Source: Nitrosococcus watsonii C-113
Lineage (GTDB): Bacteria > Pseudomonadota > Gammaproteobacteria > Nitrosococcales > Nitrosococcaceae
Assembly: GCF_000143085.1 (NCBI RefSeq)
Contig: NC_014315.1
Coordinates: forward strand, 1,177,001-1,241,000
Reading direction: 5' to 3'
Length of the DNA stretch: 64,000 bases
The number at the start of each line of letters is the position of its first letter. Position 1 is the stretch's first letter. The position numbers and the translations under genes are program-made. Below are positions 1 through 64,000 of the stretch, one piece after another. The notes below the pieces were generated by a model. The model had not been told where the DNA came from and did not search any database. It worked only from the letters and a program-made list of their open reading frames with translations.

Positions 1-536
1 ATTTTGACTTTAGTCCCACGGGTCAAGTCATCGTTGGAGATGCTCGTTATGAAATTCGGCGTTTAAAAGGCCCTTATGATTTAATTATCCATGATTGTTT
101 TACCGGGGGTGTGGAGCCCGTCCATTTATTAACTATTGAGACTTTGACGCAGCTACGCTCCTTGCTTTCCGAGCAAGGTGTACTCGCCCTTAATTTTGTA
201 GCTTTCTCCGAGAATGGGAAGAATATTGCATTGGCTTCCGTTGCTAAAACTTTGTCGCGTGCTTTTCCTCATCAAATGGTTTTTGTTTCCGAGCCCGGAA
301 AGGATTTTAATGATTTTATTTTTCTTGCCGCTAATCGCCCTATTGACCTGGATGCCAAGATGCTAACGTTTGCGCAAGCTTCTTGGTTAAGGCAGCGCCT
401 TATGACAGTGGATAAAACCCAAGGAATCCTGCTAACGGATGATTTTAATCCACTTGAGTATTTGCAGGCCCGTAAAGCGAAACACTACAGAAATATTTTA
501 GTCAATTGGTTAGGCACGGATCTTTTAGTGCGGTGA
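1..536 (+). CDS. Spermidine synthase-like protein, C-terminal part (5' end outside window)
   Basis: The reading frame is open from base 3 to the stop at 534-536, so about 177 C-terminal residues are visible and the start lies upstream. The visible part carries the second half of a Rossmann methyltransferase-like fold: a GDAR motif, then YDLIIHDCFTGG and EPVHLLT. The wording of this block resembles spermidine synthases that are fused to an MFS-type membrane domain, where an aspartate follows the beta-4 strand and PVHLLT comes next. Such proteins transfer, or are presumed to transfer, an aminopropyl group. Without the N-terminal half I cannot tell whether the membrane domain is present. The next gene starts 20 bases downstream on the same strand, but a link to the polysaccharide locus is not proven. 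Confidence 0.7.
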   Translation, partial: FDFSPTGQVIVGDARYEIRRLKGPYDLIIHDCFTGGVEPVHLLTIETLTQLRSLLSEQGVLALNFVAFSENGKNIALASVAKTLSRAFPHQMVFVSEPGKDFNDFIFLAANRPIDLDAKMLTFAQASWLRQRLMTVDKTQGILLTDDFNPLEYLQARKAKHYRNILVNWLGTDLLVR

Positions 537-556
537 AGTCATCGCCTGGATTCTCT

Positions 557-1360
557 ATGTCTCCCATCGCGGCAGTTAAGGAATTCATCAAAGACCGTGA
601 ATTGATTGCCCAGCTTATTTGGAGCGAAGTGGTGGGACGTTACCGGGGTTCCTTTGCGGGTTTTTTGTGGTCTTTTCTTAATCCTTTATTCTCCCTAGCG
701 ATGTACACTTTTGTGTTTGGGGTGGTTTTTAAGGCGCGTTGGGGGTTGTCGGCAGAAAATACTTTTGATTTTTCCATGGTGTTATTTACGGGTTTAATTG
801 TTCATGGGTTAGTGTCCGAAACTATTAACCGAGCACCCTATTTAATTCTTAGTAATCCCAGTTATGTTAAACAAGTCGTATTTCCCCTTGAGGTATTGCC
901 GGTTGTCGCTTTGGGTTCGGGTTTATTTCATACTGTGATTAGTTTTTTATTGTTAATCGTTATTTGGAGTATCGCCCATGGGAGCATAGCATTAGCCGTT
1001 GCTTTTATTCCCTTGCTAATACTGCCCTTAAGTCTAATTACTGTCGGCGTGAGCTGGTTTATTGCAGCGGCTACTGTCTATTTTCGGGATTTGGGTCAAC
1101 TGGTGACCTTTATCAGCAGTGGCCTGCTTTTTTTCTCGCCAATTTTTTACCCTGTAAGCTCGGTTCCAGAGTCCTTTCAAATCTTCTTAGAACTTAACCC
1201 GCTTACTTATATCATTGAGCAGGTGCGTGCCACGCTTATTAGTGGACAACTTCCGGAATTAAAGGGTTACTTACTCTATTTTCTGGTTTCTATCATCGTT
1301 GCCTGGACGGGTTATGCCTGGTTTCAGAAAACACGTGCCGGTTTCGCCGATGTAATATAA
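557..1360 (+). CDS. ABC-2 type polysaccharide exporter, permease (Wzm-like)
   Basis: A 267-residue integral membrane protein of the ABC-2 permease family that moves finished O-antigen, capsule or teichoic-acid chains across the inner membrane. The N-terminal cytoplasmic stretch (LIWSEVVGRYRGS, then FLWSFLNPL) is the typical opening of Wzm/TagG/RfbA-type permeases, followed by about six hydrophobic segments and an ELNPLTYIIEQVR motif before the last one. I start it at the ATG at 557, which begins MSPIAAVKEF. An upstream in-frame TTG at 506 would overlap the previous gene and add 17 residues unlike the family. The stop overlaps the ATG of the ATPase gene by one base, so the two subunits are translationally coupled. 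The substrate must be inferred from the sugar and sulfate enzymes downstream. Confidence 0.88.
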   Translation: MSPIAAVKEFIKDRELIAQLIWSEVVGRYRGSFAGFLWSFLNPLFSLAMYTFVFGVVFKARWGLSAENTFDFSMVLFTGLIVHGLVSETINRAPYLILSNPSYVKQVVFPLEVLPVVALGSGLFHTVISFLLLIVIWSIAHGSIALAVAFIPLLILPLSLITVGVSWFIAAATVYFRDLGQLVTFISSGLLFFSPIFYPVSSVPESFQIFLELNPLTYIIEQVRATLISGQLPELKGYLLYFLVSIIVAWTGYAWFQKTRAGFADVI

Positions 1361-2610
1361 TGTTAACTTCCATGGGAGAAACCGATCCAGAAATTTTGAT
1401 TGATGTGGATAATGTCAGCAAATGCTATCATTTATACCAACGCCCTCAGGATCGACTGTGGCAATCTTTTTTTCGAGGGCGTAAAAAATTTCACCGTGAA
1501 TTTTGGGCATTGCTCAATATCTCCTTACAGGTCCGTCGGCATGAAGCTGTAGCTATTATCGGACGTAATGGCGCAGGAAAAAGCACCTTGCTGCAACTTA
1601 TTGCCGGTACTTTAGCGCCTACCTCGGGAAAGATTGCTATTCAAGGTAGAGTTGCAGCCTTGCTTCAACTAGGAAGCGGTTTTAACCCTGAATTCACGGG
1701 GCGGGAAAATGTATTTCTAAATGGCGCTATCCTTGGGTTTAGTCGCGCTGACATTGGCCGCCGCTTTGAAGAAATAATAGCCTTTGCGGAGATCGGTAAT
1801 TTTATTGACCAACCGGTTAAAACCTATTCTTCCGGGATGATCATGCGGCTTGCCTTTGCTGTTTCTACTTGTCTTGAACCGGAAGTGTTGATTATCGACG
1901 AGGCTTTAGCAGTAGGGGATGCAGCTTTCCAATTTAAATGCAGGGATCGGCTTCAGGATTTGATTACTCAAGGGACCACACTATTATTGGTCTCCCATGA
2001 TATGAGCGCTGTTAAATCGTTTTGTAATCGCGCCATCTATCTTGAAGATGGCCGGAAAAAGGCGGAGGGCGAGCCGGAAAATATCTCCGAGTATTACTTT
2101 ATGGATGTGCGCGCCAGGCAGATGAGTCGCATATCACAACAAATCAAAGACAAAGGTGCCACTGTTTGTAAGAAATCTTATGGTTATGGTACCAGTGAAG
2201 GAGAAATAGAATCCGCTGTTTTTATAACAACAAAAAAAAGTGCTGCCCTTTTTAATTATGGCGATATTATCGAATTGGAAGTTATCTGCCGGTTTGCATC
2301 TCACATTGAATGTCCATGCCTCTCGGTAGTACTCCAGGCGACCAATCTGGTGGGTATAGGCGGTCGCTGGTTTCGTATTAATTCATCTTTTTCAGAATCT
2401 GAGGCGGTTGCTGTTGCTTTAAAAATAAAGTTTCCCGCGAAATTTAATGATGGTAAATATTTTATTACCCTAAGACTGGAAGATCGTAAAGATCAGAAAC
2501 AATATTTTATTTTACATAAAATTCCAGGCGCATTAACGTTTGATATCTTGCCGCGGACTAATAACGATTTATTAGGGTTTTATGATATAAAGCTTACCTG
2601 TGAGCAGTAA
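1360..2610 (+). CDS. ABC exporter ATPase with C-terminal Wzt-type domain
   Basis: The ATPase partner of the preceding permease, 416 residues. Residues 1-250 form an ABC domain: Walker A GRNGAGKST near residue 68, signature YSSGM near 156 and Walker B VLIIDEA near 176, followed by the H-loop SHD. Residues from about 265 to the end form an extra beta-rich region like the carbohydrate-binding domain of Wzt proteins. In characterised systems that domain binds the modified non-reducing end of a completed glycan before export. Its presence here predicts that the polymer carries a terminal cap, which fits the sulfotransferase and methyltransferase genes that follow. The start codon sits in a TAATG overlap with the permease gene. 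Confidence 0.88.
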   Translation: MLTSMGETDPEILIDVDNVSKCYHLYQRPQDRLWQSFFRGRKKFHREFWALLNISLQVRRHEAVAIIGRNGAGKSTLLQLIAGTLAPTSGKIAIQGRVAALLQLGSGFNPEFTGRENVFLNGAILGFSRADIGRRFEEIIAFAEIGNFIDQPVKTYSSGMIMRLAFAVSTCLEPEVLIIDEALAVGDAAFQFKCRDRLQDLITQGTTLLLVSHDMSAVKSFCNRAIYLEDGRKKAEGEPENISEYYFMDVRARQMSRISQQIKDKGATVCKKSYGYGTSEGEIESAVFITTKKSAALFNYGDIIELEVICRFASHIECPCLSVVLQATNLVGIGGRWFRINSSFSESEAVAVALKIKFPAKFNDGKYFITLRLEDRKDQKQYFILHKIPGALTFDILPRTNNDLLGFYDIKLTCEQ

Positions 2611-2613
2611 GCA

Positions 2614-3243
2614 ATGATTATTTCTCATAAATATCAATTTATTTTTATCAAGAACGGAAAGACAGCAGGAACGAGTATTGAAGTATTCCTTTCCAGATTT
2701 TGCGCTTCTTTTGATATCGTGACTCCCATCTATCCCGCGGTAAAATCTCATTATCCTCGTAATTACGAGGGTTTTTATAACCGCATGACGAGCGCGGAGA
2801 TTCGAGAAAAAATAGGAGAAAAAACATGGAAAAATTATTTTAAATTTTGTGTAGAGCGTAATCCCTGGGATAAAGCTATCTCCTATTATTATATGGCTAA
2901 ATGTAGATCTGGTGGGAATCTCTCTCTTGACGAATTCCTCGCCGGCTGTGAATTTCCCATCAATTTCCCACGCTATACGGAACCAGGAGATAGCTCAAAA
3001 ATTATTGTAGATAAAATTATTGATTTTAATAACCTAATGGAAGATTTGGGAGAAGTTTTCAGAAAGTTAGGGTTACCTTTTGATGGCTCGCTTGGAGTTT
3101 ATGCCAAATCAGAATATCGGACTGATCGACGACCCTATCAAGAGGTTTTGACAGTTTCCCAGGCACAGAAAATTCAAGATATCTTTGCAGTAGAGATTGA
3201 TCTGCATGGCTATCATTTTCAGAAAGTAAAGTTAAGTGCATGA
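2614..3243 (+). CDS. Sulfotransferase family protein (1 of 4 in tandem)
   Basis: A 209-residue protein of the small Golgi/heparan-type sulfotransferase superfamily, which transfers sulfate from PAPS to a carbohydrate hydroxyl. The PAPS 5'-phosphosulfate loop is visible near residue 11 (IKNGKTAGTS), and the 3'-phosphate motif near residue 85 (CVERNPWDKAISYYY). It starts three bases after the Wzt-like gene and overlaps the next gene by four bases (ATGA), so it is part of the same transcript. The gene is clearly more A+T-rich than the respiratory genes downstream, which suggests separate ancestry, perhaps by transfer of a glycan-modification cassette. The acceptor sugar cannot be read from the sequence. 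Confidence 0.82.
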   Translation: MIISHKYQFIFIKNGKTAGTSIEVFLSRFCASFDIVTPIYPAVKSHYPRNYEGFYNRMTSAEIREKIGEKTWKNYFKFCVERNPWDKAISYYYMAKCRSGGNLSLDEFLAGCEFPINFPRYTEPGDSSKIIVDKIIDFNNLMEDLGEVFRKLGLPFDGSLGVYAKSEYRTDRRPYQEVLTVSQAQKIQDIFAVEIDLHGYHFQKVKLSA

Positions 3244-3860
3244 TAGGGATGCGTCACCAATTCATTTTTGTGCATATTCCAAAAACTGCTGGCAATGCCA
3301 TGCAAAATGCTCTAAGTAGCTATTCGGAAGATACTATCGTTGCTAGCGGCAATAAGGATGGTGTTCATAGATTTGGGCTATATAGTCTCTACGGCACGAC
3401 TAAGCACTCGACTTTGACTGATTATTTTTTTGCGCTAGGCGCAGAAGCGTTTTGGTCAAAACGAAAATTTACTTGTATCCGTAATCCCTGGGATCGTGCT
3501 ATCTCTTTTTATTTTTCACCTCATCATAAAAACTATTCCTGGAATAGAGATAAATTTATTCGCATGTTGGATAAGATTCATCCAATGACCACTTTTTTGC
3601 GCCTGCCTGATCATGTGGCGAATACAGAACCTGATCAAAATGTTGATCTTATTATCCGTTATGAAGATTTACACAAGGGCTTTTCTAAACTATGCGATAT
3701 CCTGGGAATTTCAAGGAGAAGTCTTCTTGTTCTCAATAAAGGGAATCGGAAATCTTATTTTGAATATTACGATTCCGAACTTATCCAAATAGTAGCGGAG
3801 CGTTTTCGGGAAGATATTGAAGTTTTTGGTTATGAATTCGATTCCTCTAAACGTTATTAA
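3240..3860 (+). CDS. Sulfotransferase family protein (2 of 4)
   Basis: A second PAPS-dependent sulfotransferase-like protein, 206 residues. It shows the 5'-phosphosulfate loop HIPKTAGNAMQNAL near residue 13 and the 3'-phosphate-binding motif TCIRNPWDRAISFYF near residue 77. Its overall length and motif spacing match the first sulfotransferase, but the sequence between the motifs differs, so the pair probably acts on different positions or residues of the glycan. The ATG overlaps the stop of the previous gene (ATGA), implying coupled translation. Its coding DNA is A+T-rich like that of its neighbours. Confidence 0.82.
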   Translation: MIGMRHQFIFVHIPKTAGNAMQNALSSYSEDTIVASGNKDGVHRFGLYSLYGTTKHSTLTDYFFALGAEAFWSKRKFTCIRNPWDRAISFYFSPHHKNYSWNRDKFIRMLDKIHPMTTFLRLPDHVANTEPDQNVDLIIRYEDLHKGFSKLCDILGISRRSLLVLNKGNRKSYFEYYDSELIQIVAERFREDIEVFGYEFDSSKRY

Positions 3861-3862
3861 GA

Positions 3863-4570
3863 ATGAAGATCGTGATCGTGCATATTCCTAAAGCAGCGGG
3901 TACTTCACTCAAGGAAGCTATTTCCGCTAAAGTAGGTATTGATAATATTTATTTTGATTATAACCGCCCTCTCGCCAAGGGTGATTTATCGAGGAATCTT
4001 GGCTGTTTGGCCTCGAGCATTGCTGCTAAGCCAAGGAGAGAATCAATTATTTTCGGCCATTTTCTAGTGGGAAAATATGCCAGATTTAATGGTTATTATT
4101 TTAGGCGGCGTAAAAAAATATTTTACGTAATTTTTCTTCGAGAACCTTTACAAAGAGCAATATCGCATTTTTTTTTCTGGAAAAGAACGAAGGTTCAAGG
4201 ACATCATGTTTGGGAGCGTTTTACTCAGGAAAATTGGAGCTTAGAGAGGTTTTTGCTATCTAAGGAACATACTAATTTCCAGGCTAAATTTCTTTGGCGA
4301 TTCCCCTTGAAGCAATTTGACTTTGTTGGCTTAACTGAATATTTCCAGGATAGCGTAGAAATGCTGGGACGTGTTTCTCCGCTGCTACGTGGCTTACCAA
4401 TAAAAATAAAAAACAGCAATCCAAAAAATTCTATGGGCGTGAATTATAGTATTGATTCCTGTCTGGCAGCTGAATTTATGCGCCGCAATGAATTGGATTA
4501 TAATTTATATAATCAAGGAGTTAAACGATTTCTTATACAAAAATCCAAGCTTCTGAAAGCAAAGGAATGA
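3863..4570 (+). CDS. Sulfotransferase family protein (3 of 4)
   Basis: A third sulfotransferase-like protein, 235 residues. The N-terminus is the phosphosulfate-binding loop itself (IVHIPKAAGTSLKEAI, residues 4-19), and a 3'-phosphate-type motif FLREPLQRAISHFFF lies near residue 90. The middle region (FGHFLVGKYARF) resembles the sulfotransferase families that modify heparan or chondroitin-like polymers. It begins two bases after the previous stop and overlaps the start of the large fusion gene by four bases. It is distinct in sequence from the first two genes, arguing against a simple recent tandem duplication. Confidence 0.8.
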   Translation: MKIVIVHIPKAAGTSLKEAISAKVGIDNIYFDYNRPLAKGDLSRNLGCLASSIAAKPRRESIIFGHFLVGKYARFNGYYFRRRKKIFYVIFLREPLQRAISHFFFWKRTKVQGHHVWERFTQENWSLERFLLSKEHTNFQAKFLWRFPLKQFDFVGLTEYFQDSVEMLGRVSPLLRGLPIKIKNSNPKNSMGVNYSIDSCLAAEFMRRNELDYNLYNQGVKRFLIQKSKLLKAKE

Positions 4571-7500
4571 CTATGGCGGATAGCTCATCGGTCGTATTTT
4601 TGCTAGGAGTTCCCCGTTCAGGTACAACTTTGCTTTCTTGGCTGCTTAATCAGCATCGGAGTATTTACTGCCCGCCGGAGCCCTGGCTGCTGTTGGGTCT
4701 AGAGTCGCTTGGACAGGTTCCTACCGATCACGCTGCCGATCCACCTCTTTTGTCGAGCGCGATTACTGAGTTTTTAGGAGTTAGACGATTGCAGAGACTT
4801 AAGCGGGCGGCTTTATCTATTTATCAATACGCCTTGGAGGAGGCGGGAAAATTCATTTTTATTGATAAAACGCCACGTAACTATCATGCCCTTGATTTTG
4901 TGCAAGCGTTTCTGCCAGAAGGAAAAATTATTTTTCTTGTACGTAATCCTCTTGACGTGGCAGCTTCTTTTAAAACTTCTTGGTCAGTGGATCTTCCAAA
5001 AATTATCGCTAACCAGGAAGACACGCCTTTTCTGTTTGATTATATTCTAGGCTTTAATCGACTATTGGCCTTCGAGGAAAATTATTCCGTGCTTAGAGTC
5101 TGTTATGAGGACTTGGTTGCTGCTCCTGAGAAACAAATGGTGCGTATCTTTAAATATCTAGGGCTTCCGTTGCAAGCAATTAATAAAGATTTGGATATTC
5201 AGGAAACAACCTATGCTAGGAGTTCTCTCGGCGATAAGAAAATTCTTTCGACATCTTCTATTCATAGGCAATCTATTGGTGCTTATAAGCGTGTTTTCAA
5301 AAAAGGAGACATTCAAATTCTTTTGAATTCCCTGGGAGAGAAATCCTTTTCTAAATTGGGTTATGGCAAACAGTATGAGGATGCCTGTGCGGAATTCGAG
5401 ATAACCCCTTGTAATAAAATGTCTCCACAGTTATTAAAAATAACGGAAGGATACGCGCAACAACGCCAAAGGCGTTGTTATGATCTTCAGTCACGAGGTA
5501 TTTTTGAACAGAAAATAGAATATTTAAGCCAGCAAATTGCACGCTTGAAGCAACAGAACGAAATTGTCCAGAATCGCAATAAGGATATTAGTAATGAATT
5601 AAAATTGGCCCAGGCACAAAATAGCTTTCTTAACAAGCAGTTAGATCTATCTCAAATAGAAAAGGAGGAATTCAAGAAGCAATTTTATTCGTTGCAAAAT
5701 ATGGGTTTGAAAGCGCGTTTACGAGGGGATCTTGGGTATCTTAAAAAACGTTTAAAACAGAAAATCAAAGATGGCCTTTGGCGGGCAGTACAAGGACCGC
5801 CTGCACCTCCCTTGCCAAGGATAACGATAGTTACGCCGGTACTTAATGGCGCGCAATTTATTGAGGCAACATTGCGTTCAGTGCTGATACAGGCATATCC
5901 CGCACTGGAATTTATCATCGTTGATGGTGGTTCGACCGATGATACCTTATCTATCATAGATAAGATCCAGAATGATCCTGATTTTAAAGATAAAATCAGT
6001 TGTGTCATATCGGAGCCTGATCGTGGCATGTATGATGCCATCGCTAAGGGTTTCTCGCGGGCAACGGGTGAGATACTGGCTTACCTGAATGCCGATGATT
6101 TACTTGAAGGCGGGGCTTTAGATGCGGTTGGTGATTATTTTTCCCATCATCCAAGGGTAGCTGTGATTTACCATGAGGACACTGTTTTGGTGAACGGGTG
6201 GAAATACCCCAATATCCGGCAGCCAAGGGGGATAAATACGGTTGATCTGCTTAATAAGCATATCCTGTTTCAGGACGGTGTTTTTTTTAGGCGTGAAGCT
6301 TATCAAGCCATCGGTGGTTTACGGCGCGATTTAAAATTAGCGGGAGATTATGATCTTTGGTTGCGTTTATCGGCTCGGTTTAAATTTATCCGCAGGGCGG
6401 GACATGTTAGCTGTTTCCGTATTCGTCAAGGACAGTTCAGTGAAAATATGGAGGCTTATAATGAAGAAATGGATCGCGCCCGCCATGATTTTTTATCCCA
6501 AGCTTCCCGTTTGCAGGCACTTCGCTGGCAGTTTCAGAAAAAATATACGTTCTTCAGTGACTTGATAAGAAAAATTTCGAAGTCTACCCATCTGTTTTTT
6601 CCCCTCGATTTTAGTAATTTACCGCCACCACCTATTACCCTAGATGGGACGGAGTATGGCCAGGCTTTAAGCCCTATTGATGGTAGGCCGGCGGAGCAGT
6701 TCTTATTTAGTACGCCGGATACCCGCTTTGGTGACAAGGGCATTAATTACATCTACCTGGATACTCGGCATTCTATTGCGGTTACTCATCCGCCTATCCA
6801 GCCTGCTGAACTTGATAGACTATACCAGCGCCATTATTCCGCGCCGCTCTCATCGATTAATAGCCCAGAGGGTCCTTCACCCTATCGTCAATTCAGTGGC
6901 AAACGCCGCTGGGAGAAATTGCTTCTGAGGCTACCCGTGGAGCGGTGGCTGTCGTTTTTCTCTTCCAATGATCTCTGGTTAGACAATACCTTGAATGAGT
7001 TGAGTAATACGCTTCAATCTTCACAAATTAATATTCACAGTCCACTTCGAGTGCTTGATGCTGGTTGTTTTGAAGGCCATTTACTCGATGGTATTGCTGC
7101 CGCCCGGAAATCCTGGCGAGGTTATGGTTTGGAGCCTAATCCCCAAGCGGTGGAAATTGCTCGTAGTAAGGGTCATTGCGTCTGGCAAGGAGGTGCTGAA
7201 GATGCTGCCGAGATTATTCCAGCCCCCTATCAGTTCGATGTCATTTTTATGGGGCAAAGTATTGAGCATGTAGACAATCCGGTGCGAGTCCTGCGCCGTC
7301 TTCGCCTGTTGCTTGCCCCTGGTGGTGTTTTGGTTGTGAGCACACCTAATCTGGATTCCCGGCAAATCAACTGGTTTGGTCCAACTTGGGCTCATTGGCA
7401 TGCGCCTTATCATCGCTATATTTTTTCACGAAAAGGGTTATTGGCGCTGGCTAGACAAACAGGCTTACATCCTGTTTGTTTTAAAACCTTCTCCCATTGT

Positions 7501-7689
7501 TACTGGACCGCCATGTCATTAATGCAGAATTTTATAGGGCTTGGCGGTAGCGTACCCCATACAATTGATTTTGACTTTCCCCTGCGTGCATGGGCGCAAA
7601 GGATTAATTTTTGGCAGCAGCTTTTTTGGAATCGTATAGGCAAAGGGGATTATTGCTTCTTCGTGATGAGGGATAAGGAAAGTGGCTAA
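4567..7689 (+). CDS. Fusion: sulfotransferase, coiled coil, GT2 glycosyltransferase, methyltransferase
   Basis: A 1040-residue multidomain cytoplasmic enzyme. Residues about 8-270 form a fourth sulfotransferase domain (GVPRSGTTLLSWLL phosphosulfate loop; FLVRNPLDVAASF 3'-phosphate motif). Residues about 313-376 are a heptad-rich, Glu/Lys/Gln-rich coiled coil. Residues about 418-650 form a GT-A glycosyltransferase family 2 domain (ITIVTPVLNGAQFIEATL, DGGSTDD, and a DxD-like YLNADDLL). After a linker of about 150 residues, residues about 825-990 form a class I SAM methyltransferase (VLDAGCFEGH, then GLEPN, SIEHV and the APGGVL strand). The gene overlaps both neighbours, so it sits inside the operon. 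The order of a coiled coil between modifying domains recalls WbdD-type chain terminators, whose coiled coil acts as a ruler, but that role is an inference. The fusion is in one uninterrupted frame. Confidence 0.85.
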   Translation: MTMADSSSVVFLLGVPRSGTTLLSWLLNQHRSIYCPPEPWLLLGLESLGQVPTDHAADPPLLSSAITEFLGVRRLQRLKRAALSIYQYALEEAGKFIFIDKTPRNYHALDFVQAFLPEGKIIFLVRNPLDVAASFKTSWSVDLPKIIANQEDTPFLFDYILGFNRLLAFEENYSVLRVCYEDLVAAPEKQMVRIFKYLGLPLQAINKDLDIQETTYARSSLGDKKILSTSSIHRQSIGAYKRVFKKGDIQILLNSLGEKSFSKLGYGKQYEDACAEFEITPCNKMSPQLLKITEGYAQQRQRRCYDLQSRGIFEQKIEYLSQQIARLKQQNEIVQNRNKDISNELKLAQAQNSFLNKQLDLSQIEKEEFKKQFYSLQNMGLKARLRGDLGYLKKRLKQKIKDGLWRAVQGPPAPPLPRITIVTPVLNGAQFIEATLRSVLIQAYPALEFIIVDGGSTDDTLSIIDKIQNDPDFKDKISCVISEPDRGMYDAIAKGFSRATGEILAYLNADDLLEGGALDAVGDYFSHHPRVAVIYHEDTVLVNGWKYPNIRQPRGINTVDLLNKHILFQDGVFFRREAYQAIGGLRRDLKLAGDYDLWLRLSARFKFIRRAGHVSCFRIRQGQFSENMEAYNEEMDRARHDFLSQASRLQALRWQFQKKYTFFSDLIRKISKSTHLFFPLDFSNLPPPPITLDGTEYGQALSPIDGRPAEQFLFSTPDTRFGDKGINYIYLDTRHSIAVTHPPIQPAELDRLYQRHYSAPLSSINSPEGPSPYRQFSGKRRWEKLLLRLPVERWLSFFSSNDLWLDNTLNELSNTLQSSQINIHSPLRVLDAGCFEGHLLDGIAAARKSWRGYGLEPNPQAVEIARSKGHCVWQGGAEDAAEIIPAPYQFDVIFMGQSIEHVDNPVRVLRRLRLLLAPGGVLVVSTPNLDSRQINWFGPTWAHWHAPYHRYIFSRKGLLALARQTGLHPVCFKTFSHCYWTAMSLMQNFIGLGGSVPHTIDFDFPLRAWAQRINFWQQLFWNRIGKGDYCFFVMRDKESG

Positions 7690-8509
7690 TCTAAAGCTTC
7701 CAACGATCAGTATTGTGACGCCATCTTTCAATCAGGGAGAGTACGTGGAGTGGACGGTGCAATCAGTGCTTGGGCAACGTTATCCGAACTTGGAGTATAT
7801 TTTCATGGATGGTGGCTCTACTGATCAGACGCTAGATCGTATTGCTCCCTATCGTAATCGTTTTTTTCATTTTGAGTCAGGGCCTGATGGAGGGCAGAGT
7901 GCGGCTATTGCTAAGGGGTTTAGCATGGCCACTGGCGAGATTATGGCCTATTTAAATAGTGACGATGTGCTGCTGCCCGGTACGCTTAACTTTGTGGTCG
8001 ATTATTTCCATCGTCACCCTGAAGTCGACTTTATTTATGGTCACCGTTGTATTGTCAATGAAATAAATCAAGTCATAGGACATTGGATTTTACCTCGGCA
8101 TAGCAGTTTTTTGATGCGGCGTTGGGACCTTATCCCGCAAGAATCTTGCTTTTGGCGTCGCCGCCTATTTAAGCAAAAAGGGAATATTGATGCCAGTTTC
8201 CAATTTGCCATGGATTATGATTTGTTCGTCCGCTATATGAGTGCTGGTAATTTTAAACGGGTGAACCGGTTTCTTGCCGCCTTTCGAGTGCATAAAGACG
8301 CTAAAACCACGACTCAGCTGACGACCACCGGTTGGGCAGAAATAGAGCGTGTGCAGCGGTGTAATCAAATGCAGTTTCCACCCTTGTTAGGTAAGCTTTT
8401 TCCTCTTTGGGTACAATTGCGTTCCCTCCTGTTTGTTCGAAGAAGAGAATCTTTCCCGGGGCTTCCTCCAGGATTGAATTTTAACTTAAACACCCTATGG
8501 GGGGATTAA
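7682..8509 (+). CDS. Glycosyltransferase family 2
   Basis: A 275-residue GT-A fold glycosyltransferase that should transfer a sugar from a nucleotide donor to the growing glycan on the cytoplasmic face of the inner membrane. Motifs: the opening strand TISIVTPSFNQGEYVEWT, DGGSTDQT near residue 40, a GGQSAAIAKG loop, and the metal-binding DxD-type YLNSDDVL near residue 96. A later MDYDLFVRY motif is typical of the acceptor half. It starts at a GTG overlapping the end of the fusion gene by eight bases. Sequence and motif wording are close to the GT2 gene at 9622, suggesting related acceptors. Confidence 0.88.
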   Translation: MANLKLPTISIVTPSFNQGEYVEWTVQSVLGQRYPNLEYIFMDGGSTDQTLDRIAPYRNRFFHFESGPDGGQSAAIAKGFSMATGEIMAYLNSDDVLLPGTLNFVVDYFHRHPEVDFIYGHRCIVNEINQVIGHWILPRHSSFLMRRWDLIPQESCFWRRRLFKQKGNIDASFQFAMDYDLFVRYMSAGNFKRVNRFLAAFRVHKDAKTTTQLTTTGWAEIERVQRCNQMQFPPLLGKLFPLWVQLRSLLFVRRRESFPGLPPGLNFNLNTLWGD

Positions 8510-8679
8510 CCAGGCTTTGAGGTAAATCTCTCAGTAAAAAACTTGAACCTATTTTTAAAAATTCATAATATTCTTATGGCTGGATACCTGTTAAGTGAAG
8601 TTAGGGGTATCTTTCTGATTTGAAAAGTTTTTTCTATCGTAAGCCGGCCGGCAGTTCTAACTTTTGCGTAAATTGATTG

Positions 8680-9612
8680 ATGGATAAGTCCAAAAAAATA
8701 TATGTTGCTGGGCATCGAGGCATGGTGGGGTCTGCTATTGTTAGAAACCTTGAAGAGAGAGGATATAGTAATATCATCACACGTACCCGCCAAGCACTTG
8801 ATTTGCTTGATCAAAAGAAGGTATTTGCTTTTCTTGAGCAGACGCGACCTGATTACCTATTTATTGCCGCAGCAAAAGTGGGCGGAATTTATGCCAATAA
8901 TATTTACCGGGCCCAATTTATTTATGAAAATCTTGTTATCCAATCTAATCTTATCCATGGGGCCTATTTGGCTGGCGTTAAACGTCTGTGCTTTCTAGGA
9001 TCAAGCTGTATTTACCCAAAAAAATGTCCTCAACCCATCCGCGAGGACTATCTCTTGACGGGATCGCTAGAATCTACCAATGAACCTTATGCTATTGCCA
9101 AGATTGCGGGCGTTAAAATGTGTGAGAGTTATAATCGACAGTATGGAACCGGGTATATTTCAGTGATGCCCACCAATTTGTATGGTCCCCATGATAACTA
9201 CGATCTTAATAACAGCCATGTATTACCCGCCCTGATTCGCAAAGCCCACGAGGCGAACTTAAGAGGCGATAAAAAATGGGTTGTATGGGGAACGGGCACG
9301 CCAAGGCGGGAATTTCTGTATGTAGATGATATGGCGAATGCCTGTGTTCTTTTAATGGAAAAGGACATTCCTGGCGGTTTATTTAATGTGGGTACAGGTG
9401 TTGATGTGACGATTAAGGCATTGGCGGAGATAATCATGGAAGTGGTGGAGTTTCAGGGAACTATTGTGTTTGATTCCTCTAAACCCGATGGTACTCCACG
9501 CAAATTATTGGATATCAGCCGAATACAGGCATTGGGTTGGCATCCACAGGTAGACTTGCGCGAGGGAATAAACAAAGCTTACCAGGATTTTTTAAACCGT
9601 GTTGCCGCCTAA
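8680..9612 (+). CDS. fcl: GDP-L-fucose synthase
   Basis: A 310-residue NADPH-dependent epimerase/reductase of the extended SDR family. It converts GDP-4-keto-6-deoxy-mannose to GDP-L-fucose. The nucleotide-binding loop is [10 protein letters not shown] at the N-terminus. Catalytic residues are visible as Ser108/Ser109 (GSSCIYP) and the YxxxK pair Tyr137 and Lys141. The [10 protein letters not shown] and DGTPRKLLD motifs are characteristic of GDP-fucose synthase rather than other epimerases. I start it at the ATG at 8680; a TTG one codon earlier is less likely. The partner GDP-mannose 4,6-dehydratase gene is not in this window. It implies that the exported glycan contains L-fucose. Confidence 0.92.
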
Positions 9613-9621
9613 ATAGTTACG

Positions 9622-10362
9622 GTGAAGCCGTTAATTACGGTGGTTGTGCCTTCCTATAACCAAGGCTGCTATCTCGAGCAAGCATTGGTTTCTGTGTTTA
9701 GCCAGCAGCTGCCCGTCGAAGTATTTGTAATGGATGGTGGCTCAAAGGACCAATCACTTGCGATAATTAACGAATGGGAGCATCGTTTATCTGGTTGGCG
9801 AAGCCATCCTGATCAAGGACAAGCTGCTGCTATCAATGAGGGAATCGGGTGGGGAGAGGCGCCTTTTGTGTGCTGGTTAAATAGCGACGATTGGCTGCTG
9901 CCGACAGGATTCACCTGTTTATACCAAGCCTTGCGGCAATCTTTAGAAGCGCCTGCAGCTTATGGGCGCTCATGGAATTTTATTGAAAAAACCGGGACTC
10001 AACGGGCTGTTTGGGTGGAACCTTTTAACGAACGCCGTTTGGCATTACGTTGTATTATTTCGCAACCTGCAACATTAATTAGGCGTTCTGCCTGGGAAGC
10101 CGTGGGAGGCGTGAATGAGAATCTTCACATGGCCATGGACTATGATTTGTGGTGGCGTTTATTTAAAAGATTCGGCCGGTTACATTTTGTAGACGAATTC
10201 GTTGCGGTGAATCGTGATCATGTGGCTACCAAAACAAAAAACCAACGCCGTTTACACTACTGGGAAGCTATCGAGATAGTCCGTCAACATTATGGACGCG
10301 TCCCTTTGAAATGGTGGCTCGCCCAGCCCTATGCGGTCTGGTTTAAAGCGTTACGCAGATAG
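9622..10362 (+). CDS. Glycosyltransferase family 2
   Basis: A 246-residue GT-A glycosyltransferase. It opens with LITVVVPSYNQGCYLEQAL, has DGGSKDQS near residue 40, a DQGQAAAINEGI loop and a DxD-type WLNSDDWLL near residue 93, followed by QPATLIRRSAWEAVGG and MDYDLWWRLF in the acceptor half. It begins at a GTG nine bases after the GDP-fucose synthase stop, so the two are probably co-transcribed. A fucosyltransferase role would fit the position, but family membership alone does not define donor or linkage. Confidence 0.87.
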   Translation: MKPLITVVVPSYNQGCYLEQALVSVFSQQLPVEVFVMDGGSKDQSLAIINEWEHRLSGWRSHPDQGQAAAINEGIGWGEAPFVCWLNSDDWLLPTGFTCLYQALRQSLEAPAAYGRSWNFIEKTGTQRAVWVEPFNERRLALRCIISQPATLIRRSAWEAVGGVNENLHMAMDYDLWWRLFKRFGRLHFVDEFVAVNRDHVATKTKNQRRLHYWEAIEIVRQHYGRVPLKWWLAQPYAVWFKALRR

Positions 10363-10364
10363 TC

Positions 10365-10532
10365 TTAAGCGAGCTTAAAGATTTCGTTCCTATGACACCT
10401 TGCTTCAGTGGCGAATGGCTTTTTCATATTAAGCCTATCTAGCTTTATCCCCTTACTAAGTGCTTTTTGAAAAACATGCTACCGAGACCGGCTTGCAGGT
10501 ATTTTTTATAAAGCGCATTTTAAGCGAGCTTA
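10365..10532 (+). repeat. 13-bp direct repeat flanking a short intergenic gap
   Basis: The sequence TTAAGCGAGCTTA occurs at 10365-10377, just after the GT2 stop, and again at 10520-10532, just before the ATG of the next glycosyltransferase at 10534. Each copy is itself a near-palindrome (TTAAGC and GCTTAA arms around GA). Between the copies I see no gene. The second copy occupies the place where a ribosome binding site would be expected, so it may affect translation of the downstream gene. Function unknown. Confidence 0.5.
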
Positions 10533-10533
10533 T

Positions 10534-11673
10534 ATGCGGGTTTTACATTTTTATAGAACTTATTTCCCCGATACGATGGGGGGGGTTGAACAAGTAATTT
10601 ATCAAATTGCTCGCGGTACTTCTGCTTATGGCGTTAAAACAGAGATTCTCACTCTAAGCAAAACCAAATCTGAGGAAAATTTATTTATTGATAATCATCT
10701 TGTTCATCGAGCACGGCTTGATTTTCAAATCGCATCAACGGGTTTTTCGTTATCGGCCCTACTGCGGTTTATTCAATTAGCCAAGCAGGTAGATTTGATC
10801 CATTATCATTTTCCGTGGCCATTTATGGATATGGTGCATTTTACTTCGTTGGTCAAAAAACCATCGGTAGTAACTTATCATTCCGATATTATCCGGCAGA
10901 AATTTCTCCTCAATTTTTACCGGCCACTCATGCACTGTTTTTTGAGCCATGTTGATCGCATTGTAGCGACATCTCCTAATTATTTCGCCACTAGCCAGAT
11001 ACTAGATCAATACCGAGCTAAAACCGAGGTGATTCCCATTGGCTTGGATAAAGCTTCCTATCCTAAAATAAGACCGGAATTACGACAGTATTGGGGAACG
11101 CGGGTAGGCCATCGCTTTTTCCTGTTTGTTGGCATGATTCGCTATTATAAAGGTTTACATATTCTTCTGGACGCGGTTGAAGGCACTGAGTTTCCTGTGG
11201 TTATTTTGGGCTCTGGGCCTGTTGAAAAAGAACTGAGAAGGCATGCACAAAGTTTAGATTTAAAAAACATTCATTTTTTGGGAGCTTTATCCGATGAGGA
11301 TAAAGTAGCGCTGATTGACTTGAGCCTGGCCATTGTGTTTCCTTCTCATCTTCGCTCTGAGGCTTTCGGTATTTCTCTGCTGGAAGGCGCTATGTTTGGG
11401 AAACCGATGGTGTCCAGTGAAATCGGCACGGGCACCAGTTATGTCAATATCCATAATGAGACGGGCCTGGTTGTCCCCCCCAGCAATCCTGGCGCGTTTA
11501 GAGAAGCTATGACTTTTCTTTGGGATCATCCTGAAGCTGCGGCAAAAATGGGTAAAAATGCCGAGGCCCGCTATTGGCAGCAGTTTACTTCGGCGCATAT
11601 GGCCATAAGGTATGTAAATCTCTATCAGCGCTTGCTTGAAAAATCCGCGGATAGTTTTAAGGTACCTCAATAA
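10534..11673 (+). CDS. Glycosyltransferase family 4 (group 1)
   Basis: A 379-residue GT-B fold glycosyltransferase. The N-terminal half opens with a glycine-rich DTMGGVEQVIYQIA loop and contains HYHFPWPF and TYHSDI segments. The C-terminal half has FVGMIRYYKGL near residue 205, the VVILGSGP strand, and the donor-binding EAFGISLLEGAMFGKP motif near residue 274, which matches the E-x7-E signature of family 4 retaining enzymes. It follows a 171-base gap after the GT2 gene, so it may have its own promoter, and it is the last gene of the polysaccharide locus in this window. Donor (often GDP-mannose or a UDP-sugar) is not evident. Confidence 0.88.
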   Translation: MRVLHFYRTYFPDTMGGVEQVIYQIARGTSAYGVKTEILTLSKTKSEENLFIDNHLVHRARLDFQIASTGFSLSALLRFIQLAKQVDLIHYHFPWPFMDMVHFTSLVKKPSVVTYHSDIIRQKFLLNFYRPLMHCFLSHVDRIVATSPNYFATSQILDQYRAKTEVIPIGLDKASYPKIRPELRQYWGTRVGHRFFLFVGMIRYYKGLHILLDAVEGTEFPVVILGSGPVEKELRRHAQSLDLKNIHFLGALSDEDKVALIDLSLAIVFPSHLRSEAFGISLLEGAMFGKPMVSSEIGTGTSYVNIHNETGLVVPPSNPGAFREAMTFLWDHPEAAAKMGKNAEARYWQQFTSAHMAIRYVNLYQRLLEKSADSFKVPQ

Positions 11674-12428
11674 GGTCCGAAGAAAAAAAAGAAGTGTTCG
11701 GGTATCTCCCGCTTATTTTCAAAAAATGGAGACTAATTCAAGTAGTAATTTGCGGTTCTATTATGCAGCGAGTAAATCTATTTGCTGCCCTTATGATGGT
11801 TTACTGGCGCTTGCTTTATCCTTGTGGATCGTGGGTGGTTATTAAGTTCCCTAGATATTGGAACAAAGGGCTGGTATCCTGCAAATCTGCTTTTTCTCCC
11901 TAAAAAAATAGTTTAGCGTACTCTGCCGCCTGGGTTGCTCTTGGAGCGCTTCCTGTTCCCTGGCTTCACACCGTTCTTCATTCCTAAATATCCCCTATTT
12001 TTTTGCGCCTATTCATCGCGAATTCTATTCCTGGGCCGCTTTCCCGCTAATTATATTTACTATCCGAAGCTGCCTATTAACTAATAACTATACAAACTGT
12101 GTTTTCTGGTCTATAGCTTATAAATATTGAAATTTATTATGAGCTTAATGAAGAATGATAAATAATGAGATTGGGAGATTAGGAGAATTTATTGAATAAA
12201 TTCAAAATGATTATATGATGATAGATAGTCCTAGGTATAGGCTAGGTCCCACTAGTAACCATGCAAAGTGAGAGAAGGTTGCTAGAAAATAGGCTGAGAC
12301 TAATGGGCAATATAAAGCCAATCCAGTAATAAAAAAACCGTGCTTTACTCCGGCGGCAGAGGCGTTTATGCGTCGTGGATTTGGATAAGGACTGAAGTTA
12401 GGAGTGGATTTATAAGTTGGATTTTGCT
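11674..12428. other. Non-coding gap between polysaccharide and respiratory loci
   Basis: About 750 A+T-rich bases without a credible gene. Short overlapping frames at 11636-11903 have poor start sites and no recognisable family, and could be decayed coding sequence. A TTGAAT-AA-ATTCAA inverted repeat lies at 12192-12205. The stretch must contain the promoter of the respiratory operon starting at 12429, but I cannot place its -35 and -10 elements with confidence. A GGAG at 12401-12404 is the nearest Shine-Dalgarno-like site. Confidence 0.55.
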
Positions 12429-13073
12429 ATGGCCCAAATTTTCACCTCTCGTTTCGTTCTGCTTCTTAAACTCGCTATTTTGGGTATTGTTCTGTTTATT
12501 TTAAGCGCGGCAGTGCTTTGGCGTATCGCCACTAGCCCTTTGGCTGCCGTGGGCGCAGCCATCGAGCAGCCCGTGCCATTTAGCCATAAACATCATGTGA
12601 GCGATGATGGCATTGATTGTCGTTATTGTCATACCGCCGTGGAAAAATCTTCTTTTGCGGGAATCCCTTCAACAGAAATCTGCATGACTTGCCATTCGCA
12701 ACTCTTTACCGATGCGGAGGTCTTGGCTCCAGTGAGGGCCAGTTTTCGGAAAAAAGAACCCTTGCGCTGGAAGCGCATTAATGATTTGCCTGATTTTGTG
12801 TATTTTAACCACAGTATTCATATTCATAAGGGGATTGGCTGCGTTTCCTGTCATGGACCGGTGGATGAAATGCCACTCACCTGGCGGGCGAAGCCTTTAA
12901 CTATGCAGTGGTGCTTAGATTGCCATCGGGCGCCGGAACGTTTTGTACGGCCCCGCGCCCATGTTTTTGACATGGATTGGCAGCCGAAGGAGGACCAATT
13001 AGCATTGGGGAAGCGATTAGTAGAAAAGTACAACATTCAGAGTAAGACTGACTGTTCAACTTGTCACCGCTGA
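12429..13073 (+). CDS. actA: Alternative complex III subunit A, pentaheme cytochrome c
   Basis: A 214-residue membrane-anchored multiheme cytochrome, first subunit of the quinol-oxidising alternative complex III. One N-terminal transmembrane helix (LLKLAILGIVLFILSAAVLW) is followed by a periplasmic domain with five CxxCH sites: CRYCH, CMTCH, CVSCH, CLDCH and, at the very C-terminus, CSTCH. FSHKHHV and FNHSIHI supply the usual distal histidines. The ATG at 12429 is my choice; an in-frame TTG at 12417 is better spaced from GGAG at 12401 and would add four residues. It is followed 18 bases later by actB, giving the canonical act gene order. Electrons from the iron-sulfur subunit are thought to leave through these hemes. 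Confidence 0.9.
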   Translation: MAQIFTSRFVLLLKLAILGIVLFILSAAVLWRIATSPLAAVGAAIEQPVPFSHKHHVSDDGIDCRYCHTAVEKSSFAGIPSTEICMTCHSQLFTDAEVLAPVRASFRKKEPLRWKRINDLPDFVYFNHSIHIHKGIGCVSCHGPVDEMPLTWRAKPLTMQWCLDCHRAPERFVRPRAHVFDMDWQPKEDQLALGKRLVEKYNIQSKTDCSTCHR

Positions 13074-13091
13074 GCAAAGGGGGAAGCATCA

Positions 13092-16073
13092 ATGGCGGGA
13101 TCAAGTGTAAAACCTTTGGATTTAGCGCCCATTCGGGCCCGCCTTGCCGAGACGGAAGGACGCAGTTTCTGGAAAAGCCTGGAAGAGCTGGCGGGCAGTG
13201 AAGAATTCGAACGTTTTTTATACCAGGAATTTCCCTTTTTTCGCGAGCTGAGTCAGGCTTCACTCAGCCGGCGGGACTTTCTGCGGCTGATGGGGGCTTC
13301 TTTGGCCCTAGCCGGGCTAAGCGCATGCAGCGTTCCCCCACCGGAGGAAATTCTTCCTTATGTACGAACGCCGGAAGGTTTAGTGCCGGGCCAGTCGCTA
13401 TTTTTCGCCACGGCGATGCCTCTGGATGGCTTTGCCACGGGGGTGTTGGTGGAAAGCCGGATGGGTCGTCCCACCAAAGTGGAAGGCAATCCCCAGCATC
13501 CTGCCAGTTTAGGAGGGATAGATATTTTTGCCCAAGCTTCGGTGCTGCAATTATGGGATCCCGACCGGGCTCAGGTGATAAATTATCAAGGGGAGATTAG
13601 CACTTGGCAGGCTTTTGTGGCCGCCATGGGCGATAAGATGAGCACTTTTGAGGGCAAACAAGGCAAGGGGCTCTATATATTAACTCCAACCGTAAGCTCG
13701 CCGACGTTGATTTCCCAATTACAGACATTAGGCAAACAGTTTCCCCATGCCCATTGGCATCAATATCAGCCGATTAACCAGGATAATAGCTATGAGGGGA
13801 CCCGTTTGGCGTTTGGCGAGCCCCTTGAGACCCGCTATCACCTGGAGCGGGCTGAGGTAGTTTTGTCTCTTGATGGAGACTTCCTCGGCTTTTTGCCAGG
13901 ACATTTACGCCATGCCCGCGAATTTGCGAAAAAGCGGCGGGTAGATTCGACACAAAGCACTATGAACCGCTTGTATGTGGCTGAGAGTTCACCAACCATA
14001 ACGGGGGCGATGGCGGATCATAGGATCTCCCTGCCTGCTAGCCAAATAGAAGCGTTGGCCTTGCAGGTGGCCCGCGCGCTAGGCATTGAGGTACCCGTTA
14101 TAGCAGGAATATCTCCCGCGCTGTCCGAACGATGGGTGAGGGCCGTGGCGGAGGATTTACGCCAACGCCGGGGAACTTCCCTGGTGATCGCGGGAGAAAA
14201 GCAGCCTCCCTTTGTCCATGGACTGGCCCATGCCATGAATCAGGTTCTGGGCAATGAGGGAACGACGCTTACTTATACTACGCCGATAGCCTTCAATCCC
14301 CGGAATCAAAATGAATCTCTGCGCCATTTGGTGGCGCAGATGGAGGCAGGCGAGGTGGATACGCTCATTATGCTAGGAGGCAATCCCGCCTATAGCGCGC
14401 CGGCTGATCTGGCCTTTTCCAAGCGGCTCGCCAAGGTGAAGTTATCAGTTTATCTCGGGTTATACGAAGATGAAACCGCCGCCCACAGCCACTGGCATAT
14501 TCCCGAGGCTCATTACTTGGAGAGGTGGGGGGATGCCCGCGCCTACGAAGGTACGGTGAGTCTATTGCAGCCTTTAATTGCGCCTCTTTATCAAGGCAAA
14601 TCAGCCCAGGAGTTGTTGGCGGTGCTGCTTGGCCAAACCGATCAAAGCGATTATGACCTGGTGCGTGGGTATTGGCGACAACAGTGGCCCAAATCGGAGT
14701 TCGAAAACACCTGGAACAAGGCATTGCAGGCAGGTTTTATCGAAGGAACGGCACTAACGTCGAAAGCGGTAAAATTACGCGGTGATCTAGTTGCCCATTT
14801 ATCAAAGACACAGTCTAAGGCCCAAGCAACGTCAGGTATGGAAATTATTTTCATGCCTGATCCAACGGTTTGGGATGGACAGTTTACCAACAATGGTTGG
14901 TTGCAGGAGCTGCCGAAGCCCATCACCAAGCTTACTTGGGACAACGCCGCCTTGATTAGCCCCCGGACGGCCGAAAAGTTGGAACTTGCCAATGAAGAAG
15001 TCGTAGTGCTTCGCTACCAGGGGCGGCAAGTGCAAGCCCCTATCTGGATTGTACCGGGACATTCGGATGAGGCGATCACGGTGACTTTAGGTTATGGCCG
15101 CGATAAAACCGGACAGGTGGGAACGGGAACGGGGTTTAATGCCTATGCGCTGCGCTCTTCCAAGACGCCTTGGTTTGGGCGGGGGCTAGAACTTGTCAAG
15201 ACTGGCAAGCGTCATCCCTTGGCCACCACCCAGCACCATCATCGCCTGGAGGGGCGGGATATTGTTCGAACGGCGACTCTCTCCGAGTTTCAAGAAAATC
15301 CCCATTTCGCTCAGCAAGAATCGCCCTCTGAAAGCCTTTATCCTCAATTTGATTATCCAGGCTATGCCTGGGGCATGACGATTAATCAAAGCGCGTGTAT
15401 CGGCTGTAGCGCCTGTGTCGTGGCCTGCCAAGCAGAAAATAATATCCCTGTGGTGGGCAAGGAGCAGGTCAGCCTAGGACGAGAGATGCACTGGTTGCGC
15501 ATTGATCGCTACTACAGCGGAGGCTTGGATGATCCACGGACTTATTTTCAGCCAGTACCCTGCATGCATTGTGAAAAGGCGCCCTGCGAGCTGGTCTGTC
15601 CCACGGCGGCAACGGTGCATGACTCCGAAGGGCTCAACCTTCAGGTATACAATCGCTGTATTGGCACCCGTTTTTGCTCTAATAATTGCCCTTATAAGGT
15701 CAGGCGGTTTAATTTTCTAGAGTATGCTAAAGACATGCCGGCTTTAGTAGCCCAAAAAAATCCTGAAGTCACGGTGCGGATGCGGGGGGTGATGGAAAAA
15801 TGCAGCTATTGCATACAGCGGATTAGTAACGCCAAAATTCAGGCTGAGATAGAAGATCGCCGTATTCGAGATGGCGAAGTATTAACCGCCTGCCAGGCAG
15901 CATGCCCTACCGAGGCCATCGTCTTTGGCGATTTAAACGACCCGAAAAGCCGCGTTGGCCAAGTGAAGGCCTCGCCGCTTAATTATGCGCTCTTGGGTGA
16001 GCTCAATACGCACCCGCGAACTACCTATCTCGCCAAATTGACCAATCCGAACCCTAAGCTCAAGGAAGAATAG
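13092..16073 (+). CDS. actB: Alternative complex III subunit B, molybdopterin-like/iron-sulfur protein
   Basis: A 993-residue peripheral subunit made of a large molybdopterin-oxidoreductase-like region and a C-terminal ferredoxin-type region. A twin-arginine motif (SRRDFLRLMG) sits near residue 58, followed by a hydrophobic stretch ending in SACS, so the protein is presumably exported by Tat; the motif's internal position is usual for ActB. Cysteine clusters near residues 768-950 (CIGCSACVVAC, CMHCEKAPCELVCP, CIGTRFCSNNCP, CSYC and CQAACP) would hold four Fe-S clusters. In characterised ActB the molybdenum cofactor is absent and the domain is structural. It lies between actA and actC with 2- and 18-base gaps, consistent with one operon. 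Confidence 0.92.
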   Translation: MAGSSVKPLDLAPIRARLAETEGRSFWKSLEELAGSEEFERFLYQEFPFFRELSQASLSRRDFLRLMGASLALAGLSACSVPPPEEILPYVRTPEGLVPGQSLFFATAMPLDGFATGVLVESRMGRPTKVEGNPQHPASLGGIDIFAQASVLQLWDPDRAQVINYQGEISTWQAFVAAMGDKMSTFEGKQGKGLYILTPTVSSPTLISQLQTLGKQFPHAHWHQYQPINQDNSYEGTRLAFGEPLETRYHLERAEVVLSLDGDFLGFLPGHLRHAREFAKKRRVDSTQSTMNRLYVAESSPTITGAMADHRISLPASQIEALALQVARALGIEVPVIAGISPALSERWVRAVAEDLRQRRGTSLVIAGEKQPPFVHGLAHAMNQVLGNEGTTLTYTTPIAFNPRNQNESLRHLVAQMEAGEVDTLIMLGGNPAYSAPADLAFSKRLAKVKLSVYLGLYEDETAAHSHWHIPEAHYLERWGDARAYEGTVSLLQPLIAPLYQGKSAQELLAVLLGQTDQSDYDLVRGYWRQQWPKSEFENTWNKALQAGFIEGTALTSKAVKLRGDLVAHLSKTQSKAQATSGMEIIFMPDPTVWDGQFTNNGWLQELPKPITKLTWDNAALISPRTAEKLELANEEVVVLRYQGRQVQAPIWIVPGHSDEAITVTLGYGRDKTGQVGTGTGFNAYALRSSKTPWFGRGLELVKTGKRHPLATTQHHHRLEGRDIVRTATLSEFQENPHFAQQESPSESLYPQFDYPGYAWGMTINQSACIGCSACVVACQAENNIPVVGKEQVSLGREMHWLRIDRYYSGGLDDPRTYFQPVPCMHCEKAPCELVCPTAATVHDSEGLNLQVYNRCIGTRFCSNNCPYKVRRFNFLEYAKDMPALVAQKNPEVTVRMRGVMEKCSYCIQRISNAKIQAEIEDRRIRDGEVLTACQAACPTEAIVFGDLNDPKSRVGQVKASPLNYALLGELNTHPRTTYLAKLTNPNPKLKEE

Positions 16074-16075
16074 CA

Positions 16076-17455
16076 ATGTCATCTAGACACCCTACTCATA
16101 TAGGCACGCGGGGGGGCGATGCCTCGGTTTTTGAAAAAAAGCCTCCTCCGGGTGCCGCTGTGGCGGCTAAGGTCAGCGGCCTGGTATTGGCTCCTCAGCG
16201 GCGTGGGTGGTGGCTTGGCGCTTTTGGACTTTCCGCGCTGCTGTCGTTGTTGTTTTTCGCCGCTATTGGCTACCTTTTGATGACGGGCGTTGGCATTTGG
16301 GGAATCAATATTCCCGTGGCCTGGGGCTTTGCCATTACCAATTATGTATGGTGGATAGGAATTGGCATGGCTGGAACCTTTATTTCCGCTGCTTTGTTGC
16401 TAACGCGCCAAAAGTGGCGGGCTTCGATTAATCGTTCCGCGGAGACAATGACCGTTTTTGCGGTCTCTATTTCTGGTTTATTTCCCATCCTCCACTTGGG
16501 GCGACCATGGTTTTTTTATTGGTTGGCGCCTTATCCCGATATTATGAACGTATGGCCCCAATGGCGCAGCGCTTTGGTGTGGGATTTTTTTGCCATCTTG
16601 GCTTATCTGATTGTATCGCTGCTGTTTTGGTACATGGGGATGCTCCCCGATTTTGCCGTGATCCGTGATCGGGCGCGCAAGCGGTCCCAGCAAATATTTT
16701 ATGGCCTCTTGGCCTTGGGTTGGCGTGGTGAAGTGAGGCATTGGCAGCGTTTTGAAATGGCCTCCCGCCTATTAGCAGGCATGGCCGTTCCGCTGGTTTT
16801 TTCCGTTCACAGCATGGTGGGGCAGGATTTTGCGGAAGGCATTGTCCCTGGTTGGCATTCCACCATTTTTCCTCCTTTCTTTGTTGCCGGCGCCTTGTTT
16901 TCGGGGTTTGCCATGGTGCTGATACTGGTTATTCCGCTGCGATCCGTTTTTGGCCTGCATGCGTTTATCACTTCTCGGCACCTAAATAATATGGCCAAAT
17001 TATTACTGGCTACCAGCCTTATTGTTACCTATAGTTACATTATGGAAGTGTTTATGGCCTGGTATAGCGCTGATCCTTATGAGATTGCCATAACCCAGAA
17101 CCGAATGAGTGGAGCCTATGCTCCCGTTTATTGGGCAACAATATTTTGTAATGTTCTGGTGCCTCAGGTTCTTTGGTTCAAGCGAATTCGTCTTAATCCT
17201 ATGGCCTTATTCGTGGTTGGGATTGTAGTCGTTATAGGTATGTGGTTAGAGCGCCTCATGCTAATTGTGACCAGTTTGTATCGTGATTTCCTGCCCTCCG
17301 CCTGGGGGATGTTTTATCCCACTTTATGGGATTGGATCTTTCTTTTCGGCCCGATAGGATTCTTTGCCATGCTTTTTCTGTTATTTATTCGTTTTGCGCC
17401 GGTTGCTTCCATGTTCGAAATCCGCAAGCTCAGCGCCGAAGACAAAGAATCATGA
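16076..17455 (+). CDS. actC: Alternative complex III subunit C, NrfD-like quinol-binding membrane protein
   Basis: A 459-residue polytopic membrane protein of the NrfD/PsrC family with about ten hydrophobic helices. After a 45-residue cytoplasmic tail the membrane region begins at LGAFGLSALLSLLFFAAIGYLL. Conserved features include NIPVAWGFAITNYVWWIGIG, HLGRPWFFYW and FSVHSMVGQDFAEGIVPGWH, which in this family border the quinol pocket. It should oxidise menaquinol or ubiquinol and pass electrons to the ActB clusters. It starts two bases after actB and overlaps actD by four bases. Confidence 0.92.
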   Translation: MSSRHPTHIGTRGGDASVFEKKPPPGAAVAAKVSGLVLAPQRRGWWLGAFGLSALLSLLFFAAIGYLLMTGVGIWGINIPVAWGFAITNYVWWIGIGMAGTFISAALLLTRQKWRASINRSAETMTVFAVSISGLFPILHLGRPWFFYWLAPYPDIMNVWPQWRSALVWDFFAILAYLIVSLLFWYMGMLPDFAVIRDRARKRSQQIFYGLLALGWRGEVRHWQRFEMASRLLAGMAVPLVFSVHSMVGQDFAEGIVPGWHSTIFPPFFVAGALFSGFAMVLILVIPLRSVFGLHAFITSRHLNNMAKLLLATSLIVTYSYIMEVFMAWYSADPYEIAITQNRMSGAYAPVYWATIFCNVLVPQVLWFKRIRLNPMALFVVGIVVVIGMWLERLMLIVTSLYRDFLPSAWGMFYPTLWDWIFLFGPIGFFAMLFLLFIRFAPVASMFEIRKLSAEDKES

Positions 17456-17994
17456 ATAAAACAGCAATTACACATTACGGCCTTATGGCCGAATTCGAGA
17501 CGGCGGAATTGCTGCTGAAGGCGGTAAGAGAAAGTCGGCTAAATGGCTACCAGGCGATTGAGGCTTATACGCCTTTTCCGGTCGAGGGGCTAGATGAAGC
17601 CCTGGGACTTCGTCGCGATCTATTGCCCTTTTTTGCCTTGGTGGGCGGTTGCCTAGGGGCTATTAGTATTTACTTCGTGGAGTATTATTCCGCCACTATC
17701 AACTATCCTATTAATAGCGGCGGCCGCCCTTATCATAGCTGGCTCGCTTTTATCCCCCCCGCGGTGGAAATGGCTATTCTGGGGGCTGCCTTGGCGGTGG
17801 TATTTGGCATGTTGATATTAAATGGACTGCCTAAATTACATCACCCGCTTTTTGATGTATCCCAGTTTGAGATGGCGGAGCGGGATCGCTTTTTTTTGTG
17901 TCTTGGCGCCCATGATCCGCTATTCGATGAGGTCCGGGCGAGGCGTTTTCTTGAGAGTTTAGAACCGCTAAGCCTACATGAGGTTAAGGGATAA
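17452..17994 (+). CDS. actD: Alternative complex III subunit D (DUF3341)
   Basis: A 180-residue protein of the DUF3341 family. It begins GLMAEFETAELLLKAVRES, the usual cytoplasmic ferredoxin-like start, and has two transmembrane helices (FFALVGGCLGAISIYFVEYY and AVEMAILGAALAVVFGML). I start it at the ATG at 17452, which overlaps the actC stop as ATGA; a longer frame begins at 17326 inside actC and is not the real start. The role of ActD is structural as far as known. A 193-base gap separates it from actE. Confidence 0.9.
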   Translation: MNKTAITHYGLMAEFETAELLLKAVRESRLNGYQAIEAYTPFPVEGLDEALGLRRDLLPFFALVGGCLGAISIYFVEYYSATINYPINSGGRPYHSWLAFIPPAVEMAILGAALAVVFGMLILNGLPKLHHPLFDVSQFEMAERDRFFLCLGAHDPLFDEVRARRFLESLEPLSLHEVKG

Positions 17995-18187
17995 TATAAA
18001 CGGCTTTTTGAAAGTTATTAAAATAAGGGTTTTGGGTTAAAAGATCGTGTGGAATGCTTGGTAAGTTGAGCAGGGTAGGGGTTCATGATTAAAGCATTGC
18101 AAAGCGCGTCTCCATACCGGTTCCGGTGTAGAAAAGGGCGCTTTTGGAGCGGCTTTTAAGGAGGGCTGCGAAAAGGTGGTATATTAA

Positions 18188-18826
18188 ATGTGCTTGAAAA
18201 GAGGCCGCTTGGTGGTTTTGGTGGTAGTTGCCGGAGTTATTGCTTTTTCGCCTGGCTGTGAAAATGTGATGCAAAATATGTACGATCAGCCAAAATACAA
18301 GCCACTTTCAAAAAGCGATTTCTTTTCAGACGGCCAATCCGCCAGGTCCTTGGTGCCTGAGACCGTGATATTTTCTTCAGGGAGTTTTGCAGGCTCGTCT
18401 AGCGGGCGGGAAGGAAAAGCGGCGTTCTATTTACCAAAAGGAAAAATTCCTAGTGGTGAAATCCCTCTTCCCATCACTGTTAAGCTTCTAAAACGAGGAC
18501 AGGAGCGTTTCAATATTTATTGTGCTCCTTGCCATGGTCAGGCAGGCCATGGAGATGGGATGATCGTCCGCCGTGGATTCCCCTCTCCCCCTTCTTATCA
18601 TTCCGCCCGCCTGAGGGATGCTCCGGATGCTCACTTCTATAATGTGATGACTCAAGGGTTTGGCCGGATGTTCTCCTATGCCGCACGGGTTGAACCTCAG
18701 GATCGCTGGGCTATCGTTGCCTATATTCGAGCTTTGCAATTAAGCCAGAATGCAACGCTAAAAGATATTCCAGAAGAAACTATCCAGCGTCAATTGGAAA
18801 AGAAAAATGATAACCAAAAGGGATGA
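18188..18826 (+). CDS. actE: Alternative complex III subunit E, monoheme cytochrome c lipoprotein
   Basis: A 212-residue periplasmic cytochrome c. The N-terminus is a lipoprotein signal with Cys24 (FSPGC) as the predicted lipid attachment site. One heme site, CAPCH, lies at residues 112-116, followed by GQAGHGDGMIVRRG and later a methionine-rich stretch (VMTQGFGRMFSY) that should supply the axial methionine. It probably relays electrons from the pentaheme ActA to the oxidase. The gene overlaps actF by 20 bases. The 193 bases upstream contain no gene but hold small inverted repeats (ACCGG-TT-CCGGT and AAAAG-GGCG-CTTTT). Confidence 0.9.
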   Translation: MCLKRGRLVVLVVVAGVIAFSPGCENVMQNMYDQPKYKPLSKSDFFSDGQSARSLVPETVIFSSGSFAGSSSGREGKAAFYLPKGKIPSGEIPLPITVKLLKRGQERFNIYCAPCHGQAGHGDGMIVRRGFPSPPSYHSARLRDAPDAHFYNVMTQGFGRMFSYAARVEPQDRWAIVAYIRALQLSQNATLKDIPEETIQRQLEKKNDNQKG

Positions 18827-19985
18827 GACCACCTTATCATTAATGTCCCGAGTACAAAAATTTTCTCTGTTTGTTGGGCTAATAGGACTAGTGCTTTCCG
18901 TGGTTGGAGCCTATTTTCAGTATCAGCAATTCCTGATTTCTTATTTGTTCTCTTATATTTTCTGGATCAGTATCTCCGTGGGCGGCTTGGCACTTCTTAT
19001 GATTCATTATTTAACTGGTGGAACGTGGGGATTACTTATCCGCCGTCCCCTGGAGGCGGCGACTTGGGCGCTACCGCTTATGGCGGTGCTTTTTATTCCT
19101 TTGGCTGTGGGGCTGTCTGAAATTTATGTTTGGGCACGGCCCGGCGAAATAGCCAGTAATCCTTTGTTGCAGAAAAAAAGCTGGTATTTGAATGCCAGCT
19201 TTTTTCTTATTAGGGCTATTATCTATTTTGCTATTTGGCTGGGTATTGCTTACTGGCTGAAAAAATGTTCTAAAGAACAAGGCAAGCATCCAGAAGGAAA
19301 AACGGTGCTACGCCTCCAGCGATTGAGTGGGGGTGGTTTGATTTTATATGCTTTGAGTGTAACTTTTGCCGCTATCGATTGGGTGATGTCTTTGGTTCCG
19401 GAATGGACTTCAACCATATTCGGATTTATTTTTGGAACTAGCCAGATGCTGGCTGCTATGACCTTTGCAGTGATTATTGCCGGCTATCTTTCCAGTATCG
19501 AGTCGTTATCAAAATTTTTTTCGTCTGCTCGTTTCCATGATTTTGGTAATATTTTACTGATGTTTGTCCTGCTATGGGCCTATCTGTTTTATATGGAATA
19601 TTTGATTATCTGGTCTGGAAATTTACCCCGTGAAATTTCCTGGTATGTCCCCCGCGTGGAAAGCAGTTGGCGTGGGGTGAGCATATTTCTCGCTGTGTTT
19701 TACTTCATTGTTCCCTTTGTGGCGCTGTTGTTTCGGTCTTTCAAAAGAGCGAGGAGGACGTTGGTGGGGATTGCCGTGATTATTCTGCTCTCCAGTTTAG
19801 TGAACGCTTTCTGGCTCGTTGTGCCCTCCCTGCGGGTTGAAGGCTTCCAAATTTATTGGACGGATCTAGTGGTTCCCATTGGAATGGGTGGTTTTTGGCT
19901 AGCCGTCGTACTTTGGCGGCTGCAAAATGCCTATTCTATACTCGCCCCAATGCCTGTAGAGGAAGCAATGGAGCATGGCGGATAA
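18807..19985 (+). CDS. actF: Alternative complex III subunit F, NrfD-like membrane protein
   Basis: A 392-residue polytopic membrane protein, the second NrfD-like but shorter subunit of alternative complex III. About ten hydrophobic helices are visible, with LRLQRLSGGGLILYALSVTFAAIDWVMSL and FILLMFVLLWAYLFYMEYLIIWSGNLPREI-type segments typical of ActF. It overlaps actE by 20 bases at the ATG chosen here; an ATG at 18843 is possible. The stop overlaps the next small gene. It lacks the quinol-site residues of ActC and is thought to help form the membrane arm and proton path. Confidence 0.88.
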   Translation: MITKRDETTLSLMSRVQKFSLFVGLIGLVLSVVGAYFQYQQFLISYLFSYIFWISISVGGLALLMIHYLTGGTWGLLIRRPLEAATWALPLMAVLFIPLAVGLSEIYVWARPGEIASNPLLQKKSWYLNASFFLIRAIIYFAIWLGIAYWLKKCSKEQGKHPEGKTVLRLQRLSGGGLILYALSVTFAAIDWVMSLVPEWTSTIFGFIFGTSQMLAAMTFAVIIAGYLSSIESLSKFFSSARFHDFGNILLMFVLLWAYLFYMEYLIIWSGNLPREISWYVPRVESSWRGVSIFLAVFYFIVPFVALLFRSFKRARRTLVGIAVIILLSSLVNAFWLVVPSLRVEGFQIYWTDLVVPIGMGGFWLAVVLWRLQNAYSILAPMPVEEAMEHGG

Positions 19986-20409
19986 CTTATCAAGCCAGGG
20001 ACGCTACCGGCATGAGACCACGGATGTGCAGGACTATACTATTGTCTGGATAGGGGTTGTTCTCCTTTTGGTCATTGTCTTGGGCGGAACCTTCGTATTT
20101 GCCTTGATGGAGCTATATGAGAATAAGCAACAAGAGATGGGGACAGGAGGTCCCCTAAAAAAAGATCTCATAGTGGAGAGAATTCCTCCAGCGCCTTATC
20201 TAGAGGCGAGTTCTGGTGCAGGGTGGACTGAATTACGGAAAAAGAATGAGGATTTATTACATAGTTATGGTTGGGTGAATAAAAAAAAAGGCTCCTTTCA
20301 TATTCCTATTGAATATGCTATGGAATTGTTAGCGAAAAGGCACTCACAGGATGAGCAAGGCAAGGACTATAAGAAAAAGGATGCGGCGCCCCATACTTTT
20401 GCGAATTAA
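19975..20409 (+). CDS. Small membrane protein linked to act/cox operons
   Basis: A 144-residue protein with one transmembrane helix (VWIGVVLLLVIVLGGTFVFALMEL) and a soluble tail. The tail contains a PPAPYLEA segment and, near the C-terminus, SYGWVNKKKGSFHIPIEYAMELLA. This 'YGWV...IPI..AMELLA' ending recurs in small proteins encoded beside cytochrome oxidase and Sco genes, from memory of the family. It overlaps actF by 11 bases and ends 27 bases before the oxidase subunit II gene, so it is likely an assembly or accessory factor joining the two complexes. No metal-binding motif is visible; its function is unknown. Confidence 0.75.
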   Translation: MADNLSSQGRYRHETTDVQDYTIVWIGVVLLLVIVLGGTFVFALMELYENKQQEMGTGGPLKKDLIVERIPPAPYLEASSGAGWTELRKKNEDLLHSYGWVNKKKGSFHIPIEYAMELLAKRHSQDEQGKDYKKKDAAPHTFAN

Positions 20410-20436
20410 TCCCCTATAAATTTGGAGATTGTAGTG

Positions 20437-21069
20437 ATGGAAAGGTTTGGCACATTTTTGGGAGAAGCCTCTAGCCTGTCGCGCCATTTCGATACCCTCT
20501 TTCTAGCGTTATTTATACTGTGCAGTCTCGTTACTATCATTATTACTTTTTTGATTGTTTTTTTTGCAATCAAGTACCGACGTGGTGCTAGCACAAGCCG
20601 GTTTATAATACGTAAATCTACCGCTATCGAGTTTGCCTGGACTATCATCCCGTTTGGGCTGTTTTTAGCTATTTTTGTATGGGCTGCCTATTTTTACACG
20701 GAACTTTTAGTTCCGCCAGATGATGCTACGGTGGATCTCGATATCGCCATTGTGGGCAAGCAATGGATGTGGAAGCTTCAGCATCCTAATGGGAAAAGGG
20801 AAATCAACAAATTGCATGTGCCATTAGGGAAAAATGTGCGGTTAACGATGATTTCCCAGGACGTTATTCATAGCTTTTTTATTCCGGCATTTCGTATTAA
20901 GCATGATGTATTGCCGGGACGTTACATCACAATTTGGTTTCGCCCTATCAAGCTTGGCAAATATCATCTTTTCTGCGCTGAATATTGCGGGACTGATCAT
21001 TCTCGTATGGTCGGCCAGGTGATCGTCATGGAACCCTCGGCTTATGCACAATGGTTACAACAGAAATAG
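20437..21069 (+). CDS. coxB: Cytochrome c oxidase subunit II
   Basis: A 210-residue subunit II with two N-terminal helices and a periplasmic cupredoxin domain. The CuA ligands are present: the histidine in SQDVIHSFFIPAF, then CAEYCGTDHSRM with two cysteines, the glutamate between them, the histidine and the methionine. It ends about 20 residues after the CuA site and has no CxxCH, so unlike most caa3 subunits II it carries no fused cytochrome c. The ATG at 20437 has GGAG nine bases upstream; a TTG at 20422 is in frame but covers this site. It opens the oxidase half of the operon. Confidence 0.93.
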   Translation: MERFGTFLGEASSLSRHFDTLFLALFILCSLVTIIITFLIVFFAIKYRRGASTSRFIIRKSTAIEFAWTIIPFGLFLAIFVWAAYFYTELLVPPDDATVDLDIAIVGKQWMWKLQHPNGKREINKLHVPLGKNVRLTMISQDVIHSFFIPAFRIKHDVLPGRYITIWFRPIKLGKYHLFCAEYCGTDHSRMVGQVIVMEPSAYAQWLQQK

Positions 21070-21141
21070 TGGTTATAAAAAACAAAGCAGAGAAATTACG
21101 GGAAAAGTTTCCTAACTATATTTTTCTAAAGAGATATCCTC

Positions 21142-22749
21142 ATGAGCGCTAATGCGGCCGCGGAATATACAAGCTATCTTGATGAGGGGGAAACCCTAAA
21201 ATCTTGGTTAACGACACTAGATCATAAACGTATAGCAGTGCTTTACCTCGTTTCCATTACGCTGTTCTTCTTTATTGGTGGAATAGCAGCTGCCGTGATA
21301 CGCTTAGAACTGGTGACCGCCGGGGGAGATTTTGTTACCGCTGAAACCTATAACAAATCTTTTTCTCTCCATGGCATTGTCATGGTTTGGTTTTTTCTGA
21401 TTCCTTCCATTCCAGCAGTGCTGGGGAATTTCCTTATTCCGCTGATGATTGGCGCCCGGGATCTCGCTTTTCCCCGTCTGAACTTGGCGAGTTGGTATTT
21501 ATATACGTTAGGGGGAATATTCACCATCGGCATGGTGATTGCCGGTGGCGTGGATACCGGCTGGACCTTTTACACGCCCTTTAGCACCATGTTTTCCAAT
21601 ACGTATGTAATCGCAGCAGTGCTAGGCGTGTTTATTGTGGGTTTTTCGAGTATTTTTACTGGCATAAATTTTATTGTAACCATTCATAAAATGCGGGCGC
21701 CAGGGCTGACGTGGTTTCGTTTACCGATGTTTGTGTGGGCCAATTATGCCACCAGCGTTATTATGGTGCTAGCAACCCCTGTGCTGGCCATGACCTTGAC
21801 CTTGGTGGCGGTGGAGCGCATATTTCAGATAGGTATTTTTGACCCCGCGTTGGGGGGAGATCCTCTATTATTTCAGCATCTGTTCTGGTTTTATTCTCAT
21901 CCTGCCGTCTATATTATGGTTTTGCCCGCCATGGGGGTAGCAAGCGAGCTTATTGCTTGTTTCTCTAGAAGCCCAGTTTTTGGCTATCGTTTTATGGCTT
22001 ATTCTGTTATGGCTATTGCAATCCTTGGGTTTTTAGTTTGGGGGCATCATATGTTTGTGAGCGGAGAGTCCGTTTACGCGGGCATGATGTTCTCCCTATT
22101 TAGTTTTATGGTGGCCATCCCCTCGGCTATTAAAGTTTTTAATTGGACCGCTACTCTGTATAAAGGGTCTATCTCTTTTGAGGCCCCTATGCTTTACGCG
22201 CTGGGATTCGTATTCCTGTTTATGATAGGCGGTTTGACTGGAATCATCGTGGCGGCTTTAGCCCTGGATGTTCACTTGACGGATACTTATTTTGTGATTG
22301 CCCATTTTCACTATATTATGGTAGGCGGATCGGTGATGGCGTATTTGGGAGGCATTCATTTCTGGTGGCCTAAAATGACCGGGAGAATGTATCCTGAAAT
22401 GTGGGGCAGGATTGCGGCGGTGTTGATTTTCGTAGGCTTTAATGTGACATTTTTTCCGCAGTTTTTACTGGGCTATCTGGGCATGCCGAGGCGTTATCAT
22501 GAATATCCGGAGGAATTGGAAGTGCTTAATGTGATTTCTTCCGGCGGAGCGTTGATTCTGGCGCTGGGTTACCTTCTGCCGCTCCTGTATTTATTGTGGT
22601 CGTTGCGCTATGGGCGTATCGCTGGTAGTAATCCATGGGAAGCAAAAGGGTTGGAGTGGCAGACCTCCTCGCCTCCTGCTAAATATAATTTTAGGGAGAC
22701 CCCGATTGTAACGGAGGAAGCCTACGCTTATTCGCCGTATAAAGTTTAA
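21142..22749 (+). CDS. coxA: Cytochrome c oxidase subunit I (A2-type heme-copper oxidase)
   Basis: A 535-residue catalytic subunit with about twelve helices. Heme and copper ligands are visible: His in [10 protein letters not shown], the copper histidine and cross-linked tyrosine in [13 protein letters not shown], the histidine pair in VWGHHMF, and the two heme histidines in [10 protein letters not shown]. The YSHPAVY motif in place of GHPEVY marks the A2 class, in which the usual D-channel glutamate is absent and a Tyr-Ser pair substitutes. A2 oxidases are the usual partners of alternative complex III. It reduces oxygen to water and pumps protons. Confidence 0.95.
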
Positions 22750-22788
22750 TAAAGGGTGAAGACCTTGTTCTCTTAGATTAAAACCAAA

Positions 22789-23433
22789 ATGAGAAATGAG
22801 CACGCTATTGTAGCAGAGCAATTTGACGATCCAGTGCAAGAATACCAGGCGGCTACCCTCGGCATGTGGGTATTTCTTGGCACTGAAATTCTATTTTTCG
22901 GCGTTTTGTTCGCTGGCTATGCGGTAAGCCGGTTCAATTACCCTGAAGCGTTTGCTGAAGCAAGCAGGCATACGGATGTCGTGTTTGGCACTATCAGCAC
23001 TGGCGTATTGTTAACGAGTGGTTTGAGTATGGCGCTTGCGGTTCGCGGCGCTAAGCTGGGAAGAGATAAGGCTATCCTAGGTTTTCTTATTTTGACCATA
23101 CTGCTCGCAATAACGTTTCTTTTCATTGAAGGGACGGAGTATTACCATGCCTATAAAGAACAGCTTATCCCTGCCTTTAATTTTACCTATGAAAGTCCTC
23201 ATGAAAAACCGGTTGAGCTGTTCTTTTTTCTTTATTTTTTGATGACGGGAATGCACGCTGTGCATGTCACGATTGGCATTCTTATAATGATCGCTATTGC
23301 TATAATGGCGGGGCGTGGGCGATTTTCCAGTTATTATTACACACCCGTTGAGCTCACGGGATTATATTGGGCCTTTGTGGATATCGTCTGGGTTTTTATT
23401 TATCCACTTTTTTATTTGGTGTCACGCGCGTGA
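22789..23433 (+). CDS. coxC: Cytochrome c oxidase subunit III
   Basis: A 214-residue membrane protein with five or six helices. It begins YQAATLGMWVFLGTEILFFGVLFAGY, the first conserved helix of subunit III, and has the LFFFLYFLMTGMHAVHVTIG segment and a C-terminal ELTGLYWAFVDIVWVFIYPLFYL typical of the family. It stabilises subunit I and is encoded 39 bases after it. Its stop overlaps the GTG of the next gene. Confidence 0.92.
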   Translation: MRNEHAIVAEQFDDPVQEYQAATLGMWVFLGTEILFFGVLFAGYAVSRFNYPEAFAEASRHTDVVFGTISTGVLLTSGLSMALAVRGAKLGRDKAILGFLILTILLAITFLFIEGTEYYHAYKEQLIPAFNFTYESPHEKPVELFFFLYFLMTGMHAVHVTIGILIMIAIAIMAGRGRFSSYYYTPVELTGLYWAFVDIVWVFIYPLFYLVSRA

Positions 23434-24122
23434 AAGGGCAAGATATCGCCCCGTGGAAAACTCAGCTGTGGGTCTGGGCGACTTTAATTATTTTGCTCCT
23501 AGGAACCTTTGGCAGCGCTTATATCCCTTTAGGTCCCTTTAATCTTGTAGTCAATATACTCATTGCTATCGGCCAAATGCTATTGGTGCTAACCTTTTTC
23601 ATGCACCTGAGATACCGGGGGCCTTTGGTAAGAATTTTTGCGGCAGCGGGCTTTTTCTGGCTTCTTTTTCTTTTCGGATTTACCCTGAGCGATTATCTTA
23701 CCCGTCCGGAGCCTGTTTCCGCCGATAAGCTTGCTTATGTTTATCCTGGCGTTAGTGCTAAGGAGCAGTCGGCCCATCCCCCGCCATCATCACAAAAGAG
23801 GGTAGAATTTTCTCCACAAGCGGCCCAGTTAAAACCTCAGTCATCAAGGGAAGTAAATCTAAAGAGAGGTAAGGCGGTCTACCAAGAAACTTGTTCTGCC
23901 TGTCACGGGACAGGTGCTTTAGGCGCTCCCAAAATGGGAGAGAAAGCTGCTTGGAGCAAGCGCGCTACGCAGGGGCTGGAAACCTTAGTGTCTCATGCCA
24001 TGAATGGCTATAAGGCGATGCCTCCTAAAGGAGGAAATCAGAAGCTAAGTGTTAACGAGATACGGAATGGAATTGTTTATATGCTAACTCAGTCTAAGGT
24101 TGTGTTAGGGCAGAAGAAATAA
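23430..24122 (+). CDS. Cytochrome oxidase subunit IV fused to a C-terminal cytochrome c
   Basis: A 230-residue fusion. Residues 1-92 hold three helices of the caa3/bo3-type subunit IV (PLGPFNLVVNILIAIGQMLLVLTFFMHLRY is its hallmark). A Pro/Ser/Gln-rich linker of about 50 residues follows. Residues about 140-225 are a class I cytochrome c with heme motif CSACH at 155-159, GALGAPK, a MNGYKAMPPKGG axial-methionine loop and a final helix. I start it at the GTG at 23430, which overlaps the subunit III stop; the in-frame start at 23367 lies inside coxC. The heme domain would act as the tethered electron donor that most caa3 oxidases carry on subunit II. Confidence 0.87.
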   Translation: MKGQDIAPWKTQLWVWATLIILLLGTFGSAYIPLGPFNLVVNILIAIGQMLLVLTFFMHLRYRGPLVRIFAAAGFFWLLFLFGFTLSDYLTRPEPVSADKLAYVYPGVSAKEQSAHPPPSSQKRVEFSPQAAQLKPQSSREVNLKRGKAVYQETCSACHGTGALGAPKMGEKAAWSKRATQGLETLVSHAMNGYKAMPPKGGNQKLSVNEIRNGIVYMLTQSKVVLGQKK

Positions 24123-24484
24123 AAATTCATAAAAAATAGTGATGCAGTACTTTTTTAGATGGACTTCGTGATTAAACCAGGAAATTTCTGGGAAGGGGTT
24201 GGTTTAATACCAAGTTAGGGCAGAGAATGTTAAATAAACACCGGCTACACTTACTCATAACTTCTGCAACGGGAGAGCCGCGGGCAAGTTTAACTTGTTT
24301 ATTTCCTTCGGGATATGGATGGAAAAACATTTCGTAAATATAAGCTCGTATGGTAGTCAGGGTTAGCATAGATGAGAGAGTGATGGAGTTGGTAAGAGAC
24401 ACTGTAGATTCCGCCGAAAATTTTACCCCCCACTTCAAAAACTGAAGCAGGGGTAAAGAGTTCTAAAGCAAACAAGAAAGGCTT
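24123..24484. other. Convergent intergenic region
   Basis: About 360 bases between the end of the act-cox operon and the end of the opposite dab operon. No credible gene: an 88-codon minus-strand frame at 24172-24438 has no recognisable family and no good ribosome binding site. The stretch contains the hairpin at 24422-24457 described separately. Confidence 0.6.
24422..24457 (-). terminator. Probable terminator of the dab operon
   Basis: An inverted repeat with outer arms TTTACCCC and GGGGTAAA and inner arms CTTCA and TGAAG around an AAAAC loop. It lies 28 bases beyond the stop of the last minus-strand gene. On that strand the hairpin ends in TAAA and is followed by TTTTCGG, a short T tract. 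It may also stop readthrough from the opposite operon. Confidence 0.6.
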
Positions 24485-26074
24485 CTAATAAGAATAATGA
24501 TTAGGGTTTGAGGTCCTATCGTAATGGTTTTTTTGAGCTAAAATTTTCTCGGCGGTGTTATTGTTCTCCGCAACCGGGGAAGTTTCTACACGTGCTACCC
24601 AACCTTGTAAGGTTTTATCCGTTGTGTTTAGCACTTGCTGCGGAAATAGGCCAAGAAGTAATGCTAACGAAACCATGGTGCCGGCTATCCAATATTCCCG
24701 TGAACGTAAATCTACGGCCTCTTTTACCGTAGCGTGGGTAACAGGACCCAAGAAAGCCTTCTGATAAAAAACCAGATAGTAAGCAGCGCTTAGAATGATA
24801 CCTAGTAGCACGGCTAGTCCCATTCCTATATGGGCTTTGAATGCGCCAATTACGATTAGGTGTTCAGCGGCAAAACCATTGGTACCGGGCACACCAATAC
24901 TTGCCAGGCCAAGGATAAAAAATAATGATGCTAAAATAGGCATGGGGCGTGCCGCGCCACCTAACGCGGTTAATTCAGTTGAGCCTAGCCTATACTGAAG
25001 AAATCCTGCTATGAGAAAAATACCGCTGGCTACGATACCAAAATTGAAAAGCTGAAACACAGCTCCTTGGATGCCTTGGATATTGAAAGTGGCCGCGCCG
25101 ATTAATACGAAGCCTGCATGACTGATACTAGAATAAGCAAGCATACGGCGTAGATTGGTTTGTTTTAGGGCGATCAATGCCCCATAGATGGCCCCGATTG
25201 CGCCTAACAGCATCATCAGAACAAAATACTGGCTTGCGGCCTGGGGGGCCAGGGGTATGGCAAAGCGGATAATGCCAAATAAGCCTAGCTTTAGGCCTAC
25301 GATGATGGCGGTGATACTCGCCGGGCCTTCCATCGCCATGGTCGGCAACCAGACATGGAAGGGGAACAACGGAGCCTTGATGGCAAAGCCGAAAAATAGT
25401 AATAAAAAAACTATTGCTTGAGTCGCTAGGGGAATAGGGGTTTGCAGCAGCTCCATATAGTTGAAGGAAAGCCCCGCTGGTGCGGCTATTCCTGTTTCAT
25501 TGGCGTGATTCAATCCTAGCAGGACAAACCCAAAGAGCAAGAGAACTCCGCCGGTCAGCATGAACAGCACGTATTTGAGCGCGGCATAGCGGCGATGGAC
25601 ACCGATTCCCCAGAGGCTGATAAGAAAAAATAAGGGAGGTAGCGTGAGTTCCCAAAATAAAAAAAATAAGGCCAGGTCCAGCGTGCAATAGACACCGATA
25701 GTAATGCCTTCCAGGAATAGCAGTAGGGCAAAATATAAGCTGGAGAGTGTTTTTATACTACGTCTAGAGGCTAATATTACTGCTACCGTGATTAGGGCAG
25801 TTAGGGGCACGAAGAGTACTGATAGCCCATCGACGCCTAGCAGATAATCAATATTCAGGGTCGGTATCCAGCTATGCTGCTCTACAAACTGCATGCCATC
25901 TTGATTAGGATCGAATAACCCTAGCAGGATAAGGGATAGCAGCAGCTCGGCAACCGCTACCCCTAGCGCCACAGATAGAATCCGGTGTTTATTGCGGATG
26001 CGGAGCAGGCTAATGCCTGCCACCACGGGAAGAAAGATCAAAAGACTGAGAAGGGGGAAAGGGGATGTTTCCAC
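24485..26074 (-). CDS. NuoM-like proton-translocating antiporter subunit (last gene of dab operon)
   Basis: A 529-residue polytopic membrane protein of the complex I/Mrp antiporter family (PF00361). Key residues of a working NuoM-type channel are in place: the TM5 glutamate in FFLFWELTLPPLFFL, the lysine in GFAIKAPLFPFHVWLP, the lysine in VGLKLGLFGIIR, and the TM12 glutamate in NGFAAEHL. The rest of complex I is not encoded nearby, so it does not belong to a NADH dehydrogenase operon. It lies 17 bases downstream of the previous antiporter-like gene. I infer that it serves ion coupling for the DabA module. Confidence 0.85.
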   Translation of the reverse strand: METSPFPLLSLLIFLPVVAGISLLRIRNKHRILSVALGVAVAELLLSLILLGLFDPNQDGMQFVEQHSWIPTLNIDYLLGVDGLSVLFVPLTALITVAVILASRRSIKTLSSLYFALLLFLEGITIGVYCTLDLALFFLFWELTLPPLFFLISLWGIGVHRRYAALKYVLFMLTGGVLLLFGFVLLGLNHANETGIAAPAGLSFNYMELLQTPIPLATQAIVFLLLFFGFAIKAPLFPFHVWLPTMAMEGPASITAIIVGLKLGLFGIIRFAIPLAPQAASQYFVLMMLLGAIGAIYGALIALKQTNLRRMLAYSSISHAGFVLIGAATFNIQGIQGAVFQLFNFGIVASGIFLIAGFLQYRLGSTELTALGGAARPMPILASLFFILGLASIGVPGTNGFAAEHLIVIGAFKAHIGMGLAVLLGIILSAAYYLVFYQKAFLGPVTHATVKEAVDLRSREYWIAGTMVSLALLLGLFPQQVLNTTDKTLQGWVARVETSPVAENNNTAEKILAQKNHYDRTSNPNHYSY

Positions 26075-26091
26075 GGTATATAATCCTACGG

Positions 26092-27630
26092 TTAATTCAT
26101 GACGAGGGCGGTTTCAAAGCGCTGTGATAGCGCGGTCAGAGAACCATCGACCAATTCAAGCCAGGGTCCTATATAAAAGCCAATACCCGCCAAAACACTA
26201 CAGACGGTAGCGGCTAATAGAACTTCAGGCACATCCAGTTTGATTTTCTTGGGCTGAAGTGATCTTTCCCGGCGCTGAGCCAGGAAGGCCCGTTGGAAAG
26301 CCCATAGAAGGAAGGCGGCAGCCGCCACAGTGCCTGAAGCTAGGGCGACGGCAATGCTCCAATGATAAGTGGCTATCGCCCCTTCCAGTATGAGATGGGC
26401 CGCATCAAAACCAGGGGTGCCGGGCATGGCCATGGTGCTAAGAGCCGCGATCAAGAAGGTAAAACCCAGCAAGGGGGTAGCATCGAACAAACCGCCTAAG
26501 CGGGGTAGCAGGGTGGTACGGGTGCTGCGGTAAAATATCCCCATCACGAATAGTAGTCCACTGGCAGCGACGCCAAAATTAATCGTCAGCAAGAGGCTTC
26601 CCTCCAGGCCCACTCTATTAAGGCAGAAAACGCCAATGATGAGCAAACCCGTATGGCTTACCACGGCAAAGGCCAGCAGGCGGCGCAGATTAACTTGCAG
26701 CAGGGCCATCACCGCGCCATAGAAAGTGCCAATGATGGCGAGTGTGACGATAAAACTTTTCCACTCTTCCACAGCATCGGGCATCAGGGGCAAGATAAAA
26801 CGCAGTAAGGCATAGAGACCCACTTTAAGTCCGACCAGGAAAACGCCTAGAGTTGCCACCGGACCGTGCTGCGCAACGATGGGTATCCAGGCATGAAAGG
26901 GGAATAACCCTAGGCGGGGAGCAATACCAAATAAAAATAACACGAAGATAGGCGCTTGTGCCTGTGGGCTAAGTGGCGAAGCCAATAGATCCGTGAGAGC
27001 AAAGGACCAGCTTCCCGCTGCCTCGGCGTGGTACCAACCAAGGAGCAGGATGGCAATTAACAGCAGCCCGATTCCTCCCCCCATGTCCTGGAGATAACGG
27101 GAAAGCGCCCAATTTTTTTCTGGGCCTTGGGTAGTTCCCCAGCGATGTAAAATGATCCCCGCTGGGATCAATTCTAGCGCCAGAAGCAGCCAAAATCCTA
27201 ACAGGTCGATGCTCATGAATAATCCCATCAACACTGCCTGAAAGGCAAAGATACTGGCCACATAAAAGCCTATGGGCCGTTCATCAACAATCTCCGTGGA
27301 GACGGTTTTACAGTAAAGGATAAGCAGCAGAGTCAGTAGGGCGGTGAGGGCAACAAATAAGATACTGATACCGTCCACGCCCAGATGATAGGACAAAAAG
27401 GGCAGCAGCGAAGCTCGTTCAACGAATTGAAGGTTAGCAGTACCAGTTTCGAAATGAGTCAGCAAGTAGATTGCCAGACCCAGTTCTAAGGTGGCTGCAA
27501 TAATACCTAATAGGACGGTTGAATTAGATTTAACGATCCAGGCGACAGTCATGGCCAGGAGCGGCAGCACGATCATGGTGCTCAGAAGGGGGAAGCCTGC
27601 TTGCGCGGACCAGCTTATTTCGGCAATCAT
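26092..27630 (-). CDS. NuoM/NuoN-like antiporter subunit with altered channel residues
   Basis: A 512-residue polytopic protein of the same antiporter family as its neighbours. The TM5 glutamate (LLALELIPAG) and the central lysine (VGLKVGLYALLR) are present. The lysine that normally precedes the FPFH motif is replaced by arginine (GIAPRLGLFPFH), and the position of the TM12 glutamate is alanine (TPGFDAAHL). This suggests a partly degenerate or structural antiporter subunit. It lies 14 bases downstream of the NuoL-like gene and 17 upstream of the last gene, so it belongs to the operon. NuoN is an alternative label; the family is clear, the exact subgroup is not. Confidence 0.82.
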   Translation of the reverse strand: MIAEISWSAQAGFPLLSTMIVLPLLAMTVAWIVKSNSTVLLGIIAATLELGLAIYLLTHFETGTANLQFVERASLLPFLSYHLGVDGISILFVALTALLTLLLILYCKTVSTEIVDERPIGFYVASIFAFQAVLMGLFMSIDLLGFWLLLALELIPAGIILHRWGTTQGPEKNWALSRYLQDMGGGIGLLLIAILLLGWYHAEAAGSWSFALTDLLASPLSPQAQAPIFVLFLFGIAPRLGLFPFHAWIPIVAQHGPVATLGVFLVGLKVGLYALLRFILPLMPDAVEEWKSFIVTLAIIGTFYGAVMALLQVNLRRLLAFAVVSHTGLLIIGVFCLNRVGLEGSLLLTINFGVAASGLLFVMGIFYRSTRTTLLPRLGGLFDATPLLGFTFLIAALSTMAMPGTPGFDAAHLILEGAIATYHWSIAVALASGTVAAAAFLLWAFQRAFLAQRRERSLQPKKIKLDVPEVLLAATVCSVLAGIGFYIGPWLELVDGSLTALSQRFETALVMN

Positions 27631-27644
27631 TTTAAATCCTCTAT

Positions 27645-29186
27645 TTATAATGCTGCGAGTAGTGCCGCGATGACTAAAGCGACCAAAAATCGTGGCTCGC
27701 TTAGCAGTGCTTCAAACCGGTTGAGGGTGCTACCTAGCCGGTGGCGGCCTACACGTACGATATCTTCGCCAATCCCGCGCAGAATCAAGCGGTCTTCAAA
27801 CCAGTAAAAAAGATCGGCCAGCGCGTAAATAAGCCGTCCTCCTAAGCCACTGACTTGAATGACTTCCGGATCGGCTTGGTACTCTTTTCGCGCGGCCGAT
27901 TCCATAGGCGCCGAGGATGCTTTGGGTATAGGCAGGCCCGCTGCCGAATCGATAACCTGGTTATCGAAATAATGGAGATCGCTGCCTAGCCGCTGGATGG
28001 GTTTAACGACGATCCAGTCGCCCAAATTTTCTAACCAGAGGCGTTGCAATGAAGCCAGATAAAGCCAGCGTTGTCTAGCGATAAATTGGGGTACAGAGTG
28101 CGGCCGCATTCCCTGGGATTGTTGCATCACCGAAGGGACGGTAAGGAACTGATAACCTCGGAACACGGCGTGGGCGCATAAATGCCATAGGGCCAGATCC
28201 CAGAAACCTAGGCCCGCCTCGAAAAACATGAGACCTACCTGGGCCATGGTAGAGAAAATCAGGGCGCTTTTAGCGTCCGTCTGGGTAAGCCCGCAGAAGA
28301 ATGCGTAAATTGCGGTCAATAGCCCCACAAACGCCATTAATCCCATAGCGAGCGGGGCGTGTTCAAATACCGGCTCCAGCCTCAAGACCAGATAAACGCC
28401 TGCATGAACCATGACCGCCCCATAAAAAATGGCGCTGGAAGGCGTGGGCCCTACTATCGCCCGCGCCAGCCATGGCGCCAGGGGTACCTGGGCGGATTTG
28501 GCGATGGCGGCCAAGAGGAAACAAGCAGCCAGTATCCGGGCTTCCCAGCGGGGCAGCTCGATAACTTGGCTGGCGATGTCGTTCCATTCGATGCTGCCTA
28601 TCCAGAAAAAGGCAAAGAAGATACCTATCACGAAAGCAATATCACCAATACGGGTAGTGATAAAAGCGCGAGTCGCGTTATTGACCGGCACAGGTTGGTG
28701 ATAATTGTAGGCAATAAGCAGATAGGAAGTAACGCCTGCCAGTTCCCAGCCCGCGAAGGCAAGCGCGCTGCTGCCGGCCATTACCAGCAGTAGCATGGCG
28801 CCAATAAACAGGGAAAGCACCAGGAAAAAGCGATGATAGCCTATTTCCCGGTGCAGGTAATTGATGGAAAAGCGTACCACCATCACCGAAAAAATGATGG
28901 TGGTTGCGCCCATGGCAAGGCTGATGTCATCGAAAATAAAGCTAATATTAATACGGTAGCTCCCGCTTTCAAACCAGGTTCCCAGGACAACGTATTCAGG
29001 AAGAGTCCCTAGGAGTTTTATGGCAATGGCTATTAGCACCGCTGCCAAGGAGATAAAGGCTGCATACAGGGTGATACGGGCGGTAAGTTGTTCGCTGGCC
29101 TCTCCGTTAATGCGTCCCGAGAGAATCCCAATACCGATAAAAAAAGCGGCTAGAAAAGGAGGAAGAATAATAAGTTCAGACAGCAT
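27645..29186 (-). CDS. dabB: NuoL-like subunit, probable DabB of the inorganic-carbon transporter
   Basis: A 513-residue NuoL-type membrane protein. It has AFAGWELAGVTSYLLIAYN, KSAQVPLAPWLARAIVGPTPSSA and MVHAGVYLVLR, the conserved core of NuoL-like DabB, and it lacks the long C-terminal lateral helix of NuoL. I start it at the ATG at 29186, which has GGAGG seven bases upstream; the longer TTG start at 29216 would hide this site. It overlaps the end of dabA by 11 bases, so the two proteins are made together. In the DAB system DabB provides cation or proton flux that drives DabA. Confidence 0.88.
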   Translation of the reverse strand: MLSELIILPPFLAAFFIGIGILSGRINGEASEQLTARITLYAAFISLAAVLIAIAIKLLGTLPEYVVLGTWFESGSYRINISFIFDDISLAMGATTIIFSVMVVRFSINYLHREIGYHRFFLVLSLFIGAMLLLVMAGSSALAFAGWELAGVTSYLLIAYNYHQPVPVNNATRAFITTRIGDIAFVIGIFFAFFWIGSIEWNDIASQVIELPRWEARILAACFLLAAIAKSAQVPLAPWLARAIVGPTPSSAIFYGAVMVHAGVYLVLRLEPVFEHAPLAMGLMAFVGLLTAIYAFFCGLTQTDAKSALIFSTMAQVGLMFFEAGLGFWDLALWHLCAHAVFRGYQFLTVPSVMQQSQGMRPHSVPQFIARQRWLYLASLQRLWLENLGDWIVVKPIQRLGSDLHYFDNQVIDSAAGLPIPKASSAPMESAARKEYQADPEVIQVSGLGGRLIYALADLFYWFEDRLILRGIGEDIVRVGRHRLGSTLNRFEALLSEPRFLVALVIAALLAAL

Positions 29187-32100
29187 GGTGGACCTCCATT
29201 GTTTGTTTAGGCTCAATTAGGGCTGGGGGACGTAACTCAGAATGGCCGTCATACCAGTCCATGGAGCGTTCCACCACGGGTAGAGGTTCTAGTTTCCGGT
29301 AGCTCTTCCAGGGAATGAAGCCCCCTTGTTTTGGATCAAAAATTGAAATTTTACCGGTTTTGGGATGGATGGAGCTTAGCAGCAGCCAGCCACCATCAAC
29401 GAACTTGCGCAAGGACGGCAGCGCCCAGCTGCCCTCTCCAGGTTCGCGGGAAGAGGGTTCGTTCATATAAATGGCGGTGAGGGTTTCAGGGGTTGCTTCC
29501 ACGACGGCAAGGAGGCGCATGGGTTCGTGAATATTGTGCTGGACGTCAACCATTTGAGAGTAGGCCCAGGTACGCAAATCACCGTCAGTGCCCTGCATGA
29601 CCCCAAAGAGGCCAACCACATTATGGGCCACCTTGGAGCCACTGCCAAACCCTTCATTGTTAACAGCGGAGAAGTAATAATCGAAGGTGATGCCCACGCC
29701 TATGGGGGTGGGATTTCGGAGAAGGAACTCAAGCGATTTTGCCTCCTTGTCCACGGTTGAGTCATTAGAAAGAACATAAACGCGGCGATCTAAAAAGAGG
29801 CCACGGGTGACGGAGCGACGTCCAATAACAGCCGCAGTTGAGGCTGCATGGCCCAGTTCTTGCCGGGGCTGGCTAAAGTCGTAGCCACGTTCGCGAACGT
29901 GGCTTAATGCCTCCTGTAAGCTCGGTTTTTTTGGTGCCGAAGCCATGCGCCGGCAACGTTCATGAGCAGATAACATTAAGGCTTGCTCTATATCAGCCTT
30001 TAGCTTTTCGTAATTGGGCTTTAAGGTTGGTGGCAGGTGATCCAGATCGAACCAGAATACTTCATCGGTGCAGGTGTCATGTTCGGCGCCGATGAACCAG
30101 GTGTCGTCTGGAATCCGTATCCCCCGTTCGGCCAATTGCGCCCGTATTTCTGGGCGGTTAACGATAGTCGCGAAGAGACGAGCGTTGGGTCCGCCACGGC
30201 GTCCATTGCAGGCGCCGCACCCATAAGCGTAATAGTGGGGATTGTTCTGCTGAATGGAACCATGCCCAATTAATACCACTAAGGGTGCAAAGCCGCTGGT
30301 TAAACCGATTGCCCGCATGAGGGCTTCCAACCGGTTAGCTTGTTCAGTATTGGTGAAACCCAAGCGCGGATTGTCGGGAGTTGGCGTGGTGTCATCATCC
30401 GGCGTGCTGAATGCTAATTGGGTAGGGACCGGGGGAACCAAGGCGGCGTTGATTTTTTTGCTTAAAGCCGCTTGTTGGAAGGGGAAAAAAACCTTGCCTG
30501 CTAGAGCAGCCAGCACGCCAGGGGAAAGAGCGTCAATGAGTAGTTTTGAACTCAGCAGATTGCGGCGGCTTTCCACAAAAAACACACGTTTCAAAAAATT
30601 CTTGATGCCATAGGCGTACTTATGGATTTGGTACCGCTTTTCGGCACCTGGGCGGGGTTCTTCATGAACCTCGTTAAGAGGTTTTACAAAGACGGGACAA
30701 TGGGGAAAGGTGCTGGTTGCATCTAGCTCTTGCCAGTATTGGGGGACGCCAAAAAAGCCGGGTGATCCCAAGGTTTCAATGTTGGGGTTAGTCTCCTCTA
30801 AATGGCGGCGAATGCCTTCCTCGCGGTCATCAAAGCAAAATATGGCCTGGGCTTCCGGGCGAGTATCCCGCTGGAGCCAGCGCGCACGCCCATGGTTTTG
30901 CACTAGAGCATTAAAGAGATCTTCTCGGTAGCGGTATTCATAAGCGCAGAGCCAGATATACCCCCGTTCAGAATCGGTCAGTTCATCCAGGATGGCGAGT
31001 AGCTGTTCGGCATCGCTGCGGGAAAGTTTGCTCGCCTCGCTTCCTGGTAGACCCAGATACTGGGCCAAGAGAAATAGACGCCAGACGTGAGAATGGACCG
31101 TTTGGCGTTCCCCTCTTTCCGACGATGGATTGTGTTTCCAGTTCTGAATCATATTAGCTACCATGTGCCAATTGTCGCGGTACTTCGGGGTAGTCCGAGG
31201 CAACATGACCAACTCTTGCACCCTAACAGCCAAATACTCCGGTAGTTTGTTTGAAAATAGCGTATACCGCCCCAAGAATTCCGACGGATTAGTCTCAAAA
31301 TAGGTTTTGAGTTCATTGAGGTTGCCGGCTATTCCCCAGGTATTCTGGGAAATATGCTCGATCCAAATAACATCCAGGAAGAGGCGGATGGCTAGGTAAT
31401 CCATGAGGGAGGCGGGCGCCTCCTGGTTTGCCTTATACTGAGGCCGGTGGTAGCGCCAGTTGATGAGGCCGGACCAGCCTGGTATCTCCAGCGCAATTCT
31501 CTTTAAGTAGCCATCCCAGCGGGATTCTGGAATCCGTAGCCGCTGGAGACAGGTAATCACCGCATCTACCGAATGCTCCGGTAATTCGGCATGAAACTGA
31601 TGCCACCCATCGGGTAGTTCGGCCAAATCGAGTCCGAAATCAACAGGTGAGCAACCCCGCCATGCCATATAAAGTCCCTGCTCCCGGTGCGGTAAGTTCC
31701 AGGCGGCGAGTCCTTCATCAAGGTGGGAAGCGCAAAAACGGATCAGGATAGGTCGGACTTGGTCCAATAGATCCTCGCCAGTCAGTGCTTGTAATAGGCC
31801 ACGCAGGGATAGTTGCTCACCTACCTCTTCAAATAAATGGCTGAGATCTCTGCGGGCTTCAGCAAGCATTTCCTTTTGAGGTATAAGCGTGGGTTGGCTA
31901 GCTAAGCTTACCCGAAACTTACTCTGCCTCCCTTCAGCCTGGCTGTGGGAAAATTCTTCCAGGTCCACTAATTCCTCTAGTTCTTCCGAATGTAGGTTCG
32001 GCTTTTCAAGCTGGAAAACTTTTAAGCATGTTTCCCATAGATTCCGGATAGTTTCACTTTCCGAATGGTGGCTTTGATTCTCATCCTGGGCAGCCCCAAG

Positions 32101-32580
32101 CAGCGCATCGCGGGCAGACTTTGGCACATCGTCCTGAAAGCGCCTTAGCGCACTGCACTCATTGATTTGCCAACGGAAACGGCTAGGGGAGAGAGGGCTG
32201 ATATCGTGGATTAGGCTGATGCGCCAAATATCCTGTTTACTGATAGGGCGATCGCTAAACTTCAGTACGATTTCACGGCAACGGCCATCGGTGTTGTACC
32301 TTAGGGATTCATTAAGATCAGCGTCGTCTATACGGCCCCGGGCGTAGTGCTTGCGGAAATCTTTTTCAGGCAGGTAACCACGAAGGCCGGTTAGCTTATA
32401 GTAAGCCTCGAGGGCTTCGGTAAAGGGTAAATGCTCATAGCCCTGCAAGGTATTTAGGTGATTGAAATTATATAAGGGCGCTGCGCATGGCAGCACCAGT
32501 TCTAGCTTGTCTACCGCGGCAGTCAGTTTTTCTCGAATATCCAAGGGCGATTCTGCCCGTTCGGGGTGGTGTGCGCTCAT
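29176..32580 (-). CDS. dabA: Inorganic carbon transporter subunit DabA (DUF2309)
   Basis: A 1134-residue peripheral membrane protein of the DUF2309/UPF0753 family. DabA has a beta-carbonic-anhydrase-like zinc site and is proposed to hydrate CO2 in one direction, trapping bicarbonate for carboxysomal or cytosolic fixation. The predicted zinc and catalytic residues are visible: Cys582 and Asp584 (CFDDRE), His773 (LIGHGS) and Cys788 (YGCGAC). Their internal spacing (2 and 15) equals that of Cys351/Asp353 and His524/Cys539 in the characterised Halothiobacillus protein. The N-terminal GYEHLPFTEALEAYY and ARGRIDDADL blocks are family hallmarks. The protein is somewhat long for the family. A NuoM-like gene lies 30 bases upstream and dabB overlaps downstream. 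Confidence 0.93.
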   Translation of the reverse strand: MSAHHPERAESPLDIREKLTAAVDKLELVLPCAAPLYNFNHLNTLQGYEHLPFTEALEAYYKLTGLRGYLPEKDFRKHYARGRIDDADLNESLRYNTDGRCREIVLKFSDRPISKQDIWRISLIHDISPLSPSRFRWQINECSALRRFQDDVPKSARDALLGAAQDENQSHHSESETIRNLWETCLKVFQLEKPNLHSEELEELVDLEEFSHSQAEGRQSKFRVSLASQPTLIPQKEMLAEARRDLSHLFEEVGEQLSLRGLLQALTGEDLLDQVRPILIRFCASHLDEGLAAWNLPHREQGLYMAWRGCSPVDFGLDLAELPDGWHQFHAELPEHSVDAVITCLQRLRIPESRWDGYLKRIALEIPGWSGLINWRYHRPQYKANQEAPASLMDYLAIRLFLDVIWIEHISQNTWGIAGNLNELKTYFETNPSEFLGRYTLFSNKLPEYLAVRVQELVMLPRTTPKYRDNWHMVANMIQNWKHNPSSERGERQTVHSHVWRLFLLAQYLGLPGSEASKLSRSDAEQLLAILDELTDSERGYIWLCAYEYRYREDLFNALVQNHGRARWLQRDTRPEAQAIFCFDDREEGIRRHLEETNPNIETLGSPGFFGVPQYWQELDATSTFPHCPVFVKPLNEVHEEPRPGAEKRYQIHKYAYGIKNFLKRVFFVESRRNLLSSKLLIDALSPGVLAALAGKVFFPFQQAALSKKINAALVPPVPTQLAFSTPDDDTTPTPDNPRLGFTNTEQANRLEALMRAIGLTSGFAPLVVLIGHGSIQQNNPHYYAYGCGACNGRRGGPNARLFATIVNRPEIRAQLAERGIRIPDDTWFIGAEHDTCTDEVFWFDLDHLPPTLKPNYEKLKADIEQALMLSAHERCRRMASAPKKPSLQEALSHVRERGYDFSQPRQELGHAASTAAVIGRRSVTRGLFLDRRVYVLSNDSTVDKEAKSLEFLLRNPTPIGVGITFDYYFSAVNNEGFGSGSKVAHNVVGLFGVMQGTDGDLRTWAYSQMVDVQHNIHEPMRLLAVVEATPETLTAIYMNEPSSREPGEGSWALPSLRKFVDGGWLLLSSIHPKTGKISIFDPKQGGFIPWKSYRKLEPLPVVERSMDWYDGHSELRPPALIEPKQTMEVHHAV

Positions 32581-32610
32581 GAGATTCTCCTAAATTTTTA
32601 TAAAAGTTTA

Positions 32611-34068
32611 TTAAGGGAAACCGGCACTGAGGCTGATGATGTAGGCTCCAAATAAATCCAAGGCGGAAGCCGGCATGACCCCTAAGGCAATGATACCGAA
32701 AGCCAATACCCCAGCGGAGGCAAGCTCTGTGCCATGCAGGTCTTTTAAAGCGCGCATTTCAGGCCGAACCGGACCGGTAAATAAACGTACGATAGTCCGC
32801 ATGGCGTAGGCAGCGCTGATGACTACGCCGAGGCTGGCTAGCAGCACCCACCAGCCCCAGCGCTCGAAGCCGCCAATGAGCGCATGAAGTTCAGCCGGAA
32901 AGCCAACGAGGCCAGGCAGGCCTATCGATGCCAGCAAGGCTAAGGTAGTAAACAGGGCGAATTTAGGCATCACTTGGACCAGCGAGCTGTAATCAGCGAC
33001 CTCACGGCTATGCGTTCTATCATAGAGCAGGCCGATTAGCAGAAACAGGGAGCCGGCCACCAAGCCATGGGCGATCATCTGCATGGTTGCGCCCAAAAAA
33101 CCAGCTTCATTGAGGGCGGAGATGCCCAGAATCACAATCCCCATATGACTAATCGAGGAATAGGCGATCATGGCTTTGAGATCGCTCTGGCGCCAAGCCA
33201 GTAATCCTCCATAGACGATACTAAACAGCGCTAATCCAGCTAATAAAGGCTGAAGGGCGAGGGCTGCGTCCGGCAGCATGCCGATAGCGCGAATAAGACC
33301 ATAGGCCCCCATTTTTAGCAATATGCCGGATAGCAGAATACTGACGGGGCTTGGCGCCTCCACATGGGCCAAGGGGAGCCAGCCATGGAGGGGAAAGATA
33401 GGAACCTTGACTCCAAAGCCAATCAACAGTCCTAGAAATACCAGTATTTGCTTCTCCAGGGGCATTTGGGAGGCAGCCTGGGTCATGGCAGCTATGGTGG
33501 TAGAGTGCTCGCTGGACGAAGTATAAATTATCAATAGACTAACCAGCATGAATACAGAGCCGCCCATGGTGTAGAGCACGAAATTTAAGCTGGCCATCTG
33601 TCGGCGTTTGCCACCCCACTGATCGATGAGAAAGAACATGGGGATTAGGGTTAGCTCCCAGAAAACGTAAAACAGCACCCAGTCTTCGGCCATGAACACG
33701 CCCAGCAGGCCGAATTCCAGCACCAGCAGGGCAATATTGTAGCCCTTGGGGCGATCAGTCATGTTATAAGAGGCCAAAATAGCAATGAACGAGAGCAGGG
33801 TTGCCAGCAATACCATGGGCAAGGCAAGACCATCCATGGCTAAGGCATAGTGGCTCCCCAGCTCTGGATTCCAGGGTTCCAGCTCTACGAGCTGAAACTC
33901 GGGACTGCTGGCATCAAAGACGAGCAACAGGGAAAAACTAAGGATAAGCACGAGCGCTGATACCCCCACCGTAGTACGGCGTATTAAAAGAGATTTATGG
34001 GGGGGCATGAAGGCGATGAGTAGCGCGCCGATAATTGGCGTAATTAGAATTAGGCTAAGAAATCCCAT
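32611..34068 (-). CDS. NuoM-like antiporter subunit (first gene of dab operon)
   Basis: A 485-residue polytopic membrane protein very like NuoM. It has all expected channel residues: the glutamate in FYVFWELTLIPMFFL, the lysine in GFGVKVPIFPLHGWLP, the lysine in SGILLKMGAYGLIR and the TM12 glutamate in VGFPAELH. It is the first gene of the minus-strand operon and lies 30 bases before dabA. Three further antiporter-type subunits follow dabA. Mistaken annotation as a complex I subunit is likely, but no other nuo genes are present. Confidence 0.87.
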   Translation of the reverse strand: MGFLSLILITPIIGALLIAFMPPHKSLLIRRTTVGVSALVLILSFSLLLVFDASSPEFQLVELEPWNPELGSHYALAMDGLALPMVLLATLLSFIAILASYNMTDRPKGYNIALLVLEFGLLGVFMAEDWVLFYVFWELTLIPMFFLIDQWGGKRRQMASLNFVLYTMGGSVFMLVSLLIIYTSSSEHSTTIAAMTQAASQMPLEKQILVFLGLLIGFGVKVPIFPLHGWLPLAHVEAPSPVSILLSGILLKMGAYGLIRAIGMLPDAALALQPLLAGLALFSIVYGGLLAWRQSDLKAMIAYSSISHMGIVILGISALNEAGFLGATMQMIAHGLVAGSLFLLIGLLYDRTHSREVADYSSLVQVMPKFALFTTLALLASIGLPGLVGFPAELHALIGGFERWGWWVLLASLGVVISAAYAMRTIVRLFTGPVRPEMRALKDLHGTELASAGVLAFGIIALGVMPASALDLFGAYIISLSAGFP

Positions 34069-34473
34069 TGTCTTAATTCTTATTTGTGTGGCTAGGATAA
34101 TAGGCAGGCGGATACCGATTTAACTTTATAGGGTTAGGATTATTACACACAGGGCATACCCCTTTTTTAAGATATATATTGCGGAAGTATCTTTGAATAG
34201 AAATAAAGATTTAGCAATTTTTATGCCTATTATTTATTTGATAAGAACAATTTGCTGAACTATAGAATAAAATATGGAACTAATACCAGCTTTTCGAGAC
34301 CAAGGATAAATAAAATAGTTTATTTAAGCCACTTCCTTGGTTTATTTAAACCGATAAAAAAGATAGAGGGTGATTTGCCCCACTCAACATGGTGAATATA
34401 TTCTTTTTTATCGATTCCTTTGCCTTCACTAGGAGGCTTCCATCATTTTATAACGTTAGAAATTTCAAGTTGA
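34069..34473. other. Divergent intergenic region with repeat and palindrome
   Basis: About 400 A+T-rich bases between the start of the dab operon and the start of the DUF938 gene, so promoters for both directions should lie here. GTTTATTTAA occurs twice, at 34318-34327 and 34340-34349; the second is part of a palindrome GGTTTA-TT-TAAACC (34339-34352) that looks like an operator. I could not place -35 and -10 elements with confidence and see no regulator gene beside it. Confidence 0.5.
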
Positions 34474-35073
34474 ATGTTGATAAAAAATTTTTCACAGGCC
34501 TGTGAAAATAATAAAAAGCCTATCTTAGAGATATTAAAAACCGTGCTTAAAGAGCGTGGCGAAGTATTAGAAATCGGAAGCGGCTCGGGTCAGCATGCGC
34601 TGTACTTTGGAGAACATCTCCCCCACCTGGAATGGCAGCCGACCGAACTGCCGGCGGGGATAAGCGCATTGCGAGATAATTTAAGCATGGCCTCCCTTCA
34701 AAATATTCTGGCGCCGAGGGTGCTCGATGTCTGTCAGCACCCCTGGCCCATAAGTTCCACCGCTAACATCTTCACTGCCAATACTTTGCACATCATGGCC
34801 TGGTCTGATGTTCGTCATTTTTTCAAGGGCGTCGGGCGGATACTCAATCCAAATGGTTTGCTATGCGTTTACGGGCCATTTCGCTATGGCGGGAACTACA
34901 CTAGCGAGAGTAACGCCTATTTCGATAGGTGGTTGAAAGATCGAAATCCTGAAAGTGGTATTCGAGACTTTGAGGACATAAACTTGCTTGCCCAGGAACA
35001 GGGATTAGAACTGCTTCATGATTACTCGATGCCAGCTAATAACCAGTTACTGATCTGGAAATTAAGCCATTGA
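34474..35073 (+). CDS. DUF938 family SAM-dependent methyltransferase-like protein
   Basis: A 199-residue protein of the DUF938 family. It has the SAM-binding motif VLEIGSGSGQHALYFGEHLP, followed by LEWQPTEL and later NTLHIMAW and GLLCVYGPFRYGG, all typical of the family. Members are predicted methyltransferases of unknown substrate. It stands alone between the dab operon and aceE, and the weak sequence upstream of its ATG does not show a clear Shine-Dalgarno. Confidence 0.82.
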   Translation: MLIKNFSQACENNKKPILEILKTVLKERGEVLEIGSGSGQHALYFGEHLPHLEWQPTELPAGISALRDNLSMASLQNILAPRVLDVCQHPWPISSTANIFTANTLHIMAWSDVRHFFKGVGRILNPNGLLCVYGPFRYGGNYTSESNAYFDRWLKDRNPESGIRDFEDINLLAQEQGLELLHDYSMPANNQLLIWKLSH

Positions 35074-35264
35074 GCGGTGTAAAAGTAACACGCTACCCCT
35101 TGCGCTTGGTGTTTACTCGGCGGCACAGGCCGGGGTAGAGCGCCTTGGATAAGTCAGAACTCATTATTCGGGTGAGTAAAGGGCATCCTTGCCTATAGTG
35201 GGGAATAGTCTTAAGCTTTTATAGTATTGATTTGGCATTCGAAATAGACAGGATCGAAGGCGAT

Positions 35265-37940
35265 ATGGCGGAGAATAAGGCACAGACCATTGAAGATATT
35301 GAGGCTCAAGAAACCCGGGAATGGCTGGAGTCTCTGGATTATGTCTTGCAGCAAGGCGGCCCCCAACGTACGGTACGGCTGCTGGATCGTTTGCGGCTTC
35401 ATGCCCAAAAGGCAGGGGTAAGTCTGCCTTATCCGGCCAACACGCCTTATATTAATACTATTCCGGTGGAGCAAGAGGTTTCTTTTCCTGGCAGCCAGGA
35501 AATCGAGCGGCGTATTCGGAGTTTGGTGCGCTGGAATGCCATGGCCATGGTGGTGCGGGCTAACCGGGAAGAAGAGGGGATTGGCGGCCACATTTCCACT
35601 TTCTCTTCAGCGGCTACCCTCTATGAAGTTGGCTTTAACCATTTTTTCCGAGCCAGAAGCGAAGAGCAAGAGGCCGATATCGTTTATTTTCAGGGCCACG
35701 CCTCGCCGGGTTTCTATGCCCGCGCCTTCCTCGAAGGCCGCTTATCCGAGCAGCAGCTAGAGAATTTTCGCCGGGAGCTGAAACCAGAAGGAGGCTTGCC
35801 TTCCTATCCCCATCCTTGGCTCATGCCTGATTTTTGGGAGTTTCCCACAGTCTCCATGGGACTCGGTCCCATTATGGCCATTTATCAAGCCCGGTTTAAC
35901 AGTTACTTAGAGGACCGGGGGCTGAAAAAGCCTTCCGGACAAAAAGTCTGGGCCTTTATCGGGGATGGGGAAACCGACGAACCAGAAACCCTGGGGGCTA
36001 TTAGCCTGGCCGTTCGGGAGCGTTTGGATAATCTTATTTTTGTCGTCAACTGCAATCTCCAGCGGCTCGATGGCCCGGTGCGGGGCAACGGAAAGATCAT
36101 CCAGGAATTGGAAGCTATTTTTCGGGGGGCCGGCTGGAACGTTATTAAAGTGATTTGGGGCCGGGATTGGGACCCGTTGCTGGCCAAAGACTATGAAGGC
36201 GTGCTGGTCCGGCGGATGGAACAAGCCGTCGATGGAGATTATCAAAAGTACGCTGTTGAATCTGGGAGCTATATTCGCAAACATTTCTTTGGCACGGATC
36301 CTCGCCTTCAGGAGATGGTCAAACACCTTTCGGACGAGCAATTACGCCGCCTACGCACGGGAGGGCATGATCCAGAGAAAGTCTATGCGGCTTATAAAGC
36401 GGCGGTAGATCATCAGGGTTCACCGACCGTTATTCTGGCTCGAACCATTAAAGGCTATGGCTTGGGTGAAGCGGGTGAGGGGAAAAATATTACCCACCAA
36501 CAAAAGAAATTAAACGAGCAGGAACTTCGTGATTTCCGGACTCGCTTCGGCATTCCTATTTCTGATAACCAGGTAGCCCAGGCGCCTTTCTATAAACCGC
36601 CGGAAGACAGTCCCGAGTTTAAATATCTTCATGAACGCCGCCGGGCTCTAGGCGGTTACCTGCCGGCGCGGCAGGTGCATGGTGAGTCCCTGCAAGCGCC
36701 TTCCGAAGAGTTTTTTACCGAGTTTTATGCCGGCACTGGTGAGCGGACCATGGCCACCACCATGGCTTATGTCAGAGTGCTGACCAAATTGCTCCGCGAC
36801 CCGGAAATTGGCAAGCTCATTGTCCCTATTATCCCTGATGAGGCACGAACCTTTGGCATGGAATCCCTTTTCCGTCAGGTGGGAATTTACTCCCACGTGG
36901 GCCAGCTTTATGAGCCGGTGGATAGTTCCACCCTGCTTTATTATAAAGAAGCCACCGACGGACAGATTCTGGAGGAAGGAATCACCGAGGCGGGCTCTAT
37001 GTCCTCCTTTATTGCCGCAGGCACAGCTTATGCCACCCATGGAATCACTACCATTCCTTTTTTCACTTTCTATTCCATGTTTGGCTTTCAGCGCATTGGG
37101 GACCTTATTTGGGCCGCCGGGGATATGCGCTGCCGCGGCTTTCTGGTGGGAGCAACGGCAGGCCGCACCACCCTTGCCGGTGAAGGGCTTCAGCATCAGG
37201 ATGGTCAAAGCCAAGTGCTGGCCTACTCCGTTCCTAACTTGAAGGTCTACGATCCCGCCTATGCTTATGAAATTGCGGTCATTATCCAGGATGGTATGCG
37301 CCGTATGTACCAACAGCAGGAGGATATTTTCTATTATCTAACGGTGACCAATGAGCTCTATCCCATGCCCGAGATGCCCGAAGGGACCCGTGAAGGAATC
37401 TTAAAGGGTATGTACCGGCTGAAAACTGCTGCCAACCCGGAGGCGGGGCTGAGGGCGCAGCTCTTCGGTAGTGGTGCTATTTTGAATGAAGTCCTAAAGG
37501 CCCAGAAGCTGTTGGAAAATTACCAGGTAGCGGCGGATGTTTGGAGTATCACTAGTTATAAAGAGCTCTACCTGGAGGGCCATACCGTGGAGCGCTGGAA
37601 TATGTTGCATCCGCTGGAAACACCCCGGGTGCCTTATGTGAGACAATGTTTGCAAGAAGCTCCAGGGGTTTTTGTGGCCGCTTCGGATTATCTGAAAGTG
37701 TTGCCGGATTCCATTTACCGTTGGTTTCCCCGGCCAGTGGTTTCCCTCGGGACGGATGGGTTTGGCCGCAGTGACGGCCGCCGGGCCTTACGCGATTTTT
37801 TTGAAGTCGATGCCCGGTTTATCACGCTGGCAACCCTGGGAGCATTGGCCCGTGAGGAAAAGGTGGCGCCTGCCCTGGTGCAACACGCCATCCAGGATCT
37901 GGATATCGATCCGGAAAAAGCCAATCCCATGATTACTTGA
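35265..37940 (+). CDS. aceE: Pyruvate dehydrogenase E1 component (homodimeric type)
   Basis: An 891-residue thiamine-diphosphate enzyme that decarboxylates pyruvate and acetylates the lipoyl group of E2. The ThDP/Mg motif is at GDGETDEPETLGAI with the partner asparagine in VVNCNLQRLDGPVRGN. GGHISTFSSAATLYEVGFNHFF and YFQGHASPGFYARAFLEG are strong AceE signatures. I start at the ATG at 35265, preceded by GAAGG; an in-frame TTG at 35232 would add eleven residues. The length is close to the E. coli protein (887). It begins the aceE-aceF-lpd cluster; no PdhR-type regulator gene is adjacent. Confidence 0.95.
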   Translation: MAENKAQTIEDIEAQETREWLESLDYVLQQGGPQRTVRLLDRLRLHAQKAGVSLPYPANTPYINTIPVEQEVSFPGSQEIERRIRSLVRWNAMAMVVRANREEEGIGGHISTFSSAATLYEVGFNHFFRARSEEQEADIVYFQGHASPGFYARAFLEGRLSEQQLENFRRELKPEGGLPSYPHPWLMPDFWEFPTVSMGLGPIMAIYQARFNSYLEDRGLKKPSGQKVWAFIGDGETDEPETLGAISLAVRERLDNLIFVVNCNLQRLDGPVRGNGKIIQELEAIFRGAGWNVIKVIWGRDWDPLLAKDYEGVLVRRMEQAVDGDYQKYAVESGSYIRKHFFGTDPRLQEMVKHLSDEQLRRLRTGGHDPEKVYAAYKAAVDHQGSPTVILARTIKGYGLGEAGEGKNITHQQKKLNEQELRDFRTRFGIPISDNQVAQAPFYKPPEDSPEFKYLHERRRALGGYLPARQVHGESLQAPSEEFFTEFYAGTGERTMATTMAYVRVLTKLLRDPEIGKLIVPIIPDEARTFGMESLFRQVGIYSHVGQLYEPVDSSTLLYYKEATDGQILEEGITEAGSMSSFIAAGTAYATHGITTIPFFTFYSMFGFQRIGDLIWAAGDMRCRGFLVGATAGRTTLAGEGLQHQDGQSQVLAYSVPNLKVYDPAYAYEIAVIIQDGMRRMYQQQEDIFYYLTVTNELYPMPEMPEGTREGILKGMYRLKTAANPEAGLRAQLFGSGAILNEVLKAQKLLENYQVAADVWSITSYKELYLEGHTVERWNMLHPLETPRVPYVRQCLQEAPGVFVAASDYLKVLPDSIYRWFPRPVVSLGTDGFGRSDGRRALRDFFEVDARFITLATLGALAREEKVAPALVQHAIQDLDIDPEKANPMIT

Positions 37941-37955
37941 GAAGGATATTATTCC

Positions 37956-39305
37956 GTGGTGCGTGAATTTAAGCTTCCCGAATTAGGCGAGAATGTTGAA
38001 TCTGGTGATGTGGCCAAAGTGCTGGTATCTCCAGGAGATACTTTAGAAAAGGATCAACCGGTTTTAGAACTTGAAACCGACAAGGCGGTAGTGGAAATCC
38101 CTTCAACAGTTAGCGGTAAGATCAAGGAGTTAAAGGTTGAAATAGGAGATCAAGTGGCCATTGGCCAAGTTATTCTTACCTTGGAAGAAGGGGAAGAGGA
38201 CATCCAAGAGGAGGCTCCTGCTGCTAAAGAAGAGGCAAAGCCTGAGCAGGATGACAAACCCTCTGAAAAAAACGCAGCCGTAACAGGTGGCCAGCAGCCA
38301 GCACCTAAAGTCTCTCGAATGGAGGCTCGCGAGGAGAGGGGGATAAAGAGGGATGAGATCACAGCCGCCCCTGAAACAACGGTTTCGGCGCCTGCTCCAG
38401 CGACCCCATCAGTGCGGCGATTAGCTCGGGAGCTCGGCGTTGATATTCACGAGGTCACAGGGTCTGGCCCGGGTGGGCGGATTTCCGGGGATGATGTGAA
38501 GCATTATGTCCGTGCTTTGGTATCCCAGCGGACCACGCCATCATCAGCTCCCGGAGTTGTTTCTCAAGCGACTCCCTTCCTTCCCCTGCCAGCGTTTGAA
38601 AAATGGGGTGCGGTGGAGCGGGAGCCCATGAGCAAGATACGCCGCAAGACGGCGGAGCAAATGAGCCAAGCCTGGACTATTCCCCATGTGACCCAGCATG
38701 ATCAGGCGGATATTACCCGGCTTGAGCAAGCCCGGAAGCGTCTTGCTAGGCGGGTAGAGCAAGCAGGCGGCAAACTCACCCTGACCGCTATTGCCTTGAA
38801 GGTAGTTGCTGCCGCACTGCGAGCTTTCCCCCGCTTTAATACATCCATAGATGTGGACGCTAAAGAGCTGGTCTATAAACAGTATTGTCATATCGGCGTG
38901 GCGGTGGATGCGGAGCATGGCCTGCTGGTACCCGTCCTTCGGGAGGTCGATCAAAAAAATATCGCGCAGCTAGCGGTAGAGCTAACAGAGCTTGCCGAGA
39001 AGGCGAGAAGCCGAAAAATCGGTCCCGAGGAAATGGCCGGAGGTTCTTTTACCATTACCAACCTGGGTGGTTTAGGCGGCTCCTATTTTACCCCCATTAT
39101 TAATTGGCCGGAGGTTGCTATTTTGGGTCTCTCCCGAGCTAAGTTGACTCCCCTTTATAGAGAAGGAGAACTTCAGCCCCGGCTGCTTCTGCCCCTTTCT
39201 CTGTCTTATGACCATCGGGTCATTGATGGCGCCGATGCGGTTCGTTTTTTGCGCTGGATTGCGGAAGCGTTGGAAGATCCCCTCTTGCTGTCCTTGGAGG
39301 GGTAG
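37956..39305 (+). CDS. aceF: Dihydrolipoamide acetyltransferase, E2 of pyruvate dehydrogenase
   Basis: A 449-residue E2 core protein. Residues 1-75 form a single lipoyl domain with the lipoylated lysine in ETDKAVVEIPS, in contrast to three in E. coli. A Pro/Ala/Glu-rich linker follows. Residues about 148-185 form the E1/E3-binding domain (PSVRRLARELGVDIHEVTG, GPGGRISGDDV). The C-terminal catalytic domain has SYDHRVIDGADAVRFL with the active-site histidine and aspartate. It starts at a GTG 15 bases after aceE with AAGGA upstream. Confidence 0.94.
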   Translation: MVREFKLPELGENVESGDVAKVLVSPGDTLEKDQPVLELETDKAVVEIPSTVSGKIKELKVEIGDQVAIGQVILTLEEGEEDIQEEAPAAKEEAKPEQDDKPSEKNAAVTGGQQPAPKVSRMEAREERGIKRDEITAAPETTVSAPAPATPSVRRLARELGVDIHEVTGSGPGGRISGDDVKHYVRALVSQRTTPSSAPGVVSQATPFLPLPAFEKWGAVEREPMSKIRRKTAEQMSQAWTIPHVTQHDQADITRLEQARKRLARRVEQAGGKLTLTAIALKVVAAALRAFPRFNTSIDVDAKELVYKQYCHIGVAVDAEHGLLVPVLREVDQKNIAQLAVELTELAEKARSRKIGPEEMAGGSFTITNLGGLGGSYFTPIINWPEVAILGLSRAKLTPLYREGELQPRLLLPLSLSYDHRVIDGADAVRFLRWIAEALEDPLLLSLEG

Positions 39306-39365
39306 AGTTATGGTGGTAGTTGGGCTAACTGGAATCATGTATGAAACCAATAAGAGGAAATGGGT

Positions 39366-40787
39366 ATGGCTAATGAAGTGGAAGCGACGCAATTAGCCAT
39401 TATCGGAGGCGGGCCAGGTGGCTATGCGGCTGCCTTTTTAGCCGCTGATTTAGGTCTGGAAGTCACCCTTATCGATGGAGAACCCAACCCCGGGGGTGTC
39501 TGCCTCTATCGAGGTTGTATTCCATCAAAAGCTTTATTGCATGTGGCTAAGGTGATTGGCGAGTCAAGGGAAGCGAGCGCTTGGGGAATCCACTTTCCCG
39601 AGCCGAAAATTGAACTGGATAAGCTTAGATCCTGGAAGGAGCAGGTAGTGCGTAAGCTGACGGGTGGGTTGGGGCAACTCTCCCGGCAACGGAAAATCAA
39701 CTATATCCAGGGACGAGCCGGGTTTAAGGATGCCCGCACCCTAGAGATAAAGAAACAAGAAGGCGGGGCCCAATTACGGTTTCAAAATGCAATTTTGGCT
39801 ACCGGTTCTTATCCGGCTTCCTTGTTGCCTCATCTTTCCCTGGATAGCCCCCGCTTACTGGATTCCACTTCTGCTTTGGAAATTCAGGATATTCCCAAAA
39901 CTTTGCTGGTCGTTGGTGCCGGTTATATCGGTTTGGAGATGGCGACCGTTTATGCCAGCCTTGGCTCACAGGTCACGGTGGTTGAAATGACCAAAGGTGT
40001 GTTGCCGGGTGCGGATAGGGATTTGGCTTCGGTACTGGCCAAGCGCTTGGAGGGTGTTCTCCATAACCTACTGTTCAAGACCAAAGTCACCCGTATGGAG
40101 GAAGAGGCTAAAGGTATCCGAGTCCATTTAGAAGGAGCGGAGGAGGGCGAGCATCTCTTTGATAAGGTGTTGGTTGCTGTAGGGCGTAAGCCCAACTCCG
40201 CTATCCCGGGGCTTGAACATACCCAGGTAGAACTTAATGACAAGGGTTTTATTCAAGTTAATGCCCAGCGTCAGACCGCGGACTCGGCAATTTTTGCCAT
40301 TGGGGATGTGGTAGGAGAACCGATGTTGGCCCATAAGGCCAGCCATGAAGGCCGGATTGCGGCGGAAGTCATTGCTGGGCGGCGGGTTTTCTTTGAGCCC
40401 CGGGCTATCCCCGCGGTAGTGTTTACCGATCCGGAAGTGGCCTGGTGTGGTCTGACGGAGACAGAGGCTAAAGCAGAGGGGCAGGCGATCCAGGTTGCTC
40501 GTTTTCCCTGGGCTGCCTCTGGCCGAGCGGTTACCCTGGATCGCACCGATGGCTTGACCAAGCTCATTATCGATCCAGAGACGGAGCGCGTTCTAGGAGC
40601 GGGTATTGTGGGGCCAGGGGCGGGAGAACTTATCGCCGAATTGGTTCTCGCCGTAGAGATGGCTGCGGTGGCTTCGGATATTAAGCTCAGTATTCATCCC
40701 CATCCAACTCTTTCAGAGACAGTGATGGAAGCAGCGGAAGTCTTTTTTGGCCAAAGTACCCATCTTTATCGTCCTGCCAAAAAATGA
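39366..40787 (+). CDS. lpdA: Dihydrolipoyl dehydrogenase, E3
   Basis: A 473-residue flavoprotein disulfide reductase that reoxidises lipoamide with NAD. The FAD motif is IIGGGPGGYAAAFLA at the N-terminus. The redox-active cysteines are in GGVCLYRGCIPSKALLH. The NAD-binding VVGAGYIGLEMATVYASLG lies near residue 185, and the C-terminal HPHPTLSETVMEAAE supplies the catalytic His-Glu pair. I choose the ATG at 39366 because GAGG lies eight bases upstream; the ATG at 39360 is too close to it. It follows aceF by 60 bases and completes the complex. Confidence 0.94.
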   Translation: MANEVEATQLAIIGGGPGGYAAAFLAADLGLEVTLIDGEPNPGGVCLYRGCIPSKALLHVAKVIGESREASAWGIHFPEPKIELDKLRSWKEQVVRKLTGGLGQLSRQRKINYIQGRAGFKDARTLEIKKQEGGAQLRFQNAILATGSYPASLLPHLSLDSPRLLDSTSALEIQDIPKTLLVVGAGYIGLEMATVYASLGSQVTVVEMTKGVLPGADRDLASVLAKRLEGVLHNLLFKTKVTRMEEEAKGIRVHLEGAEEGEHLFDKVLVAVGRKPNSAIPGLEHTQVELNDKGFIQVNAQRQTADSAIFAIGDVVGEPMLAHKASHEGRIAAEVIAGRRVFFEPRAIPAVVFTDPEVAWCGLTETEAKAEGQAIQVARFPWAASGRAVTLDRTDGLTKLIIDPETERVLGAGIVGPGAGELIAELVLAVEMAAVASDIKLSIHPHPTLSETVMEAAEVFFGQSTHLYRPAKK

Positions 40788-40877
40788 GGTGCTTGCTTAT
40801 TAATTAATCCTCCGAGATTTCACATCAAAATTCTCAGCTATCCTAAAAAAGAGATGGGAATTTTCTTAGGAGAAAAG

Positions 40878-40994
40878 ATGTCTAAGGGAGGTACGTTAAT
40901 CCTTTCATTTAATTTTATAGCAAGAAGGCAGATGATTTTATACGTTACCTTTGATGCTGAAATGCTCCGAGTATTGACGGAGGATAATGAATGA
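40878..40994 (+). CDS. Small ORF coupled to HNH nuclease gene
   Basis: A 38-codon frame too short for most gene callers. It begins at an ATG with a strong AGGAG five bases upstream and ends in a TGA at 40992-40994 that overlaps the ATG of the HNH gene at 40991 (ATGA). The predicted peptide is MSKGGTLILSFNFIARRQ followed by MILYVTFDAEMLRVLTEDNE, with no known domain. It may be a leader peptide that couples translation of the nuclease, a small partner protein, or chance. No homology could be checked. Confidence 0.4.
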   Translation: MSKGGTLILSFNFIARRQMILYVTFDAEMLRVLTEDNE

Positions 40995-41560
40995 TCCCGC
41001 CTATCCTACGACTTGATGTTACGGGGGCGCCAACCGCTTGGATTCCTTGGCAAGAAGCGGTGGTACTTTATGTCAAGGAACGAGTGACATGGACCGCGGG
41101 CAATATTATTTATCGAGTCCGGGGGGGGATTAGCCGATTAACGGGACAACAATCTCACTTGGAGCTAAGCTCAATTATCGCCTGTAAAGGTAAAGTTGTT
41201 CGGCATAAATATGATCTAATTCCTCCCTTGAATAACCGTGAATTGTTCCATCGCGATCACTATATCTGTCTTTACTGCATGGGTGCTTTCCGGGACAGCC
41301 AGCTCACCCGTGATCATATTATTCCCCGCTGTCAAGGGGGGGATGATTCCTGGACTAACGTAGTAACTGCTTGCCGTAGTTGTAATCAGAAAAAGGATGG
41401 GCGTACGCCGGAAGAAGCGGGGATGACCCTTCTTGCTGTGCCCTATGTCCCGAACTATGCGGAATGGTTGGTCCTTAAAAACCGCCGCATTCTGGAAGAT
41501 CAAATGGAATTCCTCAAAACCCGCTTTCGCCGTCACGGAGAACGGCTATCCTTCTCCTAA
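40991..41560 (+). CDS. HNH endonuclease family protein
   Basis: A 189-residue protein with an HNH nuclease domain in the C-terminal half. It shows CLYCMGAF, LTRDHIIPRCQGGDDSWTNVV and CRSCNQKKDGRTPEEAGM: two CxxC pairs for a structural zinc and the His-Asn-His-type catalytic core (DHIIP, NVV, CNQKK). The N-terminal 85 residues (including WIPWQEAVVLYVKERVTW) match the stand-alone bacterial HNH proteins that are common in proteobacterial chromosomes and not tied to a restriction system. No methyltransferase gene is nearby. Its job is unknown. Confidence 0.87.
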   Translation: MIPPILRLDVTGAPTAWIPWQEAVVLYVKERVTWTAGNIIYRVRGGISRLTGQQSHLELSSIIACKGKVVRHKYDLIPPLNNRELFHRDHYICLYCMGAFRDSQLTRDHIIPRCQGGDDSWTNVVTACRSCNQKKDGRTPEEAGMTLLAVPYVPNYAEWLVLKNRRILEDQMEFLKTRFRRHGERLSFS

Positions 41561-41671
41561 AGCCAAGGTTGCAGTCGTCACTTCAGAAGCGGGGGAGCTT
41601 TGAAGGTAGTCAGCTTTTTTATTCCTCTATGTTTTTTATTTAATGAGATAGACTGATTTTGGGTAACTGCC

Positions 41672-42631
41672 ATGGCCAGGCGTCAACGGGTACTGATTGT
41701 TCTTAATCCAAATGAATTAGATTCTCAACCGGAACCAGCGCTGGAGCGCGGGGTATTTATTGCCAGAGAAACTAATGCGTTTCTGGAGCTATTTGCGAGC
41801 GAATATCATCCCTCATTTACGCCCCTTATTGGTAAACCCTCACAGAATGAGTGGAAGCCTGAAACCTATATCCGCTTTGCGCTATCGCGATTGCAGGAAA
41901 TTTCTGAAATGCTGATCCAGCAGGAGCAGTTGGACGTTTCGGTCGATGCCGCCTGGAACCGCCATCAGTACGATGGGGTTATGGAGAAAATATCTCGAAT
42001 TAAACCGGATCTAATAATCAAGTCTACTCGCCATGATAATCAGTTGAATAGAACGTTTTTTAATTACGCTGATTGGCATCTTATCCGAAATTGTCCTTGT
42101 CCACTCATGCTAGCTAAGAGCGAGGACCGTTGGGAAACGCGCACTATAGTAGCTTGCGTTGAGCCCTCTCATCTCCATGGTCACATGGAAACCCTGGACA
42201 GTTCGATAATTGAAACCGCGCAAGAGCTTGCATATCGCCTGAGAGGAGAACTTCATATCTTTCATGCGATTGAATTTATGCCAGAGCCTATATTTAGGCT
42301 TTGGCAGCCAGGGTCTAGCTATAAAACCCATAAAAAAGAAACTCGCCAAAAGCATGAAGCGCTTTTAAATAAATTGCTCAGGCCTTATGGAATAGGAACC
42401 CAGCGAGTCCATGTTTTTGAGGGTGGGCCAGCGGAAACTTTACTATCTTTTGCGCAAGAAATAAAAGCTAGTCTCGTTGTTATGGGAGCAGTTTCCAAAG
42501 GCACGCTAGGAAATTTATTGATTGGTAATACCGCGGAGAAAGTACTGGATTCTTTGCGCTGCGATATTTTGGTTGTCAAGTCTAATCCTCTTGAGGCTAA
42601 AGAACTGAATGCTGAACTCGTTTTTGGCTGA
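41672..42631 (+). CDS. Tandem universal stress protein (UspE-like)
   Basis: A 319-residue cytoplasmic protein made of two Usp alpha/beta domains. The second domain ends with VVMGAVSKGTLGNLLIGNTAEKVLD, which carries the G-2x-G-9x-G(S/N) ATP-binding pattern. The first domain ends in DLIIKSTRH and CPLMLAKSED, which lacks that pattern, as in UspE-type tandem proteins. The total length and the LRCDILVVK ending match that group. It sits alone in its transcription unit; the role in stress survival is a family-based inference. Confidence 0.85.
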   Translation: MARRQRVLIVLNPNELDSQPEPALERGVFIARETNAFLELFASEYHPSFTPLIGKPSQNEWKPETYIRFALSRLQEISEMLIQQEQLDVSVDAAWNRHQYDGVMEKISRIKPDLIIKSTRHDNQLNRTFFNYADWHLIRNCPCPLMLAKSEDRWETRTIVACVEPSHLHGHMETLDSSIIETAQELAYRLRGELHIFHAIEFMPEPIFRLWQPGSSYKTHKKETRQKHEALLNKLLRPYGIGTQRVHVFEGGPAETLLSFAQEIKASLVVMGAVSKGTLGNLLIGNTAEKVLDSLRCDILVVKSNPLEAKELNAELVFG

Positions 42632-42896
42632 AGGTTTTTGATTCCTTTGAAAGAATTCCACTCGGTAAAATGAGAGAAAGGTAATTAAGTAATGGGTATG
42701 GTGCAATGTTTGGATCGGTCGGCGTTTGGTTTGCCCATAGTCTCTGTAACGTATGCTCCTTAGGTATTAGAGTATGAACAATAAAAAATATTTATAAATC
42801 CCATTTGCCGAGAGAGTTATTATGCTATCCGGGCGATAATCTTTGAAAACAAGAAATGCAGTTTTTTCTTAAAGGATTCTTAAAATATTATTTAAT

Positions 42897-45890
42897 ATGG
42901 TAGATTCCGCGCTTAGCAAGGCAAGTACTTCCTCGTCCTGGGTCGGAAAACGATGGGTACGCAACACTGCTTTAGGGGTGGTAATTATACTTCTTATCTA
43001 TACCTTGGTTGGTTTTTTCCTAGCCCCTTATTTGCTAGAGAAGAAACTGATCAATTCCTTAAAAGAAGATTTGGGTGTAGAAGCAAAAGTTAAGGGAATC
43101 ACGTTGAATCCCTATGCGTTGACTCTAGCAGTTAATGATTTTTCCTTTCACAAGCCGGGGCAGCCTAAGCTGTTTGGTTTTAAGCAATTCTATGCTAATT
43201 TTGAGCTTTCAAGTATCTTTCGTAAAGCATGGACCTTCCAAAAAATTAGTCTAACTAAACCTTATCTGAGGTTGCAAATCAATAAAAATGGTCAGGTTAA
43301 CCTTGCAGAATTATTGCCTACGGCTGAAACGCCGGTGCCAAAAGAGAATAAAAAAGAAGTACCGTTAATAAGCGATCAGATTCTCATCACTGGAGGGAAT
43401 ATCGATTTCATTGATTTGACTCAACCTACTCCCTTTAAAAAATATCTGGAAGCGGCTGATGTGGATTTAAGGAATTTTAGTACCTTACCCGAGAATGATG
43501 GTAGTTATTCCTTTAAGGTCGCCACCCGAGCGGGGGGAATCCTGCATTGGAAGGGAAAAGTCGCCCTAAACCCTTTACGCTCTAAAGGACATTTTAAACT
43601 TATGAGAGTTAAAGCCCGCGCACCATGGAAGTACTTTCGCGACCAAGTAGCCTTTGAAATCATCAGCGGCCGGATTGGTGGGCGTGCAAACTACACCCTG
43701 GAGAGGCAGGAAGGGGCGCTACAGCTTAGTTTGGATGGGGTAACGTTTGCCTTGACCCAATTAGGACTTAAGCCTAAAAAAGGAGATAGGGAAATTCTTA
43801 CGATACCAAAATTCGGATTTTCCGGAGGGCAGCTACGATGGCCAGAAAAAATCATTGGGGTTAAGTTTGTCTACATGGGCGGGACTCATTTACGAGCCTG
43901 GATGAACAAACAAGGCGTATTAAACTGGCAAAAATTATTCAAAAATAAAACAGCCGAAAAAAAAATGACGGATTCGACCGCTAATTCTCCATCTTCAAGC
44001 TGGCGGGCGGCGATAAAAAAAATCAAGGTTGAAAACGTTAGTGCCAGCCTGCAAGATCGCACGACCGAGCCATCAGCCGCGCTGAATGTTAGCGATTTGG
44101 GTTTGCAGCTTATTAATGTTACTACCATACCCGGTCTGAAATCTGATTTTAATTTGCAATTTCACCTTAACAAGCAAGGTCAGTTTTTAGCTCGAGGTCA
44201 TGTCATGGCGTTGCCCCCGTCCGCTGATTTAGAAATCCACCTAGAACCCCTTTCCCTGTTGCCTTTCCAGCCCTATCTGAACCGTTTTCTTAAACTGAAG
44301 CTGATTTCAGGTAACCTGGAGGTAAAGGGAAATATCGCCTACGCTCAAAGTAATAATGCTCCTAACTTACAGTTTAAGGGCAAACTGGCTCTGCAAAAAT
44401 TCGCCACGGAGGATACTTTGCTAGATAAGCGTTTGCTAGCGTGGGATAATCTAAAATTTGAACAGGTATTGGTTGATTTATTTCCTTCTCGCATTCATAT
44501 CGCCAATATAGCATTGGATGCTCCTTACGGAAAAGTGACGATTAACAAGAATAAAAAAATCAATATCAAAGAAGTATTAAGTCCCTTAGCAGAGAAGCAA
44601 GCCAACCAGCCTGTGACTCCTTCCTCTACTTCCGCATCCAAACCGTTTCCTATTGCTATTGATTCAATTCGAATTAAAAAGGGTTCGGCTGATTTTGACG
44701 ATCTAAGCGTATTTCCGAAATTCTCCATGGGTATCCATTCGCTTCAGAGTGAGATCAAAAATTTATCCTCGACGGGCCAAGGTAGAACTTCCATTTCTTT
44801 GAAGGGAACGGTGGAGTCCTATGGAGAAATGAGCATGACAGGAAAGAGTGATCTCTTTGATCTAGAACGCGCCACCGAGTTCAGTGCCCTTGTTAGGAAT
44901 ATTGCTCTTCCTGAATTTACGCCTTATGCAGTGGAATTTTTGGGATACCCGATAGAGAAGGGGAAATTATCCCTTGATCTCAGTTATCAGATCAAAGAAG
45001 ACCAAATCCAGGGTAAGAATGGGATTCTATTGAAAAACTTGGATCTAGGAAAAAAAGTTGAAAGTCCAAAAACCATCGATGCGCCCATAAAGCTTGCAAT
45101 TGGATTGCTTAAGGATTCCCAAGGGAAAATTGATATTCAGGTACCTATTCAGGGGAATTTGAATGCCCCCCAGTTTAGCTATGGGCACCTTATCGGTGGG
45201 GCCTTGACGGGTATTATTGGTAAGGCCATTTCCTCGCCGTTTAGAGTGTTAGGAAATTTAGTCGGCGCTAAAGAAGATGTAGATTTGGGATTTATTGAAT
45301 TTGGACCTATGAGTAGTAAATTGTTACCTCCGGCCCAGGAGAAGCTTTTACAGCTGGCTCAGGCTCTAAAGAAACGTCCGGAATTGCAGTTACAGATACA
45401 AGGCAAGTATGATCCTATCACGGACTCTAATGCTTTAAAAAAAGAAAAGTTTGAAGCAATTCTATCAGATCAACTTAAACAGCAAAGCGGTGCTTCTTCG
45501 GACGAAAAAGAGAATGCCCTTGCCCGGCAGCAAGCATTAGAGCAGCTTTATTTAAAGCAGTTTTCTATTAAGTCTCTTAATCAGCAACGCACTCAATATG
45601 GACTTCAACCAGTGAAGGCAGGCGAGGGAAGCATTGAGTCAAGTACTACTTCTTCTCTAGGGAAAGAATCCTCTTCCTATTGCAAAGCACTTGAGAAAAA
45701 ACTTATTGAATCACAGCCAGTCAGTGAAAATAAACTCCAGCAGCTAGGGCAGGAACGGGCAAATACCATTAAGTCATATCTGGTCAATAAGGGTGATATT
45801 CCGCAAAAACGCCTAGAGATCCTTCAAACCGAATCGACTCGATCACCGGCGAAAGATTTCGTCCGTTGCCAGCTTCATCTCAATAGTTAG
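42897..45890 (+). CDS. DUF748 (AsmA-like) inner-membrane/periplasmic protein
   Basis: A 997-residue protein. One N-terminal transmembrane helix (TALGVVIILLIYTLVGFFLAPYLLEKKL) anchors a very large beta-rich domain. KGITLNPYALTLAVNDFSFH, FANFELSSIF-like and DLTQPTPFKKYLE segments, repeats of the NKNGQVNLAELLP kind, and the late QVPIQGNLNAPQFSYG segment are typical of DUF748 proteins in the AsmA/TamB/YdbH superfamily. That superfamily is proposed to bridge the envelope for phospholipid transport, which I give as background only. The last 200 residues are Gln/Lys/Glu-rich and end in a peptide containing ERANTIKSYLVNKGDI, like an OmpA-type tail. It is followed 40 bases later by a phosphoesterase gene. 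Confidence 0.83.
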   Translation: MVDSALSKASTSSSWVGKRWVRNTALGVVIILLIYTLVGFFLAPYLLEKKLINSLKEDLGVEAKVKGITLNPYALTLAVNDFSFHKPGQPKLFGFKQFYANFELSSIFRKAWTFQKISLTKPYLRLQINKNGQVNLAELLPTAETPVPKENKKEVPLISDQILITGGNIDFIDLTQPTPFKKYLEAADVDLRNFSTLPENDGSYSFKVATRAGGILHWKGKVALNPLRSKGHFKLMRVKARAPWKYFRDQVAFEIISGRIGGRANYTLERQEGALQLSLDGVTFALTQLGLKPKKGDREILTIPKFGFSGGQLRWPEKIIGVKFVYMGGTHLRAWMNKQGVLNWQKLFKNKTAEKKMTDSTANSPSSSWRAAIKKIKVENVSASLQDRTTEPSAALNVSDLGLQLINVTTIPGLKSDFNLQFHLNKQGQFLARGHVMALPPSADLEIHLEPLSLLPFQPYLNRFLKLKLISGNLEVKGNIAYAQSNNAPNLQFKGKLALQKFATEDTLLDKRLLAWDNLKFEQVLVDLFPSRIHIANIALDAPYGKVTINKNKKINIKEVLSPLAEKQANQPVTPSSTSASKPFPIAIDSIRIKKGSADFDDLSVFPKFSMGIHSLQSEIKNLSSTGQGRTSISLKGTVESYGEMSMTGKSDLFDLERATEFSALVRNIALPEFTPYAVEFLGYPIEKGKLSLDLSYQIKEDQIQGKNGILLKNLDLGKKVESPKTIDAPIKLAIGLLKDSQGKIDIQVPIQGNLNAPQFSYGHLIGGALTGIIGKAISSPFRVLGNLVGAKEDVDLGFIEFGPMSSKLLPPAQEKLLQLAQALKKRPELQLQIQGKYDPITDSNALKKEKFEAILSDQLKQQSGASSDEKENALARQQALEQLYLKQFSIKSLNQQRTQYGLQPVKAGEGSIESSTTSSLGKESSSYCKALEKKLIESQPVSENKLQQLGQERANTIKSYLVNKGDIPQKRLEILQTESTRSPAKDFVRCQLHLNS

Positions 45891-45930
45891 AATTTAGAGA
45901 CGGGAACTTGATAAAGTTTTATAATTCCTT

Positions 45931-46821
45931 ATGTTGAATCTTGTACACATCTCTGATCTTCACTTTGGGAACCCTTTTTTGCCTGAGATTGGTGAGGCCT
46001 TACTGCATAAAATTAATAGCTTATCTCCCGATCTTCTGGTGATTAGTGGTGATATCACCCAGCGGGCCAAACCAGAAGAATTTAGGGCGGCCAAGGCTTA
46101 TCTGGATCGTATGCCCCCGATACCCCAGCTAGTAGTTCCTGGGAACCATGACATCCCTCTTTATCGAATTTTTGAAAGACTTTTTCAGCCTTATAAACTT
46201 TATTGTCGTTATATTTCTGAGTCGCGTAATACCGTACTGCGGCAAAATAATGCTGTCATTGTAGGTTTAGATTCTACTAATCCCTATTTTGCGTTTACTA
46301 ACGGTCGAATTCGCCGAGAGCAATTAGATTTTTGTGCTGAGGCATTTGCCACGGCATCGCCGGAAACAGCGAGAATTGTAGTCACCCACCATCATTTTGC
46401 GCCAGCACCGGATTATAAAGGCGGTGAAATAATGCCTAAGGCTAAACGGGCGCTGGATTTTTTTACTGGACTAAAGGTTGATCTTATCCTGGCGGGTCAT
46501 TTACACCGTGCTTATATAGGAAATTCATTGGATGTTTACCCGGGGGAAGATCGGGAGCATGGTATCATTATCGCTCAATGTGGCACGAGTACTTCACGGC
46601 GTGGCAGGGTGCGGGAGCAAGAAAAGAACTCGTTTAACCGGATAGAAATTATGAAGGATACCATTCGTATTTTTCATTACATGTATTTTACAGATTATAA
46701 AGACTTTCATCCAACGGCCCAGCATGAATTTGCTCGGCTAAGCCAGCGTAATTACTTAGCGGAGAGTTCCCTCGATAAAAATAATAAAGAAAAGCTGCAT
46801 ACCGATTCAGGAAAAATCTAA
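45931..46821 (+). CDS. Calcineurin-like metallophosphoesterase
   Basis: A 296-residue hydrolase with all five metallophosphoesterase motifs: HISDLHFG at the N-terminus, VISGDITQ, VPGNHDIP, VVTHHHFAPAP and LAGHLHRAY. The arrangement matches the CpdA/Icc subfamily of 3',5'-cyclic nucleotide phosphodiesterases and related enzymes; the substrate could also be another phosphodiester such as a lipid phosphate. It lies 40 bases downstream of the DUF748 gene on the same strand. Confidence 0.88.
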   Translation: MLNLVHISDLHFGNPFLPEIGEALLHKINSLSPDLLVISGDITQRAKPEEFRAAKAYLDRMPPIPQLVVPGNHDIPLYRIFERLFQPYKLYCRYISESRNTVLRQNNAVIVGLDSTNPYFAFTNGRIRREQLDFCAEAFATASPETARIVVTHHHFAPAPDYKGGEIMPKAKRALDFFTGLKVDLILAGHLHRAYIGNSLDVYPGEDREHGIIIAQCGTSTSRRGRVREQEKNSFNRIEIMKDTIRIFHYMYFTDYKDFHPTAQHEFARLSQRNYLAESSLDKNNKEKLHTDSGKI

Positions 46822-46939
46822 TTTTCTATGGTAAGGCGAGGATGCCGCTAGAAAAATTCATTAAAATAATAAGGAACATTTTTGTAATAGGCGGCTTTGC
46901 TTTGTTCTACTCGCCACTAATGGGCATTGGTGCTTATAT

Positions 46940-47692
46940 ATGAATGCTAGGCAAGGATGGAATCCGAGAGACTATGCTAGAAATGCACGGTTTGTGTCAG
47001 ATCTAGGGATGCCAGTGCTGGAGTGGTTAAATCCAAAGGCGAATGAGCGCATTCTTGATTTAGGTTGCGGTGATGGGGCACTGTTAGCAGAGTTAGCAGA
47101 ACGAGGATGTTCCGTAGTGGGGGTAGACAGCAGTCCAGAATTCATTAATACAGTAAAAGCCCAAACCCTAGAGGCTTATCTGATGGATGGTGAGCGGCTC
47201 CAGTTCGAGCAGGAATTCGACGCTGTTTTCAGCAACGCCGCTCTGCATTGGATGAAAAAGTCTGCTGCCGTAATAAGGGGCGTTTGGAAAGCGTTGGTTC
47301 CAGGTGGAAGATTTGTTGGAGAGATGGGAGGGCAAGGGAATATACAGACTATTGTAACCGCTCTGTATCAGGCGCTGGAGCAGCGGGGAATCGATCCCTA
47401 TTCTTTAAACCCATGGTATTTCCCTGCTGCTGAAGAATACCGGTACCAACTTGAATCCATGGGTTTTCAGGTGAAGCGGATCGTTTTATTTGAACGTCCC
47501 ACTCCGCTACCTACGGATATGAGAGGGTGGCTTATGACCTTTGGCGCGTCTTTTACAGCGAGTCTGCCCAAAGCTGAACAACCCGCGTTCATTAATGAAG
47601 TGTGTGCTGCGCTACAAGCTAAATTGCATCATGGTAACGGTCAATGGATAGCCGACTATATGCGCCTCCGTTTCGAAGCCTATAAACCTTAA
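46940..47692 (+). CDS. Class I SAM-dependent methyltransferase
   Basis: A 250-residue soluble methyltransferase. The SAM site is ILDLGCGDGALLAELAERG near residue 35, followed by VVGVDSSPEFI (acidic loop), FDAVFSNAALHWM (motif IV) and VPGGRFVGEMGGQGN. This wording is that of the UbiE/trans-aconitate-methyltransferase-like group of small-molecule methyltransferases. It precedes the ABC-F gene by 28 bases, which may mean co-transcription. Substrate unknown. Confidence 0.85.
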   Translation: MNARQGWNPRDYARNARFVSDLGMPVLEWLNPKANERILDLGCGDGALLAELAERGCSVVGVDSSPEFINTVKAQTLEAYLMDGERLQFEQEFDAVFSNAALHWMKKSAAVIRGVWKALVPGGRFVGEMGGQGNIQTIVTALYQALEQRGIDPYSLNPWYFPAAEEYRYQLESMGFQVKRIVLFERPTPLPTDMRGWLMTFGASFTASLPKAEQPAFINEVCAALQAKLHHGNGQWIADYMRLRFEAYKP

Positions 47693-47720
47693 TTACTCAA
47701 TACGTATTTGCTAGATCACG

Positions 47721-49517
47721 ATGCCCTCAACTCTTCTTATTAGTAGTCAGAATATTAGCAAATCTTATGGAACCCATGGGTTGTTTTCTGGTATTTCCTT
47801 GGGTTTTTTCTCGGATGAACGTTTAGGGTTAATTGGTCCTAATGGTTCTGGAAAATCCACCTTATTAAAAATTTTTGCAGGAATTGAGGCACCTGATTCA
47901 GGAAAAATCGTTCAGAAACGGGATGCACTGGTAGTCTATTTGCCCCAAGAGGATCACTTCGATCCGGAAGAAAGCATCGAAGAAATTTTATTCTCCTCCC
48001 TTTCAGAGGAACATAGAGAACCGGAGCACTACCAGCGTATTCGAGAAATGATCCGTCGGGTGGCATTTCCGGACGGGGTGCAAAAGGTTGGTACATTATC
48101 GGGGGGATGGCGTAAACGACTTGCTATTAGTCGGGCGCTTTTACAGGAACCGGATTTATTGCTGATGGATGAGCCTACCAACCATTTGGATATGGAAGGA
48201 ATTTTATGGTTGGAGGAACTGTTGAAACAAGCTTCCTTTGCTTTTGTGCTGGTGAGTCATGATCGCTATTTTTTGGAAAACGCGACCAATCGCATTGTGG
48301 AGCTAAACCCACAATATTCTGAAGGCTTCCTAAAAGTGGAAGGAAATTACAGTAGTTTCCTGCAAAAGCGGGAAGGGCTTGTTCAGCAACAGGCCCAACA
48401 GGAAATGGTGCTTTCCAATAAGGTACAGCGAGAGTTGGCATGGTTACGGAGAGGTCCTAAGGCCCGAACCTCGAAAGCACGCTATCGTCTTGATAGTGCC
48501 CAGCAGATGGAAGATGAATTAAATACGGTAAAAGCCCGTAATGCTCAAGGTCGAACTGCGAGAATTGATTTCGAGGCGACCGAGCGGAAAACCAAGAAAC
48601 TTCTAGAGGCCCGCGATATTGGCATTAGCCGCGGCGGAAAAAGGCTTTTTTCTCATCTTAGCCTACAGCTTTCCCCAGGCAAGTGCGTAGGTGTATTAGG
48701 GCAGAATGGAAGCGGTAAAAGTACCCTGATTCAGCTACTAACGGGCGAGCTAATGCCTGAATCCGGCACTATTCAATGGGCAGAGGGTGTTCAAATAGCG
48801 ACTTTCGATCAAAAGCGGGAGCAGTTAAATTTTACTCAAACCTTAAAAGAAGCTTTATGTCCTTTAGGAGATCAGGTGATTTTCCAGGGAAGTACTTTCC
48901 ATGTGGCTTCCTGGGCAAAACGTTTTCTGTTTCCAAGCGAAAAATTGAAACTTCCTATTTCCCAACTGTCTGGTGGCGAGCAAGCCCGCGTTTTGCTCGC
49001 TAATTTAATGCTGAAACCGGCGGATATCTTATTATTAGATGAGCCTACTAATGATCTGGATATTCCCACCCTTGAGGTGCTGGAAGAGAGTTTACGAGAT
49101 TTTCCTGGCGCTATTGTTCTCATTACCCATGATCGTTTTCTGCTGGATCGTCTTAGTGGCATATTGCTTTACCTAGATGGCAAGGGAAAGGCGGAGTTCT
49201 TTGCTGATTATTACCAATGGTTTGAGGCTAGAAAGTTACGTCCTTCCAACAGAGTTTCCCCTGATCGCGCTTTCCCGTCTAAGCAGGAAACGGCTCATGG
49301 TTTAAGCTATGAAGAACGAAAAGAACTTAACCGAATTGAGAAAAAAATTTCAAAGGCAGAGCAAGCCCTGGAAACCTTTCAGGAACGTCTTCATGATCCT
49401 GAAATCATGAGCGACTCTGAACGCTTAACAGCGTTATACGCACAGCTACAAGAGTCGAGAAATAAGGTTGATCAGCTATATCAGCGATGGGAAGAATTAG
49501 AATCACTAAGACCGTAA
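47721..49517 (+). CDS. uup: ABC-F ATPase (Uup-like)
   Basis: A 598-residue soluble protein with two ABC domains and no membrane part. First domain: Walker [10 protein letters not shown], signature LSGGWRKR, Walker [13 protein letters not shown]. Second domain: [17 protein letters not shown] and [11 protein letters not shown]. The region between them is the charged P-site tRNA-interacting motif linker of ABC-F proteins. The last 70 residues ([19 protein letters not shown] and on) form the coiled-coil C-terminal domain typical of Uup. Uup acts with ribosomes or branched DNA and raises accuracy of transposon excision; which of these applies here is not shown. Confidence 0.9.
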
Positions 49518-50169
49518 TTTGTGCGCGAGCTTTTTGGGCTGACTCGGATATGAAATAGAAATATATCAAACGCCCTATATGATTATGAGCGGCAAAAGGC
49601 CAATATTTTTCCCCCATTCCAATGCTTAGCGGTGATTTGGATTTTTATTAACTGCTTAAAGCATCGGTTTCATCCTCCCTCCCCATTAACCGGCAACCAT
49701 AAAAACACCAAAACCGATCTTTTGTTAGGGCGTCTTAAGAATGGTTGCTCTATGCTGAACCCCATGCCAGTAGTTTCCGCTGAGCCTATCTGCTGCGGTG
49801 ATTGCGCTTTAAGTTCTACCTTTACTTTCTTCTTAGTATTTGTTGCCGTACACACTTTTCTCGCTTTTCTTAGATTATCCGAGTTTCTGTGTCCAGGATG
49901 GTCTAGTCATTTCAGGTGTAGTTTATAGATTTGTAAGCAATCTATTTCATGATTACAATCATTTTTGAGAATAAGCTTAATGCTGATTCTTGAGGGGGTT
50001 CAGGAATTTTTTTCTAATCGTTAGAATAAATTGCGTTAGCGTATCGCTTCTTTAAAGTTAGACTAGAGTAATTAACTGATATTCCTGGATAAATCATGAA
50101 ATTGATACTATTAATATAAATTCGCTTCCATATTTTTATGCGCCCACCATATTATTAGGAGAGAGAAGA
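49518..50169. other. Long intergenic region upstream of cytochrome c peroxidase
   Basis: About 650 A+T-rich bases. A 98-codon frame at 49632-49928 has no recognisable domain and no good start signal, so I do not call it a gene. A 14-bp palindrome ATGATT-AC-AATCAT lies at 49949-49962, about 208 bases before the peroxidase ATG, and looks like an operator half-site. An AGGAGAG Shine-Dalgarno precedes the ATG at 50170. Confidence 0.55.
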
Positions 50170-51246
50170 ATGAAAAAATTTGCTTTCTGTTTAGTGCTGA
50201 TAATAGGAACGGCTTATGCTAGCCATGTTCTTGCCAAAAAGCATGGTGACGAGCTGATGCAGCAGGCCCAGTCCCTATTTAAACCGATTCCCACCGAGCT
50301 GCAGGAGATAGAGGGAATTACGCTGACGCCAGAGAGGATTGAGCTGGGTAAATGGCTTTATTTTGATCCTCGCCTCTCCAGAAGCTGGCTAATTAGCTGT
50401 AATACTTGCCATAATCTTGCCCTTGGTGGAGTGGATCTAGAAGAAACTTCTATTGGCCATGGATGGGCAAAGGGACCCCGTAATGCGCCTACGGTACTCA
50501 ATTCCGTATTCAATTTTGCTCAATTCTGGGATGGGCGGGCGGAAGATCTCCAAGCTCAGGCGAAAGGACCGGTGCAGGCGGGCGTAGAGATGAATAATAC
50601 GCCGGAGCGGGTGGAGCAGACTCTGAAAAGCATCCCGGAATATGTTCAGCGCTTTCGGAAGGCCTTTCCCGATGACTCTAACCCCGTCACTTTCGATAAT
50701 ATGGCGGATGCTATCGAAGCTTTTGAAGCCACTCTACTGACTCCTGGATCTCCTTTTGATCAATACCTTAACGGTGATTCCCAGGTACTGTCGAAAGCAC
50801 AAAAAAAGGGGCTTAAACTCTTTATGAATAAAGGCTGCTCAAGCTGCCACAATGGAATTAATGTGGGTGGGGGAAGCTATCAACCCTTTGGGGTTGTAGA
50901 AAAACCCGGCAGCAAAATTCTTCCGGAAAAAGATCAAGGGCGGTTTACGGTGACGGAAACAGCCAGCGATAAGTACGTTTTTAAAGTCCCTTCTTTGCGT
51001 AATATAGAGTTAACTCCTCCCTATTTTCATTCTGGACAGGTATGGGATCTAGAACAGGCAGTTGCTATTATGGGCTCATCACAGCTTGGTATAAAACTTA
51101 GCCGTAATGAAACCGCCGCTATTGTAACTTTCTTGAAAACCTTAACTGGCGAGCAACCCAGGGTGGAATATCCTATTCTTCCACCCCATACTAAAGGAAC
51201 TCCGCTGCCGGTGATCGGGGTTTCTAGCAATGCCGCCGGGCATTAA
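50170..51246 (+). CDS. ccpA: Diheme cytochrome c peroxidase
   Basis: A 358-residue periplasmic enzyme with a cleavable signal peptide (about 22 residues, ending in VLA). It has two heme c motifs, CNTCH at residues 77-81 and CSSCH at 223-227. Other family motifs are LGKWLYFDPRLSRS, FWDGRAEDLQAQA, GPVQAGVEM, FDQYLNGD, LRNIELTPPYFHSG and the ending region VAIMG. It reduces hydrogen peroxide with electrons from small cytochromes c. The MauG/methylamine branch is an alternative, but the loop GPVQAGVEMNN and the general layout fit bacterial CcpA. A strong terminator hairpin follows. Confidence 0.92.
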   Translation: MKKFAFCLVLIIGTAYASHVLAKKHGDELMQQAQSLFKPIPTELQEIEGITLTPERIELGKWLYFDPRLSRSWLISCNTCHNLALGGVDLEETSIGHGWAKGPRNAPTVLNSVFNFAQFWDGRAEDLQAQAKGPVQAGVEMNNTPERVEQTLKSIPEYVQRFRKAFPDDSNPVTFDNMADAIEAFEATLLTPGSPFDQYLNGDSQVLSKAQKKGLKLFMNKGCSSCHNGINVGGGSYQPFGVVEKPGSKILPEKDQGRFTVTETASDKYVFKVPSLRNIELTPPYFHSGQVWDLEQAVAIMGSSQLGIKLSRNETAAIVTFLKTLTGEQPRVEYPILPPHTKGTPLPVIGVSSNAAGH

Positions 51247-51297
51247 TTAATCGTGTTTAAATAATTCATACGCCTTTCAGTTAGGGCTGCAGGAAGC

Positions 51298-51331
51298 CTC
51301 CTCTTGAACCGCTTCGGCGATTCAAGAGGAG
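51298..51331 (+). terminator. Strong hairpin with TTCG tetraloop after cytochrome c peroxidase
   Basis: Perfect 11-base arms CTCCTCTTGAA (51298-51308) and TTCAAGAGGAG (51321-51331), extended after one C-A mismatch by CGC-TTCG-GCG, i.e. a very stable cTTCGg tetraloop. A T-rich tract (CTTTTTCTCTTT) follows on the + strand. It lies between convergent genes and may block transcription in both directions. Confidence 0.85.
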
Positions 51332-51350
51332 ATGGTGTATCTTTTTCTCT

Positions 51351-52013
51351 TTAGCGTTTTCGAGCTAAGGTTAGCCCATCAGCGATGGGGACCATGCTTA
51401 GGGTCACCCGTTCATCTTCAAGCCGGGCTAAATTAAAGGCACGGATAGCGCCCGTATCTTCATCGGTGAAGCTAGGGTCAATGACTCTTCCATTACGCAA
51501 TACATTGTCGACGGCGATGAGGCCGCCTGGCCGTAGTAGTTCCAGTGACCGCTGGTAGTAGTCTTCGTATTCTTCTTTCTTGGCATCGATAAAGGCAAAG
51601 TCAAAGGTGCCAGCTTCTCCCCCTTCGATAAGTTGATCGAGGGTTTCAATAGCGGGTCCCAAACGTAAATCGATTTTGTTGGCGACGCCTGCTCGTTGCC
51701 AGTAGCGCTGAGCAACCGCAGTCCAGTCAGGATTAATATCACAGGCCACAAGCCGTCCTGCCGAGGGGAGGGCAAGGGCTGTCCAAAGGGCGCTGTAGCC
51801 AGTGAAAACCCCTACTTCCAGGGTTTTTTGGGCGCCTAATAATTCTATGAGTAGAGCCATGAACTGCCCTTGCTCCGGGGAGATTTGCATATTGGCTCTA
51901 GGCATGGTTGCGGTTTCTTCTCGCAGCTCCCGCAGGATCGCCGACTCCCGCAGGGAAACGGAAAGCAAGTAATCGTAGAGATCATTGGTGATTTGGATTG
52001 TTTTCATGGACAT
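51351..52013 (-). CDS. O-methyltransferase (SAM-dependent)
   Basis: A 220-residue enzyme of the catechol/caffeoyl-CoA O-methyltransferase family. It has LEVGVFTGYSALWTALALP as the SAM site near residue 63, DINPDW as the acidic loop, and FDFAFIDAKKEEYEDYY with the metal-binding aspartate, followed by PGGLIAVDNVLRNG (second metal site). Bacterial members often methylate catechols or tRNA hydroxyuridine (TrmR-like); the substrate is not evident. It starts at an ATG at 52013 with AGGAG eleven bases upstream. It is convergent with the peroxidase gene and followed upstream by thiD on the same strand. Confidence 0.88.
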   Translation of the reverse strand: MSMKTIQITNDLYDYLLSVSLRESAILRELREETATMPRANMQISPEQGQFMALLIELLGAQKTLEVGVFTGYSALWTALALPSAGRLVACDINPDWTAVAQRYWQRAGVANKIDLRLGPAIETLDQLIEGGEAGTFDFAFIDAKKEEYEDYYQRSLELLRPGGLIAVDNVLRNGRVIDPSFTDEDTGAIRAFNLARLEDERVTLSMVPIADGLTLARKR

Positions 52014-52100
52014 GGACTGTTTTTCTCCTATTTAAAAATTAAGCTATTAAGTTTGCCTGCCCTGGGGGTGGATTAAAATTCGTAGGGTATTTGAGAAGGA

Positions 52101-52907
52101 TTAAATCCTAAATGGGCTTACAGTATGGGCATGGTTAAGGGGACCATAGCCTTTCCCATAGCCAGGAGCAAGGCGGATTGCCTCCTGCACATAAGCGTGA
52201 GCCCGCCGAACTGCCTCGGAAAGGGGGCGGTTTTGGGCAAGGCCAGTGGCAATAGCCGAAGCCAGTGTGCATCCTGTGCCGTGAGTGTGGGGAGAGACGA
52301 TACGTTGGACTTGGAAGCTTTCTTGATAATCTTGTGTCATCAGTAAATCATGAAGCTGATGACCGGGAAGATGCCCTCCTTTAAGCAGGACGCCGGCAGG
52401 ACCTAGGGCCAGCAATGCGTTGGCTGCCTGTGGCATGGCTTCGGGGTGATCGATTTTGCGACCGGAGAGCGCTTCGGCTTCCGGGATATTGGGCGTAATA
52501 AGGGTTGCCCGGGGGAGCAAGCGCTGCTTTAGTACACTGAGGGCTGCAGGATCGAGTAGGGAAGTGCTGTCTTTGGCTATCATGACCGGATCAAGAAGAA
52601 GAGGAATGTTCCCGGCCAGCTCATCTATAAGATTGGCGACTGCATCAATAACCGCCGTTGAATGCAGCATCCCGATTTTGATACAGTCGGCGCCAATATC
52701 CGTCAGTACTTGTTTTACTTGTTCCACAATAAAATCAGGTGCTATGGGCAATATCTTAGCGACTCCTTGGGTGTTTTGGGCTGTGAGGGCGGTAATCGCT
52801 GTGGCACCATAGCCTCCAAGGGCCGTCACGGTTTTAATATCCGCCTGGATTCCAGCGCCACCCCCCGAATCCGAGCCGGCAATGATCAGAACACGACCGC
52901 GCATCAC
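52101..52907 (-). CDS. thiD: Hydroxymethylpyrimidine/phosphomethylpyrimidine kinase
   Basis: A 268-residue ribokinase-fold kinase of thiamine biosynthesis that phosphorylates HMP and HMP-P. The N-terminal [20 protein letters not shown] and the C-terminal [19 protein letters not shown] (anion hole and catalytic aspartate region; here Cys replaces the ribokinase Asp, as is normal for ThiD) are diagnostic. Two ATGs at the start (52907 and 52904) are equally possible. It is divergent from the thiamine-diphosphate enzyme gene at 53213, a loose functional link only. Confidence 0.93.
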
Positions 52908-53212
52908 CCGCTAAATTCCCCCGGATGGGTACCTGGCCGCCATCCGGTTGTTTGAGTCTTCCAACCTACTTTCTCGCTCATCCCCAAATTATATCTTCTG
53001 CCCTGCCCTTAAACCAGTTGATAGGCTTTTGCCCGGATGCTCTTTTTTTGATGCCGGGGGTTCCAATTCTATATCCAGCCTTAGGCGTTCTTCTAAATTT
53101 ATAAAGCTGTACTGGGCTCCTAGTTTCTAAAGTTACCCCTGAAAAGGTCGTTGCATAGAGTTATCAAAGGCGGTTTTTAAGAGTGAAAATTCTCTATGAG
53201 AGAGGGATATAA
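52908..53212. other. Divergent intergenic region, thiD and ThDP enzyme
   Basis: About 305 bases between two divergent genes; a promoter for each must lie here. I see no clear TPP riboswitch structure and no credible gene (a 60-codon frame at 52948-53130 is unlike any family). A GAGAGGGA Shine-Dalgarno precedes the GTG at 53213. Confidence 0.5.
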
Positions 53213-55021
53213 GTGATATCCAACCGGACGGTTAGCACGACTCAAGGAAATGTGCCCCAATCCCAATGGGAGGCAGGGGATTTACTGGTGGCCTATTTAG
53301 CCCAATTATCGGTGGACTATGTGTTTGGGGTGCCAGGAGGGGCTATCGAGCCCTTGTACAATGCCTTGGCTCGCAGTGCCCGTAAGGGGGGGCCGCGAGC
53401 GATAGTTGCCCGCCACGAAACCGGGGCCGCCTTTATGGCCGATGGCTATGGGCGTCGGACGGGCAAACTAGCGGTTTGCTGCGCCACGACCGGGCCGGGC
53501 GCCACCAATCTCATCACAGGGATTGCTTCGGCCTACGAGAATCGCATTCCCATGTTGGTGATTACCGCCCAGACGGCTTTGAGTCAGTTTGGGCGAGGAG
53601 CTTTTCAGGATTCTTCCTGCACTGGCATTGATACCGTGAACTTGTTTCAGCATTGCACTCGCTATAGCACTTTGGTCTCCCATGTGGCGCAATTGGAACA
53701 TAAACTCAGTACGGCGATCATGACGGCTTATCAGTCTCCCAATGGCCCCACTCATCTGAGTATTCCTTTAGATATATTACGCAGTACCGCTTCGGTTAAA
53801 ACTCCTTCCTATCAGCTTGCCGCTTTGCTGCACCGTCCTGCCTTACTAGCTGATGGGGAAGTAAAGTCGCTTTGCAGCCACATTGTCCAGGCGAGGAAAG
53901 CAGTGTTTGTGGTGGGGGAAGATTGCCGCGAAGCGATTGGCGCTATTTTGAATCTCGCCTCTTTAATTCAGGCCGAAGTGGTCACTACGCCCCATGGTAA
54001 AGGATTGGTCAGTCTTTATCATCCTCTATTCCGCGGTGTTATTGGTTTTGCTGGGCATCGCAGTGCCAGCGAGACTCTGTCCGATCCTGAAGTGGACACC
54101 GTGGTGGTGTTTGGCGCTAACCTGGGAGAATGGGCAAGCAATGGTTGGGACACCGAAGCTCTTTTGAATGATCGTCTCATCCATGTGGAGAATGTAGAGG
54201 GAAACTTGACCCGCACGCCCATGGCACGCTTGCACGTACGGGGAACCATTAGCACGATTTGCGAACGAGTCTTAAGCTACCTCCGCCAGCACCCGCCAGC
54301 AAAAGAAGAACCGGCGCTTGGAATAGAGCGCAGGCAGCCCGACTCCCCCCTGCGGGAAGTTTTAAGACATGAGCCAAAGTGGCGCTTCCAGCTTGATGAG
54401 GAGGCAAAGTATTACGATGATTCTACCCCCATTAAGCCGCAGCGGTTAATGCGGGAGCTTACCCGGCTGTTTCCTCCCAATACCCGCTTCCTAGCCGATA
54501 CAGGAAACAGCATAGCTTGGGCAATCCACTACTTACACCCTTCCGGTCAGTCTGATAGGAATGGGGAGCCATTTCGCGGCTGCTTGGAGTTTGCCTCCAT
54601 GGGTTGGGCGATTGGCGCTGCCGTAGGCAGTGCTTTGGGCGCTCCAGGTAATCCGGTGGTCTGCATCACGGGGGATGGTAGCTGGCTCATGAGCGGTCAG
54701 GAAATCACTGTGGCAAGCCAGGAACAACTGCCCGTGATTTTTATTATCCTCAATGATGCGGCGTTAGGGATGGTCAAACATGGTCAGCGGTTGGCCCAGG
54801 CTGAGGCTATTGGCTTCGAACTTCCGGCAATCAATTATTGCGCTTATGGAGAGGCCATGGGAGTACCCAGCTATATTATCCGTTCTCCCCAAGATCTTAT
54901 GGCGCTTGATGTTAAGGCCATTTGCGAGCGGCAAGGCCCTACCTTGCTCGATGTGCGAGTCGATCCCGAGGAGGTGCCCCCCATGAAAACCCGGATGAAG
55001 ATATTGGGAGGGTTGCAATGA
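53213..55021 (+). CDS. Acetolactate synthase-like ThDP enzyme
   Basis: A 602-residue thiamine-diphosphate enzyme of the acetohydroxyacid synthase/oxalyl-CoA decarboxylase superfamily with the three classical domains. The N-terminal domain has YVFGVPGGAIEPLYNAL and the ThDP-activating Glu69 in RHETGAAFMADGYGR. The C-terminal ThDP/Mg motif is GDGSW at residues 487-491 followed by ILNDAALGMVKHGQ with the partner asparagine. The QFGRGAFQDSS segment matches the acetolactate synthase substrate loop. No small regulatory subunit (IlvH) gene is beside it, and it overlaps by four bases with a citrate-synthase-like gene, so it is probably not a standard IlvB. Reaction unknown; carboligation or decarboxylation of a 2-oxo acid is likely. 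Confidence 0.85.
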   Translation: MISNRTVSTTQGNVPQSQWEAGDLLVAYLAQLSVDYVFGVPGGAIEPLYNALARSARKGGPRAIVARHETGAAFMADGYGRRTGKLAVCCATTGPGATNLITGIASAYENRIPMLVITAQTALSQFGRGAFQDSSCTGIDTVNLFQHCTRYSTLVSHVAQLEHKLSTAIMTAYQSPNGPTHLSIPLDILRSTASVKTPSYQLAALLHRPALLADGEVKSLCSHIVQARKAVFVVGEDCREAIGAILNLASLIQAEVVTTPHGKGLVSLYHPLFRGVIGFAGHRSASETLSDPEVDTVVVFGANLGEWASNGWDTEALLNDRLIHVENVEGNLTRTPMARLHVRGTISTICERVLSYLRQHPPAKEEPALGIERRQPDSPLREVLRHEPKWRFQLDEEAKYYDDSTPIKPQRLMRELTRLFPPNTRFLADTGNSIAWAIHYLHPSGQSDRNGEPFRGCLEFASMGWAIGAAVGSALGAPGNPVVCITGDGSWLMSGQEITVASQEQLPVIFIILNDAALGMVKHGQRLAQAEAIGFELPAINYCAYGEAMGVPSYIIRSPQDLMALDVKAICERQGPTLLDVRVDPEEVPPMKTRMKILGGLQ

Positions 55022-55818
55022 GTGAAGGACGGGAGGTGATTCATAGCCGCATCTGGGAAGAGGTCGCAGCGCCCGATAATCCTTTTGTCGCCGCTGCCTG
55101 CTACTGCTCCGGTTACGACGTCTACGGCGATTTGCTGGGCAAAGCCAGTTGGATCGAATATTTATACCTGCTCCTCAAGCAAGAGCGTCCTTCCCCCAAG
55201 GAGGCCAGACTCTTGGAGGGACTCGCGGTTGCTATCGCTAATCCAGGTCCCCGGGATCACAGTATTCGCGCTGCCATGTGCGCCGGGGTTGGGGGGTCCA
55301 CTTCCGCGTCATCTTTGATGGCTGCGCTGGCGGTGGGCGCCGGTCAGCTAAATGGCGCCCATGAAGTAGCGTCAGCAATGGCCTCGTGGCAGGAATGCGG
55401 TAGGAATTTAATGGCCTGGCAGGAGCGTCTCCAACATCCCCCACAAGAGGAACGGGCGGATGTGTGGTTGCCCCTAGAACATCCTCCCGGTTTTGATCCC
55501 CATGGCGCCAGTTGCGCCATGCCAGTGCAACAAACTTTAGCTTTTCTGGCAAAAAACAGTCCGGGAGAAGCCCTTTCCTGGTTGCAAACCCATCGGCCGG
55601 AACTTGAGACCGCGGCCAACTGCCCCTTGGCAATGACCGGGGTGGCGGCCGCGGCGATGAGTGATCTGGACTTCAATATTCAGCAGGGTGAAATGCTGTA
55701 CCTGTTGCTCCGCTTGCCTGGGGCTGCCGCCCATGCCTTGGAACAGCAGGTATACGGTTGGCGGCGCTATCCTTTTTTTAGAAATGGTTTGGAATTAAGC
55801 GATGAACCGCAAGGGTAG
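55018..55818 (+). CDS. Citrate synthase/citryl-CoA lyase-like protein 1
   Basis: A 266-residue protein of the citrate synthase superfamily, resembling small citryl-CoA lyase-type proteins. It begins IWEEVAAPDNPFVAAACYCSGYDVYGDLLG and contains NPGPRDHSIRAAMCAGVGG, then the GQLNGAHE stretch at residues 109-116, HPPGFDPHGASC, and a C-terminal DLDFNIQQGEMLYLLLRLPGAAAHALEQ. The position that in citrate synthase holds the catalytic histidine of the GPLHGGA motif appears here as Asn112 in GQLNGAH. I start it at the ATG at 55018, overlapping the ThDP enzyme stop; an in-frame start at 54922 lies inside that gene. It probably forms a complex with the next gene. Confidence 0.8.
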   Translation: MSEGREVIHSRIWEEVAAPDNPFVAAACYCSGYDVYGDLLGKASWIEYLYLLLKQERPSPKEARLLEGLAVAIANPGPRDHSIRAAMCAGVGGSTSASSLMAALAVGAGQLNGAHEVASAMASWQECGRNLMAWQERLQHPPQEERADVWLPLEHPPGFDPHGASCAMPVQQTLAFLAKNSPGEALSWLQTHRPELETAANCPLAMTGVAAAAMSDLDFNIQQGEMLYLLLRLPGAAAHALEQQVYGWRRYPFFRNGLELSDEPQG

Positions 55819-55841
55819 GGCAGTGCGATTACCGTATCTCG

Positions 55842-56675
55842 ATGAGTGGCGGGATAAAAATAGGAATAATGGATATGCAAGGGCCTAAATATCTTTTTAA
55901 AAATGAAGACCACTGGGTGACCAATATGGGCGCCTGGTTTCCAGGGGAGCGAGTGGTTTTCCGTGGCAAGGATTTATTTCAAGAGCTAAAAGATCTTCCC
56001 TGGATGGGTTTGCTGCTTTATGGCATTACGGGACGAATTCCTAACGGAAAACAGATTCGGCTGTTTGAAGGTATTTGGACTTTATGTAGCAGCTATCCTG
56101 ATCCGAGATTATGGAATAACCGGGTTGCCGCGCTGGCAGGTACCACTAGAAGCACTGCTGCGTTAGCCCTCAGTGCGGGAAATGCGGTTTCGGAAGCTTC
56201 AATTTATGGACGGCGGCCAGATATCCGAGCTATTGATTTTCTGTTTCGGATTAAAGGTCAGCTAGAGGCAGGTGCTGAGATAGAAGAACTTGTGAGAAAA
56301 GAATTAAAAAAATATAAAATTATTCCCGGATATGGCCGTCCTATTACACGAAAAGATGAGCGCATTGAACCCCTCCTGTCCTTAGCCGAAGAATTAAATT
56401 TTTCCCACGGCCCCTATGTGAAGCTTACATTTACGATCGAGGAAATTTTGTTGCAGGGACGGTGGCGTTTGTATATGAACATTGCCGCCCTAGCAGCAGC
56501 ACTAGCGGCCGATCAGGGATTATCTCCACACGAATATTATCATTATTTGGTTTTATGTTTTTCTGGGGGCATATTGCCTTGTTATTTGGATGCAGTGAGA
56601 AAACCAGAAGGTACCTTTTTTCCGCTGTCTTGTGATCGCATTCAGTATGAGGGTGAACGTCGTAGGGTTTGGTGA
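55842..56675 (+). CDS. Citrate synthase/citryl-CoA lyase-like protein 2
   Basis: A 277-residue second member of the same superfamily, only distantly similar to the previous gene. It has a beta-sheet opening (GPKYLFKNEDHW), LPWMGLLLYGITGRIPNGKQ, PDPRLWNNRVAALAGTTRSTAALALSAGNAVSEASIYG, PGYGRPITRKDERIEPL and a C-terminal MNIAALAAALAADQGLSPHEYY. The GNAVSEAS stretch (residues 113-120) lies where citrate synthase has GPLHGGA, and PGYGRPI lies where it has GFGHRVY, so both active-site histidines seem absent. An alternative start at the ATG at 55875 has AGGA nine bases upstream. Probably a heteromeric or regulatory partner of the preceding protein. Confidence 0.75.
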   Translation: MSGGIKIGIMDMQGPKYLFKNEDHWVTNMGAWFPGERVVFRGKDLFQELKDLPWMGLLLYGITGRIPNGKQIRLFEGIWTLCSSYPDPRLWNNRVAALAGTTRSTAALALSAGNAVSEASIYGRRPDIRAIDFLFRIKGQLEAGAEIEELVRKELKKYKIIPGYGRPITRKDERIEPLLSLAEELNFSHGPYVKLTFTIEEILLQGRWRLYMNIAALAAALAADQGLSPHEYYHYLVLCFSGGILPCYLDAVRKPEGTFFPLSCDRIQYEGERRRVW

Positions 56676-56713
56676 GTGTCAATAAAAAATAATCTTTCCC
56701 GCTCTATGCCATT

Positions 56714-58846
56714 ATGTATTTTTCATTGATTACTCGTAGTGTCTTTTGCTTGTTAATTTTGTATACAGCCAATGCGTTGGCTGTAAATACGGGAATGGAT
56801 GATGAAGAAGCCTTGCTTAATTTATATGGCGGCGAGGAAATGATTAGTCTTGCTACCGGCAATAGTAAGCCCATTTCCAGGGCGCCTGCCATTGCAACCG
56901 TTATCACTGCGGAAGACATTAAAGAGATAGGCGCCACGGATCTAGATCAAGTGCTGGAGACCGTGCCAGGATTACACGTGGCAAGAAACCCTAGTGGATA
57001 TAATCCTATTTATACCTTTCGGGGAATTTTCTCCCAATTCAATCCACAGGTGTTAATGTTAATTAATGGCATACCTATTACTAATCTTTTTTTTGGGAAT
57101 AGACATCAGATATGGGGTGGTATGCCGGTACAGTCTATTGCTCGGGTTGAAGTTATTCGGGGACCAGGGTCGGCAATTTATGGGGCGGATGCCTTTGCCG
57201 GCGTTATTAATATCATTACCAAAACCAAGGAGGATATCGGGGGCACTGAAATAGGCGGCCGTGCTGGTAGCTTTAATAGTTGGAATGGCTGGGCGCTCCA
57301 TGGAGATAACTGGGGTGGTTTTGATGTGGCGGTCATGCTGGAATATGGTGATACCGACGGTCAACGGAGAATCATTAATGCGGATGCTCAAACTTTTTTT
57401 GATAGCCAGTTCGGTACGGAGGCTTCCTTAGCCCCTGGCCCGGTAAATTTGCAGCGGGAAAATATTGATGCCCGTTTGGATATCAGCCGGGAGCATTGGC
57501 GTCTGCGGGCAGGCTTGCAGCGGCGGAGTAATTTTGGAACCGGCGCTGGCGTTGCGCAAGCTCTAGATCCCAATGGCCGCTTTGCCAGTAACCGCTGGAA
57601 CGTGGATCTGACTTATCATAATCCTACATTCTTTAGTGAAAATTGGGATGTCATGGCGCAAGCGAGCTATTTTAATACCAGTCAGGAAGTTGAGCATGAT
57701 GTCCGGCTTTTTCCACCGGGAGCGGACTTTAATAGTTCCCCCGGAATAGATTTTCCACAGGGCGTGATTGGTAATCCTGAAGTTTTTGAACGCCATGCTC
57801 GGTTTAAAACCTCAGCCTTTTATACCGGCTTTGAACGGCATCAGATTCGCGTGGGTGCGGGTATGCGTTATGGTGATCTCTATGATGTCAAAGAGGTCAA
57901 AAACTATGAATTTGATTTTAAAACGGGCTTGCCCCGACCTCTTGGAGGCTTAAGGGACGTCACCGGGAATCTATCCCAGGTTTTTTTGCGTGAACGGGAT
58001 CGTAAGAATTATTATGCTTTTCTTCAGGATGTTTGGAATTTTGCCAATGATTGGGAATTCACCGCGGGTGTGCGGTATGATCATTTCTCTGATTTTGGCG
58101 ATACCATTAATCCCCGCCTCGCCTTGGTTTGGGCCACTCGTTATGATCTGACGACTAAGCTCCTATATGGCCGCGCTTTCCGTGCTCCTTCTTTTGCCGA
58201 ATTATTCAATATTAATAATCCGGTGGCCATAGGTAATCCTAATCTTGATCCAGAGACAATTGAAACGGTAGAGCTAGCCTTTGATTACCGGCCCACCAAT
58301 GCGCTGCATTTGGCCCTGAGTCTATTTCACTATCGCTGGGACGATATCATTCAATTTGTGCCCGATCCTGGGACTAGCGTCAATGTTGCTAAAAATGCTG
58401 GTAAGCAAAAGGGCCTTGGGTTAGAGCTGGAAGCAGACTGGGCGCTTACTTCTACTTTTCATCTTTTAGGCAACTATGCTTTTCAACATTCAACAGATGA
58501 GAAAACAGGTAAGAATGCAGGCTATGCGCCTCAACATCAGATTTATTTGCGTGGAAGCTGGGAGTTTCTTCCCCATTGGCGTTTAACACCACAGCTTAAT
58601 TGGGTTATCGATCGGGCGCGCCCCGCTGGCGATAACCGGCCTGCTATCAATAATTATAGTATTTTTGATTTGACTCTACGCCGGACAGCGATCAAAAAAC
58701 ATTGGGAAGCTGCCTTCTCCGTACGTAATTTATTTGATAATGATGCCCGTGAACCTAGCCCGGCAGGCAACCCAAGCGCTTTAATTCCCAATGATCTTCC
58801 CTTATCTGGACGAAGTTTTTTTGGGGAAATTCGGTTTCGTTTCTAG
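56714..58846 (+). CDS. TonB-dependent outer-membrane receptor
   Basis: A 710-residue outer-membrane protein with a signal peptide of about 23 residues (ending in ALA) and a short N-terminal extension. The plug domain spans about 50-165 (RAPAIATVITAEDIKEIGATDLDQVLETVPG and RVEVIRGPGSAIYGADAFAGVINIITK). The 22-strand barrel follows, with Tyr/Phe-rich strands, NLDPETIETVELAFDYR and a C-terminal phenylalanine (EIRFRF). The N-terminal region lacks a clear TonB box that I can name. The plug wording recalls receptors for siderophores, vitamins or oligosaccharides without fixing the ligand. It is followed by a strong hairpin, then a binding protein and a sensor kinase, suggesting a shared ligand. Confidence 0.9.
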   Translation: MYFSLITRSVFCLLILYTANALAVNTGMDDEEALLNLYGGEEMISLATGNSKPISRAPAIATVITAEDIKEIGATDLDQVLETVPGLHVARNPSGYNPIYTFRGIFSQFNPQVLMLINGIPITNLFFGNRHQIWGGMPVQSIARVEVIRGPGSAIYGADAFAGVINIITKTKEDIGGTEIGGRAGSFNSWNGWALHGDNWGGFDVAVMLEYGDTDGQRRIINADAQTFFDSQFGTEASLAPGPVNLQRENIDARLDISREHWRLRAGLQRRSNFGTGAGVAQALDPNGRFASNRWNVDLTYHNPTFFSENWDVMAQASYFNTSQEVEHDVRLFPPGADFNSSPGIDFPQGVIGNPEVFERHARFKTSAFYTGFERHQIRVGAGMRYGDLYDVKEVKNYEFDFKTGLPRPLGGLRDVTGNLSQVFLRERDRKNYYAFLQDVWNFANDWEFTAGVRYDHFSDFGDTINPRLALVWATRYDLTTKLLYGRAFRAPSFAELFNINNPVAIGNPNLDPETIETVELAFDYRPTNALHLALSLFHYRWDDIIQFVPDPGTSVNVAKNAGKQKGLGLELEADWALTSTFHLLGNYAFQHSTDEKTGKNAGYAPQHQIYLRGSWEFLPHWRLTPQLNWVIDRARPAGDNRPAINNYSIFDLTLRRTAIKKHWEAAFSVRNLFDNDAREPSPAGNPSALIPNDLPLSGRSFFGEIRFRF

Positions 58847-58873
58847 CTGGTTGCGCATTACAAGAGAATTGTT

Positions 58874-58908
58874 ATAAAACCAGCACCGATTACTGAGGCT
58901 GGTTTTAT
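58874..58908 (+). terminator. Rho-independent terminator after TonB receptor gene
   Basis: Perfect 11-base arms ATAAAACCAGC (58874-58884) and GCTGGTTTTAT (58898-58908) around a 13-base loop, followed by AGTTTTATATTT. It lies 28 bases after the receptor stop, so the downstream sensor genes may depend on readthrough or on their own promoter. Confidence 0.8.
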
Positions 58909-58993
58909 AGTTTTATATTTGCAGACTGTTAACCTCATCAGGTTATTTGAAAATAAAAGTATTGCGGCCATAAATTTCGATAAGGATAATTCG

Positions 58994-59950
58994 TTGACAG
59001 CTGAAAAAATAAGAAATTGCCGTCAATATTTTTTTTTACTTGTATGGTTATTTCTTGGTGGCGCAGGCATGGGGCCAGTAGCATTGGCTGATTCGCCAGC
59101 AATTGCTGTTATCTATCCAGATATCAGGGAGCCTTATCAGAGTATCTTCCTTAAAATTATAAAAGGGATTGAGGATAAGATAAAAAAAACCGTCAAACTT
59201 TATCCATTAAAAAAAAATTATGACCCTGAAGTCATTAAATATCATCTCAGAAAAGCACGGATACAGGGTGTTATTGTCCTTGGAAGCAGGGGGTTATCAG
59301 CAGCGAAAGATCTACAATCTATGTTTCATGTTGTTATAGGTGCAGTCTTGATTTCTCCTGGCGGGGAGAATCTAACAGGGATATCATTAACACCTGATCC
59401 TGAAATTATTTTTCAGAAATTGCTAAAAATTGATCCTGGCATTAAGCAAATTACTCTGATTTACAATCAAGATCAAACCGAATGGCTTATTGATCGAGCA
59501 GTAAAAGCAGCTAGATTTTATGGTATCGGAATTAATACATTCTCTGTGAAAAATATTCGTGAAGCGGCTGCGCTGTACCGGGATATTTTACCTCTGCTGA
59601 AAGAAGGAAAAGATGCGATTTGGTTGCCACAGGATTCTACTATTGATGAGCAGGCTATTCTGCCGCTAATTCTGCAAAAAGCCTGGGAACAAAATCTGGT
59701 TGTGTTTTCCAGTAATTTAGCACATATACCGAGAGGCGCCTTATTTGCCCTCTATCCCGATAATGAAAGGATGGGACAGAGCCTCGCTGATTTGATGTTA
59801 AAAAAAATAACAAATGGTAGAGAATCTCTTGGCATAAGTCCATTGCGTGATCTTTTAATTGCCGTCAATACGCGTACTGCCGATCATCTAGGGCTTAATT
59901 TAATGAATCGGATGAAGCAAGATTTTGATCTGATTTTTCCGGCACGATAG
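58994..59950 (+). CDS. ABC transporter substrate-binding-like protein (PF04392 type)
   Basis: A 318-residue periplasmic protein. A signal peptide (YFFLLVWLFLGGAGMGPVALA) precedes the mature part, which has two lobes of the ABC_sub_bind type: AVIYPDIREPYQSIFLKIIKGIED, then VIVLGSRGLSAAK, VIGAVLISPGGENLTGISLT, IKQITLIYNQDQTEWLI and a final NERMGQSLADLML. I use the TTG at 58994 because AAGGAT lies seven bases upstream and the signal peptide then begins normally; a TTG at 58919 would add 25 hydrophilic residues. No permease or ATPase gene is adjacent. Lying nine bases before a giant sensor kinase, it probably works as a ligand sensor rather than a transporter part. Confidence 0.82.
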   Translation: MTAEKIRNCRQYFFLLVWLFLGGAGMGPVALADSPAIAVIYPDIREPYQSIFLKIIKGIEDKIKKTVKLYPLKKNYDPEVIKYHLRKARIQGVIVLGSRGLSAAKDLQSMFHVVIGAVLISPGGENLTGISLTPDPEIIFQKLLKIDPGIKQITLIYNQDQTEWLIDRAVKAARFYGIGINTFSVKNIREAAALYRDILPLLKEGKDAIWLPQDSTIDEQAILPLILQKAWEQNLVVFSSNLAHIPRGALFALYPDNERMGQSLADLMLKKITNGRESLGISPLRDLLIAVNTRTADHLGLNLMNRMKQDFDLIFPAR

Positions 59951-59959
59951 GAGCACAGG

Positions 59960-62900
59960 GTGAAAAGGTTATTACATATTTTTCGAAGAAAAAAAGGATT
60001 CCGCCAGCAATTGGTGATGACTTTTACTGTTGGAATCATTTGTTTAGCCTTGCTTTCCTCTTTTGCTATTTCAACTTTATCCAGCCGCACGGTTCGTACG
60101 ACCTTACTTGAGCAGGGACGCCGCGCTACTGAGACTTTTGCGGCTCAAAGCACACTAGCCCTGCTCTATCAGAGCGCCGATAATGCTAAGGAGGCAGCCC
60201 GTGCAACGCTAGCTTTTCCTGATATTCAGGGGGTAGCCATTTATGATCTAGAATACCAAGTATTGTTATCCGAAGGACAGGAATCTTTGTTGCCTGCAGA
60301 GCATACGCTGTGGCCAAGAATGCTATGGCTAGAACGAGAAACAGAAAATGCTTGGTATTTTGTGGCCCCGGTTTATGCACGCCAGGGTAATACCGATCTG
60401 GAGGATTCGCCATTTTTAGCCAATCCGCCAGAACCCGAGCTCATTGGTTTTGTGCGGGTAATGATGGGTAAAGGTACTTTAAAAACCCTAGCAAGGGATA
60501 TTTTGCGTGGTAATTTATTGGTGTCTATCACTTTGGCTGCTGTGTTACTTCTTCTCTTGCTTGCGATTACGGCGCGGATGACTACGCCGCTTAAAAACCT
60601 AGCGGAAAAAATGAAACAGGCTGAGCTAGGAGAAAAAAAAGTGCGCGCTAAAGTGGATGGGCCAAAAGATATTATGGACATGGAGGGCGCTTTTAATACC
60701 ATGATGACCGTCCTGGAGGCCCGGGAGCAAGAATTGAAAAAAGCGCGGGATGCAGCTTTAGAATCTGCCCGTATCAAAGGAGAATTTGCCGCTAGTGTTA
60801 GCCATGAGCTTCGTACTCCTCTCAATGGGGTAATAGGAATGCTTGAGTTGTTAAGCAATACGGAATTGACTCCCAATCAGCGCGAATATGTGCAAGTAGC
60901 CTGCGGTTCAGGGGAAACGCTATTAGATCTCATCGGCAATATACTGGATTTTTCACGTATCGAGTCGGGGAAGTTTAAACTTGATTCCGTTGATTTTTAT
61001 TTACAAGAAACCTTGGATGATGTTATCGGTTTGCTTGCTGCTCAAGCACAGCGGAAGGACTTGGAAATAGGGTATGTGGTAGCGGAAAATGTTCCGCTAT
61101 TTATGCGGGGAGATGCGACCCGGATTCGGCAGATTCTTATCAATTTGATGGGCAATGCCGTCAAGTTCACCGAGCAAGGAGAAGTATCCATTGAGGTCAG
61201 GCTGCTCGAGAAAAAAGCAAAAAAATTAGTGCTCCATTTTGAAGTAAGGGATACGGGCATTGGGATTCCCCTAGAGTTTCTGGCGCGGGTATTCGAAGCT
61301 TTCTCCCAAGCGGATAGTTCTACTACCCGTAAGTATGGAGGCACCGGTTTGGGTTTAGCTATTTGTCGTCAGCTGGTGGATTTAATGGGGGGTGACCTTG
61401 GAGTAGAAAATAACCTTGATAAAGGAAGCCTCTTCTGGTTTACCGTCCCCTTAGAAGAAATGATAATGCCTCAAGCAGGGCAGGCATTGACTAATAAGGC
61501 GGAAGTGGCTGGGTTACGATTGCTGATTGTCGAAGACAGCACAGTGAGCCGGCGCTTTCTAGGCCAGACTTTTAGCTCTTGGGGAATGTACCATGGTTGT
61601 GCTGAAAACGGGCAACAGGCTCTCAAAATGCTGCGTAGCGCTGTGGCTGAGGGACGGTCTTATGACCTTGTGCTGGTGGATGAAAATACGCCTGATTTGA
61701 AGGGTCTTGAGCTGGCACAGCAGATTGCCGAAGATTCTTTGATTGCCTCCGTTAAGATTATATTGATGGGGCGCCAGCGCCATCCTGTCTCTGATATTTC
61801 CCCTCTATCTGGCGTGGTGAATTATGTAGCTAAGCCAGTGCAACAATCTTCCTTATATAACACGATTATAACCGCCGTAAAACAAAATAAGGAGGTAGTG
61901 TCGGAAACTTTATCTGCGGCCATAGAAGAAACGGAATTTTCCGATCGCCGCGTCTTGGTCGTTGAGGATAATAGGGTCAATCAGCAGGTGGCCGTGGGGA
62001 TGTTGGAGAGATTGGGTTGCCGGGTTGAGGTGGTGAGTAATGGTCAAGAAGCGCTGGATGCGATGTCCGGCAAAGTATATGAGTTAGTGTTGATGGATTG
62101 TCATATGCCGCAGATGGACGGTTATGAGGCGACTCGCCAAATTCGAATTCGGGAAGCTGGCAAGAAACAAGTACCCATCATTGCCATGACGGCTAATGTT
62201 AGAAAGGGTGACAGTGATAAATGTATCTCAGCAGGTATGAATGATTACCTGCCAAAGCCGCTTCGGTTGAGTGTATTGCGAGATAAATTGCGGCATTGGC
62301 TAGGTACGGGTTCTGCAGATACAGATTCCGAAAGTACTCAAATGGAAAGCGAGGAGCGTGAAACTCCTCTGGATCTGCTTGCCTTGAATCGACTCCGCAC
62401 CAGTGTTAGAGATGCTTTTCCCAGGATGGTGGAAACTTTTATTGAGGATACTTCGCTTTATTTGGATATTCTGCAAAAAGCGATCTTCGAGGACAAAGTC
62501 CACAAAGTAGGGGAAATGGCCCATAGTGTTAAGGGTAGTGCTAAGAATTTTGGCGCTAACCGGTTCGCCTCTATTGCTAAGCAATTAGAAGATTTAGGAC
62601 GTTCTGGTTCTCTGGAAGGAGCCAAGGAACTGTTTGATAAGTTATTCTCTGAATACTCGTTTGTTAAAAGGGCATTACAGCAAGAGAACGAGTCCGGCAA
62701 AGAAGTCTGTCTCTTTAACAATAGAAAAAAATCACGGGTGCTTATCGTTGACGATGATCGAACTATGCGTATGGCGCTGCGTAATGTTTTGGAAAAAGGG
62801 GGTTATTGGATTGATGAGGTCATAAACGGTAGTCAGGCGCTGGCATTTTGTAAACAGCAGATGCCGGACCTGGTTTTGATGGATGCGGTCATGCCTGTAT

Positions 62901-64000
62901 TGGATGGCTTTAACGCCTGTGCTCAGATACGAGATTTGCCAGGCAGCAAGCATACACCAGTGCTTATTATTACTGCCCTAGATGATGATCATTCCATTGA
63001 AAGTGCTTTTTCTGCGGGGGCTACTGACTATATTCCAAAGCCGGTGCATTTTTCTGTATTGCAGAAACGGGTTGCTCGTCTTCTCGATGCTAGTAGGGCT
63101 GAAAAGGATATCCACCAATTGGCTTATCATGATGTGCTGACAAATTTGCCAAACCGTACCCTGTTTCACAAGCAGCTTGGGGGGGTAATCAATCGGTCTC
63201 ATTTGAGAGGAGAAAAGTTTGCTGTTCTATTCCTTGATTTGGATCGCTTCAAGCTGGTTAATGATACCCTGGGTCATGAGGTGGGGGATTTGCTGCTGAA
63301 GGCGGCGGCTGATCGGATTGTAGGCTGCCTTCGCTCAAAGGATATGGTGGCCCGGTTAGGAGGAGATGAGTTTACAGTTATCCTGGAACAAATTGAATCC
63401 CCCCGAATAGCGGCGGAAGTGGCTGCTAAGATTTGTAGTGTTCTCTCTAAACCATTCGTTTTCTCGGGCCAGGAGATGTATATCGGCACCAGTATAGGTA
63501 TTTCCCTCTATCCTGATGATGGCGAAGACGCAAGCATGCTCATTAAACATGCGGATACCGCTATGTTTCGCGCTAAAGAGCAAGGCAACAGCTATCAATT
63601 TTATGAAAGAGGTATGGAGACGGCCGCTGTTAAGCGACTAGGCTTGGAAGCCGAACTTCGCCGGGCATTGGAGAAAAATGAATTTACCCTTTATTATCAG
63701 CCGCAAATAGATCTTGGCACGGGAGAAATTACCACCCTGGAAGCGTTGATACGTTGGGATCATCCAGAGCATGGTTTAATTCCGCCGTCAGAGTTTATTC
63801 CCCTAGCGGAAGAAACCGGGCTTATCGCCTCCATTGGCGTCTGGGTATTGCGGGAAGCTTGTACCCAAATGCGGTCTTGGCTGCAGCGGGAATTCGGACC
63901 TTTCCGTATTGCTGTGAATGTATCGGGCCGGGAGTTAGAAAGGGAGGAGCTAATTGATAAGATTGTAACCATATTGAAAGAAACAGACGTGCCTCCAAAA
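59960..64000 (+). CDS. Hybrid sensor kinase with REC-REC-HPt-REC-GGDEF-EAL (3' end outside window)
   Basis: At least 1347 residues, open to the window end. A GTG start with GGAG six bases upstream. Domains in order: TM helix (about 20-42), periplasmic domain (about 45-175), second TM helix (about 180-205), HAMP, histidine kinase with phospho-acceptor His282 (SVSHELRTPLNG) and ATPase (NAVKFTEQGE, DTGIGIP, GGTGLGLA), REC1 with Asp574, REC2 with Asp713 (LMDCHMP), an HPt domain with His855 (AHSVKGSAKNFG), REC3 with Asp975, a GGDEF domain with intact GGDEF (1134-1138) and an RxxD inhibitory site five residues before the RL of ARLGGDEF, and an EAL domain beginning at 1261 (EALIRWDHP). It should convert a periplasmic signal into c-di-GMP synthesis or breakdown through an internal phosphorelay. 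Confidence 0.92.
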   Translation, partial: MKRLLHIFRRKKGFRQQLVMTFTVGIICLALLSSFAISTLSSRTVRTTLLEQGRRATETFAAQSTLALLYQSADNAKEAARATLAFPDIQGVAIYDLEYQVLLSEGQESLLPAEHTLWPRMLWLERETENAWYFVAPVYARQGNTDLEDSPFLANPPEPELIGFVRVMMGKGTLKTLARDILRGNLLVSITLAAVLLLLLLAITARMTTPLKNLAEKMKQAELGEKKVRAKVDGPKDIMDMEGAFNTMMTVLEAREQELKKARDAALESARIKGEFAASVSHELRTPLNGVIGMLELLSNTELTPNQREYVQVACGSGETLLDLIGNILDFSRIESGKFKLDSVDFYLQETLDDVIGLLAAQAQRKDLEIGYVVAENVPLFMRGDATRIRQILINLMGNAVKFTEQGEVSIEVRLLEKKAKKLVLHFEVRDTGIGIPLEFLARVFEAFSQADSSTTRKYGGTGLGLAICRQLVDLMGGDLGVENNLDKGSLFWFTVPLEEMIMPQAGQALTNKAEVAGLRLLIVEDSTVSRRFLGQTFSSWGMYHGCAENGQQALKMLRSAVAEGRSYDLVLVDENTPDLKGLELAQQIAEDSLIASVKIILMGRQRHPVSDISPLSGVVNYVAKPVQQSSLYNTIITAVKQNKEVVSETLSAAIEETEFSDRRVLVVEDNRVNQQVAVGMLERLGCRVEVVSNGQEALDAMSGKVYELVLMDCHMPQMDGYEATRQIRIREAGKKQVPIIAMTANVRKGDSDKCISAGMNDYLPKPLRLSVLRDKLRHWLGTGSADTDSESTQMESEERETPLDLLALNRLRTSVRDAFPRMVETFIEDTSLYLDILQKAIFEDKVHKVGEMAHSVKGSAKNFGANRFASIAKQLEDLGRSGSLEGAKELFDKLFSEYSFVKRALQQENESGKEVCLFNNRKKSRVLIVDDDRTMRMALRNVLEKGGYWIDEVINGSQALAFCKQQMPDLVLMDAVMPVLDGFNACAQIRDLPGSKHTPVLIITALDDDHSIESAFSAGATDYIPKPVHFSVLQKRVARLLDASRAEKDIHQLAYHDVLTNLPNRTLFHKQLGGVINRSHLRGEKFAVLFLDLDRFKLVNDTLGHEVGDLLLKAAADRIVGCLRSKDMVARLGGDEFTVILEQIESPRIAAEVAAKICSVLSKPFVFSGQEMYIGTSIGISLYPDDGEDASMLIKHADTAMFRAKEQGNSYQFYERGMETAAVKRLGLEAELRRALEKNEFTLYYQPQIDLGTGEITTLEALIRWDHPEHGLIPPSEFIPLAEETGLIASIGVWVLREACTQMRSWLQREFGPFRIAVNVSGRELEREELIDKIVTILKETDVPPK

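Follow-up and report, generated by a model that had tools for sequence, protein, structure and literature searches.

The last part of the window, by which we mean the whole 64,000-nucleotide stretch of the Nitrosococcus watsonii C-113 genome that was analysed, carries a six-gene module (Table 1). We see about an even chance that the encoded proteins synthesise a small molecule in the cytosol and detect it from the periplasm. The earlier note on this DNA dealt with the first three genes and overlooked the second half of the module, that is, the TonB receptor, the periplasmic binding protein and the sensor kinase encoded downstream. With these three genes, the making and sensing of a small molecule becomes a likelier role than carbon metabolism. 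The full length of the kinase was taken from the genome sequence (L145:461-4963).

Table 1. Genes of the module in the window (positions counted from the first nucleotide of the window).
Feature	Position	Strand	Remarks
ThDP-dependent carboligase, acetolactate-synthase superfamily, distinct clade (predicted)	53213..55021	+	602 aa, GTG start
CIT1, citryl-CoA-lyase-fold protein without first catalytic His and Asp	55018..55818	+	266 aa ORF
CIT2, second citryl-CoA-lyase-fold protein, Tyr/Arg replacing both His, without Asp	55842..56675	+	277 aa ORF
TonB-dependent outer-membrane receptor	56714..58846	+	Plug and TonB_dep_Rec_b-barrel domains
Periplasmic substrate-binding protein	58919..59950	+	PF04392
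Hybrid histidine kinase, receiver/Hpt/GGDEF/EAL	59960..64000	+	1500 aa; extends beyond window end

The ORF coordinates agree with the earlier note in that the ThDP gene and CIT1 overlap by ATGA (55018-55021) and the CIT2 ORF begins 23 bases past CIT1. All 28 aligned relatives share Met12 of CIT2 (codon at 55875), which is the likelier start, so that the gap between CIT1 and CIT2 may be 56 bases.

The ThDP enzyme carries TPP_enzyme N, M and C domains and has the catalytic Glu and GDG...N cofactor motif of ThDP-dependent enzymes, the residues concerned (E69, GDG 487-489 and N514) being kept in all 100 non-identical relatives. In these domains and ThDP-site residues it is like the AHAS large subunit, from which it differs in having no adjoining small-subunit gene (no IlvH partner is adjacent, as had been noted) and in its score of 275.9 bits against the AHAS equivalog TIGR00118, for which the cut-off is 538.35; on these two grounds membership in AHAS was ruled out. 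It also scored under the cut-offs of all 25 NCBIfam families among the matches listed (25 of 56). The housekeeping AHAS elsewhere in the genome (L147), whose gene is adjoined by those for the AHAS small subunit and ketol-acid reductoisomerase, is 29% identical to the ThDP enzyme, and its RFDDRVTG sequence, which we take to be an FAD-site motif, reads NLGEWASNG in the ThDP enzyme. The nearest solved relatives are BbmA (PDB 8x3x, E 7e-91) and CsmA (8x3z, E 3.5e-81); as no account of their activity was found in the portions of the literature searched, one review included, we transfer no function from them. Three relatives came up when viral contigs were scanned with the ThDP alignment.

The citrate-synthase/citryl-CoA-lyase fold that had been suggested for both CIT chains was borne out by structure matches of their AlphaFold2 models: the best PDB matches were 6hxo_A and 6hxp for CIT1 (pLDDT 82.7, Z 18.8) and 6hxp for CIT2 (pLDDT 81.0, Z 22.6). 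Against Pfam PF00285 (gathering score 27 bits) CIT1 scored 21.2, below the threshold, and CIT2 28.2, just above it. Both chains share their fold, and weak profile similarity, with citryl-CoA lyase (EC 4.1.3.34) and with the lyase module of ATP-citrate lyase. However, they differ from citryl-CoA lyase in being the products of two paired genes, in having altered catalytic residues and in scoring far under the cut-offs, as the best CIT scores against the citryl-CoA lyase NCBIfam profiles were 57.7 and 54.9 bits for cut-offs of 193-409, whereas three true citryl-CoA lyases used as controls (L064, L182 and L183) scored 442, 414 and 427 bits for a cut-off of 261. Membership of CIT1 or CIT2 in citryl-CoA lyase was ruled out by the missing catalytic residues together with these NCBIfam scores.

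The catalytic residues were mapped in an alignment that sets the CIT chains against three canonical citryl-CoA lyases and a citrate synthase of the same genome. The canonical first His aligns to N112 of CIT1, within the GQLNG stretch proposed earlier for this site; a larger alignment puts it one column earlier, at L111. In CIT2 the first His aligns in both alignments to Y122 (SIYGR) and not to GNAVSEAS, where the earlier note had placed it, while its placing of the second His at PGYGRPI was correct (R166). The catalytic Asp position, which the earlier note did not consider, is T207 in CIT1 and A215 in CIT2. Among CIT2 relatives the catalytic His, His and Asp are each found in 0/109, with usually Tyr and always Arg at the two His positions, and the arginines R166 and R174 are conserved in 109/109. 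Among CIT1 relatives the Asp is found in 0/103 and the first His in 0/103 at N112 and 4/103 at L111 (the window has neither); in a divergent CIT1 group the Asp is present in 0/12 and the first His in 9/12. At the second site of CIT1 the His of the control aligns to a gap, and H162 (PGFDPH), one place beyond the His of PGFGH, is present in the window and in 54/103 relatives. Thus the proposed loss of the active site holds for all three residues in CIT2 and for the first His and the Asp in CIT1; at the second site of CIT1, the case named beforehand as contradicting the loss, a catalytic His at a shifted position, may apply in the form of H162. That the losses are conserved across the family argues against chance. 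We reject the idea that one chain supplies the residues missing from the other, because both chains, in the window as in the main group, lack the first His and the Asp; a putative CIT1-CIT2 heteromer is nonetheless plausible. The divergent group (L052-L063) is not part of the CIT1 total of 103, and the counts for both chains leave out the canonical lyase L064 (from G412, one of three weak hits). Rows of less than 235 (CIT) or 540 (ThDP) residues, including the CIT2 of L048 and L061, did not enter the alignments, nor did L026, L027 and L046 (taken as near-copies of other loci) or the viral-contig loci L022-L024, and the row for L151, a wrong ORF in the canonical-lyase alignment, was ignored.

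The absence of all three known catalytic residues from CIT2 and of at least two from CIT1 is also what would be expected if the pair had lost catalysis altogether and served as a metabolite sensor gating the ThDP enzyme, with no secreted product. The one locus in which ThDP and CIT1 read as a single fusion (L047) and the invariance of R166 and R174 are consistent with such a sensor. The altered sites of CIT1 vary between lineages, which also fits a structural or regulatory role and counts against the making of a small molecule. However, the conserved Tyr, Arg and Asn suggest an active site under selection, and other enzymes occupy the place of the CIT pair elsewhere with the remaining genes kept, namely a methyltransferase in L160 and a KASIII-like gene (with a 130-aa ORF) in L168. 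As the sensor reading also leaves the TonB receptor unexplained, we think it quite unlikely.

The survey of three-gene adjacency that the earlier note had called for was run and found ThDP-CIT1-CIT2 to be a conserved unit across genomes. In 80 named loci (the best 80 of 151 CIT1 relatives), CIT1 is followed by CIT2 in 79 and accompanied by a ThDP gene in 78; the same 80 have a TonB receptor within 6 kb of CIT1 in 67 cases, the binding protein in 50 and an SDR of at least 61% identity to the query in 10, the query's own among these. All 27 strong loci fetched have ThDP (on the same strand, at most ~1.1 kb away) and CIT2 near CIT1, in L040 as the ThDP end only and in L048 as a CIT2 fragment only. 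The surveys of named and other loci overlap, since several contigs are, judged by length, apparently identical (e.g., L033/L072, L036/L078); L104 is Planctomycetota by title and perhaps a mis-binned contig. Hosts among the named loci include Gallionella, Sideroxydans, Geobacter, Collimonas, Marinobacter and Dechloromonas, as well as marine bacteria. A plasmid search with CIT2 gave no match, and one with CIT1 gave eight distant places only, seven of which carry a citryl-CoA lyase annotation, while the eighth has no gene listed.

In a sample of 369 genomes of the window's class, ThDP was matched in 48, CIT1 in 41, the binding protein in 43 and all three in 34 (Fisher tests of this co-occurrence ignore kinship), and 36 of the 41 CIT1 genomes had a strong binding-protein match. 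The genes co-occur even across separate contigs, as in G363, with the CIT pair on C22, ThDP on C38 and the binding protein and kinase on C31. Outside the class, three genomes from a single genus (L184, L185 and L190) have an overlapping six-gene operon in the order receptor, CIT1, CIT2, ThDP, binding protein and kinase, whose proteins are 24-38% identical to the nearest reference proteins. The co-occurrence on different contigs and this single operon outside the class led us to rule out a chance neighbourhood. Over 90 loci, and with kinship ignored, CIT1 and CIT2 distances correlate (Spearman 0.67), as do those of ThDP with CIT1 or CIT2 (0.44-0.46). The genes for the putative synthase and the receptor are linked or co-inherited, kinship again being ignored, as looked for in quorum sensing.

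We considered whether the binding protein and kinase might form a unit of their own that merely adjoins the ThDP-CIT genes, and there are exceptions to the linkage. No binding-protein match was found even at 1e-20 in 5/41 CIT1 genomes (G128, G158, G193, G257 and G374), one of which, G193, has on one complete contig ThDP, SDR, CIT1 and a CIT2 fragment, with no receptor in the stretch; likewise, g379 and g391 (L186-L189) have ThDP-CIT1-CIT2 with neither receptor nor binding protein in the stretch, where L187 and L189 end at contig ends. Conversely, of the 43 genomes in which the binding protein was strongly matched, 7 gave no match for CIT1: G262 has contig ends at the expected CIT place; a CIT gene of a third type adjoins the receptor in G235, and part of such a gene lies at a contig end in G121; and G288, G269, G342 and G260 stay without CIT1, the ThDP enzyme being present in G260 alone. 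A CIT1 match was absent from 9/48 ThDP genomes, and in G132, G259 and G261 the fetched stretch has the ThDP gene but neither a receptor nor CIT genes. G091 and G185 have CIT1 with no ThDP match at 1e-140, and in G091 the ThDP gene is in pieces. The divergent group gave 13 hits, of which G270 was left out of the loci fetched; in the stretches covered for the 12 loci, the ThDP gene was present in 6/12 and CIT2 in 11/12, and 11/13 genomes had a ThDP gene.

The TonB receptor has the colicin I receptor as its nearest PDB entry and scored under the cut-offs of all 25 NCBIfam families among the matches listed (25 of 32; e.g., TIGR01783, 150.7 vs. 223.5). In the window the binding-protein gene is adjoined by the receptor and kinase genes. 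TonB receptors are uptake proteins and the CIT fold is a lyase fold, consistent with a module in which an outside compound is captured by the receptor and binding protein, reported by the kinase and cleaved in the cytosol by the ThDP and CIT enzymes, and two alphaproteobacterial citryl-CoA lyases do lie in loci that look catabolic, together with dehydrogenases or a CoA-transferase. However, those two lyases keep His/His/Asp, all of which are gone from CIT2 and two of which (the first His and the Asp) are gone from CIT1, and the methyltransferase and KASIII-like genes found at the CIT place look biosynthetic. In addition, the conserved neighbour clusters among the matches listed hold no additional catabolic genes, and the binding-protein gene directly adjoins a receptor, ThDP, SDR or kinase gene, and not a permease, both in loci from the window's family and in L184, L185 and L190. 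Uptake and breakdown is therefore, in our view, rather unlikely.

The kinase in the window is of the GGDEF-EAL type, and receiver-SpoIIE/STAS or chemosensory genes adjoin other copies of the module; Asn-synthase-like neighbours occur in L063 and L177, of one genus. The kinase type and the signalling neighbours bear on the proposal that the CIT pair yields a metallophore, a citrate-like hydroxy acid, which is re-imported through the TonB receptor and sensed in the fashion of PfeRS, which senses enterobactin. The receptor does resemble siderophore and B12 receptors, and Gallionella, Sideroxydans and Geobacter are among the hosts, but it reaches none of the NCBIfam cut-offs just mentioned, no iron regulator was noticed in the conserved clusters among the matches listed and the neighbours tested are c-di-GMP, SpoIIE, STAS or chemosensory proteins. 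We favour a signal over a sensed metal chelator because these neighbouring outputs are signalling domains, and regard the metallophore as very unlikely.

For the making and sensing of a small molecule, the ThDP enzyme would ligate a 2-oxo acid to an acceptor, giving a hydroxyketone or acyloin-like core, on which the CIT pair, as a heteromer, would perform the next step, perhaps an acyl-CoA condensation with Tyr/Arg instead of His/His/Asp. The product would exit the cell (there is no exporter within the module, a point against this scheme), re-enter via the TonB receptor and bind the periplasmic protein, which in its ligand-bound form would control the histidine kinase, whose output here would be c-di-GMP turnover. 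More tentatively, and with distinctly less than even confidence, we suggest a new class of chemical signalling among bacteria, in which the signal is built by a ThDP carboligase together with a citrate-synthase-fold enzyme that is a heteromer and has, in one chain, a Tyr/Arg site where His/His/Asp would be expected. The TonB receptor, periplasmic binding protein and c-di-GMP-linked kinase would perceive this signal, and lineages would diversify it by exchanging one tailoring enzyme for another (CIT pair, methyltransferase or KASIII-like). If true, an unnoticed signalling or metallophore system would be present in about one-ninth of the genomes sampled from the window's class (41/369 with CIT1), its hosts would span an ammonia oxidiser, iron-oxidising genera and marine bacteria, and the citrate-synthase fold would function without its textbook residues. 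As the module is compact (six genes) and present in named Collimonas, Marinobacter and Dechloromonas isolates, it is directly testable.

No description of this operon was found among the titles and abstract openings of the literature searched. The system proposed here would be like alpha-hydroxyketone quorum sensing (CqsA/LqsA) in combining a self-made small molecule, in our case a putative one, with a kinase, and in LuxP-LuxQ, too, a kinase works with a periplasmic binding protein. To our knowledge, neither the CqsA/LqsA nor the LuxP-LuxQ systems include a TonB receptor, and both differ from the module in the families of their synthases, CqsA, for instance, being PLP-dependent.

The ThDP carboligase gene and the genes of two citryl-CoA-lyase-fold proteins with altered active sites, CIT1 and CIT2, were described in an earlier note as tightly packed, which is borne out by their coordinates and the ATGA overlap, and genes for a TonB-dependent receptor, a periplasmic binding protein and a sensor kinase follow on the same strand.

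Genes of the cluster, with positions in the window (bases 1,177,001-1,241,000 of the 3,328,570-base contig)
Feature	Position	Strand	Remarks
ThDP enzyme	53213-55021	+	
CIT1	55018-55818	+	ATGA overlap with ThDP gene
CIT2	55842-56675	+	
TonB-dependent receptor	56714-58846	+	Next gene after CIT2
PF04392 periplasmic binding protein	58919-59950	+	
Hybrid kinase, 1500 residues	From 59960, beyond window end	+	Histidine-kinase, receiver, Hpt, GGDEF and EAL domains

The genome encodes a separate acetohydroxyacid synthase (AHAS), with small subunit and ketol-acid reductoisomerase, and elsewhere two strong matches to the citrate-synthase family, and thus the ThDP-CIT genes are not the housekeeping set. 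The ThDP enzyme is 29% identical to this AHAS, does not reach the AHAS equivalog cut-off and does not conserve the AHAS stretch RFDDRVTG, which we take to be part of the FAD site. Its catalytic glutamate and GDG...N cofactor motif are present in 100 of 100 non-identical relatives, and its clade is a discrete set, matched in 48 of the 369 genomes sampled from the class at E ≤1e-140 (weakest match 6.6e-191). Relatives with 47% and 44% identity also occur on two contigs of a viral collection (L022 and L023), which are either phage-borne or misassigned bacterial DNA. Upstream of the cluster lies a gene for a MauG-like di-haem cytochrome c peroxidase (50170-51246); one other locus (L006) has such a gene and none was found in the stretches of three more (L007-L009), and it is probably unrelated to the cluster.

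The earlier note had called for a survey of the co-occurrence of the three genes. CIT1 was found in five of six genomes searched of the window's family, the four other loci all having ThDP, CIT2, receptor and binding protein genes, and in none of 53 other genomes searched of the order. In the class, 44 of 369 genomes had a match at E ≤0.001. Of these matches, 28 were strong (<1e-60) and include that of the window's own genome, 13 were divergent (E between 1e-33 and 1e-18) and three were weak. Besides the window's own locus, we examined the 27 remaining strong loci, together with 12 of the 13 divergent loci. The ThDP gene lies no more than ~1.1 kb upstream of CIT1, with CIT2 behind it, in 27/27 strong loci, counting one with only the ThDP end at a contig edge (L040) and one with a CIT2 fragment and an SDR gene between ThDP and CIT1 (L048); within the stretch examined, the receptor was present in 20/27 and the binding protein in 17/27. 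The divergent loci have CIT2 (11/12), receptor (11/12), binding protein (7/12) and ThDP (6/12). A separate scan with taxon names analysed the best 80 of at least 151 CIT1 relatives, from Gammaproteobacteria, Betaproteobacteria (Collimonas, Gallionella, Dechloromonas), Geobacter sp. OR-1 and a Desulfuromonadaceae MAG. Among these 80, CIT2 follows CIT1 in 79 and ThDP is present in 78 (same strand and ≤1.2 kb upstream in 74), with the receptor within 6 kb in 67 and the binding protein in 50, some missing genes falling close to contig ends. One genome has a natural ThDP-CIT1 fusion (886-residue ORF, L047:7168-9828). Elsewhere the CIT1-CIT2 pair is duplicated in tandem (L139), and at L061:6900-12400 the receptor, CIT2 and ThDP genes are all fragmented, reflecting either decay of the whole cluster or sequencing errors.

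AlphaFold2 single-chain models (pLDDT 82.7 for CIT1 and 81.0 for CIT2) had citryl-CoA lyases as best structural matches: 6hxo_A for CIT1 (Z 18.8, rmsd 4.1, 234 residues) and 6hxp for CIT2 (Z 22.6, rmsd 2.3, 230 residues). The two proteins are distant paralogs (profile E 1.8e-10). The residue changes, like the sequences and predicted folds, are among the steps shown here. Three canonical citryl-CoA lyases that pass the family cut-off (L064, L182, L183) were aligned alongside and retain the HGG, PGFGH and NID motifs, whereas the His, His and Asp are found at these columns in 0/109 CIT2 sequences. CIT2 instead conserves Y122 (103/109), R166 and R174 (both 109/109), and N213 and C247 (both 107/109), and its Tyr-Gly and Arg are retained in 7/7 distant CIT2-type sequences aligned. 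The CIT1 residues are more loosely conserved. Its catalytic Asp is missing in 103/103 main-group and 12/12 divergent-group sequences. The first His column falls on N112 in a small alignment (His in 0/103) and on L111 in a large one (His in 4/103, the window's protein not among them), and has His in 9/12 of the divergent group; the second His of the canonical control aligns to a gap, with H162, one place further, in the window's protein and 54/103. The earlier note's proposal that one CIT chain supplies its partner's missing residues therefore does not hold for either the first His or the Asp. CIT1 and CIT2 may form a heteromer with a different chemistry.

Linkage and co-occurrence, likewise shown, extend to the downstream genes. 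Counting genomes regardless of kinship, the binding protein (E ≤1e-80) and CIT1 (≤1e-15) occur together in 36, the former alone in seven and the latter alone in five; ThDP and CIT1 occur together in 39 (alone in nine and two, respectively), and all three in 34. Mere proximity is unlikely to be the cause, because all three parts lie on separate contigs in two genomes (G363 and G253) and the binding protein does so in a third (G134). Three loci of one genus outside the class (L184, L185, L190) have a six-gene run, receptor-CIT1-CIT2-ThDP-binding protein-histidine kinase, with overlaps of 1-11 bases (83 in L184 with the first start of the binding protein ORF) and 24-38% identity to the nearest of our reference proteins; their kinases end in a receiver and had no GGDEF or EAL matches. 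In L186-L188, ThDP-CIT1-CIT2 precedes a ~1,730-residue gene and a response regulator, and no TonB receptor was found in the stretches examined; in L186, the one tested, the large protein has Ser/Thr kinase, AAA, GAF and histidine-kinase domains and the regulator is LuxR-type. Other copies have genes for receiver-SpoIIE and STAS proteins upstream, or else genes for MCP, CheW and CheR (one example of each tested).

The middle genes vary. One locus (L160) has ThDP, methyltransferase, receptor, binding protein and kinase genes, and another (L168) ThDP, a 130-residue ORF, a KASIII-like gene, receptor, binding protein and a kinase truncated by the contig end, with more distant binding proteins (E 1.8e-65 and 7.6e-46, respectively). 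SDR genes at ≥61% identity occur in 10 of the best 80 of at least 151 named loci, and Asn-synthase-like genes adjoin module genes in two loci of one genus (L063, L177). Such variation is as expected of a small-molecule pathway in which the tailoring step changes and the core synthase and receptor are retained. Three genomes (G132, G259, G261) speak against this reading: in the stretch examined, their ThDP gene is accompanied by neither CIT genes nor a receptor gene. A third CIT gene type was seen near the same receptor and binding protein (L155:8866-9690, L164:15826-16644); the L155 protein had no Pfam match and weak citryl-CoA lyase scores, and L164 and the CIT1-only locus L056 both come from G253.

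We infer a product of such a pathway, its export, the CIT chemistry, a ligand and an output of the module. The TonB receptor fits either a signal or a metallophore, and we favour a signal because GGDEF-EAL and related genes neighbour the module. A YfiR/HmsC-like gene (PF13689; L119:3975-4520) was also seen, and the gene cluster to which it was assigned occurs in 8 of the best 80 of at least 151 named neighbourhoods; YfiR/HmsC-like proteins are another periplasmic connection to c-di-GMP signalling. Among open-access titles and the beginnings of abstracts, we found no description of the module. For a signal, one known system to compare would be alpha-hydroxyketone signalling, the subject of a review (PMC3376566).
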